The notes under the pieces were generated by a model. The model saw nothing but the letters and a program-made list of their open reading frames with translations. It was not told where the DNA came from and did not search any database. This document shows, piece after piece, positions 1 to 64,000 of a stretch of 64,000 nt of DNA (positions are counted from its first letter, which is position 1; each line of letters opens with the position of its first letter). Both the position numbers and the translations under genes were made by a program. Where the stretch lies: the NCBI RefSeq assembly GCF_000092285.1, contig NC_014100.1, positions 2,356,001 to 2,420,000 on the forward strand. Reading direction: 5' to 3'. The DNA comes from Caulobacter segnis ATCC 21756. GTDB lineage: Bacteria > Pseudomonadota > Alphaproteobacteria > Caulobacterales > Caulobacteraceae.

Positions 1-1153
<1,153 letters not shown>

Positions 1154-1154
<1 letters not shown>

Positions 1155-2293
1155 TAAGCCACCTCCCGGCGCCGGGCGCCGATACGCTTCCAGGCGGCGA
1201 GCCAGGCGTCGCCGCACTTGATCCAATCGTCTTCCGTGCTCGCCCAGCCGCCGCTGATACGCAGGGCGAACGGGGCGAGATCGGCGCGGCCCATGGCTTC
1301 CACCACGCGGCTGGCCTTGACCTTGCCCGAAGAGCAGGCGCTGCCGGCGCTGACCATGATCCCGGCCAGGTCCATGTTCATGACCTGGACCTCGGAGCCG
1401 AAGCCCTCGCCCGCCAAGCACAACGTCTGGGGAAGGCGATCAGCCCCCTCGCCCAGCACGACCGCGCCCTCGGCTTTCAGCCGCTGGGCCAGGGCGTCGC
1501 GCCATTGGGCCTGTTCGGCCATCGAGGCAAGGCCTTCCTGGGCCGCCTGGGCCGCCGCGCCGAACGCGGCGATGCCGGCGACATTCTCGGTGCCGGCCCG
1601 GCGACCGCGCTCCTGACCACCGCCATGAAGGCGACGGGTGACCGTGGCGCGGGTCCCGGCGACCAGAGCGCCGACGCCCTGCGGCCCACCCAACTTGTGG
1701 GCCGACAGCGCCATGGTGTCGGCGCCGAGGCCGGAGAAGTCGATCGCGATCTTGCCGGCGGCCTGGACGGCGTCGACATGCAGCCAGCCGTCGTGGGCGC
1801 GCACGAGGGCTGACGCCTTATCCACAGGCTGGATGACGCCGGTCTCGTTGTTGGCCAGCATCAGGCAGACCAGGGTCTTGCCCGGCTTTTCAAGCGCTTG
1901 CGCCAGCCAGCCGAGATCGGCGACGCCATTGTTGTCCACAGGCAGGACCTCGACCGGCAGGCCAGAAGTCTTCGCCGTCTCGGTGACCGCGTCGTGCTCG
2001 ATCGCGGAGATGAGGATGCGTTCGACGCCGGCCGCCTTGGCGCTCTCGATGGCCAAGGCGTTGGCCTCGGTCCCGCCGCTGACGAAGGTGACGGAGCCAG
2101 CGGGCACGCCGACCAGGGCGCCGACCTGCGCGCGGCCGCGCTCGACCACGTCGCGGGCGGCGCGGCCGGCGGCATGCACCGACGAGGGGTTGGCCGGGCT
2201 CTCCAGGGCGCGCAACAGCGCCTCCTTCGCCTGCGGCCGCAAAGGCGCCGTGGCGTTGTAGTCGAGATAGATGGAAGGGCGGGAGGCGTTCAC
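1154..2293 (-). CDS. Cysteine desulfurase, NifS/IscS class
   Basis: A PLP enzyme that takes sulfur from L-cysteine and passes it as a persulfide to the Suf scaffold. The 379 residues have the normal length. Visible are [10 protein letters not shown] with the PLP-contacting Asp near 174, [10 protein letters not shown] with the Schiff-base Lys at 200, NNETG near 149, and the active-site loop [11 protein letters not shown] with Cys at 320. The long, mobile Cys loop places it with IscS/NifS rather than SufS, although the partner here is SufB. The start is GTG at 2293, overlapping the iscR stop by 4 bases (GTGA). It is the second gene of iscR-desulfurase-sufB. iscS or nifS would both be reasonable names, so no symbol is given. 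Confidence 0.95.
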
Positions 2294-2766
2294 TCGGCCG
2301 CGATCTCCATCGGACGGGCCACTTTCTCGCTATTTGGCCGAAGCTCGCCCTTCAGCACGTCGGCGACCGACACGCTGGCGAGATAGCCGTGAATCTGGCG
2401 GCCCATCTCTTCCCAGAGATTATGCGTCATGCAGCGCTCGCCGCCGGCCATGCAGCCCTTGGCTTGGCCCTTGGTGAAGTTGCAGCGGGTGGCGCGCAGC
2501 GGTTCGTCCACCGCCAGCACGATGTCGGCGATGAAGGTTTCGGTAGAGGCCTTGGCCAGGCGATAGCCGCCGCCCGGCCCGCGAGCGCTGATCACCAGGC
2601 CCTTGCGGCGCAGGCGCGCGAAGAGCTGCTCAAGATAGGAAAGCGAGATCTGTTGGCGCGCGGCGATCTCGGCCAGGGCCACGGCGCGGCCCTCGCCTTC
2701 GTCCTGGCGCTTGGCCAGGTCGGTCATCGCCATGACCGCGTATCGTCCTTTGGTGCTCAGGCGCAT
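2290..2766 (-). CDS. iscR: Rrf2-family Fe-S regulator IscR
   Basis: A transcriptional regulator that senses Fe-S status by holding a [2Fe-2S] cluster and controls the Fe-S assembly genes that follow it. I choose the ATG at 2766 (MRLSTKGRYAVMAM, 158 residues), which gives the canonical Rrf2 N-terminus; an upstream in-frame ATG would add ten unconserved residues. The winged-helix region covers about residues 1-65. The cluster ligands are visible as Cys95, Cys105, Cys112 and His115 (CMTHNLW). The first Cys spacing (nine residues) is longer than in E. coli IscR (five). It is the first gene of the operon and is preceded by a promoter with an IscR-like half-site, which suggests autoregulation. RirA is a less likely alternative. 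Confidence 0.92.
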   Translation of the reverse strand: MRLSTKGRYAVMAMTDLAKRQDEGEGRAVALAEIAARQQISLSYLEQLFARLRRKGLVISARGPGGGYRLAKASTETFIADIVLAVDEPLRATRCNFTKGQAKGCMAGGERCMTHNLWEEMGRQIHGYLASVSVADVLKGELRPNSEKVARPMEIAAE

Positions 2767-2860
2767 CGCCTTACCCCTTGCAGATTCCGCGCGCATCGGC
2801 TTTTGCGTGTGCTACAAGCCGCGACTTCGCGCGCGGGCCGTCGGTCCGCTTGCTGGCTGC

Positions 2861-2893
2861 GATTTAGGAAGACCAAGCGCGGCGGTCAAGTAT
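2861..2893 (-). promoter_or_regulatory. iscR promoter with IscR-like half-site
   Basis: Read on the minus strand, TTGACC (2889-2884) and TAAATC (2866-2861) are separated by exactly 17 bases, a good sigma-70-type promoter about 90 bases before the iscR start. The -35 lies inside ATACTTGACC (2893-2884), which resembles the half-site ATAGTTGACC known at the E. coli iscR promoter, and a GGTC 10 bases downstream of the GACC forms a dyad. Binding of the iscR product here is inferred. Confidence 0.6.
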
Positions 2894-2946
2894 TCTGGCG
2901 ACCCAATCGTCGGATCTTCGGCCGCTGTCGAGCTGAAGGGGATGAC

Positions 2947-3597
2947 ATGCCTGATGTGATTTTGACCGGCGCGTCTGGACGGATCGAGGGTCGCTATTCT
3001 CCCGGCAAGACCGAGACGGCGCCGATCGCCCTGATCCTGCACCCGCACCCGAAGGCCGGCGGTCACATGAACCATCCGGTTTCGGTGCAGCTGTATCACC
3101 TGTTCATGAAGCGCGGTTTCGCGACCCTGCGCTTCAACTTCCGCGGCGTGGGCCGCAGCCAGGGCGAGTTCGACGCCGGCATCGGCGAGCTGGCCGACGC
3201 GGCCACGGCGCTGGACTGGCTGCAGACCTCGAACCCGGCCGCCAGCCAGACTTGGGTCGCCGGCTTCGACTTCGGCGCCTATATCGGCATGCAACTGCTG
3301 ATGCGCCGTCCCGAGACGGACGGCTTCATCTCGGTCTCGCCGCCGACCAACATGTACGATTTCAGCTTCCTGGCCCCCTGCCCGGCCTCGGGCCTGTTCC
3401 TGACCGGCTCGGCCGACACGATCACCCCGCCGGTCGAGGTGGAGCGCGTGGTCACCAAGCTGCGGACCCAGAAGGGCATCACGATCGACTACGAGGTCAT
3501 CGACAAGGCCAGCCACTTCTGGACCGAGCATCTGCCCAGCGTCGAGAAAAGCGTCAGCGACTATCTCGACAAGCGATTGGCCGAAAATCCTATCTAG
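2947..3597 (+). CDS. Alpha/beta hydrolase, COG2945-like, with Asp at the nucleophile position
   Basis: A 216-residue cytoplasmic alpha/beta-hydrolase fold protein of unknown substrate. The frame is open further upstream, but MPDVILTG with the ATG at 2947 is the natural family start. Visible are the oxyanion-region motif HPHPKAGGHMNHPV (about 32-45), FNFRGVGRSQGEFD, an acidic residue in TGSADTITPP and the catalytic-type His in ASHFW near the end. The nucleophile elbow reads VAGFDFGAY, so the usual Ser of GxSxG is Asp108. It is divergent from iscR and is followed by a strong terminator, so it is probably transcribed alone. The fold is secure; activity is not. Confidence 0.85.
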   Translation: MPDVILTGASGRIEGRYSPGKTETAPIALILHPHPKAGGHMNHPVSVQLYHLFMKRGFATLRFNFRGVGRSQGEFDAGIGELADAATALDWLQTSNPAASQTWVAGFDFGAYIGMQLLMRRPETDGFISVSPPTNMYDFSFLAPCPASGLFLTGSADTITPPVEVERVVTKLRTQKGITIDYEVIDKASHFWTEHLPSVEKSVSDYLDKRLAENPI

Positions 3598-3604
3598 CGA
3601 GTTC

Positions 3605-3633
3605 AAAAGGCCTCCCTCCGGGGAGGCCTTTTT
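3605..3633 (+). terminator. Rho-independent terminator after the hydrolase
   Basis: A perfect 9-bp stem AAGGCCTCC/GGAGGCCTT with a 6-base loop is followed by a T run, starting 10 bases after the stop codon. The A run on the left lets it also work weakly on the other strand. Confidence 0.9.
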
Positions 3634-3711
3634 CGTTGCGCGTCGCGGCGGCTGGCGGAACATCGGTCCACGACCTATATTTTCACCGATTGATGAATAT
3701 CAAGCGAGGCG

Positions 3712-5010
3712 GTGATGCACTACGACATCGTCATCGTCGGCGGCGGCGCCGGCGGACTGGAACTGGCGTCGCGGCTGGGCCGCAGGCTGGGCGGTCGGCC
3801 CAATACACCCCATCGGGGCAAGCGCCGGGTGCTGCTGATCGACCGCTCCAGCTTCCACATCTGGAAGCCGACCCTGCACGAGGTGGCGGCCGGCACCCTC
3901 GACGTCCACCAGGAAGGCATTTCCTATTCGATCCTCGGCCGCTCCAACGGCTTCAACTTCCTCCTCGGCGAGCTCGAGACCTTCGATCCCGGCGCCAAGC
4001 GCCTGACTCTCAGGGCGATCACCGACGATAACGGCCAGGTGCTGGCGCCCGAGCGCGCCATCACCTTCACCTATGGCGTCCTGGCGGTCGGCTCTGGCTC
4101 CAATCTGTTCGGCACCCCCGGCGCCGAGCAGGCTCATCTTCCGGAGCGGACCGAGGACGCCGAGGCCTTCCACGCCCGGCTGCTGGCGGCCTTCACCAAG
4201 GCCTCGTTCTCGAACGACAAGATCATGCGCGTCGCCATCGTCGGCGGCGGCGCGACCGGCGTCGAACTGTCGGCCGAGCTGATCGAGGCGCACCGCGAAT
4301 TGCTGGGCAGCTTGGGCGACGAGCAGCGTTTCCGCCTGGACATCACGGTCGTGGAAGCCGCGCCGCGCATTCTGGGCGCCCTGCCCCAGAAGATCGCCGA
4401 CAAGGCGACCCTCGCCCTGGAACGCAAGGGCGTAGCCGTGAAGACCGACGCCAAGGTGCTGGCCGTCCACGCCGATCGCCTGGAAACCAGCCAGGGCGAC
4501 GTGCCCGCCGACCTGATCGTCTGGGCGGCAGGGATCAAGGCGGCCGAGACAAACCAGGGCTTTGGCCTGGAGACCAACCGCGCCAACCAGTTCGTGGTCA
4601 ACGCCCACCTGGAGACCTCCGCCCCCGACGTCTGGGCCTTGGGCGACTGCGCCGCCGCGCCGTGGAAGGATGGCAAGACTGTCCCTGCCCGCGCCCAGGC
4701 CGCGCACCAGCAGGCCAGCTACCTGGAAAGGGCGATCATCGCGCGCCTGCGCCAGGGGCCGCTCAAGGCGCCGTTCGTCTATCGCGATTTCGGCTCGCTG
4801 GTCTCCTTGGGGGACCACAAGGGCGTGGGATCGCTGATGGGCGGGCTGGGCGGTCCGAACTTCTTCATCGAGGGGCTGCTGGCCAAGTGGGCCTACATGT
4901 CCCTGCACCTGGATCACCACCGTGCGATACTCGGCGTCGGCCGCACGGCCACCTTGGCGCTCGCGCGCCTGCTGCAGCAGCGGGTGTCAGGACGGCTGAA
5001 GCTGCACTGA
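3712..5010 (+). CDS. ndh: Type II NADH dehydrogenase (NDH-2), FAD-dependent
   Basis: A single-subunit, non-proton-pumping NADH:quinone oxidoreductase on the inner face of the membrane. The 432 residues fit the family. Visible are the N-terminal FAD Rossmann motif VGGGAGGLELA, the second dinucleotide fold VAIVGGGATGVELSAE around residue 170, DVWALGDCAA near 310 that contacts FAD, and a C-terminal amphipathic region typical of NDH-2 membrane attachment. Both the GTG at 3712 and the ATG at 3715 sit behind a GAGG ribosome-binding site; the ATG may be the true start. The terminator just upstream makes this its own transcription unit. Another flavin-linked pyridine nucleotide oxidoreductase is possible but less likely. 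Confidence 0.88.
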   Translation: MMHYDIVIVGGGAGGLELASRLGRRLGGRPNTPHRGKRRVLLIDRSSFHIWKPTLHEVAAGTLDVHQEGISYSILGRSNGFNFLLGELETFDPGAKRLTLRAITDDNGQVLAPERAITFTYGVLAVGSGSNLFGTPGAEQAHLPERTEDAEAFHARLLAAFTKASFSNDKIMRVAIVGGGATGVELSAELIEAHRELLGSLGDEQRFRLDITVVEAAPRILGALPQKIADKATLALERKGVAVKTDAKVLAVHADRLETSQGDVPADLIVWAAGIKAAETNQGFGLETNRANQFVVNAHLETSAPDVWALGDCAAAPWKDGKTVPARAQAAHQQASYLERAIIARLRQGPLKAPFVYRDFGSLVSLGDHKGVGSLMGGLGGPNFFIEGLLAKWAYMSLHLDHHRAILGVGRTATLALARLLQQRVSGRLKLH

Positions 5011-5012
5011 CC

Positions 5013-5690
5013 TCACGTGCAGGGCGGATAGTTTGTCTGAAAATAGGCCAGGTACTCGGCCATGCTCTGGGGGAACCCCATCGCCTTGCGCCGCTCGTCC
5101 ACCGTCTCGGGATCCTCCAACCGATCCGGCGCCCACTTGCCGGCCTCACACACGACCTGACTGCCATAGCGCTGCGGCCGCCCTTCGTTGAGCGCCAGAC
5201 GGTCGTACATCAGGCCGTAGTTCTGGCCGTCGACCTCGCCTTTCGCGACCAGAGGCTCCAGCACGGGCACGAAACGGCGCCAAAGCTCCAGATTAGAGTG
5301 CTGGACGATCATAAAGGCGGCCTTCGCGGCCTTGTCGCCATAGCGGCTTTTCAGAAACCAGCCCTCGGGCGGCGCCATGGCCAGGAGGGCCTTCTCGTTC
5401 TCGGCGTCCGCCTCCTCGACCGGGTCCCACATGGCCTTTCGCGCGGCGTTCATCTCTTCCGGCGGCAATAGGGAGAGATCAATGGTCACAAGAACGCGCC
5501 GACCGACCTGATCCAGCCGCCCCATCCGCTCCAGCTTCTCGGCATCGTTGGCCGGCGGCGGCAGCGCGGCCTGAGCCTTGCGTTCGGCTTCCAGGGCTTG
5601 GCGTACGGGCGCGATCAGCTCCGCGGCGCGCGGGCTAAGGGGCGGCCCATCGCTCGCGCCCAACAAGACCGCCAACAAAATCCCGATCAT
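5013..5690 (-). CDS. DUF6624-type protein of unknown function, exported
   Basis: A 225-residue protein beginning with a short hydrophobic segment (MIGILLAVLLGAS) that looks like a signal sequence or N-terminal anchor. The rest is charged and mostly helical. The C-terminal half carries the features I associate with DUF6624: an MIVQHSNLELWRRFVP helix, LMYDRLALNEGRPQRYGSQ and a final MGFPQSMAEYLAYF. Two Cys near the C-terminus (VVCEAGKW and the terminal PPCT) could form a disulfide. It converges on ndh with only 2 bases between the stop codons, so their 3' ends must overlap as transcripts. No function can be assigned. Confidence 0.72.
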   Translation of the reverse strand: MIGILLAVLLGASDGPPLSPRAAELIAPVRQALEAERKAQAALPPPANDAEKLERMGRLDQVGRRVLVTIDLSLLPPEEMNAARKAMWDPVEEADAENEKALLAMAPPEGWFLKSRYGDKAAKAAFMIVQHSNLELWRRFVPVLEPLVAKGEVDGQNYGLMYDRLALNEGRPQRYGSQVVCEAGKWAPDRLEDPETVDERRKAMGFPQSMAEYLAYFQTNYPPCT

Positions 5691-5755
5691 GCTCGCCCCC
5701 TGGCTTTAGTCCGAGGCCAGCTCAATTCAAAATCGTGGCCAAGTCTAGGCGTCGG

Positions 5756-6859
5756 TCAGGGCTCGACGATCCGACCGCCCGTCATCGGCGCCGTCACGCC
5801 GGTCGTGCCCGGGAAGCTGATCGGCAGGCCCTGGGCCGTGCGGGCGGCGAGATAGGCGAAGGCCTCGGCCTCGATGCTGTCGCCGCGCCAGCCGAAGGCC
5901 TCGGCGGTCTTCACCGGCACGGGCGCGCGCTCGGTCAGGGCGCGCATGATCTGCGGATTGTGACGGCCGCCGCCGCAGACGATCAGCGCGCTGGGCCGCG
6001 CGCCGTGGTCGAAGGCCTTGATCACCGCCTCGGCCGTGAAGGCGACGAGGGTCGCGGCCGCGTCCTCGGCCGACAGCGGCTCGACCAGGTCCAGCGGGAA
6101 GTCGTAGCGGTCCAGGGACTTGGGCGCGGGCCCGGCGAAGTAGTCGCTGGCCAGGAAGGCGTCGAGGATGGCCTGATCGACCCGGCCGGCGGCGGCCAGC
6201 CGGCCGTTCTCGTCGAACCGGCCCAGCCCGCGCTCCTGAAGCATCAGGTCGATCATGCCGTTGCCGGGGCCGGTGTCGAAGGCCCACAGGTCGTCGCCCT
6301 CTCCAATAAGGGTGATGTTGGCCACGCCGCCGATGTTCAGCGCCGCCACGGGCGCGGAGAGGCCCGAGGCGCGGGCGCGAGCGGCGTGGTAGATCGGGGC
6401 CAGCGGCGCGCCCTGCCCGCCGGCCGCCACGTCGGCGGTGCGGAAGTCGAACGCCACCGGCCGCCCCGTGGCCTTGGCCAGGCGCTCGGCGTCCAGCAGT
6501 TGCACCGTCCGACCGATCCGTTCGGGCGTCGGACGCTCATGCAGCACCGTCTGGCCGTGCACGCCCAGAAGATCGAACTCGCTCCATGCGAGGCCATGCT
6601 CGGCCAGGAAGCTCTCGGCGGCGTGAAGGTGCTCGTCGGCGACCGCCTGGGCGGCCTCGGCGAAGATCTCCGGCGCGGGCTTGCCACGCGGCCAGCCGCG
6701 GGCGACCTCGGTGGCGACCAGCAGCAAGTCCCGGGTTTCCTCGCGCAGCTTGCGCTCGCCGGCCGGGCCGAAGGCTTGAATGTCGTGGCCGTCCGTCTCC
6801 AGCACCGCCATGTCGACCGCGTCCAGCGAGGTGCCGGTCATGAATCCCAGGATCTTCAT
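5756..6859 (-). CDS. anmK: Anhydro-N-acetylmuramic acid kinase AnmK
   Basis: Cytoplasmic kinase of peptidoglycan recycling: it opens and phosphorylates 1,6-anhydro-MurNAc to give MurNAc-6-phosphate. I start at the ATG at 6859 (MKILGFMTGTSLDAVDMA, 367 residues), which gives the canonical N-terminal phosphate-binding motif GxMxGTSxDxxD; an upstream in-frame ATG adds 15 unconserved residues. Further motifs are DLLGVHGQTVLHERP, DFRTADVAAGGQGAPLAP, NIGGVANIT, FDTGPGN and CGGGRHNP, all classical for AnmK. It is divergent from tyrS. The call is very secure. Confidence 0.96.
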   Translation of the reverse strand: MKILGFMTGTSLDAVDMAVLETDGHDIQAFGPAGERKLREETRDLLLVATEVARGWPRGKPAPEIFAEAAQAVADEHLHAAESFLAEHGLAWSEFDLLGVHGQTVLHERPTPERIGRTVQLLDAERLAKATGRPVAFDFRTADVAAGGQGAPLAPIYHAARARASGLSAPVAALNIGGVANITLIGEGDDLWAFDTGPGNGMIDLMLQERGLGRFDENGRLAAAGRVDQAILDAFLASDYFAGPAPKSLDRYDFPLDLVEPLSAEDAAATLVAFTAEAVIKAFDHGARPSALIVCGGGRHNPQIMRALTERAPVPVKTAEAFGWRGDSIEAEAFAYLAARTAQGLPISFPGTTGVTAPMTGGRIVEP

Positions 6860-6982
6860 GGGAGCGTTGACTGCCACGGCCGCGAAACGGTAGCTAGGCC
6901 CCATGATCGACGCTTTCGTCCTGGCCCGCCCCTATTACCGCCCGCTGCCATAGCGGGAGGCCGACCAGACACGTCGCTTAGC

Positions 6983-7044
6983 CCCCGCCTCGCCGGGGTC
7001 GCTTTCTTTCCAGTCGATCATGCGCTCCGGCATCCTCCCCGGAG
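6983..7044 (+). promoter_or_regulatory. Two hairpins in the tyrS leader
   Basis: Two small hairpins precede tyrS: CCCCG/CGGGG at 6983-6998 and CTCCGG/CCGGAG at 7025-7044. The second hides GGAG (7041-7044), the best ribosome-binding site for an alternative tyrS start at ATG 7051. They could modulate initiation, but I see no T-box or other named element. The rest of the 257-base divergent interval to anmK shows nothing recognisable. Confidence 0.3.
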
Positions 7045-7116
7045 TCTGAAATGAAAGCCTCACAATCCAATCCCGCCGTGCTAGACGGCCCGCCAAGTCA
7101 AATAGAGAGTCGATCC

Positions 7117-8376
7117 ATGTCCGCCGCGTCGTCCTTCAAGTCAGAGTTCCTGCGAACCCTGGAGGCGCGCGGCTATATCCACCAGATCACCCATCCGGAG
7201 GAACTGGACGCGGCCGCCTCGGCCGGGATCGTCACCGCCTACATCGGTTTCGACGCCACCGCGCCATCCCTGCACGTCGGCAGCCTCATCCAGATCATGC
7301 TGCTGCGCCGCCTGCAGCAGGCCGGCCACAAGCCGATCGTCCTGATGGGCGGCGGCACCACCAAGGTCGGCGATCCCACCGGCAAGGACGAGAGCCGCAA
7401 GCTGCTGTCGGACGCCGACATCCAGGCCAACATCGCCGGCATCAAGCAGGTCTTCGCCAAGTTCCTGACCTTCGGCGACGGGCCCACCGACGCGATCATG
7501 GTCGACAACGACGTCTGGCTGTCGAAGTTCGGCTACGTCCAGTTCCTGCGCGAATACGGCGTGCACTTCACCGTCAACCGGATGCTGGCCTTCGACTCGG
7601 TCAAGCTGCGCCTAGAGCGCGAGCAGCCGATGACGTTCCTCGAGTTCAACTACATGCTGATGCAGGCGGTGGACTTCCTGGAGCTGAACCGCGCCCACGG
7701 CTGCGTGCTGCAGATGGGCGGCTCGGACCAGTGGGGCAACATCCTCAACGGCGTCGAGCTGACCCGTCGCGTCGACCAGAAGAGCGCTTTCGGCCTGACG
7801 ACGCCGCTCCTGGCCACCGCCTCGGGCGCCAAGATGGGCAAGACGGCGGCCGGCGCGGTGTGGCTGAACGCCGAGCAGCTGAGCCCCTACGACTACTGGC
7901 AGTTCTGGCGCAACACCGAGGACGCCGACGTCGGTCGCTTCCTGAAGCTGTTCACCGACCTGCCGCTCGAAAAGATCGCCGAACTGGAAGCCCTCGAAGG
8001 CGCCCAGATCAACGAGGCCAAGAAGGTGCTGGCCGACGAAGCCACCCGCATGGCCCACGGCGAGGAAGAGGCCCGCAAGGCCCGCGACGCCGCCGAGAAG
8101 GCGTTCGAACAGGGCGCGCTGTCGGCCGACCTGCCGACCTTCGAGGTTCCGGCGGCGGATCTTGAGGCCGGGATCGTGCTGGCGGCGCTCTTCACCGACG
8201 CGGGTCTGGCCGGTTCTCGGGGCGAGGCGCGTCGCCTGGCTCAGGGCGGTGGCCTGAAGGTCAACGACAAGGCGGAGGCCGACGCCAACCGGACGATCAC
8301 CTCGGCCGATCTCGTCGAGGGCGTGGTCAAACTCGCCGCCGGCAAGAAGAAGATCGTGTTGGTGAAGCCCGTTTAG
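7117..8376 (+). CDS. tyrS: Tyrosyl-tRNA synthetase
   Basis: Charges tRNA-Tyr in the cytoplasm. With the start at ATG 7117 ([12 protein letters not shown]) the protein has 419 residues, the usual bacterial TyrRS length. The class I signature is seen as [12 protein letters not shown], where HVGS replaces HIGH, and the KMSKS loop as [13 protein letters not shown] (KMGKT), together with [13 protein letters not shown]-terminal S4 RNA-binding domain (roughly 350-415, [16 protein letters not shown]) is present. An in-frame ATG at 7051 with a good ribosome-binding site would add 22 unconserved residues; I prefer 7117 because that start is close to the family N-terminus, but 7051 cannot be excluded. 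Confidence 0.97.
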
Positions 8377-8449
8377 TTATCGTATGCCGGACGGACTTAA
8401 CCGGCCCGTCCGGCCCCTCACCTGTTTCGAGTGATCGAGGAAGAGACCG

Positions 8450-8911
8450 ATGCTGCAACCCGGCGACAAGGCCCCCGATTTCGACCTCCCGACCGACACC
8501 GGTCGCGTCAGCCTGTCGGCCCTGAAGGGCAAGAATGTCGTCCTCTACTTCTATCCGAAGGACGACACGGCCGGCTGCACCTCCGAAGCGCTGCAGTTCT
8601 CGTCCGAGGTCGAGGAGTTCCAGAAGCTGGGCGCGGTCATCATCGGCGTCTCCAAGGACAGCGCCGCCTCCCACGCCAAGTTTCGCGCCAAGCACGACCT
8701 GACCATCGAACTGGCCGCCGACCCCATGGGCGACATCGTCGAGGCCTATGGCGCCTGGGTCGAGAAAAGCATGTACGGCCGCAAGTACATGGGCATCGAC
8801 CGCTCCACCTTCCTGATCGACCGCGAGGGCGTCGTGCGCGAGGTCTGGCGCAAGGTGAAGGTGCCGGGGCACATCAAGGCCGTCATGAACGCCGCCAAGG
8901 CTATTAAGTAA
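8450..8911 (+). CDS. bcp: Peroxiredoxin, BCP/PrxQ subfamily, apparently 1-Cys
   Basis: A 153-residue thiol peroxidase that reduces hydrogen peroxide and organic peroxides in the cytoplasm. The peroxidatic Cys43 lies in DDTAGCTSEALQF. In 2-Cys members the resolving Cys sits five residues later (position 48), where this protein has Leu, and there is no other Cys; it therefore looks like a 1-Cys enzyme that must be reduced by an external thiol. Other family motifs are VVLYFYPKDDT and YMGIDRSTFLIDREG. A good GAGGAAGAGA ribosome-binding site precedes the ATG. It follows tyrS by 73 bases and may be read from the same transcript. Confidence 0.93.
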   Translation: MLQPGDKAPDFDLPTDTGRVSLSALKGKNVVLYFYPKDDTAGCTSEALQFSSEVEEFQKLGAVIIGVSKDSAASHAKFRAKHDLTIELAADPMGDIVEAYGAWVEKSMYGRKYMGIDRSTFLIDREGVVREVWRKVKVPGHIKAVMNAAKAIK

Positions 8912-9146
8912 GTTCGACGGCTTCGGGAACGCTTGCGCCGCGCGCGTGTTGTATTGGCGCCTCAACCTGTGGCGTTTCCACGACTTACGCGGTTAACGCG
9001 TATTTCCTCTGGTCAGAAAACGTTAAGGATCGAGGCGCAAAATGACTTTTCGCGACTCGCGTCCTTTCAGGGCGCGAAGAGTCTTGCACGTTAGCGTTTT
9101 ATCGTTCCATATCCCCCAGACCTGAAACGGGGGGTTTCCTGGGACG

Positions 9147-10298
9147 ATGGCGATCAAGCGCTTCAAGCGACTGCGGCAATCTCTCGAGGCCCTGTTTCCT
9201 GAACGGCATGTCTACGTCCGCTCTGGCGGCGAGATGCGCGGCTATGTTCTCTCCACCAACAAACAACTGATCGGCGCGGGCTGCGTCGGCGCTGGCGCTC
9301 TGTGGATGGGCGTGTGCACGGCCGCCATGCTGATCAATGTTCTGTCGGTCAGCTCGACCGATCAGCAGGTGATCAAGCAGAAGGCCTACTACGAGCGGCT
9401 GAACGCCGACCGCCAGGCTCGCCTGAACAGCGCCGTGGCTCAGCTTTCCGCGACCAACGGCTCGCTCGACGAGCTGGCCAGCTCGGTCGAGAAGCGCCAC
9501 GCCGCCCTCGCCCTCCTGGTTTCCGATTTCAAGGGCGTTCCGGGCGCCGCCGACGCCCTGAGCGTCGCCAAGCCGCGCCTGCTTGCCGCCGGCCCGGTCG
9601 AGCGCATCCAGGCCACGCGCATGGATCAAGAGCGCCTGATCGACGCCGCCGAAGGCTTCGCCAAGAGCCGCGCCGAACGGCTGCGCCTGGCCATGCGCAT
9701 GGCCGGCCTCGACGCCTCTTCGTTCACCGGACGAGGCGTCTCGCTGGGCGGTCCGCTGATCGAGGCCAAGGACCCGCGCGCGCTGGCCGCGGTTCTGGAC
9801 GTCGACGAGGATTTCGCCAGCCGCATCCAGCACGCCGCGAACGACATGTCGGACATGCGCAGCCTGGGCGCGGCGGTCAAAAAGCTGCCGTTCTATCGGC
9901 CGACCAGCAATCCAGCCCTGTCGTCCAGCTACGGCGTCCGCTTCGATCCGTTCACGCACCGCCCGGCCTTCCACTCGGGCCTCGACTTCCCCGGCGCCAT
10001 GCGCACGCCGATCATGGCCACCGCCCCGGGCGTCGTCTCGTTCACCGGCGTCCGCGCGGGCTACGGCAATACGGTCGAGGTCGACCACGGCGGCGGCTTC
10101 AAGACCCGCTACGCGCACCTGTCCTCGATCGGCGTTCGCGTCGGTCAGCGGGTGACGATCGGCTCGCGCGTCGGCGCGATGGGCTCGACGGGCCGCTCGA
10201 CCGGCCCGCATCTGCATTACGAAGTCTGGGTCAATGGCAAGGCCCAGAACCCCAACCGCTTCTTGAGGGCTGGTGAGTATGTTCAGCAAACAAGCTAA
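9147..10298 (+). CDS. lmdC: Membrane-anchored M23 peptidase LmdC, partner of bactofilin
   Basis: A 383-residue inner-membrane protein with a basic cytoplasmic tail, one transmembrane segment (about 42-66), a periplasmic helical region (about 70-250) and a C-terminal LytM/M23 endopeptidase domain. The zinc ligands look intact: HSGLD near 275-279 and the HLHYE motif near 355, with RYAHLS between. The enzyme should cut peptidoglycan cross-links. The neighbouring bacA gene overlaps its 3' end by 20 bases. In the related stalked bacterium Hyphomonas neptunium a protein of this type, LmdC, is known to act with BacA in shaping the cell; the name is transferred on that basis and on synteny. About 235 bases upstream hold its promoter but I see no clear regulator site. 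Confidence 0.88.
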   Translation: MAIKRFKRLRQSLEALFPERHVYVRSGGEMRGYVLSTNKQLIGAGCVGAGALWMGVCTAAMLINVLSVSSTDQQVIKQKAYYERLNADRQARLNSAVAQLSATNGSLDELASSVEKRHAALALLVSDFKGVPGAADALSVAKPRLLAAGPVERIQATRMDQERLIDAAEGFAKSRAERLRLAMRMAGLDASSFTGRGVSLGGPLIEAKDPRALAAVLDVDEDFASRIQHAANDMSDMRSLGAAVKKLPFYRPTSNPALSSSYGVRFDPFTHRPAFHSGLDFPGAMRTPIMATAPGVVSFTGVRAGYGNTVEVDHGGGFKTRYAHLSSIGVRVGQRVTIGSRVGAMGSTGRSTGPHLHYEVWVNGKAQNPNRFLRAGEYVQQTS

Positions 10299-10764
10299 GT
10301 CGGGGCCCAAGGCCTCTGGTCGCGCCGAGGCGCCGGCGAGCCTGCCCTCCAGCAACCCCGCGGACGCCACGCGCCGCACGCCCAAGGTGGCCTCCCTGCT
10401 CTCGGCCGACCTGACGATCGAGGGCTGCATCGAGGGCGAAGGCGAGCTTCAACTGGATGGAATTCTACGCGGGGACGTCCGCGTGGCGCGCCTCAGCGTC
10501 GGCGAAACCGGCCATGTCGAGGGTTGCGTCCAGGCCGACCTCGTCGAGGTGCGCGGTCGCATCGTCGGCTCGATTATCGCCAAGCAGGTCCGCCTCTACG
10601 GCACCGCCTATGTCGATGGCGACATCACCCATGAACAGCTGTCGATGGAGTCGGGCGCCTTCTTCCAAGGCCGCAGCCTGAAGTTCCAGCGCCCGCCCTC
10701 GCCGATCCAGCCGACGCCGGAGCCGGAAGTCCTAGCCCTCGCGGCGGCCGAAACGGTCGGCTGA
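10279..10764 (+). CDS. bacA: Bactofilin BacA
   Basis: A cytoskeletal protein that polymerises without nucleotide at the inner membrane and positions cell-wall enzymes. With the start at ATG 10279 (MFSKQAKSG) it has 161 residues; a GTG at 10273 would add two. It shows the bactofilin layout: a short N-terminal membrane-targeting peptide (MFSKQAK), a Pro/Ser/Ala-rich linker, a right-handed beta-helix core (about 37-130; IEGCIEGEGELQLDGILRGD and later repeats of G-x-hydrophobic turns) and a Pro-rich tail. It overlaps lmdC by 20 bases, pointing to translational coupling and a joint function. In Caulobacter, BacA works at the stalk pole. Confidence 0.95.
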   Translation: MFSKQAKSGPKASGRAEAPASLPSSNPADATRRTPKVASLLSADLTIEGCIEGEGELQLDGILRGDVRVARLSVGETGHVEGCVQADLVEVRGRIVGSIIAKQVRLYGTAYVDGDITHEQLSMESGAFFQGRSLKFQRPPSPIQPTPEPEVLALAAAETVG

Positions 10765-10778
10765 CCGGGGACTTCGGC

Positions 10779-11147
10779 CTAGCGGCTGCTCAGCACGAAG
10801 GTGTTGCCGTCGGGGTCCTTGAACTTGGCGAAGGCGCCCCAGGGCTGTTTCTGAGGCGGCCCCTCGAATTCGACGCCCTTCTCGCTGAGCTTGCGATAGG
10901 CGTGCTCGACGTCGTCGCAAGCCAGCGAGCCGTTGAAGAAGCTGCCGATCCGGTCCTCGTGGCCCTCGGGCGTGAACAACACCAGCCCCGTCTCCGCGCC
11001 GGGGATCGACAGCTCGATCCAGCGCTGGGCGCCCATCGGCTGGTCGGTGGCGACCCGCAGGCCCACCTTCTCCGTCCAGAATTCCAGCGCCCGGTCCTGG
11101 TCGCTGACCGGGATGCTGACGAACTTCACCTTACTGATCACGCTCAC
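10779..11147 (-). CDS. VOC-family (glyoxalase/bleomycin-resistance fold) protein
   Basis: A 122-residue protein with the paired beta-alpha-beta-beta-beta units of the vicinal oxygen chelate fold: VKFVSIPVSDQDRALEFW at the N-terminus and KDPDGNTFVLSS at the C-terminus. I take GTG 11147 (SVISKVKFVSIPV follows) as the start because the conserved fold begins there; the frame is open upstream to 11219 without conserved sequence. A Glu (FEGPPQ) and the first-strand position could serve as metal ligands, but the substrate is unknown. It is divergent from the small regulator next door, which may control it, and converges on bacA. Confidence 0.85.
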   Translation of the reverse strand: MSVISKVKFVSIPVSDQDRALEFWTEKVGLRVATDQPMGAQRWIELSIPGAETGLVLFTPEGHEDRIGSFFNGSLACDDVEHAYRKLSEKGVEFEGPPQKQPWGAFAKFKDPDGNTFVLSSR

Positions 11148-11221
11148 GACCCGCCTCTCCTGTCGGCCATCGACGAGACCGGCGTAGCCCGCCGGGGTTG
11201 CGCCGGTGAAGACGTGCAAAT

Positions 11222-11235
11222 ATTGCTATAGCAAT
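11222..11235. promoter_or_regulatory. Perfect 14-bp palindrome over the start codon of the small regulator
   Basis: ATTGCTATAGCAAT reads the same on both strands and its last two bases are the first two of the regulator's ATG (11234). It lies between the divergent VOC gene and the regulator, where an operator would be expected. No ribosome-binding site precedes the ATG, and TATTGC/TATAGC could be a -10 element, so the mRNA may be leaderless. The operator role is inferred. Confidence 0.45.
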
Positions 11236-11539
11236 GGATGCGCAAAGTTACAGGTTGGACCGGTACGTCCTCGACACGCTGATGGCCGACCTGGTGGGCC
11301 ATGACCACAAGCCATCCGCCTTCCTCGTCTATCTGGCGATCGTCGCGGCGCGCGCCGACGGCCGCGCCAGCTTCAGCCACGCGGAGTTGGCCGAACGCAC
11401 CGGCCAGTCACGGCGAACGGTTCAGAACGCCGTCGATATCCTGAAACGAAGGGGTTTGATCTCGGTCAGTCGCCATGCCCCGACCGAACCGGCGACCTAT
11501 GTCCCGCTGACGCCTTGGCGACGCCAGCGGGATCAATAG
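11234..11539 (+). CDS. Small winged-helix DNA-binding protein
   Basis: A 101-residue protein with a single helix-turn-helix: FSHAELAERTGQSRRTVQNAVDILKRRGLISVSR (about 47-80) is a textbook winged-helix recognition unit, with an N-terminal helical arm (ALDTL-like segment; FLVYLAIVAAR) that could dimerise. It lacks any ligand-binding domain, so it is probably a simple repressor or activator. The start codon lies in a perfect palindrome, and the divergent VOC gene is the obvious second target. Its stop codon is 3 bases from the convergent prfB stop. Confidence 0.8.
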   Translation: MDAQSYRLDRYVLDTLMADLVGHDHKPSAFLVYLAIVAARADGRASFSHAELAERTGQSRRTVQNAVDILKRRGLISVSRHAPTEPATYVPLTPWRRQRDQ

Positions 11540-11542
11540 ACC

Positions 11543-12665
11543 TTAAGCCTCGGCGCCGTCGCGAGTCGCGCCGACGCGCTGGGCCAGGGCCGCGCCCATG
11601 AACGCGTCGAGATCGCCGTCCAGCACCCCCTGGGTGTCGGAGGTCTCGACGTTGGTCCGCAGGTCCTTGACCATCTGGTAGGGCTGCAGGACGTAGCTGC
11701 GGATCTGGTGACCCCAGCCGATGTCGGTCTTCTGGTCTTCCAGCGCCTGCTGAGCGGCTTCGCGCTTTTGCAGCTCGGCCTCGTAGAGGCGCGCGCGCAG
11801 CATCTTCCAGGCCTCTTCGCGGTTCTGGTGCTGCGAGCGGCCCGCCTGACAGGCCACGGCGATGCCGGTCGGGATGTGCGTCAGGCGCACGGCCGAGTCG
11901 GTCTTGTTGATGTGCTGCCCACCGGCCCCGGAGGCCCGATAGGTGTCGGTGCGCACGTCGGCCGGGTTGATCTCGATCTCGATCGTGTCGTCGACCACCG
12001 GATAGACCCAGGCCGAGGCGAAGGAGGTGTGGCGGCGAGCGCTGCTGTCGTACGGACTGATGCGCACCAGACGGTGCACGCCGGCCTCGGTCTTCAGCCA
12101 GCCGTAGGCGTTGGGGCCCTTGACCAGCAGCGTGGCCGACTTGATGCCGGCCTGGTCGCCGTCGGTCTCTTCGATCAGCTCGGTCTGCATGCCGTGGGCG
12201 TTGGCCCAGCGGGTGTACATGCGCAGCAGGATGCCGGCCCAGTCGCAGGACTCGGTGCCGCCAGCGCCGGAGTTGATTTCGATATAGGCGTCGTTGCCGT
12301 CGGCCTCGCCCGACAGCAGGGCCTCCAGCTCGGCGCGGCCGGCGCGGTCCTTCAGGGCTTTAAGCTGCACGCGGGCGTCGTTCAGCGACTCCTCGTCGCC
12401 TTCCATGTCCGCCAGCTCGGCGTACTCGACGGCGTCCTTCAGATCGCGCTCGATCGACTGCACGGCCTCGACCTTGGCGGCCAGGGCGGCGCGCTCGCGC
12501 GAGACGGCTTGAGCCTCGGACGGGCGGTCCCACAGGGTCGGGTCCTCGACCCGGGCGTTCAGCTCATCGAGCTTGCGGAGAGCGACGTCCCAGTCAAAGA
12601 CGCCTCCTGAGCAGTCCCACGGACTGCTCGATGTCGGCCGCGGCGGCCTCGACATCCGGTCGCAT
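11543..12665 (-). CDS. prfB: Peptide chain release factor 2, made by programmed +1 frameshifting
   Basis: Releases finished proteins at UGA and UAA stop codons. The reading frame is in two parts. ATG 12665 opens a 23-codon frame ([20 protein letters not shown]...) ending at an in-frame TGA (12596-12594); the +1 frame continues from GAC at 12595 as [19 protein letters not shown] to the stop, for 373 residues in total. The shift site has the classical layout, AGGAGG-CGT-CTT-TGA-C. The catalytic motif [17 protein letters not shown] is intact; the stop-codon-reading tripeptide is SPY ([14 protein letters not shown]) instead of the SPF of E. coli. Low RF2 should favour the shift, so the gene regulates itself. 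It follows mrcA in the same direction, 67 bases downstream. Confidence 0.96.
12594..12608 (-). promoter_or_regulatory. RF2 programmed +1 frameshift site
   Basis: On the minus strand the order is AGGAGG (12608-12603), CGT, the slippery CTT (12599-12597), the in-frame stop TGA (12596-12594), then C. The spacing of 3 bases from the Shine-Dalgarno-like hexamer to CTT is the same as in the E. coli prfB site. Confidence 0.95.
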
Positions 12666-12732
12666 CACGTAACTCCGTGACAGTGTTGAAGGGCGCGGGA
12701 GATAGCCTGCGCCGCGCCCACGCGCAATGACA

Positions 12733-15099
12733 TCAATAGAGGCCGCTCAGCGGATCGACCTTTTGTGGCGGCTTGCCGGGCTGGGTTTGAGACTGCGGAA
12801 CCGGCGGCAGGCCCGGCGTCAGCTCGTTGTAGGGAATGGGCCCGATCGGCGCGACCTCGACCTTGGGCTCGGTGCCCGGGCGGAAAGCCTCGCGCACGCC
12901 GCGAACCAGAGCGAACTTGGCGTTCTTCGGCGGCTTGAAGTCGACGACCGGCTGGCCTTCCAAAGCAACCTTCATGAAGTCCATGAAGACGGGAACGGGA
13001 CCCGCGGCCCCGGTTTCCCCCTCGCCGAGCGAGCGGTTGTCATCGAAGCCGAAGAAAACGCCGACGATCAGGTTGGGCGAATAGCCGACGAACCAGGCGC
13101 TGCGATACTCATTGGTGGTGCCGGTCTTGCCGGCCAGCGGACGGCCCAGCGAGCTGACGGCGGCGGCGGTGCCGCGCTGGACCACGCCCTGCAGCATCGA
13201 GGTGATCTGGTAGGCCGTCACGGGATCCATGATCTGCTCGCCCGGCGCGGCGAAGCGCGGGCTCTCGTCGCCGTTGAAGCCGGCGGTGCAGCGCTCGCAA
13301 TCGCGCTTGTCGGCGCGGAAGATGACCTTGCCCTCGCGGTCCTGCACCAGCTCGATCAGGTGCGGATCGACCCGGCGGCCGCCATTGACGAACGGGGCAT
13401 AGGCCGCGGTCAGCTTGAAGGGCGTGGTCTCCCCCGCCCCCAGCGCCATGGCCAGCACCGGATCCATCTCCTTGACGACGCCGGCCCGCTTGGAGAAATC
13501 GATAATCTTCTTCATGCCGACGCCCTGAGCCAGCCGCACGGTCATCGCGTTGATCGACTTTTCCAGGCCCTTTCGGAGAGGCTGGGCGCCGTAGAACTCC
13601 TTGTCGTAGTTCTCGGGACTCCAGTCTTGGCCGTTGGCGCCTCTCAGCGTGATGGGACTGTCGACGATGACGCTGGCGGGCGTGTAGCCATTCTCCAGGG
13701 CCGTGGCGTAGACGAACGGCTTGAACGACGAGCCCGGCTGACGCTTGGCCTGGGTGGCGCGGTTGAAGTTCGACAGCGAGTAGCTGTAGCCGCCGACCAG
13801 AGCCACGATCCGACCCGTATAGGGCTCCATCGCCACGAGGGCGCCGTTGACCGCGGGCACCTGGCGCAGGCGATAGCCGCCGCTGGCGGCCTTCTCGACG
13901 AAGACGAGGTCCCCGGCCTTCAGGCCCTTGCCGGCCTTGGCCCAGGCCATGTCCTCGCCAACGATCTGGCCCTCGCCTTCGCTCTTGACCAGACGCACCT
14001 GGCCGCCGTTCGAGGTGACAAGGGCCGGACGCCAGGCGGTTCGCTCCGACGGAATCGGCCTGGCCAGCGCGGTCTTTTCCCACTTGAGGTCGGTGGACTC
14101 GACATGTCCCCAGGCGCCCCGCCAGCCGTGGCGGCGGTCATAGCGCTCCAGGCCATCCATCAGCGCGATGCGGGCGGTGGTCTGCAGGCGCGGGTCCAGC
14201 GTCGTGCGCATGTAGTAGCCGCCCTCGTTGAGGCGGGGGCCGAGCGTGGCCATGCCCCGTTGGCGCACTTCCTCGACGAAGTAGTCGGCGTCCCGATAAG
14301 CGGCGCGCTTGGGTCCCGGTTGGACGACCAGATCCTCGGCCATGGCCTGCTGCGCTTGGGCCTTGGTGATCCACCCCTGCTCGGCCATCTGGCCCAGCAC
14401 CCAGTTGCGTCGGGCCATCGCCTTGGCCTTGTTGCGGGTCGGGTGGTAGTTGTCCGGTCCCTTGGGCAGCGACGCCAGATAGGCGCATTGAGCCAGGGTC
14501 AGCTCCGGCAGGGACTTGCCGAAATAGTTGTAGGCGGCCACGCCGACGCCAAACGAGCGATAGCCCAGCCAGATTTCGTTCAGATAGAGCTCGAGGATCT
14601 GCTGCTTGGTCAGCGACTGCTCCAGGCGGCTGGCCAGGATCGCTTCCTTGAACTTGCGGCCGACCGTGGCGTCGCTGGTCAGGAGGACGTTCTTGGCCAC
14701 CTGCTGGGTGATCGTCGAGCCCCCCTCAAGGCGCCGACCGCGGATGGCGTTGCCAACATTGTTGATCATGGCGCGCGACAGACCGCCGACATCGACGCCG
14801 CCGTGGGAGAAGAAGTTGCGGTCTTCGGCCGCCAGGAAGGCCTGGGCCAGCTGGGGCGGGATCTGGTCGTAGGGAATGAAGATCCGGCGTTCCTTGGAGT
14901 ACTCGCCGATCAGGGTGCCGTCCCAGGCGTAGACGCGCGTGGCCGTAGCCGGCCGATAGTCTTGCAGCTCGCCGGCGTCGGGCATGTCGTGGAAAAGCCA
15001 GGCCGCATAGATCGCGATCGCGAATCCCGCGACGGCGATAATCGACAGCACCGCCACGCCCGCGATGGCCATCCATCGTTCGGTGGGTTTCAGATCCAC
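12733..15099 (-). CDS. mrcA: Bifunctional penicillin-binding protein 1A
   Basis: An inner-membrane enzyme that polymerises lipid II glycan strands and cross-links their peptides in the periplasm. The GTG at 15099 follows a strong GGAGGT site and gives 788 residues; an upstream in-frame ATG is less likely. One N-terminal transmembrane helix (about 14-36) precedes the glycosyltransferase domain with AAEDRNFFSHGGVD, GGSTITQQVAKN and GRKFKEAILA. The transpeptidase domain has the SxxK Ser in GSSFKPF, the SxN in KSINAMT and KTGTT. An OB-like insert separates them, as in PBP1A. Caulobacter has several class A paralogues and I cannot say which one this is. It lies between amiC and prfB on the same strand. 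Confidence 0.95.
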   Translation of the reverse strand: MDLKPTERWMAIAGVAVLSIIAVAGFAIAIYAAWLFHDMPDAGELQDYRPATATRVYAWDGTLIGEYSKERRIFIPYDQIPPQLAQAFLAAEDRNFFSHGGVDVGGLSRAMINNVGNAIRGRRLEGGSTITQQVAKNVLLTSDATVGRKFKEAILASRLEQSLTKQQILELYLNEIWLGYRSFGVGVAAYNYFGKSLPELTLAQCAYLASLPKGPDNYHPTRNKAKAMARRNWVLGQMAEQGWITKAQAQQAMAEDLVVQPGPKRAAYRDADYFVEEVRQRGMATLGPRLNEGGYYMRTTLDPRLQTTARIALMDGLERYDRRHGWRGAWGHVESTDLKWEKTALARPIPSERTAWRPALVTSNGGQVRLVKSEGEGQIVGEDMAWAKAGKGLKAGDLVFVEKAASGGYRLRQVPAVNGALVAMEPYTGRIVALVGGYSYSLSNFNRATQAKRQPGSSFKPFVYATALENGYTPASVIVDSPITLRGANGQDWSPENYDKEFYGAQPLRKGLEKSINAMTVRLAQGVGMKKIIDFSKRAGVVKEMDPVLAMALGAGETTPFKLTAAYAPFVNGGRRVDPHLIELVQDREGKVIFRADKRDCERCTAGFNGDESPRFAAPGEQIMDPVTAYQITSMLQGVVQRGTAAAVSSLGRPLAGKTGTTNEYRSAWFVGYSPNLIVGVFFGFDDNRSLGEGETGAAGPVPVFMDFMKVALEGQPVVDFKPPKNAKFALVRGVREAFRPGTEPKVEVAPIGPIPYNELTPGLPPVPQSQTQPGKPPQKVDPLSGLY

Positions 15100-15224
15100 G
15101 CGACCTCCGTCGAGCGGGCGCCCTCGCCCACCACACACCTAGACTTGGATCGCCCGGCGCACGGCGCGAACGATCGCTTCTGTGATTAGAGCGCGGCGCG
15201 CGAAAGGGGAAGCGGGCCTTTCGG

Positions 15225-16424
15225 TCAGGACTTGCGGACGTCCGCCGAGAAATAGGCCTCGATGGAGTCGCCGACCGCGTCGACCAGGCGGGCGCGGCTG
15301 GCCTTGTTGGTCAGGAACGCCTCGTCCTCGGGATTGGTGATGAAGCCCATCTCCAGCAGGACCGCCGGCACGTCGGGCGCCAGCAGCACGAAGAAGCCGG
15401 CGTCGCGGTGGCTGCGGCGCAGCAGCGTCGTCTCCTCGCCGACATTGGCCAGCAACAGCTGGGCGAAGGTGGCGGAGCGATTCTTGGTGGCGCGCTGCGA
15501 CAGGTCGAGCAGGATCTGGCTGACGGCGCGGTCGCGGCCCGGCAGGTTGGCTTTCATCAGCCAGTCGCTCTTGTCCAGCACCAGGCCCACACGCTCGGCG
15601 CCCTTTTCGGACACGGTGTAGACCGAGGCGCCGCGCGTGGCGGTGTCGGGGCCGGAATCCGCGTGCAGCGAGATGAACAGGTCAGCGTCGGCGCGGCGGG
15701 CGATCTGCACGCGACCTTCCAGCGGCACGAAGGTGTCGGTCTCACGAGTGAGGACCACCTGATAGCGGCCGGTCTTTTCCAGGCGGGTCTTCAGCGCCTT
15801 GGCCGCGGCCAGGGTGACGTCCTTCTCGAACGCGTTGGCGCCCAGGGCGCCCGAGTCCTTGCCGCCATGACCCGCGTCGATGACGATGACCTTCTTCAGG
15901 CGCAGCGGCGCGGCCTTGATCGGCGCGCTGACCAAGGTCAAGCGCGGCGGGGCCTGTGACGCGGCCGGCGCGGCGGGGCCGTCCACGGCCTTCAGATCGA
16001 TGACATAGCGATAGGCCGTCGCGCCGTCGCCGGGCGGCAGCAGGAAGCGGCGGCGGACCTCGACCTTGCCGGCCAGTTCCAGGCGCAGGCGGGCGCCGCC
16101 AGCGGCCTCGTCGATCAGCCAATGCTTGACCAGCCCCTGGCCGGAGCCTTGCAGGTCGCCGGAAATTGTGACGTTCGGCAGCGCCAGGACCAAGCGCTGA
16201 TCAGTCGCGCCATCGGACAACAGCTTGCCCGCGGCGGCGCGGTCCAGATCGATCACGACGCGGGTCTCGGTGCGATCGCCGCCGAAGCGGACCTTCTGCA
16301 CGCCCGAGGGCGCGGCGGGGCCTTGAGCGGTCGCGACAGCGACGCCGGCGGTGGTCATGCCACCGACGATCAGGGCCGCTCGAAACCAGCCCATGCGAGC
16401 CAAACTGATCAAAACCTTACGCAT
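15225..16424 (-). CDS. amiC: N-acetylmuramoyl-L-alanine amidase AmiC
   Basis: A periplasmic zinc amidase that cuts the stem peptide from MurNAc and separates daughter cells. The 399 residues contain a signal peptide (about 1-34), an N-terminal AMIN domain (about 40-148) that binds peptidoglycan, a linker, and a C-terminal Amidase_3 domain. The zinc ligands and catalytic Glu are seen as His186 (DAGHGGKDSG), Glu200 (NAFEKDV), His254 (SLHADS) and Glu358 (VLLEMGFITN). Caulobacter has one main division amidase of this type. The gene is divergent from rne across a 545-base gap and is followed by mrcA on the same strand. Confidence 0.95.
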   Translation of the reverse strand: MRKVLISLARMGWFRAALIVGGMTTAGVAVATAQGPAAPSGVQKVRFGGDRTETRVVIDLDRAAAGKLLSDGATDQRLVLALPNVTISGDLQGSGQGLVKHWLIDEAAGGARLRLELAGKVEVRRRFLLPPGDGATAYRYVIDLKAVDGPAAPAASQAPPRLTLVSAPIKAAPLRLKKVIVIDAGHGGKDSGALGANAFEKDVTLAAAKALKTRLEKTGRYQVVLTRETDTFVPLEGRVQIARRADADLFISLHADSGPDTATRGASVYTVSEKGAERVGLVLDKSDWLMKANLPGRDRAVSQILLDLSQRATKNRSATFAQLLLANVGEETTLLRRSHRDAGFFVLLAPDVPAVLLEMGFITNPEDEAFLTNKASRARLVDAVGDSIEAYFSADVRKS

Positions 16425-16969
16425 ACCTGTCCGCGCTAGCCGGATTTGGTGAACGGTTCGTCAATATCGGCGCAAGGCGGTAGCCAAAGGGTTAAGTCCT
16501 GATCGGCGTCGAAAGCTTTTCTTTTCCGCGCCGATGTGGCTACAGTCGCGCCGCGTGCGAAGCTCCGTGATCGTCACGACTGCGTGCGGGCCGCCATGGT
16601 TTCGAAAGAGGTCCTGAACCCCTTCCGAAGCCGAGGCGGCAGACTAGATAGTTCGAGATGCGGCCGACCGAGCGGGCAAGACGCCTACCGAGACGCCGTA
16701 TCGCGGGGCCCGCGTCGGGCTCAAACGCCCTTATGGCGACGACGCGCCATCCGATCCGCGCCTTCTGGCGCGACACACGAACCATCCAATCCGCGCCCTG
16801 CGCGGTAGGGACAAAACGAAACCCCCAATGGGCTGCGCCGCACCCGACCGCCTCTGGCACCTGACCCTTCGCAACCGCTTCGGCGGGGCGACGGTCGGCG
16901 ACGCGCGCGCCCTTCATTCATATCGGCGCCCGGGCCTAGAGCCCGCCGCGCGCCGTGGAGACTTCCTTA
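16425..16969 (+). promoter_or_regulatory. Long intergenic region and probable rne leader
   Basis: These 545 bases between divergent amiC and rne contain no convincing gene; short open frames on both strands have no recognisable content. RNase E genes are commonly autoregulated through a long structured 5' leader, and this region is rich in potential hairpins, including a duplicated unit at 16747-16804. An A-rich single-stranded-looking stretch (GGGACAAAACGAAACCCCC, 16807-16825) follows. The leader role is inferred from position. Confidence 0.5.
16747..16804 (+). repeat. Duplicated 16-base unit, each starting a hairpin, in the rne leader
   Basis: CCATCCGATCCGCGCC (16747-16762) recurs with one mismatch as CCATCCAATCCGCGCC (16782-16797), 35 bases later. 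The first runs into the hairpin GCGCC-TTCT-GGCGC, the second into CGCGC-CCT-GCGCG, so both copies present the same single-stranded CCATCC before a short stem. Confidence 0.55.
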
Positions 16970-19693
16970 ATGTCGAAGAAGATGCTGATCGACGCAGCAC
17001 ACGCCGAAGAGACGCGTGTGGTCGTCGTGGACGGAACCCGGGTTGAAGAGTTCGATTTCGAGAGCCAGACCCGCAAACAGCTTCGTGGAAATATCTATCT
17101 CGCCAAGGTGACCCGCGTCGAACCCAGCCTTCAGGCCGCGTTCGTCGAATATGGTGGTAATCGCCACGGGTTCCTGGCGTTCAACGAAATCCACCCCGAC
17201 TACTACCAGATCCCGGTCGCCGACCGTGAAGCGCTGATGCGCGACGATTCCGGCGATGACGAGGACGACACCCCGATCTCGCGTCGCGCCACGGGCGGCG
17301 ACGACGAGGACGACGTCAACGGCGAAGACACCGCGATCGACGACGATGAAGACGACGTCGAAGAAGAGCTGGCGCGCCGCAAGCGCCGGCTGATGCGCAA
17401 GTACAAGATCCAGGAAGTGATCCGCCGCCGGCAGATCATGCTGGTCCAGGTCGTCAAGGAAGAGCGCGGCAACAAGGGCGCGGCCCTGACCACCTACCTC
17501 TCCCTGGCCGGCCGCTACGGCGTCCTGATGCCCAACACCGCCCGCGGCGGCGGTATCAGCCGCAAGATCACGGCGGTCACCGACCGCAAGCGCTTGAAGA
17601 GCGTCGTCCAGAGCCTGGACGTGCCGCAGGGCATGGGCCTGATCGTCCGTACGGCCGGCGCCAAGCGCACCAAGGCCGAGATCAAGCGCGACTACGAATA
17701 TCTGCTGCGTCTCTGGGAGAACATCCGCGAGAACACGCTGCACTCGATCGCGCCGGCGCTGATCTACGAGGAGGAAGACCTCGTCAAGCGCGCCATCCGC
17801 GACATGTACGACAAGGACCTGGACGGCATCTGGGTCGAGGGCGACGCCGGCTACAAGGAAGCGCGCGACTTCATGCGCATGCTGATGCCGAGCCAGGCCA
17901 AGAAGGTCTTCAACTACCGCGACCCGACCCCGCTGTTCGTGAAGAACAAGATCGAGGACCATCTGGCCCAGATCTATTCGCCGGTCGTGCCGCTGCGCTC
18001 CGGCGGCTATCTGGTGATCAACCAGACCGAAGCCCTGGTCGCGATCGACGTCAACTCGGGCAAGGCCACGCGCGAGCGCAACATCGAGGCCACGGCCCTC
18101 AAGACCAATTGCGAGGCCGCCGAGGAAGCCGCCCGCCAGCTGCGCCTGCGCGACCTGGCCGGCCTGATCGTCATCGACTTCATCGACATGGATGAAGCCA
18201 AGAACAACCGCACGGTCGAGAAGGTCCTCAAGGACGCCCTCAAGGACGACCGCGCGCGCATCCAGATGGGCAAGATCTCGGGCTTTGGCCTGATGGAGAT
18301 CAGCCGCCAGCGCCGCCGCACCGGCGTGCTGGAAGGCACCACCCACGTCTGCGAACACTGCGAAGGCACCGGCCGCGTCCGTTCGGTCGAGTCCAGCGCC
18401 CTGGCCGCCCTGCGCGCGGTCGAGGTCGAGGCCCTGAAGGGCTCGGGCAGCGTGATCCTGAAGGTCTCGCGCTCGGTCGGCCTCTATATCCTGAACGAAA
18501 AGCGCGCCTACCTGCAGCGGCTGCTGGAGACGCACGGCCTGTTCGTGACCGTCGTGGTCGACGACAGCCTGCACGCGGCCGACCAGGAGATCGAGCGCAC
18601 CGAACTTGGCGAACGCATCGCCGTCGCGCCGGCGCCCTATGTCGATGAAGACGACGACTTCGACTACGCCGCCTTCGACGACGAGGCCGAGGAAGACGAC
18701 GAAGAAGTCCTCGAGGACGAGGACGACATCGAGCGCGAAGACACCGACGACGACGACGCCTCCGCCCGCAAGCAGGCGCGCGAAGACGATCGTGGCGACC
18801 GCAAGGGCCGCCGCCGCCGTGATCGCCGTCGCGGCCGTCGCGACGAGCGCGAAACCGAGACCGAAATCGAGGCTGACAGCGAAGGCGACGAGGAAGACGC
18901 CGACGCCGACGACCGCGCCGAGTTCGGCGACGAGGACGAGGACGCCCGCCGCCGTCGCCGCCGTCGCGGCCGTCGTGGCGGCCGTCGTGGCGGTCGCGAA
19001 GACGGCGATCGTCCGACCGACGCCTTCGTCTGGATCCGTCCCCGCGTCCCGTTCGGCGAGAACGTGTTCACCTGGCACGACCCGGCAGCCCTGGTCGGCG
19101 GCAACGGCGGTAACGGCGGCGAAGGTCGCCGCCCGGCGCCGGAAGCGCGCGCCGAGGCCCCGGCCGAGCGTCCGGAACGCGCCGAGCGCGAGGAGCGTCC
19201 CGCCCGCGAGCGTGGCCGTCGCGGTCGTGACCGCGGCCGTCGCAATCGCGACGAGGCCCCGGTCGCCGACGCGGCCGTGGCCGAGGCCGCCGCGCCCGCC
19301 GAGATGATCGCCGCCGCCGAGCCGGCCGAACCGTTCGAAGCGCCGATCCTGGCTCCGCCGGTGATCTCCGCGCCTCCGGCCGATGTCTGGGTCGAGTTGC
19401 CGGAAGTCGAGGAAGCGCCGAAGAAGCCCAAGCGCGTGCGTTCGCGCGGCAAGAAGCCCGCCGCCGACGTCGCCGAAACGGCGGACGCCGTGGCCGAAGC
19501 CGTCACCGAATCGGTGGCGATCGTTCCGCCCGAGCCGGAACCCGAGGCCGCCCCGGTCGTCGAAGCCGCGCCCGAGCCCGCGCCGGAACCGGAGATCGCC
19601 GTCGAGGCGGCGCCCGCCGCTCCGGCCGAACCGGACCCGGCCGAGATCACCACGCCGCCCGAAAAGCCGCGCCGCGGCTGGTGGCGCCGGTAA
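16970..19693 (+). CDS. rne: Ribonuclease E, scaffold of the RNA degradosome
   Basis: The endonuclease that starts mRNA decay and matures rRNA and tRNA. The ATG at 16970 (MSKKMLIDAAHAEETR) gives 907 residues. The S1 domain carries an acidic insertion of Asp/Glu runs (about 91-137), typical of alphaproteobacteria. The DNase I-like catalytic region has ALVAIDVNSGKA (about 355), and the Zn-link Cys pair is CEHCEGTGR (about 461). The C-terminal half is disordered, with alternating Asp/Glu blocks, Arg blocks such as GRRGGRRGGR, and Ala/Pro/Glu runs, which binds RNA and partner proteins. The last residues, PRRGWWRR, are the PNPase-binding peptide known in Caulobacter. Autoregulation through the long leader is likely. 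Confidence 0.97.
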   Translation: MSKKMLIDAAHAEETRVVVVDGTRVEEFDFESQTRKQLRGNIYLAKVTRVEPSLQAAFVEYGGNRHGFLAFNEIHPDYYQIPVADREALMRDDSGDDEDDTPISRRATGGDDEDDVNGEDTAIDDDEDDVEEELARRKRRLMRKYKIQEVIRRRQIMLVQVVKEERGNKGAALTTYLSLAGRYGVLMPNTARGGGISRKITAVTDRKRLKSVVQSLDVPQGMGLIVRTAGAKRTKAEIKRDYEYLLRLWENIRENTLHSIAPALIYEEEDLVKRAIRDMYDKDLDGIWVEGDAGYKEARDFMRMLMPSQAKKVFNYRDPTPLFVKNKIEDHLAQIYSPVVPLRSGGYLVINQTEALVAIDVNSGKATRERNIEATALKTNCEAAEEAARQLRLRDLAGLIVIDFIDMDEAKNNRTVEKVLKDALKDDRARIQMGKISGFGLMEISRQRRRTGVLEGTTHVCEHCEGTGRVRSVESSALAALRAVEVEALKGSGSVILKVSRSVGLYILNEKRAYLQRLLETHGLFVTVVVDDSLHAADQEIERTELGERIAVAPAPYVDEDDDFDYAAFDDEAEEDDEEVLEDEDDIEREDTDDDDASARKQAREDDRGDRKGRRRRDRRRGRRDERETETEIEADSEGDEEDADADDRAEFGDEDEDARRRRRRRGRRGGRRGGREDGDRPTDAFVWIRPRVPFGENVFTWHDPAALVGGNGGNGGEGRRPAPEARAEAPAERPERAEREERPARERGRRGRDRGRRNRDEAPVADAAVAEAAAPAEMIAAAEPAEPFEAPILAPPVISAPPADVWVELPEVEEAPKKPKRVRSRGKKPAADVAETADAVAEAVTESVAIVPPEPEPEAAPVVEAAPEPAPEPEIAVEAAPAAPAEPDPAEITTPPEKPRRGWWRR

Positions 19694-19706
19694 TCGAGCC
19701 GATCAC

Positions 19707-19736
19707 GGCCCGCGCTTTCTGACCGAAGCGCGGGCC
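19707..19736. terminator. Perfect hairpin downstream of rne
   Basis: GGCCCGCGCTT and AAGCGCGGGCC form an 11-bp stem around an 8-base loop, 13 bases after the rne stop. No T run follows, so it may be an mRNA 3' stabiliser or a weak terminator. Confidence 0.6.
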
Positions 19737-19834
19737 GAAATCGTCGCGGGGACCGGCATGGCCCTTGTTCCCTCGCGCCGATGATCCAAGTTAGACTGGT
19801 CGGGTTCGCGGGGGCGCGATCTGGAGATCATTCG

Positions 19835-21271
19835 ATGACCTCGCGTCGAGGGCATGCCGGAAAACGCCAAGCTGGGCGTGGTTTGATCGTTGCGCTGTCG
19901 GCGCTGTCGATCATTGCGTCTGGCGTTTCGGTCCCCCAGGTCGCCCTCGCCCAGGACGGCGCCCCCTCCCTGATCCGGGACACCGAGATCGAGGAAATCC
20001 TGCATGAGGACGCCGATCCGATCTTCGCGGCGGCGGGACTGGACCCCAAGAACGTCCGGATTCTGATCGTCGGCGACAAGAGCCTCAACGCCTTCGCCAC
20101 CCAGGGCCTGCAGATGGGCCTGAACACCGGCCTGATCCTGCAGACCGAGAACCCCAATCAGCTGCGCGGCGTCATCGCCCACGAAACCGGACACTTGGCC
20201 GGCGGCCACCCCATCCGTTCGGACGAGATGATGCGCGCCGGCCTCAAGCCCATGATCCTGACCATGGGCCTCGGCATCCTGGCGGCCCTGGCCGGCTCGC
20301 CCGACGGCGGCGCGGCGCTGATCGCCAACTCGCAATTCGCCGGCGCCCTGGGCGCTCTGGGCTATAGCCGCGAGCAGGAATCGCGCGCCGACCAGGCTGG
20401 CGCGGGCTTCCTGGAGGCCACGGGCCAGTCGGGTCGCGGCCTCGTCGAGTTCTTCGACAACTTCCGCTACCAGGAGGTCTTCGATCAAGCGCGTCGGTAC
20501 GCCTACTTCCGCAGCCACCCGCTGTCGTCGGAACGGATCGAGGTGCTGCGCAGCCGCGTCGAGCGCCAACCGCACTACAGCGCCGTCGACACGCCCGAGG
20601 ACCTGGCCCAGCACGAGGTCATGAAGGCCAAGCTGGAAGGCTTCATCAACCCGCAGGTGGCGTTGATGAAGTACAAGGAGACCGACGCCAGCTTCCCGGC
20701 CCGCTACGCGCGCGCCATCGCCTACTATCAGATGAAGGACCCCGACCGGTCGCTGAAGCTGATCGACGCCCTGATCGCCGACCACCCGGACAACCCCTAT
20801 CTCTGGGAGCTGAAGGGTCAGGTGCTGTTCGAGTTCAATCGCATCACCCTGGCCGAGGAGCCCCAGCGCAAGTCGGTCCAGCTGAAGCCGGATGCGGCCC
20901 TGCTGCGCGTCAATCTGGGCCAAACCCTGATCAGCCTCGACGATCCCGCCAAGGTCGAGGAAGGCGTCAAGGAACTGAAGCGCAGCCTGCTGAACGAACC
21001 GGACAACACCGTGGCCTGGCGCTTGCTGGCCCAGGCCTACGACAAGCAGAAGAAAGACGGCGAGGCGCGTCTGGCCACGGCCGAACAGTATTTCTCGCTC
21101 GGCGCGGTGCGCGAGGCCCGGGTCTTCGCCATGCGCGCTCGCGAGCTGCTGCCCAAGGACACGCCCGACTGGCGCCGCGCCACCGACATCGTCCTGGCGT
21201 CCCGCCCCTCCAACCAGGATCTGAAGGACCTGGCCAAGGATGGGGCCATGCAATCCAATCTCGGCCGATAA
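19835..21271 (+). CDS. BepA-like M48 zinc protease with TPR repeats, periplasmic
   Basis: A 478-residue periplasmic protein likely to work in outer-membrane protein quality control, as BepA does in E. coli. An N-terminal signal peptide (about 15-40, ending near ALAQ) is followed by an M48 domain with HETGH at 116-120 and the third ligand Glu in YSREQESRADQAG (about 200). The C-terminal half consists of TPR-like helical repeats (for example RYARAIAYYQMKDPDRSLKLIDAL and TVAWRLLAQAYDKQ). The ATG at 19835 is preferred since it starts the signal peptide; an in-frame upstream ATG adds 18 residues. It is followed closely by a thioredoxin-fold lipoprotein gene on the same strand. Confidence 0.88.
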   Translation: MTSRRGHAGKRQAGRGLIVALSALSIIASGVSVPQVALAQDGAPSLIRDTEIEEILHEDADPIFAAAGLDPKNVRILIVGDKSLNAFATQGLQMGLNTGLILQTENPNQLRGVIAHETGHLAGGHPIRSDEMMRAGLKPMILTMGLGILAALAGSPDGGAALIANSQFAGALGALGYSREQESRADQAGAGFLEATGQSGRGLVEFFDNFRYQEVFDQARRYAYFRSHPLSSERIEVLRSRVERQPHYSAVDTPEDLAQHEVMKAKLEGFINPQVALMKYKETDASFPARYARAIAYYQMKDPDRSLKLIDALIADHPDNPYLWELKGQVLFEFNRITLAEEPQRKSVQLKPDAALLRVNLGQTLISLDDPAKVEEGVKELKRSLLNEPDNTVAWRLLAQAYDKQKKDGEARLATAEQYFSLGAVREARVFAMRARELLPKDTPDWRRATDIVLASRPSNQDLKDLAKDGAMQSNLGR

Positions 21272-21299
21272 TCGGCCCTCTCTTGAGTTCGAGACCTCT

Positions 21300-22040
21300 A
21301 TGACCTTGCTTCGTCGCGCCGCGACCCTCGCCCTGCCCCTGGCCGTCTCGGGCCTCGTCCTTGCCGGCTGCGACCAGGCCAAGCCCGACAAGGCGTTCGG
21401 CGAAAAGGTCCGCGCCTACCTGCTCGAGCACCCCGAGGTGCTGATGGAGGTCAGTCAGAAGCTGCAGGAAAAGCAGGCCAACCAGCAGGCTGTCTCGGCC
21501 CAGAAGGCCATCGGCCAGTATCGCCAGGCCATCGAACGCGACCCGCGCGACGTCGTGATCAATCCGGCGGGGACGATCACGGTCACCGAGTTCTTCGACT
21601 ACCGATGCGGCTATTGCCGCCACGCCGCGCCCGAGATCGTCGAGCTGGTCCAGAAGAACCCGGACATCCGGCTGGTGCTGAAGGACTTCGTGATCTTCGG
21701 CCGCGACAGCGAAGCGGCCGCGCGCCTGATGCTGGGCGCCAAGGACCAGGGCAAGAGCCTTGATCTCTACAAGGCGCTGATGGCCGAGAACGCCCTGGAC
21801 GCCGCCGGGGCGCTGCGCATCGCCAAGGGCCTTGGGATCGACCTCGACAAGGCCAAGGCGGCGGGTGAAAGCGAAGCTGTGACCCAACACCTGGCCGACA
21901 CCGAAGCGCTGGCCAAGACCCTGGCCTTGCAAGGCACGCCGGCCTTCGTCGTCGGCGACACCCTGATCCCGGGCGCCGACATCAACGCCCTGAAGCTGGC
22001 GATCGAGCAGACCCGCGCCAGCAAGGTGAAGGCGGGCTAA
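21300..22040 (+). CDS. DsbA-family thiol oxidoreductase, lipoprotein with ScsC-like N-terminal segment
   Basis: A 246-residue thioredoxin-fold protein. The N-terminus has a lipobox (SGLVLAGC) putting the lipid-bearing Cys at 24, so it is probably membrane-bound in the periplasm. A helical segment (FGEKVRAYLLEHPEVLMEV, about 33-51) resembles the ScsC/Com1 N-terminal oligomerisation part. The active site is CGYC (Cys103, Cys106) in FFDYRCGYCRHAAPE, and the cis-proline is in LQGTPAFVVGDTLIPG. Members of this group act as disulfide isomerases or oxidases. It begins 28 bases after the M48 protease gene and is probably co-transcribed with it. Confidence 0.88.
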   Translation: MTLLRRAATLALPLAVSGLVLAGCDQAKPDKAFGEKVRAYLLEHPEVLMEVSQKLQEKQANQQAVSAQKAIGQYRQAIERDPRDVVINPAGTITVTEFFDYRCGYCRHAAPEIVELVQKNPDIRLVLKDFVIFGRDSEAAARLMLGAKDQGKSLDLYKALMAENALDAAGALRIAKGLGIDLDKAKAAGESEAVTQHLADTEALAKTLALQGTPAFVVGDTLIPGADINALKLAIEQTRASKVKAG

Positions 22041-22043
22041 CCG

Positions 22044-22853
22044 CTAGATCAGCCCCGCCAGCGGCGAGCTGGGATCGGCGTAGAGGCGCTTCTGCATCCG
22101 GCCGGCTAGATAGGCTTCGCGGCCGGCGATGACGGCGTGCTTCATCGCCTTGGCCATGCGGATCGGGTCCTTGGCCTCGGCGATGGCGGTGTTCATCAGG
22201 ATGGCGTCGCAGCCCAGCTCCATGCCGATCGCCGCGTCCGAGGCCGTGCCGACGCCGGCGTCGACCAGCACGGGCACCTTGGCGTTCTCGACGATGATCC
22301 GCAGGTTGACGCGGTTCTGGATGCCCAAGCCCGAGCCGATCGGCGCGCCCAGCGGCATGATCGCCACCGCCCCCGCCTCTTCCAGCTTGCGCGCATAGAC
22401 CGGGTCGTCCGAGCAGTAGACCATCACCTGGAAGCCGTCGGCGACCAGCAGCTTCAGCGAGCGCAGCGTCTCTTCCATGTCCGGGAACAGGGTCTTGGGG
22501 TCGCTGAGGACCTCCAGCTTGACCAGATCCCAGCCGCCGGCCTCGCGGGCCAGGCGCAGCGTGCGCACGGCGTCCTCGCCGGTGAAGCAGCCGGCGGTGT
22601 TGGGAAGATAGGTGAACTCGCTGGGCTTCACATAGTCGACCAGCAACGGCTGAGTGGGATCGGTGAGGTTCACGCGGCGCACGGCCACGGTGACGATCTC
22701 GGCCCCGGCCGCGCGGGCGGCGGCGGCGTTGGTCGCATAGTCCTTGTACTTGCCCGTGCCGACGATCAGGCGCGAGCGGAAGGTGCGGCCGGCGACGGTC
22801 CAGGTTTCTTCGGTGTCAGCGGCGACGGCGTCGGGGGAAACATGCGCGTTCAT
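22044..22853 (-). CDS. thiG: Thiazole synthase ThiG
   Basis: Makes the thiazole phosphate moiety of thiamine from 1-deoxyxylulose 5-phosphate, dehydroglycine or iminoacetate and the ThiS thiocarboxylate. The 269 residues fit the family and form a TIM barrel. Typical motifs are [10 protein letters not shown] near residue 27, [51 protein letters not shown] and [12 protein letters not shown] with the phosphate-binding loop. It is second in a minus-strand pair after thiS. The dxr product made elsewhere in this window shares the precursor. Confidence 0.96.
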
Positions 22854-22898
22854 AGGGCTGGTTTACGCCCCGTCAGCCGGCGTTTCAAATACGCAGGA

Positions 22899-23099
22899 TC
22901 AACCGCCGCCGATAAAAGTGACGATCTCGATGCGGTCGCCGTCAGCCAGAGCCGTGTCGGCGTAGGTGGAACGCGGGGCGATCTCGAGGTTGCGCTCGAC
23001 CGCCACCTTGCGGGCGTCCAGGCCCAGCGACGCCACCAGATCGGCGATCGTCACCACCCCGGCCACGTCCCGTTCTTCCCCGTTCAACAAAAGCCTCAT
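22899..23099 (-). CDS. thiS: Sulfur carrier protein ThiS
   Basis: A 66-residue ubiquitin-like carrier that brings sulfur to ThiG as a C-terminal thiocarboxylate. The protein starts MRLLLNGEERDV at ATG 23099, directly behind a strong GGAGGTGA site, and ends IVTFIGGG; thiocarboxylation needs the GG end, which is present with one extra Gly. A larger in-frame opening upstream has no conserved content. It precedes thiG by 45 bases. No TPP riboswitch can be recognised in the 79 bases between thiS and the divergent aroQ. Confidence 0.93.
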   Translation of the reverse strand: MRLLLNGEERDVAGVVTIADLVASLGLDARKVAVERNLEIAPRSTYADTALADGDRIEIVTFIGGG

Positions 23100-23178
23100 T
23101 TCACCTCCGAAGCGAGCCCTGCTTGTGACCTGAGGGAACCGGCTATACAAGACCTCCCGGAATCGACGGCGGAGCCGC

Positions 23179-23619
23179 ATGGTAAAACCGATCCACGTGC
23201 TGAGCGGCCCCAACCTCAACCTGTTGGGAACCCGCGAGCCCGAGATTTACGGCAAGGACACCCTCGACGATGTCCGGGCGCGCTGCGAGGCGCGGGCGGC
23301 TTCGCGTGGCGTTTCGGTGGTCTTCCGCCAGTCCAATCATGAGGGCGTGCTGATCGATTGGGTGCAAGAGGCGCGTCTGTCGGCCTCGGCGCTCATTCTC
23401 AATCCGGCTGGCTACGGCCACACCTCGATCGCGTTGCTGGACGCGCTCAAGACCTTGAGCATCCCAGTGATCGAGTGCCATCTGTCCAACCCGGCGGCGA
23501 GGGAGGAATTCCGCCGCCATACCTATGTGTCGCTGGCGGCCACGGGGATCGTCTCCGGGTTCGGCGCGGCGAGCTATGAATTGGCGATCGAGGCCGCTTT
23601 CGGCCTGATCGGCGTTTAA
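23179..23619 (+). CDS. aroQ: Type II 3-dehydroquinate dehydratase
   Basis: Third step of the shikimate pathway, feeding the trp genes found further right in this window. The 146 residues are typical. Active-site residues are visible in [16 protein letters not shown] (Asn12 and Tyr near 24), [12 protein letters not shown] (Asn and His near 80), and [20 protein letters not shown] (His and Arg near 100-115). The enzyme is a cytoplasmic dodecamer in the family. It is divergent from thiS and lies just before accB-accC, an arrangement common in many bacteria. Confidence 0.97.
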
Positions 23620-23683
23620 CGAGAACCTCGCCCCAGCGCTTTTCCGCGGCGCGCGGCGTTTCAGAACAACAAGGTAAGCTTCC

Positions 23684-24196
23684 ATGTCGAACCCCAAGGC
23701 CCCCGCCGATCCGGTCGAAGCTCCGGCCATCGACGCCCGTCTGGTCCGCAAGATCGCGGACATCCTGAAGGACACGGGCCTGTCCGAGATCGAAGTCGAG
23801 CATGCCGGCTTGAAAATCCGCGTCGCCCGTGAACTGACGGCCGCGCCGATCAACTACGTCCAGGCGACGGCCCCCGCCTATGCCCCGGCGCCCGCCGCCG
23901 CGCCCGCCCCCGCCGCGCCCGCTCCGGCGGCCGAAGCGGCTCCGGCGCCCGCCGCCACGCGCGGCGACGCGGTGAAGTCGCCAATGGTCGGCACCGCCTA
24001 CCTGTCGCCCCAGCCGGGCGCCGATGCGTTCGTGAAGGTCGGCGACACCGTCGCGGCCGGTCAGACCCTGCTGATCGTCGAAGCCATGAAGACCATGAAC
24101 CCGATCTCGGCCCCCAAGGCCGGCAAGATCGTCGAGATCCTGGTCACCGACGCGCAGCCCGTCGAGTTCGGCGAGCCGCTCGTCGTCATCGAGTAA
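23684..24196 (+). CDS. accB: Biotin carboxyl carrier protein of acetyl-CoA carboxylase
   Basis: Carries biotin between the two half-reactions that make malonyl-CoA for fatty-acid synthesis. The 170-residue protein has an N-terminal region (about 1-60), an Ala/Pro-rich flexible linker (about 62-95) and the biotinyl domain with the target Lys in [12 protein letters not shown]. It is directly followed by accC after 5 bases, so the two are co-transcribed and probably made together. The order aroQ-accB-accC supports the call. Confidence 0.97.
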
Positions 24197-24201
24197 CGCG
24201 C

Positions 24202-25548
24202 ATGTTCGACAAGATCCTGATCGCGAACCGGGGCGAGATCGCGCTCCGGGTTCACCGTGCCTGCAAGGAAATGGGCATCGCAACGGTGGCCGTGCACTCC
24301 GAGGCTGACCGCAACTCCATGTGGGTGCGCCTGGCTGACGAGAGCGTCTGCATCGGCCCGGCTCCCGCCGCCAAGAGCTATCTGAACATCCCGTCGATCA
24401 TCGCGGCCGCAGAAATCACCGGCGCCCAGGCGATCCACCCGGGCTATGGCTTCCTGTCCGAGAACGCCCGCTTCGCCGAGATCGTCGGCGCGCACGGCTT
24501 CACCTTCATCGGTCCGAAGCCCGAGCACATCCGGATGATGGGCGACAAGATCACCGCCAAGCAGGCCGTGAAGGACGCCGGCATCCCGGTCGTTCCTGGC
24601 TCGGACGGCGGCGTCTCGACCGAGGAAGAGGCCTTCGAGGCCGCCGAGAAGATCGGCTTCCCCGTGCTGATCAAGGCCGCCGCCGGCGGCGGCGGTCGCG
24701 GCATGAAGGTCGCCCAAACGCGCGAGGACCTGGCCGAAGCGGTCTCGACCGCCCGCGCCGAGGCTCGCGCCGCGTTCGGCGACGACACGGTCTACATGGA
24801 GCGCTACCTCCAGAAGCCGCGCCACATCGAGCTGCAGGTGATCGCCGACAGCCATGGCAACGTGGTGCACCTGGGCGAACGCGACTGCTCGCTGCAGCGT
24901 CGTCACCAGAAGGTGCTGGAAGAGGCCCCCTCGCCGGCCCTGTCGGCGGAGGGCCGCGCCAAGATCGGCAAGGTCGTGGTCGATGCGGTCAAGGCCATCG
25001 GCTATCTGGGCGTCGGGACCATCGAGTTCCTGTGGGAGAACGGCGAGTTCTTCTTCATCGAGATGAACACCCGCCTGCAGGTCGAACACCCGGTCACCGA
25101 AGCCATCACCGGCATCGATCTGGTGCGCGAACAGATCCGCATCGCCGCGGGCTTGCCGCTGTCGTTCACCCAGGAAGACGTGGTCTTCGAAGGCCACGCC
25201 ATCGAATGCCGGATCAACGCCGAGAACGCGCGGACCTTCACGCCTTCGCCGGGCGTGATCACCGACTTCCACGCCCCTGGCGGCCTGGGCGTTCGCCTGG
25301 ATTCGGCGATCTACACCGGTTATGCGATCCCGCCCTACTACGACAGCCTGATCGGCAAGCTGATCGTCCATGGCCGCGATCGCGCCGAGTGCATCGCTCG
25401 TCTCAAGCGCTGCCTTGGCGAGATGGTGGTCGGCGGCGTCGAGACGACGATCCCGCTGTTCCAGGATCTCCTGGTCCAGTCCGACATCCTGGCCGGCGAC
25501 TACGACATCCACTGGCTGGAGCGCTGGATTAAAGCCCAGGAAGCCTAA
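24202..25548 (+). CDS. accC: Biotin carboxylase AccC
   Basis: Carboxylates the biotin of AccB with bicarbonate and ATP. The 448 residues have the ATP-grasp layout: N-terminal [16 protein letters not shown], the Gly-rich [12 protein letters not shown] lid near 160, [23 protein letters not shown], the metal-binding [17 protein letters not shown] near 285 with the catalytic Arg, and the C-terminal [15 protein letters not shown]. It is encoded right after accB. The following gene, aat, begins 13 bases downstream and may be on the same transcript. Confidence 0.98.
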
Positions 25549-25561
25549 GGTCCGGGTGGCG

Positions 25562-26217
25562 ATGGAAGACGCCTTCACGGTCGACGACCTGATCGCCTGC
25601 TACGCGCGCGGCGTCTTCCCCATATGGCCGACGCCCGCGAGGACGAAAGCCTCTTCCTGATTGATCCCGAGCGGCGGGGCGTCCTGCCGCTCGGGGACTT
25701 CCACATCCCCAAGCGCCTGGCGCGCACGGTGCGCAACGGCCCTTACGAAGTCCGCATCGACACGGCCTTCGACGCGGTGATTGAGGGTTGCGCGGCCTCG
25801 AGACCCGGCCGCCAGGACACCTGGATCAACCACCCTATCCAACAGCTCTACGGGCAGCTCTACGCCCGCGGCCTGGCCCACAGCATCGAGACCTGGCTGG
25901 ACGGCGACCTCGTCGGCGGGCTTTACGGCGTGTCGCTAGGCGGCGCGTTCTTCGGCGAGAGCATGTTCTCGACCGCGCGAGACGCCAGCAAGGTGGCGCT
26001 GGTGCATCTGGTCGCGCGGCTGATCGCCGGCGGCTACCAGCTTCTGGACACCCAGTTCCTGACCGATCACCTGACGCAGTTCGGGACGGTCGAGATCAGC
26101 CGCGCCGACTATCGCCGGCGTTTGGCCAAGGCCCTGACGGTCCACGGCGACTTCTACGGCTTGGCGGGCGGCGCGACTGGGATCGACTGCTTGCAGGCGA
26201 TCAGCCAGGCGTCATAG
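25562..26217 (+). pseudogene. aat: Leucyl/phenylalanyl-tRNA-protein transferase, split by a 2-base frameshift
   Basis: Aat adds Leu or Phe to N-terminal Arg or Lys, marking proteins for ClpS/ClpAP degradation. The 5' part (ATG 25562, [20 protein letters not shown]) is in one frame and the rest ([19 protein letters not shown]... to 26217) in another. The junction reads CCC-ATATGGCC at 25619-25629; removing one AT gives CCC-ATG-GCC and a continuous 217-residue protein of normal length. The C-terminal part has [22 protein letters not shown] and [19 protein letters not shown], classical Aat motifs. Either the gene is broken in this strain, or this is a sequencing error; an internal start at 25624 would lose the first 20 residues and has no ribosome-binding site. 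Confidence 0.88.
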
Positions 26218-26819
26218 ACCGGGTGCTCCAGCGGGTTCAGGCCCGGCGAGCTGGCGTACATCCACCCCTTGTAGATCTGCCGTCCGGGCGGCGCGGGACG
26301 GCCCGCCTGCGCCTTGGGCTGGGTGTCGACGATGACATAAGCCGTCGTCTCCGGCGCGATCTCGTCAGCGGCGGCGGTCTCGCAGGCGCGGACCGTGAAG
26401 ACCAGCGTCTTGTAGCGAATGGGCTGCCCGACCGGGACCTCGAACCGCATGGTCTCGGTGGTGACCTTGTCCAGCGCCTGGAGGATGGCGATGGCGTAAC
26501 GCTGGCGTTTGGCCGGCTCGGGCGGCTTGACCGGCACGGCGGGGGACGCGGGCTTGTCTGACGCAACGACGGCCGGAGCCGGCGCAGGCTGCGGACTGGC
26601 GGCGGCCGGCGCGGGCGCGGTCTGCGCGGACGGAGATGGACGGAGCTCAGGCGCTTGTTGAGCGCCCGCCGGACGTGCGGCGGGGGCGACAGGTGCTTGG
26701 GGCGCGGTCGGCGGCGTCTGAGCGGACTGAGGAGCCGCCTGACGCGCGAGCGCCGCGCCTGTCCCGGCCAGACCGGCCAGCACCGCGGCGGCGGCGATCC
26801 AGGACGCCCGGCGGGACAT
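26154..26819 (-). CDS. DUF2155 protein, exported, Pro/Ala-rich
   Basis: A 221-residue protein with a signal peptide ([24 protein letters not shown]...), a long Pro/Ala/Gln-rich stretch (about 27-110) and a C-terminal DUF2155 domain (about 113-212). The domain has [20 protein letters not shown], the Cys-containing [11 protein letters not shown], and [27 protein letters not shown]. The two Cys may pair. Function is unknown, but in alphaproteobacteria the domain is often next to the NDUFA12 gene, as here, with 5 bases between them. The 3' end overlaps the convergent aat by 64 bases. Confidence 0.85.
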
Positions 26820-26824
26820 CCGTC

Positions 26825-27220
26825 CTATTCCGGCGACCAGGCTTGATAGTCGCTGGTGGCGGCCGCGCGCTCGCCGCCGCGCGTCAACGAACCCTTCGGA
26901 CGCCAGGCATGGACGGTGCCGGTCAGGTTCGGGATGTGATCCTTCTCCCAGTCGCGGCGCTTCAGCGGCGTCTGGGTCGGCGGCTCGTCGAAGGTGTAGT
27001 GCAGCCAGCCGCTCCAGTCCGGCGGGACCTTCGAGGCCTCGGCGTAACCATTGTAGATCACCCAGCGACGCTTGCGCTGGTCGTAGCTGTCGCTGTTGTC
27101 GCGCGCTTCGAAGTAGCGGTTGCCCTGCTCGTCCTGGCCCACGAAGACGCCGCGACGGCCGATATGGAAACGCTGACCCAGGGTCGCGCCGTTCCACCAG
27201 GTGAAGATCGCTTTCAGCAC
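26825..27220 (-). CDS. NADH:ubiquinone oxidoreductase accessory subunit NDUFA12
   Basis: A 131-residue homologue of the mitochondrial complex I accessory subunit B17.2, found in alphaproteobacteria but not in E. coli. Motifs are FTWWNGATLGQRFHIGRRG at the N-terminus, RYFEARDN, RRWVIYNGYAEASKVPPDW and LHYTFDEPPTQTPLKRRDWEKDHIPNLTGT. It should sit on the peripheral arm of complex I at the inner membrane. The start is GTG 27220. The core nuo operon is not in the window. It is transcribed together with the DUF2155 gene. Confidence 0.94.
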   Translation of the reverse strand: MLKAIFTWWNGATLGQRFHIGRRGVFVGQDEQGNRYFEARDNSDSYDQRKRRWVIYNGYAEASKVPPDWSGWLHYTFDEPPTQTPLKRRDWEKDHIPNLTGTVHAWRPKGSLTRGGERAAATSDYQAWSPE

Positions 27221-27501
27221 TAGGTTCGCACCCGAAACTTAAGAGGGCTCAAGACAGACCGCGACCTGCGCGGCGAAGCGGCGCGACTATAGGGCCGCGG
27301 CGATGCAGCGTCCAGCGCCGCACCGCGACAACGAACTTCAACATCTTGTGGATTAGCACCCCTCCACCCGCAACATCTATTGAGAGCGGCGGCGAGAGGT
27401 TCTAGCGTGGGTGCGACCTTACGCGCATCCCGACCGCGTGGAATCACGCGTTAGGGATTTGGTAAGCTTCTAAGCTGGCAGACGGAACCAGGAAACGTCC
27501 C

Positions 27502-30237
27502 ATGCGCACGCCCGCCAAAGCCGCCGGAACGGTTCCCACGATGGAATGGCGCGACCTCGAGCGCGCCGACAGCATCATCGTGGTCGCCGCCCCCGCGACC
27601 TGGACGGACGCCCGTGTCGAGGCTTGGCTCGACTGGGCCGGGACGATCGAGCCCAAGGCGCCGCTCGGCGGCGGTCCGGCCCGCTACGCCGAGCGCGTGG
27701 CCAAGATCGGCCTCGCGCGAGGACTGTTCGGGGACAAGGCCGACGCCGCGGCGTTCAAGGACGCGCTTCTGGCGACCATGCTGTCGGGTTACGCCACGCC
27801 GGCCGGCGGTCAGGTCGGCCAGGAACTGCTGCCCGACATCAGCGAAATCGAATTCCAGACCGTGGCGCGGCAAAGCCTGGCCCGCCGCCGCGCCGCGAGC
27901 CTCGCCGCCCAGGCCGCCGGCCGGCTCGACGCGGCCCTGGCCCAGGTGACCGACGCCGTCCGTCGCTGCCAGGGTGACGCGCGGGCCTGCGCCGACGTCC
28001 GCAAGAACCCCGCCCTCGCCCGCGCGGCGCGCAAGGCGCGCGAGCTGGGCGCTGACGACCGTACGATCCTGGAGGCCATCGCCACCGCGGACGCGCCGCG
28101 CTCGCCGCTGGCGGATCTGGCGCCGCCGCCCGAAAACGACATGGTCGCCTCGGCGTCGCGTCAGGGCGTGGCCGCCGGCGACGAAGCCGCCGCTCTGGCC
28201 GCGCATGTGGCCTGGGAGGCCGGCGCCCTCACCCTCGCCTTCTCGCCGCAGGACGCCGAGATCCTGGCGCGCGGCGTCGCCGTCGGAGCCGCCATCGACG
28301 CCAGCGCCTTCCTCGACGACGAAGGCTTTGATGTCGAACGCTTCACCGAGGTGTGCCACCTGTGGGGCACGGCGCTGGAACTGGATCGCGGCGACCAGCC
28401 GGCGCGCCTGTCCCTCGCCGGCGTCGGCGACTGCCTGCTGAGCCAAGGCCTCTCGCAAACCAGCGCCGAGGGCCGCGACGGCGCCGCGGCCCTGTGGGCG
28501 CTGGCCGTCGGCGCCGCCCTTTCGGCCAGCGCCGAGGCCGCCTCCGCGCTCGGCCAGGACCCCGCCTACGCCCAAGACCGCCAAGGCGTGCTCAAGACGC
28601 TGGCCGAACGCCGCGTCCGCGCCGCCGCCCTGCGCTCCGAACTCGCCACCGAGGCCGCCACGGCCCTGGCCACCGCCCATGGCCTGGCGCGCAAGCACGG
28701 CCTGCGCTCGGTCGCCTTGGTCGGACCGTTCGAAGACGCCGAGGCCACGCTGCGCCTGGGCGGCGCGCCCATTGGCCCCGCCAATGCGATGGCGCCCGTG
28801 TCGGTGGCTCAAACCGCCGACGGCCTGCTTCTGCCGACCTTCAGCCCCGCCGCCATGGAGGCGCTCTCGGCCGAAGGCGCGGACCTCGACGCCGCGCGCC
28901 GTCACGCCCTGGGCCATGGAACCCTGGCCGAGAGCCCGGCCATCGACCACCTTGTGCTCCAGGCGCGCGGCTTCACTGCCCACGAGATCGAGAAGGCCGA
29001 GAACGCGCTGCGCGAATGCCGCGGCCTGCGCGCGGCCTTCGCGCCCGCAGTTATGGGCGCGGGTTTCCTGCGCGACGTGCTGGGCGCCTCGGCCGAGGAC
29101 GTCGCCCGCCGCGACTTCGACACCCTGGCCTTCGCCGATTTCACCGAGGACGAGATCGAGGCCGCCGAGCGCCACGCGCTGGGGGCCGGACGCCTTGGCG
29201 ACTGCGAAGCGCTCAATCCCGAACTGCGCGAGGCTTTCCAATCGGTGGAAGCCCCCGCCTTCGCCGACCGCCTGGCGATGCTGACCGCGGTGGAGGGCTT
29301 CGCCTGCCTGCCCACCACGGTGCCTCTGCCGATCGCTTTCGACGCGCGCCCCGCCGACGCCGTCCGGGCCCAAGCCGCCGCCGCGCGCGCCGGGGTCCGC
29401 GCCCTGCGCCTGCAACGCGCCGCGGCGCCCGCCGAGTTCAAGCTGGAGCTCCCCGACGAGCCCGTCGCCGAGCCGCAGCGCCCCACGCCCCTTCGCGAAA
29501 AGATGGCGCGCGAACCGATCGTCACCGAGCGGGTGGTCGAGAAGATCGTCGAGCGCGATCGCTCGCGCCGCCGCCTTCCCGATCGCCGCAAGGGCTACAT
29601 CCAGAAGGCGGCCGTCGGCGGCCACAAGGTGTACCTGCATACCGGCGAGTACGAGGACGGCGAGCTGGGCGAGCTGTTCATCGACATGCACAAGGAAGGC
29701 GCGGCCTTCCGCAGCCTGATGAACAACTTCGCGATCGCCGTGTCGCTGGGCCTGCAGCACGGCGTGCCGCTGGACGAGTTCGTCGACGCCTTCGTCTACA
29801 CCAAGTTCGAGCCGGCGGGCCCGGTGACGGGCAACGACTCGATCAAGTCGGCGACCTCGATCCTGGACTATGTGTTCCGGGAGCTGGGGGTCTCGTACCT
29901 GGGTCGAGACGACCTGGCCAACGCCGATCCCAGCGAATTCAACGCCGACGGCCTGGGTTTCGGCAAGCAGCTGGTCGACGCCGACGAGGACGGCGAGCTC
30001 GATCCGGTGCCCGCCAGCCGCTTCATCTCGAAGGGCTTCTCGCGCGGCGCCACGCCCGACAACTTGGTCTTCGCCGCCTTCGGCCGTCGCCGGGTGGAGG
30101 GGGCCGAGCGCCCTGGCGTGGAGGGCGAGATGTGTCCGTCGTGCGGCGACCTCTCGCTGGTCCGCCGAGGCGCGATCACCGTCTGCGACACCTGCGGCGC
30201 GCAGTCCGACCAGACGGGACCGATGGCGTCTTCCTGA
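27502..30237 (+). CDS. Class II ribonucleotide reductase (NrdJ)-derived protein without the catalytic residues
   Basis: A 911-residue protein of unknown function. The C-terminal part (about 688-855) is nearly canonical for the tail of alphaproteobacterial Nrd[81 protein letters not shown], followed by a zinc ribbon with CPSC (877-880) and CDTC (895-898). The first 640 residues still follow NrdJ in order ([12 protein letters not shown] near 172; [14 protein letters not shown] near 275; [16 protein letters not shown] near 468) but are much shorter and diverged. The NPCSE active-site motif corresponds to SPQDAE near 247, and APTGTIG to GPFEDAE near 405. The radical Cys is therefore gone. The frame is intact and GC-biased like its neighbours. 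Confidence 0.8.
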
Positions 30238-30418
30238 TCGCCCGAACGGAGCGGCGCAGCGCCCTCCCCCTCTCATCGACCCACCGTTGAGACGGCCGCG
30301 CGGCTCTACCTGCGGCGCGGTTAAATCCCCGTCATTACCGCGATTTAAGTGGCTTCTGGCGCCGGCCGGGTTCAAACCGTAACTCACACAGTCGCTTATG
30401 GACTGCACGGAGAAATTC

Positions 30419-31294
30419 ATGTTCCGCTTGGGCGCTCCCATCGCCGCCTTGTCGCTGAGCCTGCTGGCGATGGCCGGCCAGGCGCACGCCGCGACCGAGG
30501 ACCGCGATGTCGCCCGGCTGACCTCCTTCGGCGGTACGTGCGCCAGCTGCGATCTGGCCGGCCGCAAGCTGATGAACGCCAAATTCGCCGGCGCCAACTT
30601 CTCCAAGTCCGTCCTGATCGGCGCCGACCTGCGTGGCGCCATGTTCTACGGCAGCAATTTCGTCTCGGCCGACCTGAGCCGCGCGGACCTGCGCGGCGCC
30701 GAGATGCGCGGCGCCAACTTCAACAACGCCAACTTCACCGACGCGCGCATGTCGGGCGTCGAAAGCAGCGGCGCCAACTTCCAGCTGGCGATTCTCGTGC
30801 GGGTCGATCTGTCGTCCGCCGAACTGCACGGCGTCCAGATGAACGGCGCCAACCTGCAAAAAGCCCGTTTCTCGAACGTCGAACTGATCGCGGCGAACCT
30901 GTCGGGCGTGAACGCCCGCGACGCCGACTTCTCGAACGCCGACATCAATCACGCCAACTTCCAGGGCGGCCGCTTTGAGGGCGCCAACTTCCGCAACGCC
31001 GATCTGACCGGCTCGAACCTGCGCGGGGCCACCTTCGGCGGCGCCGATTTCCGCAACGCCGACCTGTCGCTGGTGGTGTTGAGCGGCGCGGACCTTTCGA
31101 CCGCGCGCGGCCTGGATCAGGACCAGCTGGATGAAGCCTGCGGCGATGGCGGCACGCGCCTTCCCTCCGGCCTGACGGTTCGCTCGTGCAGCGGCATTCG
31201 GGGCTCGCAGCAGTTCATGCTGTGGCGGGAAATGCCCAAGGCGCCGCCCGCGCCTCCGGCCCCGCCCAAGCCGCCGAAGCCGCCCAAGTGGTGA
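30419..31294 (+). CDS. Exported pentapeptide-repeat protein
   Basis: A 291-residue protein with a signal peptide (MFRLGAPIAALSLSLLAMAG, cleavage near AHAA at 25) and a long run of pentapeptide repeats of the A(D/N)LxX type (about 45-235), such as GADLRGAMFYGSNFVSADLS, GANFNNANF and GANFRNADLTGSNL. Such repeats form a four-sided right-handed beta helix. Cys pairs flank the helix (CASC near 42 and two Cys near 245-260), and the tail is Pro/Lys-rich (PPAPPKPPKPPKW). The periplasmic or surface location is inferred from the signal peptide. The ATG at 30419 follows a GGAG site; an in-frame ATG 7 codons upstream is less likely. Function unknown. Confidence 0.88.
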   Translation: MFRLGAPIAALSLSLLAMAGQAHAATEDRDVARLTSFGGTCASCDLAGRKLMNAKFAGANFSKSVLIGADLRGAMFYGSNFVSADLSRADLRGAEMRGANFNNANFTDARMSGVESSGANFQLAILVRVDLSSAELHGVQMNGANLQKARFSNVELIAANLSGVNARDADFSNADINHANFQGGRFEGANFRNADLTGSNLRGATFGGADFRNADLSLVVLSGADLSTARGLDQDQLDEACGDGGTRLPSGLTVRSCSGIRGSQQFMLWREMPKAPPAPPAPPKPPKPPKW

Positions 31295-31331
31295 TCCGGC
31301 TGCGCTGAGCCAGACGCCGCAGCGTCCAAGA

Positions 31332-31365
31332 AAAAGCCCTCCGATCGCTAGACCGGAGGGCTTTT
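31332..31365. terminator. Bidirectional rho-independent terminator between the pentapeptide protein and aspS
   Basis: AAAAGCCCTCCG and CGGAGGGCTTTT form a perfect 12-bp stem with a 10-base loop. T-rich sequence follows on both strands, so it can end both convergent transcripts. Confidence 0.92.
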
Positions 31366-31385
31366 CTTTGCGGTGGCCGCCGGGC

Positions 31386-33215
31386 CTAAACCTTGATGGG
31401 CGGCGCGGTGCGGATGTGCAGCTCCTTCAGCTGCTTGTCCAGCACGTTGGCCGGGGCGTTCATCAGGAGGTCCTGGCCCTGCTGGTTCAGCGGGAAGGCG
31501 ATGACCTCGCGGATGGCCACCTGGTCGGCCAGCAGCATGACGATGCGGTCGATGCCGGGCGCCAGACCACCATGCGGCGGCGCGCCGTAGCGGAACGCGT
31601 TCAGCATGCCGCCGAACTGCTCCTCGACGACCTCGGGGCCGTAGCCGGCGATCTCGAAGGCCTTGAGCATGATCTCGGGCTTGTGGTTCCGGATCGCGCC
31701 CGAGCACAGCTCATAGCCGTTGCAGACGATGTCGTACTGATAGGCGCGGATGGTCAGCGGATCCTGGGTCTCCAGGGCCTCCAGACCGCCTTGCGGCATC
31801 GAGAACGGGTTGTGGGAGAAGTCGACCTTCTTCTCGTCCTCGTTCCACTCGAACATCGGGAAGTCGACGATCCAGCAGAACTTGAACTGGTTCTCGTCGA
31901 CCAGCTTCAGCTCCGTGCCGACGCGGGTGCGGGCCAGGCCGGCGAACTTGGCGAACACGGCCGGATCGCCGGCCACGAAGAACGCGGCGTCGCCGGCGCC
32001 CAGGCCCAGCGACTCCATCAGCGCCTGGGTCGGCTCACCCAGGTTCTTGGCGATCGGACCGCCCCAGCCGCCCTGGTCTTCCGACCAGAACACATAGCCC
32101 AGGCCCGGCTGACCCTCGCCCTGGGCCCAGCTGTTCATGCGGTCGCAGAAGGCGCGGCTGCCGCCGGTGGGGGCCGGGATCGCCCACACCTGGTTCTTGG
32201 CGTCGGCGCCCAGGATCTTGGCGAACAAGCCGAAACCGCCGTCACGGAAGTGCTCCGAGACGTTGGCCATCTTGATCGGGTTGCGCAGGTCCGGCTTGTC
32301 GCTGCCGTACCAGGCCATCGACTGGGCGTAGGTCAGGCGCTCGAAGCCCTTGTGCTCGAACGTCGCGCCGAAGTCGTTGACGAAGGTGTGGGTCTCGCTG
32401 ATCGGCGAGACGCGACGGCCATTGCCGAATTCCTCGAACACGCCATGCATCACCGGCTCGATCGCCGCGAAGACGTCTTCCTGGGTGACGAAGCTCATCT
32501 CGACGTCGAGCTGGTAGAATTCCAGCGAGCGGTCGGCGCGCAGGTCCTCGTCGCGGAAGCACGGGGCGATCTGGAAGTAGCGGTCGAAGCCCGAGACCAT
32601 CAGCAGCTGCTTGAACTGCTGGGGCGCCTGCGGCAGGGCGTAGAACTTCTCCGGATGCAGACGCGAGGGCACCAGGAAGTCGCGCGCGCCTTCCGGCGAG
32701 CTGGCCGTCAGGATCGGCGTCTGGAACTCGTTGAAGCCCTGCGCGAACATGTGGTTGCGGATCGACTGGATCACGCGCGAGCGCAGGACGATGTTCTTGT
32801 GCAGAGTCTCGCGACGCAGGTCGAGATAGCGGTGCTTGAGGCGGATCTCTTCCGGATAGTCCGGCTCGCCAAAGACCGGCAGCGGCAGTTCGGCGGCTTC
32901 GCTCAGCACTTCCACGGCCGAGACACGTATCTCGATCTCGCCGGTCGGCAGGTTCGGGTTCACCACGCTGGCGTCGCGGGCGATGACTTCGCCGTCGACG
33001 CGGATCACGCTCTCGGCGCGCAGGCGCTCGACGATCGAGAAGCCCGGCGTTTCGGGGTGCAGGACCAGCTGCGTCAGGCCGTAGTGGTCGCGCAGGTCGA
33101 TGAAGACCAGCCCGCCGTGGTCGCGCTTGCGGTGGATCCAGCCCGACAGCCGCACGGCCGCGCCGGTGTCGGAAGCGCGAAGAGCGCCGCAGTTATGGGT
33201 GCGATAGGCGTGCAT
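31386..33215 (-). CDS. aspS: Aspartyl-tRNA synthetase
   Basis: A class II synthetase that charges tRNA-Asp; in bacteria without AsnRS it also misacylates tRNA-Asn for the amidotransferase route. I start at ATG 33215 ([15 protein letters not shown], 609 residues), the family N-terminus; ATG 33224 would add three residues. The OB-fold anticodon domain (about 1-105, [21 protein letters not shown]), the class II motifs ([53 protein letters not shown]) and a GAD insertion domain are all visible. It shares a terminator with the pentapeptide gene. Confidence 0.97.
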
Positions 33216-33294
33216 CGAGGTCATGAAAGTCTTGAATACGCGGTGATTTGCAAGGCGCGGTAAGGCGCACGTGGGCGCCGCGATGTCAAGGATT

Positions 33295-33330
33295 CTGGGA
33301 CAAGCCATGCGCCCGCGCGGCTTGTCCCAG
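33295..33330. terminator. Perfect 12-bp inverted repeat downstream of tpiA
   Basis: CTGGGACAAGCC and GGCTTGTCCCAG flank a 12-base loop, 14 bases after the tpiA stop codon and ahead of aspS. There is no T run in either direction, so it is a hairpin of a stabilising or weakly terminating kind rather than a textbook terminator. Confidence 0.55.
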
Positions 33331-33344
33331 GGTGATCCGAACCC

Positions 33345-34106
33345 TCAGGCGGCCTGGATGATGGCCAGGAAATCCTTGGCCTTCAGCGAGGCGCCGCCGA
33401 CCAGGGCGCCGCCGACTTCCGGCGCGGCCAGAATCTCGGCCGCGTTCTCGGGCTTGACCGAGCCGCCATAGAGGATCGGGATCGTCCGGCCCTGCTCGCC
33501 GAAACGGGTCGCCAGCTCGGCGCGGATGGCCGCGTGCATCTCGATGATATTGTCGACGGAGGCGACATGGCCAGTGCCGATTGCCCAGATCGGCTCGTAG
33601 GCGACATTGAAGGCCTTGCCTTGGAGGCTGTCCGGTAGCGAGTTGCGCAGCTGACCGACCACGAAGCTCACCGCCTCGCCGGCCTGACGCTGTTCCAGGC
33701 TCTCGCCGACGCAGATGACCGGTTCCAGATCCCCGGCTAGAGCCGCTTCGACCTTGGCGGCCACCTGCTGGCAGGTCTCTCCGTGATCGGTCCGCCGCTC
33801 AGAATGGCCGACGATGACCATGGCGCCGCCCGCGTCGCCGATCATTTCGGCCGAGATGTCGCCCGTATGGGCGCCGCTGGCCTTCGGATGGCAGTCCTGG
33901 CCGCCGACCAAGACGGTGGAGCCCTCCACAGCCTCCGCCAGCCGGTGCAGCAGGGTCGAAGGCGGGAAGATCGCCACCCGCGCCGAGGCCGGACGTTGCT
34001 CCAGCGCCGCCGCGACGGCGCGGGCTTCATCCAGAGCGGCCGCCAGGCCGTTCATTTTCCAGTTTCCGGCGATCAACGGCCGGGGCGTCGTGCTTGAAAG
34101 GGTCAT
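33345..34106 (-). CDS. tpiA: Triosephosphate isomerase
   Basis: Interconverts glyceraldehyde-3-phosphate and dihydroxyacetone phosphate in glycolysis and gluconeogenesis. The 253 residues form the classical TIM barrel. The catalytic residues are visible: Lys in AGNWKMNGL near 16, His in VIVGHSERR near 98, and Glu in AYEPIWAIGTG near 170. Phosphate-binding loops are in YGGSVKPENAAEIL and the C-terminal GGASLKAKDF. It is divergent from ppiD, with 139 bases between them for promoters, and ahead of aspS on the same strand. Confidence 0.98.
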   Translation of the reverse strand: MTLSSTTPRPLIAGNWKMNGLAAALDEARAVAAALEQRPASARVAIFPPSTLLHRLAEAVEGSTVLVGGQDCHPKASGAHTGDISAEMIGDAGGAMVIVGHSERRTDHGETCQQVAAKVEAALAGDLEPVICVGESLEQRQAGEAVSFVVGQLRNSLPDSLQGKAFNVAYEPIWAIGTGHVASVDNIIEMHAAIRAELATRFGEQGRTIPILYGGSVKPENAAEILAAPEVGGALVGGASLKAKDFLAIIQAA

Positions 34107-34245
34107 GAGCGCCTTCTTGGGGACACGCTCGCTTGGGAAGTCAAGCCCGCGCCGCTTGCCCCCGCGCCCGCGGCTCTACTATACCCGCTGCTCTCGACCG
34201 CCTTGCTCGTTGCTTCGGCGGTCTGACTGGAAGGTTCTCACCCTC

Positions 34246-36207
34246 ATGCTCGCCGGTTTCCGCTCCTTCGCCAAATCGCCGTTTGCGGTGCTGCTGTTTG
34301 GCCTGCTGATCGTCAGCTTCGCCATCTTCGGCATCAGCGACGTCTTCAAGGGTCCTCGCGGCTCGGGCGTGATCGACGCCGGCTCGCGCGAAATGTCCGC
34401 GCAGGATTTCAAGCTGCGCTTCGACAACTACCGCAAGGAGATCGAGCGCCGGAACGGCGAGCCTATGACGCCCGACCAGGCCGTCGAGCGCGGCGTGGAC
34501 AAGCAGATCGTGCAGGAGCTGGCGCTTCAGGAATCGATCGCCGCCGCCATCGCCAAGATGGGTGTCGTTCCCTCCGACAAGCTGATCGCCAAGACCGTCC
34601 ACGAGCAGATGAGCTCGTTGCCGCCCGGCCAGCGTCCGTTCGATCCGATCACCGGCAAGTTCGATTCCAAGCTCTACGCCGCGCTTCTGGCCCAGAACAA
34701 TCTCACGCCGCAGGCCTACGAGGCCTCGCTGCGCGACGAGATCGCCCAAGCCCACTTCTTCTCGGCGGTCGCCGACGGCCTGAAGGCGCCGCGCATCTAC
34801 GCCGCCCTGCAGGCCGCCTACGGCCTCGAGGCCCGCGATGTGGCCGCCTTCGCCGTCAACCCGGCCTCCGTCGAGAAGCCCGCGCCGCCGACCGACGCGC
34901 AACTGATGGCCTTCATGAAGGAGAACGCCGATCGCCTGACGCGTCCCGAGACGCGCGTCCTGTCGATCATGCGCGTCAGCGCCAAGGCTCTTGAGCCGAC
35001 CGTCACCCTCAACCCCGCCGAGGTCCAGAAGGCCTTCGACTTCCGCAAGGACAGCCTGGCCAAGCCGGAAACCCGTTCGCTGATCCAGATCGTCGCGCCG
35101 GACGCCAAGACGGCCGCCACGATCTCGCAACGTCTGGCCAGGGGTGAAGACCCCGCCACGGTCGCCAAGGCCTATGGCAAGTCGCCGGTCGCTCTGATCG
35201 ACAAGCCCAAGTCCGCCCTTCCTGACCGCAAGGTCGCCGACGCCGCCTTCAGCCTGGCCGTCGGTCAGGTCAGCGGCCCGATCAACGGCGAGCTGGGCGT
35301 TTCGGTCGTCAAGGTGACGAAGGTGACGCCGGGCGTCGTCGCCACGCTGGACAGCGTTCGCCCGGAAATCGAAGCCGAGGTCCGCGCCCAAACCGCCCAG
35401 AGCAAGGCCTACGACCAGACCCAAGCCTACCAGGACGCTCATGACGCGGGCGCCGACCTGGTCGCCGCCGCCAGCAAGGCCGGCGCCATGGTCGTCACGA
35501 CCGCGCCGATCACCGCTCAGGGCGCCGACCAGATGGGCCAACCGGCGGCCGGCCTGACCCCCGAGATGATCAAGACCGCGTTCGGCCTGCCCCAGGGCGG
35601 CGAAAGCGACCTGATCGAGCTGGGCAAGGGCGAATACTACGCCGTCAAGGTCGAGAAGGTGGTCCCGGCCGCCATGCCTCCTCTGGCCGAGATCAAGCCC
35701 CAACTGACCGCCGTCTGGATGGGCCAGGAAATGGGCAAGCGTCTCAAGGCCAAGGCCGACGCCCTGGCCGCCCGCGTCAAGAAAGGCGAGTCGCTGGAAG
35801 CCGTCGCCGCCTCGGCTCAGTCGAACGTCCAGCGTGTCCCGGGCCTCTCGCGCCAGAACGCCCAGCAGCACATGGGCCTGGGCCCGGCCTTCCTGGGAGC
35901 GGCGTTCGACGCCAAGCCGAACGAGGTGTTCACCGCCCGCGCCGGCCAGCAGGGCGAGGCCTATGTCGTCGCCAAGCTGGAAGCCGTCCACGCCGCGCCG
36001 ACCAATGACGTGGCCCGCTACGCCGTGCTCGCTCAGGCTCAGGCCGCGAACGGCCTGATGCGCGACCTCGGCGAAGCCTCGCGCGCCGCCGCCAAGGCTC
36101 AGCTGAAGACCAAGACCAACCTGACCCTGGCTCGCCAGGCCATCGGCGTGGACACCGACGCCCTGGCCAAGGCCGAGGCCGCCAAGTCTGGAAAGAAAGC
36201 CGACTAA
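34246..36207 (+). CDS. ppiD: PpiD-like membrane-anchored periplasmic peptidyl-prolyl isomerase/chaperone
   Basis: A 653-residue folding factor for proteins crossing the inner membrane. The N-terminus (MLAGFRSFAKSPFAVLLFGLLIVSFAIFGISD...) is a signal anchor with one transmembrane helix at about 12-31. It is followed by a SurA/PpiD-type chaperone domain (about 45-200), a parvulin-type domain region (about 250-370, with FSLAVGQVSGPINGELGVSVVKV) and a helical C-terminus. Parvulin active-site residues are poorly conserved, so it may be mainly a chaperone. The ATG at 34246 begins the anchor. Its stop overlaps the trpE start by one base (TAATG), an unusual partnership likely to couple trpE translation to it. 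Confidence 0.88.
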   Translation: MLAGFRSFAKSPFAVLLFGLLIVSFAIFGISDVFKGPRGSGVIDAGSREMSAQDFKLRFDNYRKEIERRNGEPMTPDQAVERGVDKQIVQELALQESIAAAIAKMGVVPSDKLIAKTVHEQMSSLPPGQRPFDPITGKFDSKLYAALLAQNNLTPQAYEASLRDEIAQAHFFSAVADGLKAPRIYAALQAAYGLEARDVAAFAVNPASVEKPAPPTDAQLMAFMKENADRLTRPETRVLSIMRVSAKALEPTVTLNPAEVQKAFDFRKDSLAKPETRSLIQIVAPDAKTAATISQRLARGEDPATVAKAYGKSPVALIDKPKSALPDRKVADAAFSLAVGQVSGPINGELGVSVVKVTKVTPGVVATLDSVRPEIEAEVRAQTAQSKAYDQTQAYQDAHDAGADLVAAASKAGAMVVTTAPITAQGADQMGQPAAGLTPEMIKTAFGLPQGGESDLIELGKGEYYAVKVEKVVPAAMPPLAEIKPQLTAVWMGQEMGKRLKAKADALAARVKKGESLEAVAASAQSNVQRVPGLSRQNAQQHMGLGPAFLGAAFDAKPNEVFTARAGQQGEAYVVAKLEAVHAAPTNDVARYAVLAQAQAANGLMRDLGEASRAAAKAQLKTKTNLTLARQAIGVDTDALAKAEAAKSGKKAD

Positions 36208-37742
36208 TGAGTCTGGAACCCGCCTTCGACGCCTTTTCGGAAGCCTATGATTCCGGGCGGCAGCAGGTTGTCTGGACACGTCTGATCGACGATCTGGAGA
36301 CGCCGGTATCGGCCTATCTGAAGATCGCCCAGACGCGGCCCTACAGCTTCCTGTTCGAAAGCGTCGAGGGCGGCGCCTGGCGCGGTCGCTACTCGATCGT
36401 GACCATGAACCCGGACCTCGTCTGGCGCTGCCGCGGCGACCAGGCCGAGATCGCCGAGGGCGACGACATCGCCGCCGGCCGCTACACGCCGCAAGCGGGC
36501 GGCGCGCTGGACAGCCTACGTGACCTGGTGGCGCGCTCGCGCATGGAGCTGCCCAAGGGCCTGCCGCCCATGGCGGCCGGCGTGTTTGGGGCCCTCGGCT
36601 ATGACCTTGTGCGCCTCGTCGAGCGACTGCCCGACATCAACGAAGACACGCTGGGTCTGCCGGACGGGATCATGACCCGGCCGCAGATCGTCGCGATCTT
36701 CGACGCCATCGCTCAGGAGATCATCCTGACGACGGCGGTGCGGCCCAAGGCCGGCGTCTCGGCCAAGGCGGCCTACGAGGCCGCCCGTTCGCGGATCGAG
36801 ACCGTGATGGCGGACCTGCACCGCCCTCTGGCCCACGACGCGCCGCGCGCGCCCCGTGGTCCGATGGAGTTCACGACGCCGGTCAGCCGCGCCGACTATC
36901 ACCAGGTCGTGGCCAAGGCGAAGGACTACATCGCCGCCGGCGACATCTTCCAGGTCGTGGCCAGCCACCGCTTCCGCGCGCCCTTCGACCTGCCGCCGTT
37001 CGCGCTCTATCGCTCGCTGCGCCGGACCAATCCGTCGCCGTTCCTGTTCTTCCTGAACCTGGACGGTTTCCATCTCGTGGGCTCCAGCCCCGAGATCCTG
37101 GTCCGTTTGCGCGACGGCAAGATCACCATCCGCCCGATCGCCGGCACGCGTCCGCGCGGCGCGACGCCCGAGCAGGACGCGGCGCTGGAAGCCGAGCTGC
37201 TGGCCGACCCCAAGGAACGCGCCGAGCACCTGATGCTGCTGGACCTTGGCCGCAACGACGTGGGTCGCGTGGCGATGCTGAACCGCGCCGGACGCAACGC
37301 CCCGGCTGAGCGTCCGAAAGGCCCGAACGTCCGCGTGACCGAGAGCTTCAAGATCGAGCGCTACAGCCACGTCATGCACATCGTCTCGAACGTCGAGGGC
37401 ACCGCGCCCGAAGGCGTCGATCCGGTGGACGTGCTGATGGCCGCCCTGCCCGCCGGCACGCTCTCGGGCGCGCCCAAGGTCCGGGCCATGGAGATCATCG
37501 ACGAGCTGGAAGTCGAAAAACGCGGCATCGGCTACGCCGGCGCCGTCGGCTACTTCGGCGCGGACGGCTCGGTCGACACCTGCATCGTGCTGCGCACGGC
37601 GCTGGTCAAGGATGGCATGATGTACGTGCAGGCCGGCGGCGGCATCGTCGCCGACAGCGATCCGGACGGCGAATACGACGAGACCCTGCACAAGTCGCGC
37701 GCCCTCAAGCGCGCGGCCGAGGAAGCCTGGCGATTCAGCTGA
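36207..37742 (+). CDS. trpE: Anthranilate synthase component I
   Basis: Converts chorismate to anthranilate with ammonia from TrpG, the first step of tryptophan synthesis. The 511 residues have the chorismate-binding domain with EMIDELEVEKRGIGYAGAVGYFG-type motifs (IIDELEVEKRGIGYAGAVGY), the RPIAGTRPRG and LLDLGRNDVGRVA signatures, and AALPAGTLSGAPKVRAMEI. The Trp feedback site is represented by LFESVEGG near 50, as in the LLES element of feedback-inhibited enzymes. It overlaps the ppiD stop. trpG follows 340 bases later, with a small antisense gene between. Confidence 0.97.
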   Translation: MSLEPAFDAFSEAYDSGRQQVVWTRLIDDLETPVSAYLKIAQTRPYSFLFESVEGGAWRGRYSIVTMNPDLVWRCRGDQAEIAEGDDIAAGRYTPQAGGALDSLRDLVARSRMELPKGLPPMAAGVFGALGYDLVRLVERLPDINEDTLGLPDGIMTRPQIVAIFDAIAQEIILTTAVRPKAGVSAKAAYEAARSRIETVMADLHRPLAHDAPRAPRGPMEFTTPVSRADYHQVVAKAKDYIAAGDIFQVVASHRFRAPFDLPPFALYRSLRRTNPSPFLFFLNLDGFHLVGSSPEILVRLRDGKITIRPIAGTRPRGATPEQDAALEAELLADPKERAEHLMLLDLGRNDVGRVAMLNRAGRNAPAERPKGPNVRVTESFKIERYSHVMHIVSNVEGTAPEGVDPVDVLMAALPAGTLSGAPKVRAMEIIDELEVEKRGIGYAGAVGYFGADGSVDTCIVLRTALVKDGMMYVQAGGGIVADSDPDGEYDETLHKSRALKRAAEEAWRFS

Positions 37743-37757
37743 GCCTTAGGGCTGCCT

Positions 37758-37973
37758 CTAGGGACCGCCCAGTCGATCCTCGGGAAGGTGCTGAGTGACC
37801 GTCGGCGGCGCCAGCACCATCACCGTGGCGAAGCTGATCGCGCAGAACGCGGCGAAGGCCGCGGCGGCCAGGACCGGTCCCAACTTCTGGACGCGCGTCT
37901 TGGGCCGCAGCAATGCGCGGACATAGGCGACGGCGACAGCGTCCAAGGCGGAATCACGCGGGTCCATCCCCAT
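37758..37973 (-). CDS. Small single-pass membrane protein between trpE and trpG
   Basis: A 71-residue hypothetical protein on the opposite strand to the trp genes. ATG 37973 is preceded by GGAG at a normal distance and gives MGMDPRDSALDAVAVAYVRA, a basic stretch (RPKTRVQK), one clear transmembrane segment (LGPVLAAAAFAAFCAISFATVMVLA, about 37-61) and a short tail. An upstream in-frame ATG at 38045 would add residues without hydrophobic or conserved character. I do not recognise a family. It converges on trpE with 15 bases between stops. It could also be a chance frame; the ribosome-binding site and coherent topology favour a gene. Confidence 0.55.
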   Translation of the reverse strand: MGMDPRDSALDAVAVAYVRALLRPKTRVQKLGPVLAAAAFAAFCAISFATVMVLAPPTVTQHLPEDRLGGP

Positions 37974-38082
37974 ATGATGCTCCAGACCGCGTCCGCTGTA
38001 ACCGCAACTGAAAGCCGCAGGCGAAATTGGCGCTACACATTGCACCCGCTCAGGCTAGAACCGCACTTCGAAAGGCGGCGTC

Positions 38083-38679
38083 ATGATCCTCGTCATCGAT
38101 AACTACGACAGCTTCACCTACAACCTCGTCCACTATCTGAACGAGCTGGGCGCGGAGACCGAGGTGTTCCGCAACGACGCCCTGACGGTGCAGGAGGCTC
38201 TGGGCCTCAAACCCGCCGCCGTCCTTCTGTCGCCAGGCCCCAAGGCGCCGGATCAGGCGGGCATATGCCTGCCGCTACTGCGCGCCGCGCCGGAAGACCT
38301 GCCGATCCTGGGCGTCTGCCTCGGCCACCAGGCCATCGGCCAGGCCTATGGCGGCGAGGTGATCCGCGCCAAGCAGGTCATGCACGGCAAGGTCAGCAAG
38401 GTCCGCCACAACGACAAGGGCATCTTCAAGGGCCTGCCCAACCCGTTCACCGCCACCCGCTACCACAGCCTGGCCGTCCGCAAGGAAGACCTGCCGCCGG
38501 AGCTGGAAGTCACCGCCTGGACTGACGACGGCGAGATCATGGGCGTGCAGCACAAGACCCGGCCCGTGTTCGGCGTCCAATTCCACCCGGAGTCCATCGC
38601 CACCGAGGGCGGCCACCAGATGCTGGCCAACTTCATGGATCTGGCCGGCGTCAAGCGCGACGCGGCGGTCTGGGTCTAG
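38083..38679 (+). CDS. trpG: Anthranilate synthase component II (glutamine amidotransferase)
   Basis: Supplies ammonia from glutamine to TrpE. The 198 residues form a class I glutamine amidotransferase: [15 protein letters not shown] at the N-terminus, the nucleophile Cys in [15 protein letters not shown] near 80, and the His-Glu pair in [14 protein letters not shown] near 170. It might also serve aminodeoxychorismate synthase, as in other bacteria with one such subunit. It is followed by trpD after 10 bases. Confidence 0.96.
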
Positions 38680-38689
38680 GTCCGCCTCT

Positions 38690-39715
38690 ATGTCCGACGC
38701 TTTCAAGCCTTTGCTGGCCAAGCTGGCCGACGGCCAGACCCTGGGCGACGAGGACGCCGAGGTGTTCTTCGCCGCCTGCCTGCGGGGCGAGCCGACCCCG
38801 GCCCAGGTCGCCGCCGCCGTGACCGCCATGCGCCTGCGCGGCGAGACCGTGGGCGAGATCGCCGCCTGCGCCCGCGCCATGCGCCGCGCCGCCGTGCACC
38901 TCGAGCACCCGTACGAGGTCATCGACGTCTGCGGCACCGGCGGCGACGGCCTCCACACCCTCAACATCTCGACCGCCGTGGGCTTCGTCGCTGCTGGCGG
39001 GGGCCTGAAGGTCGCCAAGCACGGCAACCGCGCCATCACCTCCAAGTCCGGCACCGCCGACGTGCTAACGGCCCTGGGCGTCAATATCGACGCCACGCGG
39101 GAGCAGCAGCGCCGGGCATTGGACGAGGCCGGAATCTGCTTCCTGTTCGCCCAGGCTCACCACGGCGCCATGCGCCACGTCTCGCCGATCCGCCAGGAGC
39201 TGGGCTTCCGGACGATCTTCAACCTGCTGGGCCCGCTGACCAATCCGGCCGGCGCCAAGCGGCAGGTGGTGGGCGTCTCCGCGCCCCGCTTCGTCGAGCC
39301 GATCGCCAAGGCGCTGGGCGCCCTGGGGGCCGAGCGCGCCTGGTCGGTGCACGGATCGGGCCTGGACGAGCTGACCACCACCGGCGAGACTGAGGTCGCC
39401 GAGTGGCGCGACGGGCGCATGCGTCTCTTCACGATCACGCCGGAGGCCGTCGGCCTGCCGCGCGCGGCGCTGTCGGACATCACCGGCGGCGATCCCGCCT
39501 TCAACGCCGCCGCCCTGACCCGCCTGTTCGAGGGCGAGAAGGGTCCCTACCGCGACATCGTGCTGCTGAACGCCGCCGCCGCCTTCCTGGTCGCCGACAA
39601 GGTCGAGACCCTGGTCGAGGGCATCGAACTGGCCGCCGACGTCATCGACGAGGGCCGCGCCCGCGCCGCCCTGGACGGCCTGGTGGCCGCCACCAATACG
39701 GAAATGCCCGCGTGA
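38690..39715 (+). CDS. trpD: Anthranilate phosphoribosyltransferase
   Basis: Joins anthranilate to PRPP, the second step of the pathway. The 341 residues show [18 protein letters not shown] near 80 with the PRPP-binding GTGGDG loop, [17 protein letters not shown] near 105, [22 protein letters not shown], and [15 protein letters not shown]. It is expressed from trpG-trpD-trpC and its stop overlaps the trpC start by 4 bases (GTGA). Confidence 0.98.
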
Positions 39716-40500
39716 CCGACATCCTGGCCAAGATCGCCGCCTACAAGCGCGAGGACGTCGCCGCCCGCAAGGCCGTCCGCTCGCAAGCCGATGTCGACGC
39801 CGCCGCCAAGGCCGCCTCGCCGACGCGTGGCTTCAAGGCGGCCCTGGAGACCAGGCACGCGCCCGGCAAGCTGTCACTGATCGCCGAGATCAAGAAGGCC
39901 TCGCCGTCCAAGGGCCTGATCCGTGAGGATTTCGATCCGCCGGTCCTGGCCAAGGCCTACGAGGCCGGCGGCGCGGCCTGCCTGTCGGTCCTGACGGATG
40001 GTCCCAGCTTCCAGGGGGCGGACGAATATCTGGTGGCCGCCCGCGCGGCGACCACCCTGCCCTGCATCCGCAAGGACTTCCTGGTCGATCCTTGGCAAGT
40101 GGCTGAAAGCCGCGCCCTCGGCGCCGACGCGATCCTGGTGATCCTGGCCATGATCGACGACGTCCTGGCGGCCGAGCTGATGTCCGAGGCCAAGCGCCTG
40201 GGCATGGACGCCCTGGTCGAGGTGCACGACGAGGCCGAGATGGCCCGCGCCGGCGCGCTGGGCTCGGATCTGGTCGGGATCAACAACCGCGACCTGAAGA
40301 GCTTCGTCGTCGACCTCGCCGTCACCGAACGGCTGTCGGCGCAGGCCCCGAAGGGCGCCCTCCTGGTCACCGAGAGCGGCGTCTTCACCCACGACGACGC
40401 GGTGCGGATGGAGGCGGCCGGCGCCAAGGCCATGCTGGTCGGCGAGAGCCTGATGCGGCACGCCGACGTTACGGCCGCCACCAAGACACTAATCGGCTGA
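39712..40500 (+). CDS. trpC: Indole-3-glycerol phosphate synthase
   Basis: Closes the indole ring in tryptophan synthesis. The GTG at 39712 overlaps the trpD stop; the 262-residue protein starts [20 protein letters not shown]. Typical barrel motifs are [21 protein letters not shown] with the catalytic Lys near 55, [49 protein letters not shown] and the phosphate-binding MLVGESLMR. It is not fused to TrpF. Of the pathway genes, trpF, trpB and trpA are not in the window. Confidence 0.97.
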
Positions 40501-40571
40501 CCATCCGGCGATGGTTGGCCCAGGACCACAGGCTCTCTAGGGTCTGGTCGCCTCGAACGAAGAGGAATCGG

Positions 40572-41435
40572 ATGCAGGCTTTCCTGACCGCGCTACGCAA
40601 CGCCACCCCCGCGCCCTTGCGACCGGCGCTCGGCCGCCTACGTCGCGCCCTGGCGCCGCCGCGCGTCTCCGCAGCGCCCGCCGAGCTCCCTGAGCCTGCT
40701 GACGTCGACGCCGTGACCGCGCCCCAGGAGCTTTGGCACCTGGTGGGCGCGGCCGACGCGGACTTCGTGCGCGTGGGCCAGGAGTTCAAGCGCCTGTTCA
40801 TCGAGGCCGGCCTGCAGCCCCACCACGCCATCCTCGACGTCGGCTGCGGCATTGGCCGCGCCGCCGCGCCGCTGGTCAACTATCTGGATGAAAACGGCCG
40901 ATACGCCGGCTTCGACGTGATGGCCGAGGCGATCGACTGGTGCAAAGCCAATATCGCCGTCGGCGACCCACGATTCGACTTCGCGCACGCCGATATGCGC
41001 AGCGATCGCTACAATCCGGCCGGATCGCAACCCGCCAGCGCCTATGTCTTCCCCTATCCGGACGCCAGCTTCGATTACGTCTGGCTGGGCTCGGTGTTCA
41101 CTCACCTGCTGGCGGCCGATCAGGCCCAGTTCGCGCGCGAGATCGCCCGGGTGCTCAAGCCGGGCGGGATCAGCATCGTCTCCTGGTATCTGATCGACGA
41201 GGAGGCCCGCGCCAACACCGGCAACGGCCAGATCGCCTTCGACTTTGTCCATCCGCTGGATGGTTGCTGGACCGCCACCCCGGACCTGCCGGAAGCCGTG
41301 ATCGGATACGACCTCGAACCGGTCCTGGCGCAATACGACGCCCTGGGACTTGAGGTGCTCAATCCGGCGCTGGGCGTCTGGCGGCGACAGCCCCTGCAGG
41401 ACCAGGACATCGTCATCGCGCGCAAACGCGCCTGA
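40572..41435 (+). CDS. Class I SAM-dependent methyltransferase of unknown substrate
   Basis: A 287-residue cytoplasmic protein with the Rossmann methyltransferase fold. Motif I is ILDVGCGIGRAAAPL near 92, post-I is the acidic AGFDVMAEAIDWC, motif II/III are DASFDYVWLGSVFTHLL and LKPGGISIVSWYLID. The first 60 residues are basic and Pro-rich. The ATG at 40572 follows GAGGAA; an in-frame ATG at 40515 adds 19 residues without motif content. It lies 71 bases after trpC and may be read with the trp genes, but nothing in it suggests a role in tryptophan synthesis. The substrate cannot be read from the sequence. Confidence 0.85.
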   Translation: MQAFLTALRNATPAPLRPALGRLRRALAPPRVSAAPAELPEPADVDAVTAPQELWHLVGAADADFVRVGQEFKRLFIEAGLQPHHAILDVGCGIGRAAAPLVNYLDENGRYAGFDVMAEAIDWCKANIAVGDPRFDFAHADMRSDRYNPAGSQPASAYVFPYPDASFDYVWLGSVFTHLLAADQAQFAREIARVLKPGGISIVSWYLIDEEARANTGNGQIAFDFVHPLDGCWTATPDLPEAVIGYDLEPVLAQYDALGLEVLNPALGVWRRQPLQDQDIVIARKRA

Positions 41436-41532
41436 AGGCTTTCGTTAAGCTTTTGATTCTTGGCGACATTTACCTATATCTCCGCCCTAGCCTTTGATTT
41501 TGCTGATGTTTTTACCCGCGAGAGGCGCAGAC

Positions 41533-41561
41533 TTGACTTTAACCCGGAACGCCTAGAGAAC
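41533..41561 (+). promoter_or_regulatory. lexA promoter with SOS box
   Basis: GAACGCCTAGAGAAC (41547-41561) is an exact match to the alphaproteobacterial LexA box GAAC-N7-GAAC. It overlaps the putative -10 (GCCTAGAG, 41551-41558) of a promoter whose -35 is TTGACT (41533-41538), with the 11-base spacing usual for Caulobacter housekeeping promoters. This gives direct autorepression of lexA, 46 bases before its start codon. Confidence 0.92.
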
Positions 41562-41606
41562 ATTCGAAAGGTTTGCGGTTTGTTCCGCGCTCCATTCGAG
41601 GTCGAG

Positions 41607-42305
41607 ATGCTCACCCGCAAGCAGCACGAATTGCTGATGTTCATCCACGAGCGGATCAAGGAGACGGGCGTCTCCCCGTCGTTCGACGAGATGAAGGAGG
41701 CCCTGGACCTGGCTTCCAAGTCCGGGATCCACCGGCTGATCACGGCCCTGGAGGAGCGTGGCTTCATCCGTCGTCTGGCCCATCGGGCCCGGGCGCTCGA
41801 AGTGGTGAAGCTGCCGCAGCAGGCCACGACCGCCGCCCCGCCGAAGGGGCGCGGCGCGTTCCGTCCGCAGGTGTTCGAAGGCGGCGGGACCCCGCCTCCG
41901 GCCGCGACGGCGCCCGCCAACGACAGCCGCGAACTGCCGATCCTGGGCCGCATCGCCGCCGGCACGCCGATCGACGCCATCCAGCATGAACGCGAGCGCC
42001 TGCCGGTGCCGGAAGCCATGTTGGGCGGCGGCGAGCACTATGTTCTCGAGGTGCAGGGGGACTCGATGATCGAGGCCGGCATCCTCGACGGCGACTACGT
42101 CATCATCAAGAAGGGCGACACCGCCACGTCGGGCGAGATCGTCGTCGCCCTGGTCGGCGAGGAAGCCACTCTCAAGCGCCTGCGCAAGAAGGGCGGCTCG
42201 ATCGCTCTGGAAGCCGCCAACCCCAAGTACGAGACCCGCATCTTTGGCCCCGACCAGGTCGAGGTCCAGGGCAAGCTGGTGGGCCTGATCCGCCGCTATC
42301 ACTGA
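41607..42305 (+). CDS. lexA: SOS repressor LexA
   Basis: Represses DNA-damage genes and cleaves itself when RecA filaments form. I start at ATG 41607 ([19 protein letters not shown], 232 residues), the conserved N-terminus; the frame runs further upstream through the promoter without homology. The winged-helix domain covers about 1-70. A Pro/Ala-rich linker of about 40 residues is followed by the cleavage site Ala118-Gly119 ([10 protein letters not shown]), the catalytic Ser153 (QGDSMIEAG) and Lys190 (EATLKRL). Its own SOS box lies 46 bases upstream and a strong terminator follows. Confidence 0.98.
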
Positions 42306-42342
42306 GATCCAACGCCGCGAAGGGAAACAATCTCCGAAAATT

Positions 42343-42375
42343 GGCCCCGACCTCAGGCGAGGATCGGGGCCTTTT
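42343..42375 (+). terminator. Rho-independent terminator after lexA
   Basis: GGCCCCGA-CCTC-AGGC-GAGG-A-TCGGGGCC forms a long, nearly perfect stem followed by TTTT, between lexA and the convergent PEP mutase-like gene. The AAAATT ahead of it suggests partial activity on the minus strand. Confidence 0.88.
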
Positions 42376-42391
42376 CGTATCGGGGCTGGCG

Positions 42392-43147
42392 CTACAACCG
42401 CCCCTCCTCCGCCAAGCGCTTCGTCGCGGCGTCGAAACCCTTCCAGGCGGCGGCGGCCAGCGCGCCGCCCGTGCTGACCCGGCGCGCGCCCAAGGCGGCT
42501 GCGCTCGCGACCGTCATTTCGGGCCCCCAAAGCAGGACATTGACCGGCTTGGGCGCGACGGCCTGGACAACGGCCTTGATCTCTTCCGGATCGGTGACCG
42601 CCGGCGCGTAGAGGCAGTCGGCGCCGGCCTCGGCATAGGCTTTCAGGCGTTCCAGAATCTGGCCGAGATCGCGCACGCCGCGCAGGTAGCCCTCCGCGCG
42701 GCCAACCAGGACAACGTCCTCGCCCGAGGCGTCGATCGCGCGCCGCGCCGCCCTCAGCCGCTCCACGGCCGTGGGAAGGTCATAAAGGGTCGAGCCGGAC
42801 CAATCCTCGATCGAGAGGCCCGCGACGCCGGCGTCGATCGCCAGGGCCACATTCTCCGCCACGCCTTCAGGCGTATCGGAAAAGCCGTTCTCGAAATCGG
42901 CGTTCACCGGCAGGTCGGTCGCCGCGCAGAGCGCGCGCAGGTGGTCGATGACCTCGTCCCGCGTAAGTTGCCCGTCATCCTTGCCCATGGACCACGCCGC
43001 GCCAGCGCTGGTCGAGGCCAGGGCCTTGAAACCCAGCTTCTCCAGCCGGCGCGCGCTGCCGGCGTCCCAGGGATTGGGAAGCGCAAAGCAACCCTCGGCG
43101 TGCAGCGCGCGGAACGCCGCGCGGCGAGCGGAGAAGGGATTGGACAT
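42392..43147 (-). CDS. Isocitrate lyase/PEP mutase superfamily protein
   Basis: A 251-residue TIM-barrel protein of the group that breaks or rearranges C-C or P-C bonds in 2-hydroxy acids. MSNPFSARRAAFRALHA begins at ATG 43147, which has GGAG at a good distance; an ATG 6 codons upstream is possible. Metal-site residues are visible in LPVNADFENGFSD near 82, with GLSIEDWSG and VVLVGRAEGYLRG further on, and WGPEMTVASAAALGARRVS near the end. The typical catalytic Cys loop of isocitrate lyase is not seen. The substrate is unknown. It is transcribed after comEC with 36 bases between them. Confidence 0.85.
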   Translation of the reverse strand: MSNPFSARRAAFRALHAEGCFALPNPWDAGSARRLEKLGFKALASTSAGAAWSMGKDDGQLTRDEVIDHLRALCAATDLPVNADFENGFSDTPEGVAENVALAIDAGVAGLSIEDWSGSTLYDLPTAVERLRAARRAIDASGEDVVLVGRAEGYLRGVRDLGQILERLKAYAEAGADCLYAPAVTDPEEIKAVVQAVAPKPVNVLLWGPEMTVASAAALGARRVSTGGALAAAAWKGFDAATKRLAEEGRL

Positions 43148-43183
43148 GGCGACGTCTCCAGACATGAACGCTTTCCCTGACGC

Positions 43184-45400
43184 CTAGCGCTGGCCGACGT
43201 CATCCGGTGTCAGCAGGCGACTCCAAGGACGCTCGCCGCGCAAGGGCTGGGCCCAGACGATCCGCCAGCCATCCCCGCGATGGTAGAGCTCGGCGGCGCC
43301 GCCTTGGGAGAAATCCTCAGCTGTCAGCAGGACGGTGTCCTCGCACAGAGGCGGCGTGCGGACGGGCGCCGGCCCGCGGATCACCACGACCTCGCTGTTG
43401 ACACATAGGCCCGACAAGGTCTCCGCGTCGGGCGTCCCGCGGCTCCAAGCCAGCGACAGTCGCACCGGCGCGCCCAGGGCCGGCGTGCAGATCCGCTTGT
43501 CGCAGGCGTAGAGGCTCCAGGTCGCAGGGGTCAGGCCCCGCCGCCGCGCCCACAGTTCCGCTCCGAACCGCTTGGCGTCCGTCCGCAGCAGCACGGCGGC
43601 GTCGCCCGATCGCACGGCGGCCGTTGCCCCGTCGGCGGCGATCCAGGCGTCCGGCGGCACGGGTCTAGGCCAAAGCGCGACGGCAAGGGCCATGGGCGCG
43701 CCGATCCAGCGCAGCCGACCCTTCCAGAGGCAAAGGATCATCAGCCCCAGAAAGGCGATGACCAGCACCTGCGGCGGCGCGCTCGCAACGATCCTCTGTG
43801 CGCCATGGGCGTCGGCGAAGCCGTTGGCGACATCGACCATCGCGTCCACGCCCCAGCCCGCCACGGCCAGGAACGGCCCGCCGAGGCCGAAAGGCTCCAG
43901 CAGCGTGCCAATCGCCAGGAAGGGCATGATCACGAACGAGGACAGCGGTGCGACCGCCAGGTTGGCCGGAAGCCCCCATACCGCGACCCGATTGAAGTGC
44001 TGCATGGCGAACGGCGCGGTGGCCAGGCCCGCGACGAGGCTGGCGGCGACGCTGGCGGCGAGCCACGTGATCCCCGCCTGCGGCCAGCGAATCCACCAGG
44101 GCGTGGAGATCTCCTTGACCGGGCGCGGCCAGCCCTCGGCCAAAGCCACCAAGGCCGCGGTGGCGGCGAACGACATCTGGAAGCCCGGCTCGCCCGCCGT
44201 CTCGGGCTTCAAGGCCAGGATCAGCAGCGCGGCGATCGCCAGACCGTGCAGCGTGATGGCGCGCCGATCGAACAGGATGGCCAGGAAGGCGACGCTGGCC
44301 GTGATCGCGGCCCGCTCGGCTGGCGGCGGGGCGCCGGAGATCACCAGATAGCCCAGGACGGCGACGAGCCCCGCGCCGGCGGCGATCTTCTTGCCCGGCG
44401 CGCGCAACGCCAGCCACGGCCAGGCGGCGACGCCCAGGCGCACGGCGCCGAACACGAAGCCGCCGACGATCGCCATGTGCAGGCCGGAAATCGACAGGAT
44501 ATGCGCCAGGCCCGAGGCCCGCATGGCGTCGGTCTGCTCTTGGGTGATCCAGGCCTCATGCCCCGTCACCATCGCCGCGCCAATGCCACCGCTGGTGGGT
44601 CCCATGCGATCGAGGATCCGCTGCGCCAGACTCCAGCGGAAGGCGTTGACCGCCATCGCCAGGCGCAGCCGAAGCGGTGGCGGGTCCAGGCTCGCCGGCT
44701 CCATCTCGCCAATCACGAAGCCGACGCCCCCGATCGAATCGAACCAGGCGTCTCGGGCGAAGTCGTAGGATCCGGGCGCGGCCGGCGGCGGCGGCGGCCC
44801 GAGCATGGCCTTGAGACGGATCGCCTGGCCCGGCGCCGGCGTATCGCTCTCGCCGATCGTGACTCGGATCCGCCTTGGCGTTCGCTCCGCCGACAACCCT
44901 GAGATCGTGGCTGGCGCGATCAGCAGGCGAGGCCCGCCCGCGCCAGGACTGACCACATCGACGACGAAGCCGTCCACGCGGCGCACCACGCGCTCGCCGG
45001 CCATGATCGGCGCGGCGACGCGGTCGCTGCGGATCTTGGCGGCGAAGGCGCCCGCCGCGCCGAACGCCGCCAGACTGGCCAAGGCGACGAGAAGCGCCGA
45101 AGCGGCCCGGCGCCGGAGCCCCCACCACACGACTGTCAGCGCCAAGACCGTGACGCCCAGCCCCCACCAGGACGGCTCTCTTCCGGCGTCCAGATAGGCG
45201 GCCGCCCCTAACCCAAAGGCGACCGGCGTCCAGAGAAAAACCCTGGTCTCGTTGGCGCGCAACTCCGCCAAGCCGAGCGCCGCCAGGGCGCCGAGGGAGA
45301 GCCGCCTGACCGCGACGGACTTAGGGATATCGATAACTTCCGCCCCTAACACGCGGAAACCACGAGATTTTTGACAGCTTGGCCAACTTCGCCGCAGCAT
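43184..45400 (-). CDS. comEC: ComEC/Rec2-family DNA uptake channel
   Basis: The inner-membrane channel for single-stranded DNA in natural transformation. Up to 738 residues, with a DUF4131 N-terminal part (about 40-220), a Competence domain of many transmembrane helices (about 245-540, with the GHEAWITQEQTDAMRASGLAHILSISGLHM-type signature, seen as ASGLAHILSISGLHMAIVGG), and a soluble C-terminal part. That last part is in the place of the metallo-beta-lactamase domain but I cannot find the HxHxDH metal motif in it. The start is uncertain: ATG 45400 is the longest, GTG 45352 is an alternative. It is divergent from gltX and its 5' end overlaps the gltX leader. Confidence 0.88.
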   Translation of the reverse strand: MLRRSWPSCQKSRGFRVLGAEVIDIPKSVAVRRLSLGALAALGLAELRANETRVFLWTPVAFGLGAAAYLDAGREPSWWGLGVTVLALTVVWWGLRRRAASALLVALASLAAFGAAGAFAAKIRSDRVAAPIMAGERVVRRVDGFVVDVVSPGAGGPRLLIAPATISGLSAERTPRRIRVTIGESDTPAPGQAIRLKAMLGPPPPPAAPGSYDFARDAWFDSIGGVGFVIGEMEPASLDPPPLRLRLAMAVNAFRWSLAQRILDRMGPTSGGIGAAMVTGHEAWITQEQTDAMRASGLAHILSISGLHMAIVGGFVFGAVRLGVAAWPWLALRAPGKKIAAGAGLVAVLGYLVISGAPPPAERAAITASVAFLAILFDRRAITLHGLAIAALLILALKPETAGEPGFQMSFAATAALVALAEGWPRPVKEISTPWWIRWPQAGITWLAASVAASLVAGLATAPFAMQHFNRVAVWGLPANLAVAPLSSFVIMPFLAIGTLLEPFGLGGPFLAVAGWGVDAMVDVANGFADAHGAQRIVASAPPQVLVIAFLGLMILCLWKGRLRWIGAPMALAVALWPRPVPPDAWIAADGATAAVRSGDAAVLLRTDAKRFGAELWARRRGLTPATWSLYACDKRICTPALGAPVRLSLAWSRGTPDAETLSGLCVNSEVVVIRGPAPVRTPPLCEDTVLLTAEDFSQGGAAELYHRGDGWRIVWAQPLRGERPWSRLLTPDDVGQR

Positions 45401-45514
45401 GTGAAAGCGCTAGGCCTCGTGCGAACCGCCATGCTAAGACGCCCCGCCCAAGCCGCGTCGCGGCTCGCGTTTTTCGACGCCGCTTCGGCGTCCAGCCTTG
45501 CAGCCTTGAAGTCC

Positions 45515-46942
45515 ATGTCGAACCCCTCATCCACCGGCCCCAATCCCACGGGCGTCGTCACGCGCTTCGCCCCCTCGCCCACCGGCTTCCTGCATATCGG
45601 CGGCGCCCGCACGGCGCTGTTCAACTGGTTATATGCACGCCATACGGGAGGGAAGTTCCTAATTCGCGTCGAGGACACCGATCGCGAGCGCTCGACCGAG
45701 GCCGCCGTGGCCGCGATCTTCGAGGGCCTGGATTGGTTGGGCCTGAAGTCCGACGATGAGGTGATCTTCCAGCACACCCGCGCCCCGCGTCACGTCGAGG
45801 TCGTGCACGCGCTGCTGGCCAAGGGTCGCGCCTATCGCTGCTGGATGACGGTCGAGGAACTGGAAGTCGCCCGCGAAAAGGCCCGCGCTGAGGGCAAGGC
45901 GATCCGCTCGCCCTGGCGCGACGCGCCCGAGGGCGACCTGTCGATCCCACATGTGATCCGCTTCAAGGGTCCGCTGGACGGCGAGACCCTGGTCGATGAC
46001 ATGGTCAAGGGTCCGGTGACGTTCCGCAACATCGAGCTGGACGACCTCGTGCTGCTGCGCGCCGACGGCGCCCCGACCTACAACCTCGCCGTCGTCGTGG
46101 ACGACCACGACATGGGCGTCACCCACGTCATCCGCGGCGACGACCACCTGAACAACGCCGCGCGTCAGTCCCTGATCTATCAGGCGATGGACTGGGCCGT
46201 GCCGGCCTTCGCCCACATTCCGCTGATCCACGGTCCGGACGGCGCCAAGCTCTCCAAGCGTCACGGCGCCCAAGCGGTCGGCGAGTTCGCCGACCTCGGC
46301 TACATCCCCGAGGGCATGCGCAACTACCTGGCGCGCCTGGGTTGGGGCCACGGCGATGACGAGGTCTTCAACGACGAACAGGCGATCAGCTGGTTCGACG
46401 TGGCCGACGTGGTCAAGGCGCCCGCGCGCCTGGACTGGGCCAAGCTGAATCACATCAACGCCCAGCACCTGCGCAAGGCTGAGGATGGGCGTCTGACCGA
46501 GCTTGCCCTGGCGGCCGCCCAGAAGCGCGACGAACCCCTCCCCGCCGACGCCCGCGAGCGCATCGCCCGCACGGTTCCGGAAGTGAAGGAAGGCGCCAAG
46601 ACCATCCTGGAGCTGGTGGATCACTGTGCGTTCGCACTGAAGACGCGCCCGCTCGCCTTGGACGAAAAGACGCAGAAGCAACTGACCGACGAAACCGTCG
46701 AGCGGCTCAAGCGCTTGCGTGAACAGCTGGCCGCCGCGCCGGCGTTCGACGCCCCCACGCTGGAGACCGTGTTGAAATCATTCGCGGAATCGGAAGGCGT
46801 GGGCTTCGGTAAGTTCGGTCCCGCCCTGCGCGGAATCCTGACCGGCGGCGCGCCGGCTCCGGATCTGAACAAGACGATGGCCGCGCTCTCCCGAGAAGAG
46901 AGCTTGGGGCGACTTGACGACGCCCTGGCGCCGCGCGCATGA
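45515..46942 (+). CDS. gltX: Glutamyl-tRNA synthetase
   Basis: Charges tRNA-Glu, and in alphaproteobacteria also tRNA-Gln before amidation. The ATG at 45515 gives 475 residues (MSNPSSTGPNPTGVVTRFAPSP); the frame is open upstream but without homology. The class I signatures are seen as PTGFLHIGGARTAL (HIGG for HIGH) and AKLSKRHGAQAV (KLSKR for KMSKS), with NWLYARHTGGKFLIRVEDTD and NLAVVVDDHDMGVTHVIRGDDH between. The C-terminal helical anticodon-binding part is normal. gltA follows on the same strand after 67 bases. Confidence 0.97.
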   Translation: MSNPSSTGPNPTGVVTRFAPSPTGFLHIGGARTALFNWLYARHTGGKFLIRVEDTDRERSTEAAVAAIFEGLDWLGLKSDDEVIFQHTRAPRHVEVVHALLAKGRAYRCWMTVEELEVAREKARAEGKAIRSPWRDAPEGDLSIPHVIRFKGPLDGETLVDDMVKGPVTFRNIELDDLVLLRADGAPTYNLAVVVDDHDMGVTHVIRGDDHLNNAARQSLIYQAMDWAVPAFAHIPLIHGPDGAKLSKRHGAQAVGEFADLGYIPEGMRNYLARLGWGHGDDEVFNDEQAISWFDVADVVKAPARLDWAKLNHINAQHLRKAEDGRLTELALAAAQKRDEPLPADARERIARTVPEVKEGAKTILELVDHCAFALKTRPLALDEKTQKQLTDETVERLKRLREQLAAAPAFDAPTLETVLKSFAESEGVGFGKFGPALRGILTGGAPAPDLNKTMAALSREESLGRLDDALAPRA

Positions 46943-47009
46943 GGCGCTATAACGCACCCGCGAAAACGAAAGTTGGACTGCTCGTTCCAATTTATGAAGG
47001 GGTCTAAGT

Positions 47010-48290
<1,281 letters not shown>

Positions 48291-48315
48291 GCGCTTTATT
48301 GCGGACCCAGGATCA

Positions 48316-48340
48316 GGCCCCGCTTCGGCGGGGCCTTTTT
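48316..48340 (+). terminator. Rho-independent terminator after gltA
   Basis: GGCCCCGC-TTCG-GCGGGGCC is a perfect 8-bp stem with a stable UUCG loop, followed by TTTTT. On the minus strand no T run follows, so it mainly ends gltA. Confidence 0.93.
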
Positions 48341-48343
48341 CGT

Positions 48344-48607
48344 TCAGGGCTGGAGCAGGAAGCCCAGAACCTCGGCGACGGCGCGATAGAGGGCGTCAGG
48401 GATTTCCTCGTCGATCTCGATCGTCGAGAGGGCCTGCGCGAGCACAGGGTCTTCCTCGATCGGCACGCCATGCTCGCGCGCCGTCTCAATGATCTTCTCG
48501 CCAACCCAACCCTGTCCCGAGGCGAGCACCCTCGGCGCGCTGGCGTCGTCATGCAGCAGCGCGACCGCGATCCGCGGACGCGGCGCAGGCCCGAAGATCC
48601 CGCTCAC
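48344..48607 (-). CDS. FlhB C-terminal-domain-like protein (EscU/YscU family)
   Basis: An 87-residue soluble protein corresponding to the cytoplasmic C-terminal domain of the flagellar export switch FlhB. GWVGEKIIETAREHGVPIEEDPVLAQAL and IPDALYRAVAEVLGFLLQP line up with FlhB, but the NPTH autocleavage motif is replaced by RPRIAVAL, so it begins where processed FlhB-CC would begin and should not self-cleave. It overlaps the FliK-like gene by 4 bases (ATGA). A FliK-like/FlhB-C pair is known in other bacteria, for example YlqG-YlqH in Bacillus. Its role in export or hook control is inferred. Confidence 0.88.
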   Translation of the reverse strand: MSGIFGPAPRPRIAVALLHDDASAPRVLASGQGWVGEKIIETAREHGVPIEEDPVLAQALSTIEIDEEIPDALYRAVAEVLGFLLQP

Positions 48608-50331
48608 GAGGCCTGGTCCACGAAGTGGCCAAGCGCGCTGGCGTCTTTCACCGGCGGAGGTCCAGAGTGGATAGAAACCTCCGGGTTCAGCTCAGCCTGC
48701 CGTAGCGCCGCGCCCAGGCCCTCCTCGCCCGCGCGCAGGCGGGCGATGGTTTCGGCCCGCTCGGCCCAAAGCGACACCCGCGTCCGGCTCCCCGTCAGGG
48801 TCACCAGCGCGTGCACCGGCCCCAGAGGTTCGACGTCGATCGAGAACCGCGCGCGGTAGGTCCGCTCGACCGGCCCGACCAGGGAGCCGCCCGCGCCGCC
48901 GCCGTCCCGCGTGATCTCGAACTGCGCCACGGCGACGCCTTGCGGGGTCACGAAAGGCACATCGAGGTTCAGGCGGGCGGGCTGCGGACGGGCCTCGCCC
49001 GTCTCCGGGTCATGGTGGACTTCTTGGAGCGAGGCGATCTGCATCAGGTCTTGCCGCGCCAGGGCCGCGCTGGCGCCTTTCAAGAGACGGCGGACGATCT
49101 CCTCCGGCGCGGCTAGGACCGGCAAATGCGAGGGCATGGGCCGCTGTCCCGCCATGGGACCGTCGGCGAACGGGGGCGGCGGCGCGCTCGGCTTTCCCGG
49201 ATCGGCGACCACGGCGCCGTAGCCTCGGGCGGCGATCGGGGCTGGCGGCCGCCTCTCCTCATGCGAGAGCGATACTTCGGCGAACTCCAGAAGCCCCAGC
49301 ATCGGCGAGACGGGCTGACTGGCTCGCGCCAGAGGCGGTGATCTCGAGGGCGCAAGGAAGGCGGCGAAGCGGGGCTCGACAGCATCGTCCTCGACCACCG
49401 ATGGCTGATCGGTGACGGGCCTCGCCACTTGAACGTCCTCCTCGGCTTGCGTTGGCGATAAGGACTTCGAAGAGCCGGACGGGGGCTGGGTCTGCTCACT
49501 CGCCTCGAGGGGCGTCTCAAGCGCCGTCGTGAGCGCGGATGTCTTCGCCCCCTCCTCAGTGTCCTGAGAGTCTGAATGCGGCGAAATCACCGAAGTTGGC
49601 GTTTGGGCCTCGGCGTCTTGCACGGCGTCGTCGGCCTCTGGCGGCGGACCGAGCAGTCTTTCTGCAGGCTCGGGCTCCTTGACTTGCTCGACGGGCGTCG
49701 CGCGGACGAGCCAGTCGCTCAGCTTACCCTTGAAGACCAGCAGGACCGCCTTCAGATCGGTCGCGGGAAACGCTGGCGCGGCGGCGCCTTCCGTCGAGCT
49801 GGTCTTGGCCAGCCGGGCCTCCAGGAAGACGCCGGACTGCTCCACCGCCTTCTTGAGCCCTCGAGCCGTCGCTATTTCGAAGGCGCGCGGCAACCGCGCC
49901 AGCAGGTCCTCGCCGGCGCCCCGCACTTCCGGTGGCGTATCAGGGCGCTCCAGCACCGCGCGCACATCCGCCATCAGCGGCGCGAGCCCCGCCTGACGCG
50001 GAACCGCCTCGGTGGCCGCCAGCCGCACCGCGCGCAGCAGCCGGCTCTCCTGAGGGGGCGACCGCGGAGCCGCAGCGCTGGATCCGCCGCCAGACGACGA
50101 TGATACCGCTGGGCGCCCGGCGTCTTGGGTGGAGGATTTGTCGGCCTGCTCGACACCCTGCCGAGGTGTTGGCGCATCGGGTCCCGGCCGTCCGGCCAGT
50201 TCCCCCATCTTGCCGGCGGTGTTCGCCAGGGCGGCGCGCGCCATGGCCTGGAGAACGACAGAATGCGGTTGGCTCCCGGGCGGCGCGGCGGGAGGGATCG
50301 GTGTCACGGGCGCGGTCGGGTCTATGGCCAC
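48604..50331 (-). CDS. FliK-like flagellar hook-length control protein
   Basis: A 575-residue, largely disordered Pro/Ser/Ala/Glu-rich protein. Most of the sequence up to about 430 has no fold signature and is low complexity, as in FliK rulers. The last 140 residues (about 430-560) are compatible with the Flg_hook domain: NLDVPFVTPQGVAVAQFEITRD, TYRARFSIDVEPLGPVHALVTL, GSRTRVSLWAERAETIARLR, and LGAALRQAELNPEVSIHSG. Its stop overlaps the start of the FlhB-C-like gene, strongly linking the two. No other flagellar genes are near. Whether it measures a hook or serves another export step cannot be decided here. Confidence 0.75.
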   Translation of the reverse strand: MAIDPTAPVTPIPPAAPPGSQPHSVVLQAMARAALANTAGKMGELAGRPGPDAPTPRQGVEQADKSSTQDAGRPAVSSSSGGGSSAAAPRSPPQESRLLRAVRLAATEAVPRQAGLAPLMADVRAVLERPDTPPEVRGAGEDLLARLPRAFEIATARGLKKAVEQSGVFLEARLAKTSSTEGAAAPAFPATDLKAVLLVFKGKLSDWLVRATPVEQVKEPEPAERLLGPPPEADDAVQDAEAQTPTSVISPHSDSQDTEEGAKTSALTTALETPLEASEQTQPPSGSSKSLSPTQAEEDVQVARPVTDQPSVVEDDAVEPRFAAFLAPSRSPPLARASQPVSPMLGLLEFAEVSLSHEERRPPAPIAARGYGAVVADPGKPSAPPPPFADGPMAGQRPMPSHLPVLAAPEEIVRRLLKGASAALARQDLMQIASLQEVHHDPETGEARPQPARLNLDVPFVTPQGVAVAQFEITRDGGGAGGSLVGPVERTYRARFSIDVEPLGPVHALVTLTGSRTRVSLWAERAETIARLRAGEEGLGAALRQAELNPEVSIHSGPPPVKDASALGHFVDQAS

Positions 50332-50395
50332 GACGACGGCTCCACGAGGGATGTTATCCAGAGATTAAGACTCGGACGTAAACCGGCGGTTAACC

Positions 50396-51568
50396 TTAAA
50401 GCTGACCGCGTGCGCCCAGGAAATCGATCATCGCGCTCGCCGCGGCCTCCGAGGGGTCGGGCATTCCACGTCCCATGCGCTCGAGCGCTTCATACTGCTC
50501 AGCAGTTTGACGCGCGCGGCGCTCGGGATCATCGAGCAACTCGCCGACCGCCCTCGCCAAGGCCTCACCCTCACAGGCGTCCTGGATGAACTCTGGCGCT
50601 ATCGTCCGATCGGCCGCGATGTTGAACAGGGTGATCCAGCGCGGCTTCATCAGGCGCTTTAGGATGGCGTAGGTGATCGCGCCAGTCTTGTAGCCAACCA
50701 CCATCGGCCGACCGGCCAAAGCAAGCTCCGTGGTCACGGTGCCGCTGCAGGCCAGGGCGACATCCCCCGCGACGAAGGCATCGTCCTTGAGCTGCTCGTC
50801 CTCGATCACATGGGCGCGGAACGGCCAACCGGCCACCCGGGCCTTGACGGCTTCAGCGACGGTGTAGGCGGCGGGCACGACGATGGCCAGGTCTGGCCGG
50901 TCGGCCTTCAAGCGCCGCACCGCGTCCTCGAAGGCCGGCATCACCCGCTCGATCTCGGACGGGCGGCTGCCCGGCAGAACCAACAGCATCGGCTCATCCC
51001 CGCCCACGCCGATGGCCGCGCGAAGACGATCGGCGTCGGCTTCGTCAAAGCGCTTGGCCAGCGCGGAGTTGCCGACGAAAACGTTCTCCAGCCCGGCGGC
51101 GTCGAAATAGGCCTTGTCCATGGGCTGGATCGACAGCAGCAGGTCCACCGCCTTGGCCAGGGTATGGGCGCGAGCGGCATGGTAGGCCCAGACCTGCGGG
51201 GCCACGTACTTCACGAGGACAATATCGGGATTGGCTTTCCGCAGAGCCTTGGCCAAGCGGATATTGAAACCCCAGCTGTCGATCAGCACGGCGACGTCGG
51301 GCTTCTCGCGCAGGGCGAGCGCCACGGTGTCGTCGAGGCGCGCCTTGACGATCGGATACGCCTTCAGCCCCTCCCAGATGCCCAGGATCGAGAGCTGGGC
51401 GATATCGAAGGGGCTTTCGATCCCCTGCTCGGCCATCTTGACGCCGCCGACGCCGACAAAGGTCACGCGATCGCCGAGCCGGGCCCTCAACGCCTTGGCC
51501 AAGGCCGCGCCAAGGGCGTCGCCCGAGGCCTCGGCCGCCACCAGCATGACCTTCAGGGGCGCGCTCAC
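50396..51568 (-). CDS. lpxB: Lipid-A-disaccharide synthase
   Basis: Joins UDP-2,3-diacylglucosamine and lipid X into the lipid A disaccharide at the inner membrane. The 390 residues have the GT19 motifs: LVAAEASGDALGAAL at the N-terminus, FVGVGGVKMAEQGIESPF, VLIDSWGFNIRLAK, KYVAPQVWAYHAARAHTLAK, VLPGSRPSEIERVMPAF and ACSGTVTTELALAGRPMVVGYK. It overlaps lpxI by 4 bases and is the last lpx gene of the cluster. Its N-terminal region also covers the GEx2-type acceptor site. Confidence 0.97.
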   Translation of the reverse strand: MSAPLKVMLVAAEASGDALGAALAKALRARLGDRVTFVGVGGVKMAEQGIESPFDIAQLSILGIWEGLKAYPIVKARLDDTVALALREKPDVAVLIDSWGFNIRLAKALRKANPDIVLVKYVAPQVWAYHAARAHTLAKAVDLLLSIQPMDKAYFDAAGLENVFVGNSALAKRFDEADADRLRAAIGVGGDEPMLLVLPGSRPSEIERVMPAFEDAVRRLKADRPDLAIVVPAAYTVAEAVKARVAGWPFRAHVIEDEQLKDDAFVAGDVALACSGTVTTELALAGRPMVVGYKTGAITYAILKRLMKPRWITLFNIAADRTIAPEFIQDACEGEALARAVGELLDDPERRARQTAEQYEALERMGRGMPDPSEAAASAMIDFLGARGQL

Positions 51569-52407
51569 GCGTCCCCTCGCGGATCGACCCCCAGCACGAA
51601 GAGACCCAACTCATCGGCCGCCGCGATCACGGCCTCGCGGTCGACGACCAGCAGCCGCCCCGCTTCCCCGACCACGCCCGCCAGCCCCGCACGGGCGGCG
51701 CGATGCAGCGTGGCGACGCCGATGGTCGGGAGATCCACCTTGGTCTCCTGGATCGGCTTGGGCGCTTTCGCCAGGACGCCGCGCGGCCGCTCGGCGGAGC
51801 CGCGGATGGCGTGCGGCAGGTCGGCGACCCGGCGGAGCATGGCGTCGGTGCCCTCCTGGGCCTCCACGGCCAGCACAAGGCCGTCGCAGACCACGGCGCC
51901 CTGCCCCACGTCCAACCGACCGATCTCGCGCGCCACCATTAGCGCCTTGTCGATGTCGGCCATATGGTCGGCGGCGGGGTAGAAGCGGCCAAGGCGCCCC
52001 AGAGGCAGGGTCATCTCATCCACGACCTCGTGCGCGCCCTCGATCTCGAAACCTTCCTTCTCGAACTCGTCCAGCACGCGGCGCAGCAGGGCGTCGTCGC
52101 CCTGGCGCGCGGCCATGATCAAGCCCGGCACGACCTTGAGACCCCGCGCGTCGGGCATCAGGGTCGCGAAGTCCGGACGCTTCACGTTCCCCGCGAAGCA
52201 GACGACCTCGCAGCCCTCGGCCCGGAGCGCCTTGAACACCTTGCCGAACTCGCCCAGGCCAACGTCGATCCCCGGATAACGGGCCAGCGCCGGGTCGGCG
52301 AAGCTCTTCAGCCGCATGACCGCGAACGAACGCCCCGCCGCCTCGCAGCGCGCGGCGAGCTCGACGGGCAGCGCCCCGCCACCGGCGATCAGTCCCAGCT
52401 TACGCAT
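51565..52407 (-). CDS. lpxI: UDP-2,3-diacylglucosamine pyrophosphatase LpxI
   Basis: Hydrolyses UDP-2,3-diacylglucosamine to lipid X and UMP, the job done by LpxH in E. coli but by a quite different fold. LpxI was defined in Caulobacter, in this same lpxA-lpxI-lpxB context. The 280 residues show LGLIAGGGALPVELAARCEA at the N-terminus, VCFAGNVKRPDFATL, GDDALLRRVLDEFEKEGFEIEGAHEV and VDLPTIGVATLHRAARAGLAG. It lies between lpxA and lpxB, with a 4-base overlap to lpxB. Confidence 0.96.
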   Translation of the reverse strand: MRKLGLIAGGGALPVELAARCEAAGRSFAVMRLKSFADPALARYPGIDVGLGEFGKVFKALRAEGCEVVCFAGNVKRPDFATLMPDARGLKVVPGLIMAARQGDDALLRRVLDEFEKEGFEIEGAHEVVDEMTLPLGRLGRFYPAADHMADIDKALMVAREIGRLDVGQGAVVCDGLVLAVEAQEGTDAMLRRVADLPHAIRGSAERPRGVLAKAPKPIQETKVDLPTIGVATLHRAARAGLAGVVGEAGRLLVVDREAVIAAADELGLFVLGVDPRGDA

Positions 52408-52416
52408 ATCGTGAGC

Positions 52417-53208
52417 CTAGACTTCCCGCTCGGGCAGGCACAGGGGTCGGTTGGCGTCGGCGCGGATGAAATCGACGATCTCCATCACCTCGGGATTACC
52501 CGCATGGATCTCCGCCACGTCCTCCAGGCGCTCCTGGAAGGTGCCTTCGTCGGCGAACATCAGGCGATAGGCGGCGCGCAGAGCGTTGATCGTTTCCCGC
52601 GAGAAGCCGCGCCGCTTGAGTCCGACGAGGTTCAGGCCTTCGAGATGGGCGTGGTTGCCCCAGACCGAGCCATAGGGGATGACATCCTTGGTCACCGCGG
52701 CCAGGCCGCCGATGAAGCTGTAGCGACCGATCCGCGAGAACTGGTGGGCGGCCGCGAGCCCACCCATGAAGACATAGTCGCCGATGGCGACGTGACCACC
52801 CAGGGTCGCGCCCTTGGCCAGCACGACGAAGTCGCCGACCGAGCAGTCATGGGCGACGTGCGAGCCCACCATGTAGAGGCCGTCCGAGCCGATAGTCGTC
52901 ACGCCCTTCCCGGAGGCCGTGCCCGTATGCATCGTCACGTGTTCGCGAATGATGTTGCGCGGCCCGATCAAAAGCTCGGTGCGCTCGCCTTTGTGACCGA
53001 GATGCTGGGGCGGTCCGCCCAGATTGGCGAACGGGTGGACGACGCAGCCTTCACCGAGCGTCGTCGCGCCTTCGACGACCACATGGGACAGCAGGCGCAC
53101 GCCCGCGCTCAGGGTCACGTCTGGGCCGACGATGCTGTAGGGCCCGATCTCGACGTCCGAAGCGATCTTGGCCTCGGGCGCGACGATGGCTGTGGGGTGG
53201 ATCGTCAT
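52417..53208 (-). CDS. lpxA: UDP-N-acetylglucosamine acyltransferase LpxA
   Basis: First committed step of lipid A synthesis: transfer of a 3-hydroxyacyl chain from ACP to the 3-OH of UDP-GlcNAc. The ATG at 53208 ([19 protein letters not shown]) gives 263 residues and overlaps the fabZ stop by 4 bases. The left-handed beta helix of hexapeptide repeats covers about 1-190, with the catalytic His in [15 protein letters not shown] near 125 and [12 protein letters not shown] before it. The C-terminal helical domain is of normal size ([20 protein letters not shown]). Confidence 0.97.
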
Positions 53209-53684
53209 GCCTTGGGTCCCGTCTCGACGACCATCGCGGCGAATTCTACCTCGGCGGCGACCTTGTCGCCGACCTTGGCCACGCCCTTGAACTTGAAGAT
53301 CGACGAGCGGGCGCGCAGGACCTCGACTTCCATGTGCAGCACATCGCCCGGACGGACGGGCGTGCGGAAGCGGGCGTTGTCGACCGACATGAAGAAGATC
53401 GTCTTGCCTTCGGTGTCGACTTCCAGCGACTTGCTCATCAGCACCGCGCCGGTCTGGGCCAGGGCCTCGATGATCAGCACGCCCGGCATGACAGGGTTGC
53501 CCGGGAAGTGGCCTTGGAAGAAGGGTTCGTTGACCGTCACGCACTTGATGCCGACGATCGACTTATGCGCGTTGTAGTCCTCCGCGCGATCGACCAGCAG
53601 AAACGGGTAGCGGTGCGGGATGCGCGCCAGGATCTCGGCGATGTCGATATCGGTCGACGCCGCTTGTTCGGTGGTCTGGCTCAT
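53205..53684 (-). CDS. fabZ: 3-hydroxyacyl-ACP dehydratase FabZ
   Basis: Removes water from 3-hydroxyacyl-ACP in fatty acid elongation and so competes with LpxA and LpxD for the same substrates. The 159-residue hot-dog protein has [18 protein letters not shown], the active-site His in [23 protein letters not shown] near 78 with Glu about 14 residues later, and [17 protein letters not shown]. Both its start (with lpxD) and stop (with lpxA) overlap neighbouring genes by 4 bases, binding it tightly into the lpx operon. Confidence 0.97.
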
Positions 53685-54706
53685 TCATCGCCCCTCGTCA
53701 CTCGGCCGCCGGCTCTACGCGACAGCCAGGCGGTTTCCCGGAGCCACTTCTTCAGCGGCCTCGCCGGGAATCCCGTCCATGTTTCACCCGCCGGCACGTT
53801 CTTGAACACCGAGGCGGCCGCCCCGACGCTCGCGCCCGAACCGATATTCAAATGGTCGGCCACCCCGGCCTTGCCGCCGAAGGCGACGCCGTCGCCCACC
53901 GTCGTGCTGCCGGAAACACCCGTGAAGGCCGCCAGTACGCAATTACGCCCGATACGGACGTTGTGGGCGACGTGCACAAGATTGTCGATCTTGGTGTTTT
54001 CGCCGATCGTGGTGTCGGCGAAGGCTCCCCGATCCACGCAGCTATTGGCGCCGATCGTCACGTTGTCCTGAATGACGACCCGGCCCAACTGAGGAAGATC
54101 GACCATACCGCGCGGACCGGCGGCCGCGCCAAAGCCAGCTTCACCGATCACGGCTCCGGCGGAGATCGAGACCCGGTCGCCCACCAAGGCGAAACCGATC
54201 ACGGCATTGGGCCCGATCACACAATCGCGGCCAATGACGACTCCAGGGCCAACCACGGCTCCAGGCCCGATCCGCGTTCCCCGGCCGACACGAGCGTCTT
54301 GTCCGATCGTCGCGCCTGGCGACAACAGGACACCGTCCTCGAGCACGGCGTCAGCGTGTACGGCGCCTGACGACGGCTCATGGCGACGCGGTGCGTGAAG
54401 CCGCGCCGCAGCGGCGGCCCATGCCGCCTGCGGATGCCGGGTGATCAGCGCGGCGCAGGTCGCCGGTAGAAGGTCACGGTGTTCGGGGCGAACAAAGCAA
54501 GCGCCCGCGCGTGTCGCGGCGGCGGCGTCCTTGCGCTTTGCATCGGAAAAGAAGGTGACCGCCTGGACGTCGGCCGAGTCCAAGGGCGCGGCGCGAACAA
54601 TCTGGCGGTCGCCCGAGGTTGCATCCGCCAGTTCGGCGGCGCCAACCCGGGCCAACTCGGAAAGCGATGCCGGACCCAGGCTATCGAAGAAACGCGGGTC
54701 CGGCAT
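53681..54706 (-). CDS. lpxD: UDP-3-O-acylglucosamine N-acyltransferase LpxD
   Basis: Third lipid A enzyme: adds the second 3-hydroxyacyl chain to the amino group. The 341 residues have an N-terminal substrate-binding domain (about 1-100) and a hexapeptide-repeat beta helix (about 105-300) with the catalytic His in [19 protein letters not shown] near 250. The repeats ([25 protein letters not shown]) are plain. It overlaps fabZ by 4 bases and follows the skp-like gene after 54 bases. Confidence 0.96.
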
Positions 54707-54760
54707 GGCTCCTCACGGCGAATTCAGTTCCCTTAGGTAACCCCAAAGGAGACGATTCGC

Positions 54761-55399
54761 TTACTTATTGGTCGGCTGCAGAGCTTGAGCGCCCGGGACC
54801 TGTTGGTCCAGACGTTCGCGATCGAAGGTCAGCGTCTTGATGCGAGCGTCCAGCGCGGCGACCACGCCATCGGTGATGTCCATGGCCGGGTTGGCCAGCA
54901 TCACGGAATCGCGGTCGAGCAGCAGGCTGCACTTCTGGGTCTGGTAGACCTGACGGATCGGCGTATCGAGCTCTTGGTAGACGCGCGACAGCGCCTTCTG
55001 CTCGGTCGCTTCGTATTCCTTCTGGCGCAGCTGCGCCTTACGCTGCCAGGCGTTGGCCTTGACCTGCAGAGCGGCGCCTTGCTGCTCCTGGGCATCCTGG
55101 GCCAGGGTGGCCCGCTTGGCTTCGAGAGCCTTGGCTTCGGTTTCGAGCGCGGTGCGTTCGCCGTTGAGTTCGGCTTGCACCTGCTGGGCGATCGTCTTTA
55201 GGCGAGCGTCGACGGCCTTGCCGACCAGCGACTGACCAACGGCCCGCTTGTCGGAGAAGATGCAGACGCCAGGCAGGGCCGGACCGTGGGTCACGGCCGG
55301 AGCCGCCGGAGCGGCGGCCGGAGCCGTCTGGGCCGAAGCGCTGGTCGCGATGGCGAGGGCGACAACGCTGTAAGCGGCCGCGGACAGGAACTTGGACAT
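54761..55399 (-). CDS. skp: OmpH/Skp-family periplasmic chaperone
   Basis: A periplasmic holdase that carries outer-membrane proteins to the Bam complex. The 212 residues comprise a signal peptide (MSKFLSAAAYSVVALAIATS, cleaved near SAQ at 24), an Ala/Pro stretch, a short beta segment (PGVCIFSDKRAVGQSLVGK) and a long coiled-coil (about 65-165, LKTIAQQVQAELNGERTALE and on), then YQTQKCSLLLDRDSVMLANP. It is longer than E. coli Skp. The location right after bamA is the classical context. Confidence 0.9.
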   Translation of the reverse strand: MSKFLSAAAYSVVALAIATSASAQTAPAAAPAAPAVTHGPALPGVCIFSDKRAVGQSLVGKAVDARLKTIAQQVQAELNGERTALETEAKALEAKRATLAQDAQEQQGAALQVKANAWQRKAQLRQKEYEATEQKALSRVYQELDTPIRQVYQTQKCSLLLDRDSVMLANPAMDITDGVVAALDARIKTLTFDRERLDQQVPGAQALQPTNK

Positions 55400-55401
55400 G
55401 T

Positions 55402-57753
55402 TTATTGGAACCTTGTGGAGGTGGAGAACCGGAACGTTTCGGTTCGGTCGTAGCTTTCCTTGGCCAAAATGCGGCTGATATCGAACCGAATGGGGCCCAT
55501 GGGGGATTTCCAGTCGATCGAGATACCGGCCGTGGCACGCAGGCCAAGGTTATCCTTGATGTTCGGATCGAAGACGCCGGCGGAGCTCTGGCGATCCTCG
55601 TCATCCAGCAGACCGGCCGTCCCCACGTCGCTAAACAGCGCGGCCTTGATGCCGTACTGCTCAGGCAGGAAGGTCGGGATGGTCAGCTCGAAGGTGCTGA
55701 TCGCATAGAGCTTGGCCCCCAGCGAGTTGTTCGTGCTCGAGACGTCACGCGGGCCGATGCCGGCGATCTCGAAGCCGCGGAACGAGGTGCCGCCACGATA
55801 GAAGCGGTCGTTGATGCGGACGTTGTCGCCGCCCCAGCCCTGGATATAGCCAAACGAGCCGGTGGCGCTGAACACCAGATCCTTGGTGAAGCCCCAGTAC
55901 CAGCCGGCGTCAGCTTCGGTCTTCAGGTACTTCACGTCGCCGCCGATGCCGGCCAGATCCTGGTTCAGATCCGCGAACCAGCCGCGCGTCGGATTGATCG
56001 GATCGTTCCGCTTGTCGATGCGCAGGCCATAGCCAATCATCGAGGTGATGTAGGCGCCGCGCTGCAGGCAGAGGATCTGCGAAACCGAGCCGCTGGTGCA
56101 GAGGCTGTCGGCGACGCTGACGTCGTCCTGACGGACGGTGTAGCGCAGACTCATCGACGCGTCGTTGGTCAGCGGGAAGCCGAAGCGGATATCGCCGCCG
56201 ACCGACTTGGTGTCGTAAGCCGCGTAGTCCGACAGGTCGTAGCGGAACGTATAGAGGTTCACGCCGGCGACCAGGTTACGCCCGAGGAAGCGCGGCTCGG
56301 AGAAGCCGAAATCGACCTGCTGACGCAGGGAGCCGACCGAAGCCCGCGCGCGGAAGTTCTGGCCCCGCCCGCGGAAGTTCCGCTCGGTGATGCCGACGTC
56401 CAGCACCAGCTTGTCGACCGAGCTGTAGCCGGCGCTGAACGAGAGTTCGCCGGTCGGTTGCTCTTCGACCTTCACACGCAGGCTGGTGCGGTCCGGCGCA
56501 GAGCCCTGCGTATCGTCGATCTCGACTTCCTTGAAGAAGCCCAGGCGACGAATGTTGTTCTTGGACCGGTCGACCAGAACGCGGTTGTAGGCGTCGCCCT
56601 CGGCGACCTCCAGCTCGCGACGCAGGACATAGTCGAGCGTGCGGGTGTTGCCGACGATGTCGATGCGATCGACATAGACGCGCGGGCCTTCGCGGACCTG
56701 GAAGACCACGTCGACGGTCTTGGTTTCGCGGTTGGGAACGTAGCGCGGGCGCACGTCCACGAACGCGAAGCCGGCCGCGCCCGCCGCGAAGGTCAGGGCG
56801 TCGGTCGCCTGCTCGATCTTCTCGTCTTCGTACAGCTGGCCAGCGCGGATCGGGAGGATCTGGGCCAGCAGGTTGCCGTCCAGCTTCTTGAGCTCGGTCT
56901 CGACGGTGACCTTGCCGAACTTGTACTTCGGACCTTCGTCCAGGGTGTAGGTGACGGCGAAACCGTTCTTGTCCGGCGCCAGTTCGGCCACCGACGAGAT
57001 GACGCGGAAGTCGAAATAGCCGCGGTTACGATAGAACTTCCGCAGTTGCTCGCGGTCGTACTCGATCCGGTCGGGATCGTAGTTGTCGTTGCTGGTGAGG
57101 AACTTGTACCAGTGACTTTCCTTGGTCACGATCACGTCGCGCAGATCGTTGTCCGAGAACTCGGCGTTGCCCAGGAAGTTGATTCCGAGCACGCCGCTCT
57201 TGGGGCCTTCACTGATCTCGAACACCAGGTCGACGCGCTTTTGCGGCAGCTCGACCACCTTGGGCGTGACGGTCGCGGAGATACGGCCGGAGCGGCGATA
57301 CAGCTCGATGATTCGCTGAACGTCTGCCTGCACCTTGGCGCGGGTGAAGATGCCACGCGGACGGATTTGCACCTCGTCCTTCAGCTTGTCTTCCTTGAGC
57401 GAGGAATTCCCCTCGAAGACCACCTGATTGATGATCGGGTTCTCGACGACGCGGACGACCAGATCGCCGCCCTGCATTTCAATCTTCACGTCGGCGAAGA
57501 GGTCGGTGCGGGCCAGGGTCTTCAGCGCCAGGTCGAGACGCTGCGAATCGACCGTGTCACCGGGCTGGATCGGCAGATAGGACAGCACCGTGCCCTGCTC
57601 GATGCGTTCGTTGCCCTGCACGACGATACGCTGCACCAACCCGGTCTGGGCGGCCTGGGCGAACGCCTGCTGCGGCGCCGTCAGGGCCGTCGAGCCAAGG
57701 AGAAGCGCCACGCCGGTGGCAAACGCGGCGCTTTGGGCGCGAAATCTGTTCAT
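55402..57753 (-). CDS. bamA: Outer-membrane protein assembly factor BamA
   Basis: The Omp85 core of the machine that inserts beta-barrel proteins into the outer membrane. With ATG 57753 (MNRFRAQSAAFATGVALLLG) the precursor has 783 residues; ATG 57765 adds four. The signal peptide ends near FAQA (about 33). Five POTRA domains follow (about 36-445; first one starts GLVQRIVVQGNERIEQGTV), then the 16-stranded barrel with the RGF motif in GGTSFRGFEIAGIG near 685 and a C-terminal Phe-containing strand (FRFSTSTRFQ, not ending in Phe itself). It lies between mmpA and skp, and 2 bases separate it from skp. Confidence 0.97.
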   Translation of the reverse strand: MNRFRAQSAAFATGVALLLGSTALTAPQQAFAQAAQTGLVQRIVVQGNERIEQGTVLSYLPIQPGDTVDSQRLDLALKTLARTDLFADVKIEMQGGDLVVRVVENPIINQVVFEGNSSLKEDKLKDEVQIRPRGIFTRAKVQADVQRIIELYRRSGRISATVTPKVVELPQKRVDLVFEISEGPKSGVLGINFLGNAEFSDNDLRDVIVTKESHWYKFLTSNDNYDPDRIEYDREQLRKFYRNRGYFDFRVISSVAELAPDKNGFAVTYTLDEGPKYKFGKVTVETELKKLDGNLLAQILPIRAGQLYEDEKIEQATDALTFAAGAAGFAFVDVRPRYVPNRETKTVDVVFQVREGPRVYVDRIDIVGNTRTLDYVLRRELEVAEGDAYNRVLVDRSKNNIRRLGFFKEVEIDDTQGSAPDRTSLRVKVEEQPTGELSFSAGYSSVDKLVLDVGITERNFRGRGQNFRARASVGSLRQQVDFGFSEPRFLGRNLVAGVNLYTFRYDLSDYAAYDTKSVGGDIRFGFPLTNDASMSLRYTVRQDDVSVADSLCTSGSVSQILCLQRGAYITSMIGYGLRIDKRNDPINPTRGWFADLNQDLAGIGGDVKYLKTEADAGWYWGFTKDLVFSATGSFGYIQGWGGDNVRINDRFYRGGTSFRGFEIAGIGPRDVSSTNNSLGAKLYAISTFELTIPTFLPEQYGIKAALFSDVGTAGLLDDEDRQSSAGVFDPNIKDNLGLRATAGISIDWKSPMGPIRFDISRILAKESYDRTETFRFSTSTRFQ

Positions 57754-57782
57754 GTGACCAATCATGGACGGAGGGCGGGCGT

Positions 57783-58979
57783 TCACGTGAACAGGCCGCC
57801 GATGAATTTGAACACGTCGTACCGGTTGAGGTCGTTCCATGCCGCGAACAGCATGAAACCCAGGATCAAGGCAAGCCCCGCCCGGAAACCGGCCGCTTGG
57901 AAGTCCGCTCGCAGAGGGCGGCGAGCAACCGCTTCATAGGCGTACATCAGCAGGTGGCCGCCATCGAGGACAGGGATCGGCAACAGGTTCATGAAGCCGA
58001 TGCTGACCGACAGGCTGGCGATCAGGAGCATCGACGAGACGAACACGCGCAGCGCCATGGTCGCCATGTCCGGGGCGCCGGCGGCGCTGGCCTTGGTCAC
58101 CGCGCCAGCTGTGTGGCCGATGCCGATGATCCCACTGATCTGATCGGCCGGCATCTGGCCGGTGACGAGACGGCCGAGATAGAAGCCGATCGTCTTGACC
58201 ATGTTCCAAACCTCGACGGTCGCGTCGGGAATGGCGCTGATGAGGCTCGACTTCTCGAGTTTGGAAACGCTGGCGAGCACCACGCCCATCCGGCCTTCCT
58301 TGACGCGGCCGCGGATGTCGTCGCGGCTTTCGGCCAGGGCGGGAACGACCGTCACGTGCTGGATCCGCCCCGCCCGCTCGATGGTCAGGTCGATCGGCAT
58401 CTTTGCACGCAGCGAGATATAGGCGCTGACGTCGCCAGCCCCGCGGAGCGGCGTCTTGTCCGCCCTCAGCAGGATATCGCCCGGCAAGAGACCCGCCTGG
58501 GCGGCGGGCGAGTTCGGTTGCACCTCGCGCACCGACGCCTGACCACGCGGATTGCCGATCACGACCAGGAAGACGGCCATGATCAGGATCGCCAGGATGA
58601 AATTCGCCATGGGACCGGCGACGGCGATCAGCGCGCGCTGCCAGACCGGCTTGAAATGGAAATAGCGGTTCACGGCCGCCTCGCCCTCGCGCTCGATGAT
58701 GGCGCGCTTCATGGCCGAGAGGTCATTCTGATCGGGCACGCTGGCGGCGTTCTCATCGCCCGAGAACCGGACATAGCCGCCCAGCGGAATGGCCGCGATA
58801 CGCCACTCGACGCCCTGCTTGTCGCGCCACGAGACCAGCGCGCGCCCGAACCCGATCGAGAAGCAGTCGATGGCGACCCCGCAGGCCCGCGCCACCCAGA
58901 AGTGGCCCAGCTCGTGGATGGTCACCACGATGGACAGCACAAAGACCGTCGGAACGATGTAGAACAGCACGTCGGTCAT
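57783..58979 (-). CDS. mmpA: Site-2 zinc protease MmpA/RseP
   Basis: An inner-membrane M50 protease that cuts transmembrane segments of regulatory proteins; in Caulobacter MmpA cleaves the polarity factor PodJ. The 398 residues have the metal motif HELGH in IVVTIHELGHFWVARACG near 23, the second ligand in MNLLPIPVLDGGHLLMY near 340, and a PDZ domain between (about 125-210, with QPNSPAAQAGLLPGDILLRAD). Four transmembrane segments are evident. It lies between dxr and bamA in the usual order. Confidence 0.95.
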   Translation of the reverse strand: MTDVLFYIVPTVFVLSIVVTIHELGHFWVARACGVAIDCFSIGFGRALVSWRDKQGVEWRIAAIPLGGYVRFSGDENAASVPDQNDLSAMKRAIIEREGEAAVNRYFHFKPVWQRALIAVAGPMANFILAILIMAVFLVVIGNPRGQASVREVQPNSPAAQAGLLPGDILLRADKTPLRGAGDVSAYISLRAKMPIDLTIERAGRIQHVTVVPALAESRDDIRGRVKEGRMGVVLASVSKLEKSSLISAIPDATVEVWNMVKTIGFYLGRLVTGQMPADQISGIIGIGHTAGAVTKASAAGAPDMATMALRVFVSSMLLIASLSVSIGFMNLLPIPVLDGGHLLMYAYEAVARRPLRADFQAAGFRAGLALILGFMLFAAWNDLNRYDVFKFIGGLFT

Positions 58980-58999
58980 GAAATGGCCGGGTCTCCCGA

Positions 59000-60196
59000 T
59001 CAGCGCCGATGCTTTTGCGCGACAACCTCGGCCGCAATGCGGCGAGCGCTGGCGTCGATCATCATCGCGTTATCGACGGCGTCACCTTCCGCAATGGAGA
59101 GCCCACCAAGACTATTCATGCGCTCGAGGGTTCCCGCCACTGCGGCGGCAATATCGAGAAAGCCAATCTCCCGGTCAAGGAAAGCGGCGACCGCGACCTC
59201 GTTGGCGGCGTTCATCGCCGTCGGCGCGCCGCCGCCCAACCGCAGCGCCTCTCGGGCGATGGCGATCGAGGGGAAGCGATCCAGGTCGGGCGATTCGAAG
59301 GTCAGCTGCCCGTAGGCGGCGAGGTCCAGCCGCGGCGCGGGCCAGGGCAGCCGGTCGGGCCAGGAGAAGGCGCAGGCGATCGGGCTGCGCATGTCGGGCG
59401 GTCCCAACTGGGCGAGCGTAGAGCCGTCGGCGTACTCCACCAGGCTATGGATCACGGACTGCGGGTGGATCAAGACGTCGACGCGGTCTTCAGGCGTTCC
59501 GAACAGGTAGGAGGCTTCGATCATTTCGAGCCCCTTGTTCATCATCGTCGCGGAATCGACCGAAATCTTGGCGCCCATGGACCAGTTTGGGTGGGCCACG
59601 GCCTGCTCGGGGGTGGCCTGAGCCATCGCGGCCCTGTCCCAGGTGCGGAACGGACCGCCCGAAGCGGTCAGGATCAGCCGCGCGACACGATGGGCGCATT
59701 CGGGCTGCAACACCTGGAAGATCGCCGAATGTTCGGAATCGACGGGGATCACAGAACCGCCGGCCGCCTTGGCGATCGCCAGCAGGGCCGGCCCCGCGCA
59801 AACCAAGCTTTCCTTGTTGGCGAGGGCGATGACCGCGCCGGTGCGGGCGGCGGCCACGGTCGGCGCCAGGCCCGCCGCGCCGACGATGGCCGACATCACC
59901 CAGTCCGCGCCCATGGCGGCGGCCTCGATGATCGCGGCTGAGCCGGCGGCGGCGCGCACGCCGCTCCCCGCCAGCCCATTCCTGAGAGCCTCGAGCTTGG
60001 TCTCATCCTGGATGACCGCGACTTGCGGACGCCAGCGCAACGCCTGCTCGATCAGGCGTTCGACGTTGCCGCCCGCCGTCAACGCCAGAATTTCAACCGG
60101 CGCGCCGGATTCCTCGAAAAGGCTCAAGGTCGAAAGGCCGATCGATCCGGTCGAGCCCAGCACCACCACCTTGCGTGGCGAGGTCAATGCGCCCAT
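59000..60196 (-). CDS. dxr: 1-deoxy-D-xylulose 5-phosphate reductoisomerase
   Basis: Second step of the non-mevalonate isoprenoid route, making the precursors used by UppS nearby. The ATG at 60196 ([20 protein letters not shown]) gives 398 residues; the frame is open upstream across cdsA without homology. Visible are the NADPH loop [13 protein letters not shown], the metal-binding [14 protein letters not shown] near 155, [20 protein letters not shown] near 225 and the [12 protein letters not shown] region near 345. It overlaps the cdsA 3' end by 13 bases. Confidence 0.97.
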
Positions 60197-61011
60197 CCCC
60201 AATGATCGACGAGGCGTACGGCGGCGATCACAATGGCCGCGAACATCAGACCGTCGACCCGGTCGAGCAGGCCGCCATGGCCCGGAATGATGTCGCCGCT
60301 GTCCTTCACGCCAAAGCGGCGCTTGAGCATCGATTCCCAGAGATCGCCGGCCATGGTCGCCAGACCGCCGAGGAAGCCGACCAGCGCCGCCGCCGGCCAG
60401 ACAAGCCTCAGATGGGCGAAATAGGCCACCAGCATGGCTCCGATCGTCGCCGCCACGAGTCCGCCGACAAAGCCCGACCAGGTCTTGTTCGGCGAAATCT
60501 GCGGCCAGAGCTTGGGGCCCTTGAAGATGCTGCCGGCGACATAGGCGAAGATGTCCGCGAACCAGGTGACCACGAACAGCAGCAGGGTCCACCACAGGCC
60601 GTCCGGCAGGGATCGAACCCAGACCAGAGCGATGACGGCGGGCGCGATATAGACCACGCCATAGGCGGCGTCGGCCCGCCGCTCGACCGCGCCGCGCGCG
60701 ATCAATCCGGCCAGGAAAGCTCCGACCAACACGACGGTCCAGGCGATGAAGAACTGATGCAGGAAGGCGGCGATGACCGCCAAGGCGCAGAAGACGCCGA
60801 CGACGGCGCCGACGGCGCGCGGCGCTTTCGGAGCGCTGATCTTGCCCCACTCCCTCGCCAGCAAGGCCACGCAGATCAGGGCCAACGCCAGGATCCACGC
60901 GCCGCCCAACCATACGGCGGCCACGACGGTAGGCACGAGCACGGTGGCCGAGACCACACGCATTCGTAGATTGCCCCAGTTGAAGCGCTTAGCCGGCGAC
61001 GGCGACGTCAT
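60184..61011 (-). CDS. cdsA: Phosphatidate cytidylyltransferase
   Basis: Makes CDP-diacylglycerol from phosphatidic acid, the branch point of phospholipid synthesis, in the inner membrane. The ATG at 61011 ([19 protein letters not shown]) gives 275 residues. Six to eight hydrophobic segments are visible and the C-terminal signature is complete: [20 protein letters not shown] followed by DRVDGLMFA. It overlaps uppS by 23 bases and dxr by 13 bases, typical for this operon. Confidence 0.96.
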
Positions 61012-61768
61012 CGGCCGCGACCCCTCCGTAACGTCGATCCCGACGGCGATACTCGGCGATGGCGGCCGCAAGGGCTTCCGGTCCGTAGTCGGGCCACAGG
61101 ACGTCCTGGAACACCAGTTCGGCGTAGGCGCTGTCCCAGAGCAGGAAGTTGGAGATACGGCGCTCACCGCTGGTGCGCACGATCAGATCCGGCGGCGGCG
61201 CGGCGGCGGTCGACAGCAACTGACCAAAGGACTCCTCGGTGAGGTCCTCAGGCCTGGCCTCGCCGCGGACGACCTTTTCGGCGAAAGCCCTGGCCGCGTC
61301 GGCGATATCGGCCTGACCGCCATAGTTGAAGGCGACCTGCAACACGAACTCGGTGTTCTGGGCCGTGCGCTTTTCGGCCCGCTCGATGACCTCGGCGATA
61401 TCCGGGGACAGGCCAGCCCGGCGACCGATGATGCGGACTTTCACACCCGCCCGCGCCAGCCGCTCGAGGTCGGACTCCACATAGGCCTTGAGCAGACCCA
61501 TCAGCTCGGAGACCTCCTGGGCCGGGCGGCGCCAGTTCTCGGTCGAGAAGCCGAAGACCGTCAGCACACCGACGTTCTGACTTTGAGCGCCCTCGACGGT
61601 GCGCTTCAAGGCGTTCACCCCGGCGCGATGGCCCAGGACGCGCGGCATGCCCCGCTGCTTCGCCCAGCGGCCATTGCCATCCATGATAATGGCCACGTGC
61701 AGTCGCTGGTCGGGCGCGCCTACCCCGGCGCGCGCCGAAACGTCCTGCAAGCCGGTGGTCGGCGACAT
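60989..61768 (-). CDS. uppS: Undecaprenyl diphosphate synthase
   Basis: Makes the C55 lipid carrier for peptidoglycan and O-antigen synthesis by cis-prenyl elongation. I start at ATG 61768 (MSPTTGLQDVSARAGV, 259 residues), preceded by GGAAGGTTGAAG; an upstream ATG adds 11 residues. The catalytic Asp is in VAIIMDGNGRWAKQRG near 28. Other signatures are GVLTVFGFSTENWRRP, VAFNYGGQADI and RTSGERRISNFLLWDSAYAE. Confidence 0.97.
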   Translation of the reverse strand: MSPTTGLQDVSARAGVGAPDQRLHVAIIMDGNGRWAKQRGMPRVLGHRAGVNALKRTVEGAQSQNVGVLTVFGFSTENWRRPAQEVSELMGLLKAYVESDLERLARAGVKVRIIGRRAGLSPDIAEVIERAEKRTAQNTEFVLQVAFNYGGQADIADAARAFAEKVVRGEARPEDLTEESFGQLLSTAAAPPPDLIVRTSGERRISNFLLWDSAYAELVFQDVLWPDYGPEALAAAIAEYRRRDRRYGGVAADDVAVAG

Positions 61769-61815
61769 CCGCTTCAACCTTCCCTCGTCCTCTCCCCACA
61801 CAACAGGAAGGGCGA

Positions 61816-62382
61816 TCAGACCTGCATGATCTCTTGCTCTTTGGTTTTCAAGGCCTCGTCGATGCGCTTGATGGCCTCGTCGGTCAGCTTCTGGACCTCG
61901 GTTTCCATCTTCTTGCGCTCATCCTCGGCGATGGCGCCGTCCTTCTCGGCCTTCTTCAGGTCGTCGTTGGCGTCGCGACGCACGTTGCGAACCGCGATCT
62001 TCTGCTGCTCGGCGTACTTCCCGGCGATCTTCTGAAGATCCCTACGACGCTCTTCGGTGAGCGGCGGGATCGGGATCCGCAGGTTCTGACCTTCGACAAC
62101 CGGGTTCAGGCCCAGGCCCGAAGCGCGGATCGCCTTCTCGACCGAGACGACGACGCCGCGATCCCAGACGCTGACGTTGATCTGGCGCGGTTCGGGCACG
62201 CTGACCGATGCCACGGCGTTCAGCGGCGTGGTCGAGCCGTAGGCCTCGACCATCACTTGATCCAGCAGGCTGGCGGACGCGCGGCCAGTGCGCAGGCTGC
62301 CAAACTCTTCTTTCAGAGCGGCGACGGCCTTGTCCATGCGATCGCGATAGCGCGACAGGACGGGTTTTTCGGCGGCGGCCAT
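61816..62382 (-). CDS. frr: Ribosome recycling factor
   Basis: Splits post-termination ribosomes together with EF-G. The 188 residues show the two-domain RRF pattern: [20 protein letters not shown] with the conserved RTGRA near 36, [20 protein letters not shown], the hinge INVSVWDRG and the final [16 protein letters not shown]. It sits between pyrH and uppS, as in most proteobacteria, with 26 bases to pyrH. Confidence 0.98.
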
Positions 62383-62408
62383 GACGGGCTCTCCTCGCTT
62401 TTTCTGGA

Positions 62409-63153
62409 TTAGGCGGCGGCGCGGTCTTGAGCGACCACGGTGTGGGTCCCCTCGCCTCTCAGGACGCTGAGCAGATTGCCGCGTCCCTTGATCGAGAAGA
62501 CAATGATGGGAATGTTGCTGTCACGCATGAGGGCGACGGCGGACGCGTCCATGACGCGCAGATCCTTGGCCAAGACATCCATGTAGCTCAGGCGATCATA
62601 GCGCTCGGCCTTCGGATCCTTCTTGGGATCGGCGGTATAGACGCCGTCGACGCTGGTGCCCTTGAACAGAGCGTCGCATTGCATCTCGGCGGCGCGCAGG
62701 GCGGCGGCCGTGTCCGTCGTGAAGAAGGGGTTGCCGGTGCCGGCCGCGAAGATCACGACGCGGCCCTTCTCCAGGTGGCGCTGGGCGCGGCGGCGGATAT
62801 AGGGCTCGCAGACGGTCGCCATCGGGATGGCCGACTGGACACGCGTCTCGACGCCGATACGCTCAAGGGCGTCCTGCATGGCCAGGGCGTTCATCACCGT
62901 GGCCAGCATGCCCATGTAGTCGGCGCTGGAGCGCTCCATGCCCTTGGCGCGCGCCGGCCATGCCGCGGAAGATGTTGCCCCCGCCGATCACCAGGCAAAG
63001 CTCGACGCCCGACTTGACGATCTCGGCGACATCGTCGGCCACGGACTGGACCGTCTTGGTGTCGATGCCATAGGGCGTGTCGCCCATCAGGACCTCGCCC
63101 GACACTTTGAGCAGGATGCGGCGATATTTCTGGGGCGCGCTGGTATCGGACAT
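62409..63153 (-). pseudogene. pyrH: UMP kinase PyrH, interrupted by a net +1 frameshift
   Basis: PyrH phosphorylates UMP to UDP and is normally essential. The N-terminal part (ATG 63153, [20 protein letters not shown] to [11 protein letters not shown]) and the C-terminal part ([18 protein letters not shown] to 62409) are in different frames. The break is at GGCGCGCGCCAAG near 62953-62944, where one base too many is present; dropping one restores a continuous 247-residue protein with all PyrH motifs. The C-terminal part holds [20 protein letters not shown] and [13 protein letters not shown], and ends normally. An essential gene is unlikely to be dead, so a sequence error in this GC-rich run is the first explanation. 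Confidence 0.88.
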
Positions 63154-63178
63154 GGACCGCTATTCCTGAGTCGTCGGC

Positions 63179-63195
63179 ACGCACATTACGTGCGT
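63179..63195. promoter_or_regulatory. Inverted repeat upstream of pyrH
   Basis: ACGCAC-ATTAC-GTGCGT has perfect 6-bp arms and lies 26-42 bases before the pyrH start. It could be an operator or a small mRNA hairpin; no known site is recognised. Confidence 0.3.
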
Positions 63196-63252
63196 TGTAC
63201 AGAAGTGAGATGTGTTTTGCCAACCGCCGCGCACGCGCTGGTGGATGGGCGC

Positions 63253-63289
63253 AAAAAGGGCGCGGCGCGCGTCTAGACGCGCCGCGCCC
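63253..63289 (-). terminator. Rho-independent terminator after tsf
   Basis: On the minus strand GGGCGCGGCGCG and CGCGCCGCGCCC form a perfect 12-bp stem with an 8-base loop, followed by TTTTT (63257-63253). It is 41 bases after the tsf stop and separates tsf from pyrH. Confidence 0.92.
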
Positions 63290-63330
63290 TGAATGTCTGT
63301 CGGGCGCCAAGCGGCGTCCGACGGAAGGCC

Positions 63331-64000
63331 TTAGGCCTGGCCGGTCATCGAAGCGACTTCGGCGGCGAAGTCGTCTTGCTTCTTTTCCACGCCCTCGCCC
63401 AGGGCGAGACGGGTGAAGCCCTTCACGGCGATCGGCGCGCCAAGGGTCTTGGCGGTCTCGGCGACCAGCTGCTCAACCGTCTGGTCCGGGTTCATGACGA
63501 AGGCTTGCTTCAGCAGCACGACTTCTTCCAGGAACTTGCGGATGCGGCCTTCGATCATCTTCTCGACAACCGCCGGGGGCTTGCCCGATTCCAGGGCTTG
63601 CTCGGTGAACACGGCCTTTTCGCGCTCGATGGCGGCCGGGTCCAGATCGTCCGGCGACAGCGACAGCGGCGAGGTCGCGGCGACGTGCATGGCGATCTTG
63701 CGGCCCAGCTCGCGCAGGGCGGCCTTGTCGCCGGTCGACTCGAGGGCGACCAGCACGCCGATGCGGCCGAGGTCCGGCGCGGTGGCGTTGTGGATGTACG
63801 AAGCGACGACGCCGTTCGCGACCGTCCACTTGGCGGCGCGACGGACCATCATGTTCTCGCCGATCGTGGCGATCAGGTTGGTCAGGTGGTCCTGCACGGT
63901 CTCGCCGCCGGCCAGCTTGGCGGCGGTGATGGCGTCGACCGAACCGTCGGTGGCCAGGGCGGCGCCGGCGATCTGACGGGCCGCGCCTTGGAACAGGTCG
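63331..64000 (-). CDS. tsf: Elongation factor Ts (5' end outside window)
   Basis: Regenerates EF-Tu-GTP. The frame runs in from the right edge, reading [18 protein letters not shown], then [20 protein letters not shown], and ends VASMTGQA. About 222 residues, the C-terminal part including the EF-Tu-contacting core, are visible; the N-terminal UBA-like domain is outside. The sequence around [11 protein letters not shown] and the ATIGENM helix is typical. An apparent GTG at 63897 lies inside the conserved frame and is not the start. Normally it follows rpsB, which would be beyond the edge. Confidence 0.96.

Follow-up and report, generated by a model that had tools for sequence, protein, structure and literature searches.

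A class II ribonucleotide reductase shell without radical chemistry is retained under selection in Caulobacter segnis

The gene at 27502..30237 (+) of the window, the 64,000-nucleotide stretch of Caulobacter segnis ATCC 21756 DNA analyzed here, is an orthologue of nrdJ, the gene for the class II (B12-dependent) ribonucleotide reductase (RNR), with no recognizable catalytic site. We consider it probable that the gene descends from an ancestral alphaproteobacterial nrdJ that became, at its original locus, a gene for a non-catalytic protein and that the job of this protein lies mainly in the core of its C-terminal tail, acting as a binding or assembly module near the dNTP supply. The comparisons described below support the central claim of the original prediction, which was made from the window alone: the product is a class II RNR shell that lacks radical chemistry, as the cysteine losses and the predicted RNR fold indicate, and that is under selection. 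The dead NrdJ thus looks like a bacterial RNR pseudoenzyme, held across much of the order that contains the cell-cycle model Caulobacter.

The open reading frame starts with ATG and encodes 911 amino acids. NF005736, the NCBIfam model for the 1222-aa alphaproteobacterial B12-dependent NrdJ, aligns to the protein in four stretches (E 2.6e-119), which bears out the proposal that the frame follows NrdJ over its length, but the score misses the cut-off of the model by a wide margin (399.6 vs 1737 bits). Its length is about 910 aa versus about 1220 aa for NF005736-type NrdJ proteins, and the nearest named relatives of the C. segnis protein are Caulobacter proteins titled ‘ribonucleotide reductase’ or ‘TSCPD domain-containing protein’. 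Residues 1–644 (27502..29433, +) make up a shell with the predicted RNR fold and none of the active-site cysteines. The tail core that follows (residues 688–807; 29563..29922, +) contains a Pfam TSCPD domain (residues 705–795; 40 bits against a gathering cut-off of 22.8), and the protein ends in a zinc ribbon (30133..30195, +) with C878, C881, C895 and C898 and without either shuttle cysteine, recognized as a sub-threshold Pfam match at residues 878–901. The prediction of a well-conserved tail from about residue 688 to 900 therefore holds for two aligned blocks, the core (688–807) and the ribbon (878–898), but not for the variable stretch in between. Seven of the 11 cysteines of the protein are located outside the zinc ribbon, and two of them, C156 and C163 in the shell, are invariant across 74 aligned Caulobacteraceae-type sequences. 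A 1063-aa open frame also runs antisense to the gene (27451–30642, −), which we take for a by-product of high G+C.

The catalytic chemistry is missing throughout the dead forms of the window's order. We compared 14 intact and 33 dead NrdJ homologues from this order, the window's being one of the dead, using the numbering of locus L064. The finger-loop motif NPC.E, which holds the thiyl-radical cysteine, is present in 14/14 intact and 0/33 dead forms. The same is true of the active-site cysteines 232, 508 and 519, of which 232 and 519 form the active-site redox pair. Most of the block surrounding Cys232 has been deleted in the aligned dead forms, the position of the N-terminal redox cysteine is a gap in 33/33, and T708 of the PTGT loop is retained in none of the 33. 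Hence, the losses of the NPCSE motif, the APTGTIG loop and the N-terminal redox cysteine that had been read from the single sequence extend to all of its aligned dead relatives, and no intact NPCSE-type motif was found elsewhere in the protein.

The C-terminal cysteines follow a different pattern. Four of them are assigned to zinc and two to electron shuttling in the cited part of PMC5704485, and the dead forms keep four of the six: 33/33 have all zinc-assigned cysteines, forming a predicted zinc site, and 0/33 retain either of the shuttle cysteines. Both sets are present together in 13 of the 14 intact forms rather than in all of them because one locus (L062, genome G073) is broken in the tail; this locus is included in the active-site and cysteine counts but excluded from the intact proteins used in the invariant-column analysis described below. 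Its NrdJ barrel is intact, and the frame breaks within the tail core and continues in another frame, which reflects either a recent loss or a sequencing error.

A scan of named genomes gave the same picture among the best 80 of 592 confirmed loci, a selection within which the split between forms is not a frequency. All five scored active-site residues were present in 53 of these loci, 26 had none of the cysteines, and one (L186) was apparently chimeric. The zinc and shuttle sets were both kept in 52 of the 53 intact loci; 24 of the 26 dead loci kept all four zinc cysteines and none kept a shuttle cysteine, with contig ends cutting L183, L187 and L188 at the 5′ end and L172 at the 3′ end. Record names for the dead forms among these 80 loci include Caulobacter, Phenylobacterium, Brevundimonas, Asticcacaulis and Maricaulis salignorans, and those for the intact forms include Robiginitomaculum, Aquisalinus flavus, Kordiimonas laminariae, Rhizobium and Kiloniella litopenaei. 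L186 was considered as an intermediate with an intact barrel part and a dead tail. Its identity jumps from other NrdJ proteins to Brevundimonas where the conserved tail begins, and the contig is probably an assembly chimera, counted in neither class.

The AF2 model of the 911-aa protein folds the shell with high confidence and assigns low pLDDT to the core. Residues 1–644 are predicted to adopt the NrdJ fold of the RNR large chain, and profile, alignment and predicted structure all tie the N-terminal part to RNR, contrary to the outcome that would have refuted the original prediction. The predicted fold and the cysteines outside the ribbon could also be taken to mean that the protein is still a ribonucleotide reductase that uses other residues. 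We give this reading virtually no chance, as the finger-loop cysteine, the active-site redox pair and the shuttle pair are missing from every dead form aligned, the Cys232 block is mostly gone, and the genome has other RNRs.

The position of the gene is that of nrdJ. We compared 40 loci from the window's order and 40 from the class, which together with the window comprise 48 dead and 33 intact loci. A recurrent gene order, accB-accC-aat-DUF2155(−)-NDUFA12(−)-X-(pentapeptide)-aspS(−), has at position X either an intact NrdJ (around 1200 aa) or the shortened form. In the window, the conserved upstream neighbours are accC (24202..25548, +), the leucyl/phenylalanyl-tRNA protein transferase gene aat (25624..26217, +), a DUF2155 protein gene (26157..26966, −) and a divergent NDUFA12-like gene (26825..27220, −); downstream are a pentapeptide-repeat protein gene (30398..31294, +) and the convergent aspS (31386..33308, −). 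The NDUFA12-like gene lies divergently upstream at 45/48 dead and 22/33 intact loci, a same-strand pentapeptide gene follows at 29/48 and 9/33, and aspS is convergent downstream at 30/48 and 5/33, in a comparison where many intact loci come from outside the window's order and the loci end at differing distances. Some intact loci (e.g., L061, L065, L150 and L151) lack the arrangement completely. Same-strand pentapeptide-repeat genes occur behind nrdJ whether it is living or dead. At loci with this shared arrangement, the dead gene occupies the nrdJ position, which supports an orthologous locus and fits descent in place rather than transfer.

The NrdJ model matches somewhere in all 150 genomes of the window's order. 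When the scores were read by hand, these genomes divided into 35 with a full-length NrdJ (29 of them above the cut-off), 106 with the shortened form, 33 of which were the ones aligned residue by residue, and 9 with neither. The absence of both forms indicates that the gene is dispensable in these 9 genomes. In Caulobacter, a homologue was matched in 74/75 genomes, some by fragments alone, and in 60/60 of those of good quality. Ten Caulobacter match rows had an internal stop, which in 9 of the 10 was simply the normal terminus of the protein, immediately after the zinc ribbon; the frame of G205, a fragmented draft of about 680 contigs, stops within the tail core.

Purifying selection on the dead gene is indicated by the substitution patterns in 30 Caulobacter loci, one of which is the window's own copy. 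Each locus was compared to the window with the Nei-Gojobori method, and the resulting dN/dS values are rough because synonymous distances are large. The median was 0.21 for the whole gene and 0.23 for residues 1–670 (28/30 loci within the distance filter in both cases), and 0.16 for residues 687–860 (29/30 loci). The neighbour genes gave 0.13 (NDUFA12) and 0.30 (pentapeptide gene). These sequence-based values argue against neutral drift and, together with the near-universal presence of the gene in Caulobacter, agree with the selection expected by the original prediction and leave neutral decay unsupported. A decaying pseudogene still to be lost would account for the shortened and diverged reductase part, for the 9/150 genomes without either form and for the broken frame in G205. 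It is at odds with the low dN/dS and the 74/75 Caulobacter genomes, with the open frames, 95% core-residue retention and complete zinc sites (33/33) across the order, and with the high-confidence predicted fold, and is a disfavoured explanation to which we assign very little weight.

Constraint differs sharply between the two parts of the protein. Of the 74 tail-core columns (688–807) that are invariant in 18 intact NrdJ proteins, the dead forms (n = 33) retain a mean of 95%, and 67/74 persist in at least 90% of these forms. In the reductase part, the corresponding mean is 19% of 280 invariant columns, with 8/280 kept in at least 90% of the dead forms. The density of invariant residues in the intact proteins is 74/120 in the tail core versus 280/927 in the reductase part. 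The death of the enzyme left these core residues in place, which is our main argument that the job of the core is not tied to reduction. We propose that nrdJ lost catalysis in place and remained under selection as a non-catalytic protein, and that the selected job would be carried mainly by the tail core, independently of reduction even in the living enzyme.

Relatives outside the window's order bear on how far this division extends. NrdJ scores above the cut-off in 166/289 genomes of the class. A closer look took in 24 genomes, including 19 from outside the window's order; 14 of these 19 supplied the 15 proteins that were read. A full active site is present in none of the 15, and locus L125 retains the cysteine at column 519. 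Proteins of lineages f45 and f154 combine a shell with the core (69 of the 74 core residues in f45; 70 in f154, and 48 in a second copy that is cut short). Those of lineages f13 and f102 are core-only proteins of 272–278 aa with 65 and 65 (f13) and 64 and 60 (f102) core residues, the ribbon being present in f13 and absent in f102. At the nrdJ locus of SAR11-type genomes (L130:9144-9968 and L131:8409-9227) lies a 272–274-aa tail-core protein without a zinc ribbon. In L130, the f102 protein shares 98% identity with a Candidatus Pelagibacter sp. protein, and the AF2 model of the 274-aa Pelagibacter tail protein has a mean pLDDT of 33.5, so that the core has low pLDDT in both AF2 models. The reduced forms of f31 (42 and 40 of 74 residues) and f104 (39) have diverged cores, which counts against our preferred explanation. 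The proteins of lineages f125 (18 and 17), f108 (10) and f119 (5 and 3) are shells without a recognizable core. Loci L132, L133, L134, L135 and L125 have this opposite outcome, with shell remnants present and the tail core gone or barely recognizable.

An alternative is that the functional unit is the dead shell in its entirety, which would join an active RNR (NrdA or NrdJ_Z) in mixed dimers or oligomers and damp or tune it in the manner of a dominant-negative subunit. The high-confidence fold of the shell and the purifying selection on residues 1–670 in Caulobacter (dN/dS 0.23) would be expected from such a role, and shell remnants do persist without the core in f108, f119 and f125. The core is therefore not the only part that can be retained, which, together with the genomes that have lost the gene, weighs against a simple form of our preferred explanation. 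However, the core-only proteins of f13 and f102 dispense with the shell, and across the order the shell is conserved far below the core (19% vs 95%). We regard a role for the whole shell as unlikely, though well ahead of decay or residual catalysis, and favor the tail core as the main site of the selected job.

Several separate losses of catalysis are indicated within the class. On a quick LG+G4 tree of six neighbour genes (61 rows, SH-aLRT support), the state must switch between intact and dead 6 times, and well-supported branches force 5 of these changes. The tree omits 20/81 rows short of markers, including both f154 and both f31 rows, and the loss count excludes these two lineages; the rows for f13, f102 and L046 have an odd letter make-up. 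We read the six changes as losses because regain of a whole radical site is implausible, and assign them to f102 with f13, to f108, to f45 with f119 and f104, to f125, to part of f4, and to f1 with f2 and f3. On balance, we lean toward a broader view that treats the class II RNR C-terminal core as a module in its own right, with a job independent of catalysis. Around it the reductase would have been hollowed out several times at the same locus, with the module itself hardly changing; the SAR11 protein of 274 aa is little more than this module. On this view, the ‘enzyme tail’ would be an ancient regulator that RNR happened to carry, whether it regulates dNTP supply or another process.

The other reductases of the C. 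segnis genome narrow the choice of partners. The search for a separate intact enzyme returned a class I NrdA (NF006577, 1034.5 bits vs 620) with NrdB and an intact NrdJ_Z-type class II RNR of 788 aa with the motif NPCGE and a cysteine-rich tail of its own (L001:1126-3492; C1:3302788-3304188 region), but no NrdJa-like protein of the same subtype as the dead NrdJ. The ‘real NrdJ’ once suggested as a partner cannot be of the same subtype here, since the other large chains found are the class I NrdA and the 788-aa NrdJ_Z-type protein. A single ATP-cone match is present in the genome, in an NrdR-like protein that we take to be NrdR from its start motif, and none was recognized in NrdAB. NrdAB is our guess for the target of the tail module, a doubtful one. 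Neither the window nor L001 contains an NrdR-box-like pattern, and a candidate site near nrdA in L002, with 3 mismatches, was rejected because it could well arise by chance (19/200 shuffles had as many). NrdB is matched in 137/289 genomes of the class and in 12 of the 14 outside-order genomes with dead or core-only forms, the exceptions being G421, which has another RNR large chain, and G430. In G430 (f119), a 1.5-Mb draft, the degenerate NrdJ is the sole RNR large chain found. A second RNR large chain also accompanies the intact NrdJ in G004, G005 and G133.

What the tail core may do is suggested by intact enzymes. The tetramers and hexamers that dATP and dGTP induce in S. nassauensis NrdJ depend on its C-terminal domain, as does electron transfer (PMC5704485). 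Of these roles, electron transfer cannot remain in the dead form, but assembly or binding can. Hence, the tail core would most likely be a binding or assembly module, serving as a regulator or scaffold around the dNTP supply, and a putative nucleotide-responsive or partner-binding role of the dead NrdJ fits the sequence data. Another role considered is that the protein, as a NrdJ derivative, binds cobalamin in order to sense or store it: the ancestor was a cobalamin enzyme, and Caulobacter imports B12 (PMC6538847). In the split RNR of P. aeruginosa, however, the binding of B12, substrate and effector is attributed to NrdJa and not to the tail subunit (excerpt of PMC4520616), and it is the tail that is conserved here. 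No Rfam family, and hence no cobalamin riboswitch, was matched across five scanned sources (the window and four loci). Because the reduced relatives retain the tail core and not the barrel, cobalamin sensing is unlikely to be the function they share, and we consider this alternative very improbable.

The gene has a very probable counterpart in C. crescentus. CCNA_01966, annotated as ‘vitamin B12-dependent ribonucleotide reductase’, is listed with an antisense peak at 2110225–2110275 (−), and CCNA_01996, an undecaprenyl pyrophosphate synthetase, at 2142908–2143687 (−) (PMC5869019, in the part cited). The uppS counterpart of CCNA_01996 is at 60989–61801 (−) of the window, and the spacing between the two C. 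crescentus genes, applied from this uppS, lands in 27502–30237 (+). By position, CCNA_01966 is therefore very probably the orthologue. A B12 pathway figure draws it as NrdJ in the part for nucleotide reduction (PMC6538847), a label that is wrong on this evidence. We found no description of a dead NrdJ form among the open-licence papers searched.

The closest known system is the alphaproteobacterial NrdJ itself (NF005736; R. sphaeroides 7b9p/7b9q). The dead form shares its locus, the predicted fold of residues 1–644, the tail core and the four zinc cysteines, but differs in lacking the thiyl cysteine, the active-site redox pair and the shuttle pair and in scoring far under the NF005736 cut-off. 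NrdJb of the split P. aeruginosa enzyme is similarly a tail separable from its barrel, which recalls the core-only proteins in f13 and f102, but mediates dithiol exchange (excerpt of PMC4520616), for which the dead C. segnis protein no longer has the shuttle cysteines. The long C-termini of class II RNRs are predicted to have an IscU-like fold with a suggested part in oligomer formation, and the cited part of PMC9669993 gives no reported role for them; we tentatively take the retained TSCPD core to be this domain. The dead forms, including the SAR11-type protein, would allow its study unmasked by reduction. Here the domain is retained in proteins without reductase chemistry and, once, nearly free-standing. 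Cytomegalovirus M45 is a viral, inactive homologue of the RNR large subunit. Like the dead NrdJ, M45-type homologues are RNR large chains that lost catalysis and took another role, but they are viral, belong to class I and act on host proteins, and their loss is of unrelated origin.
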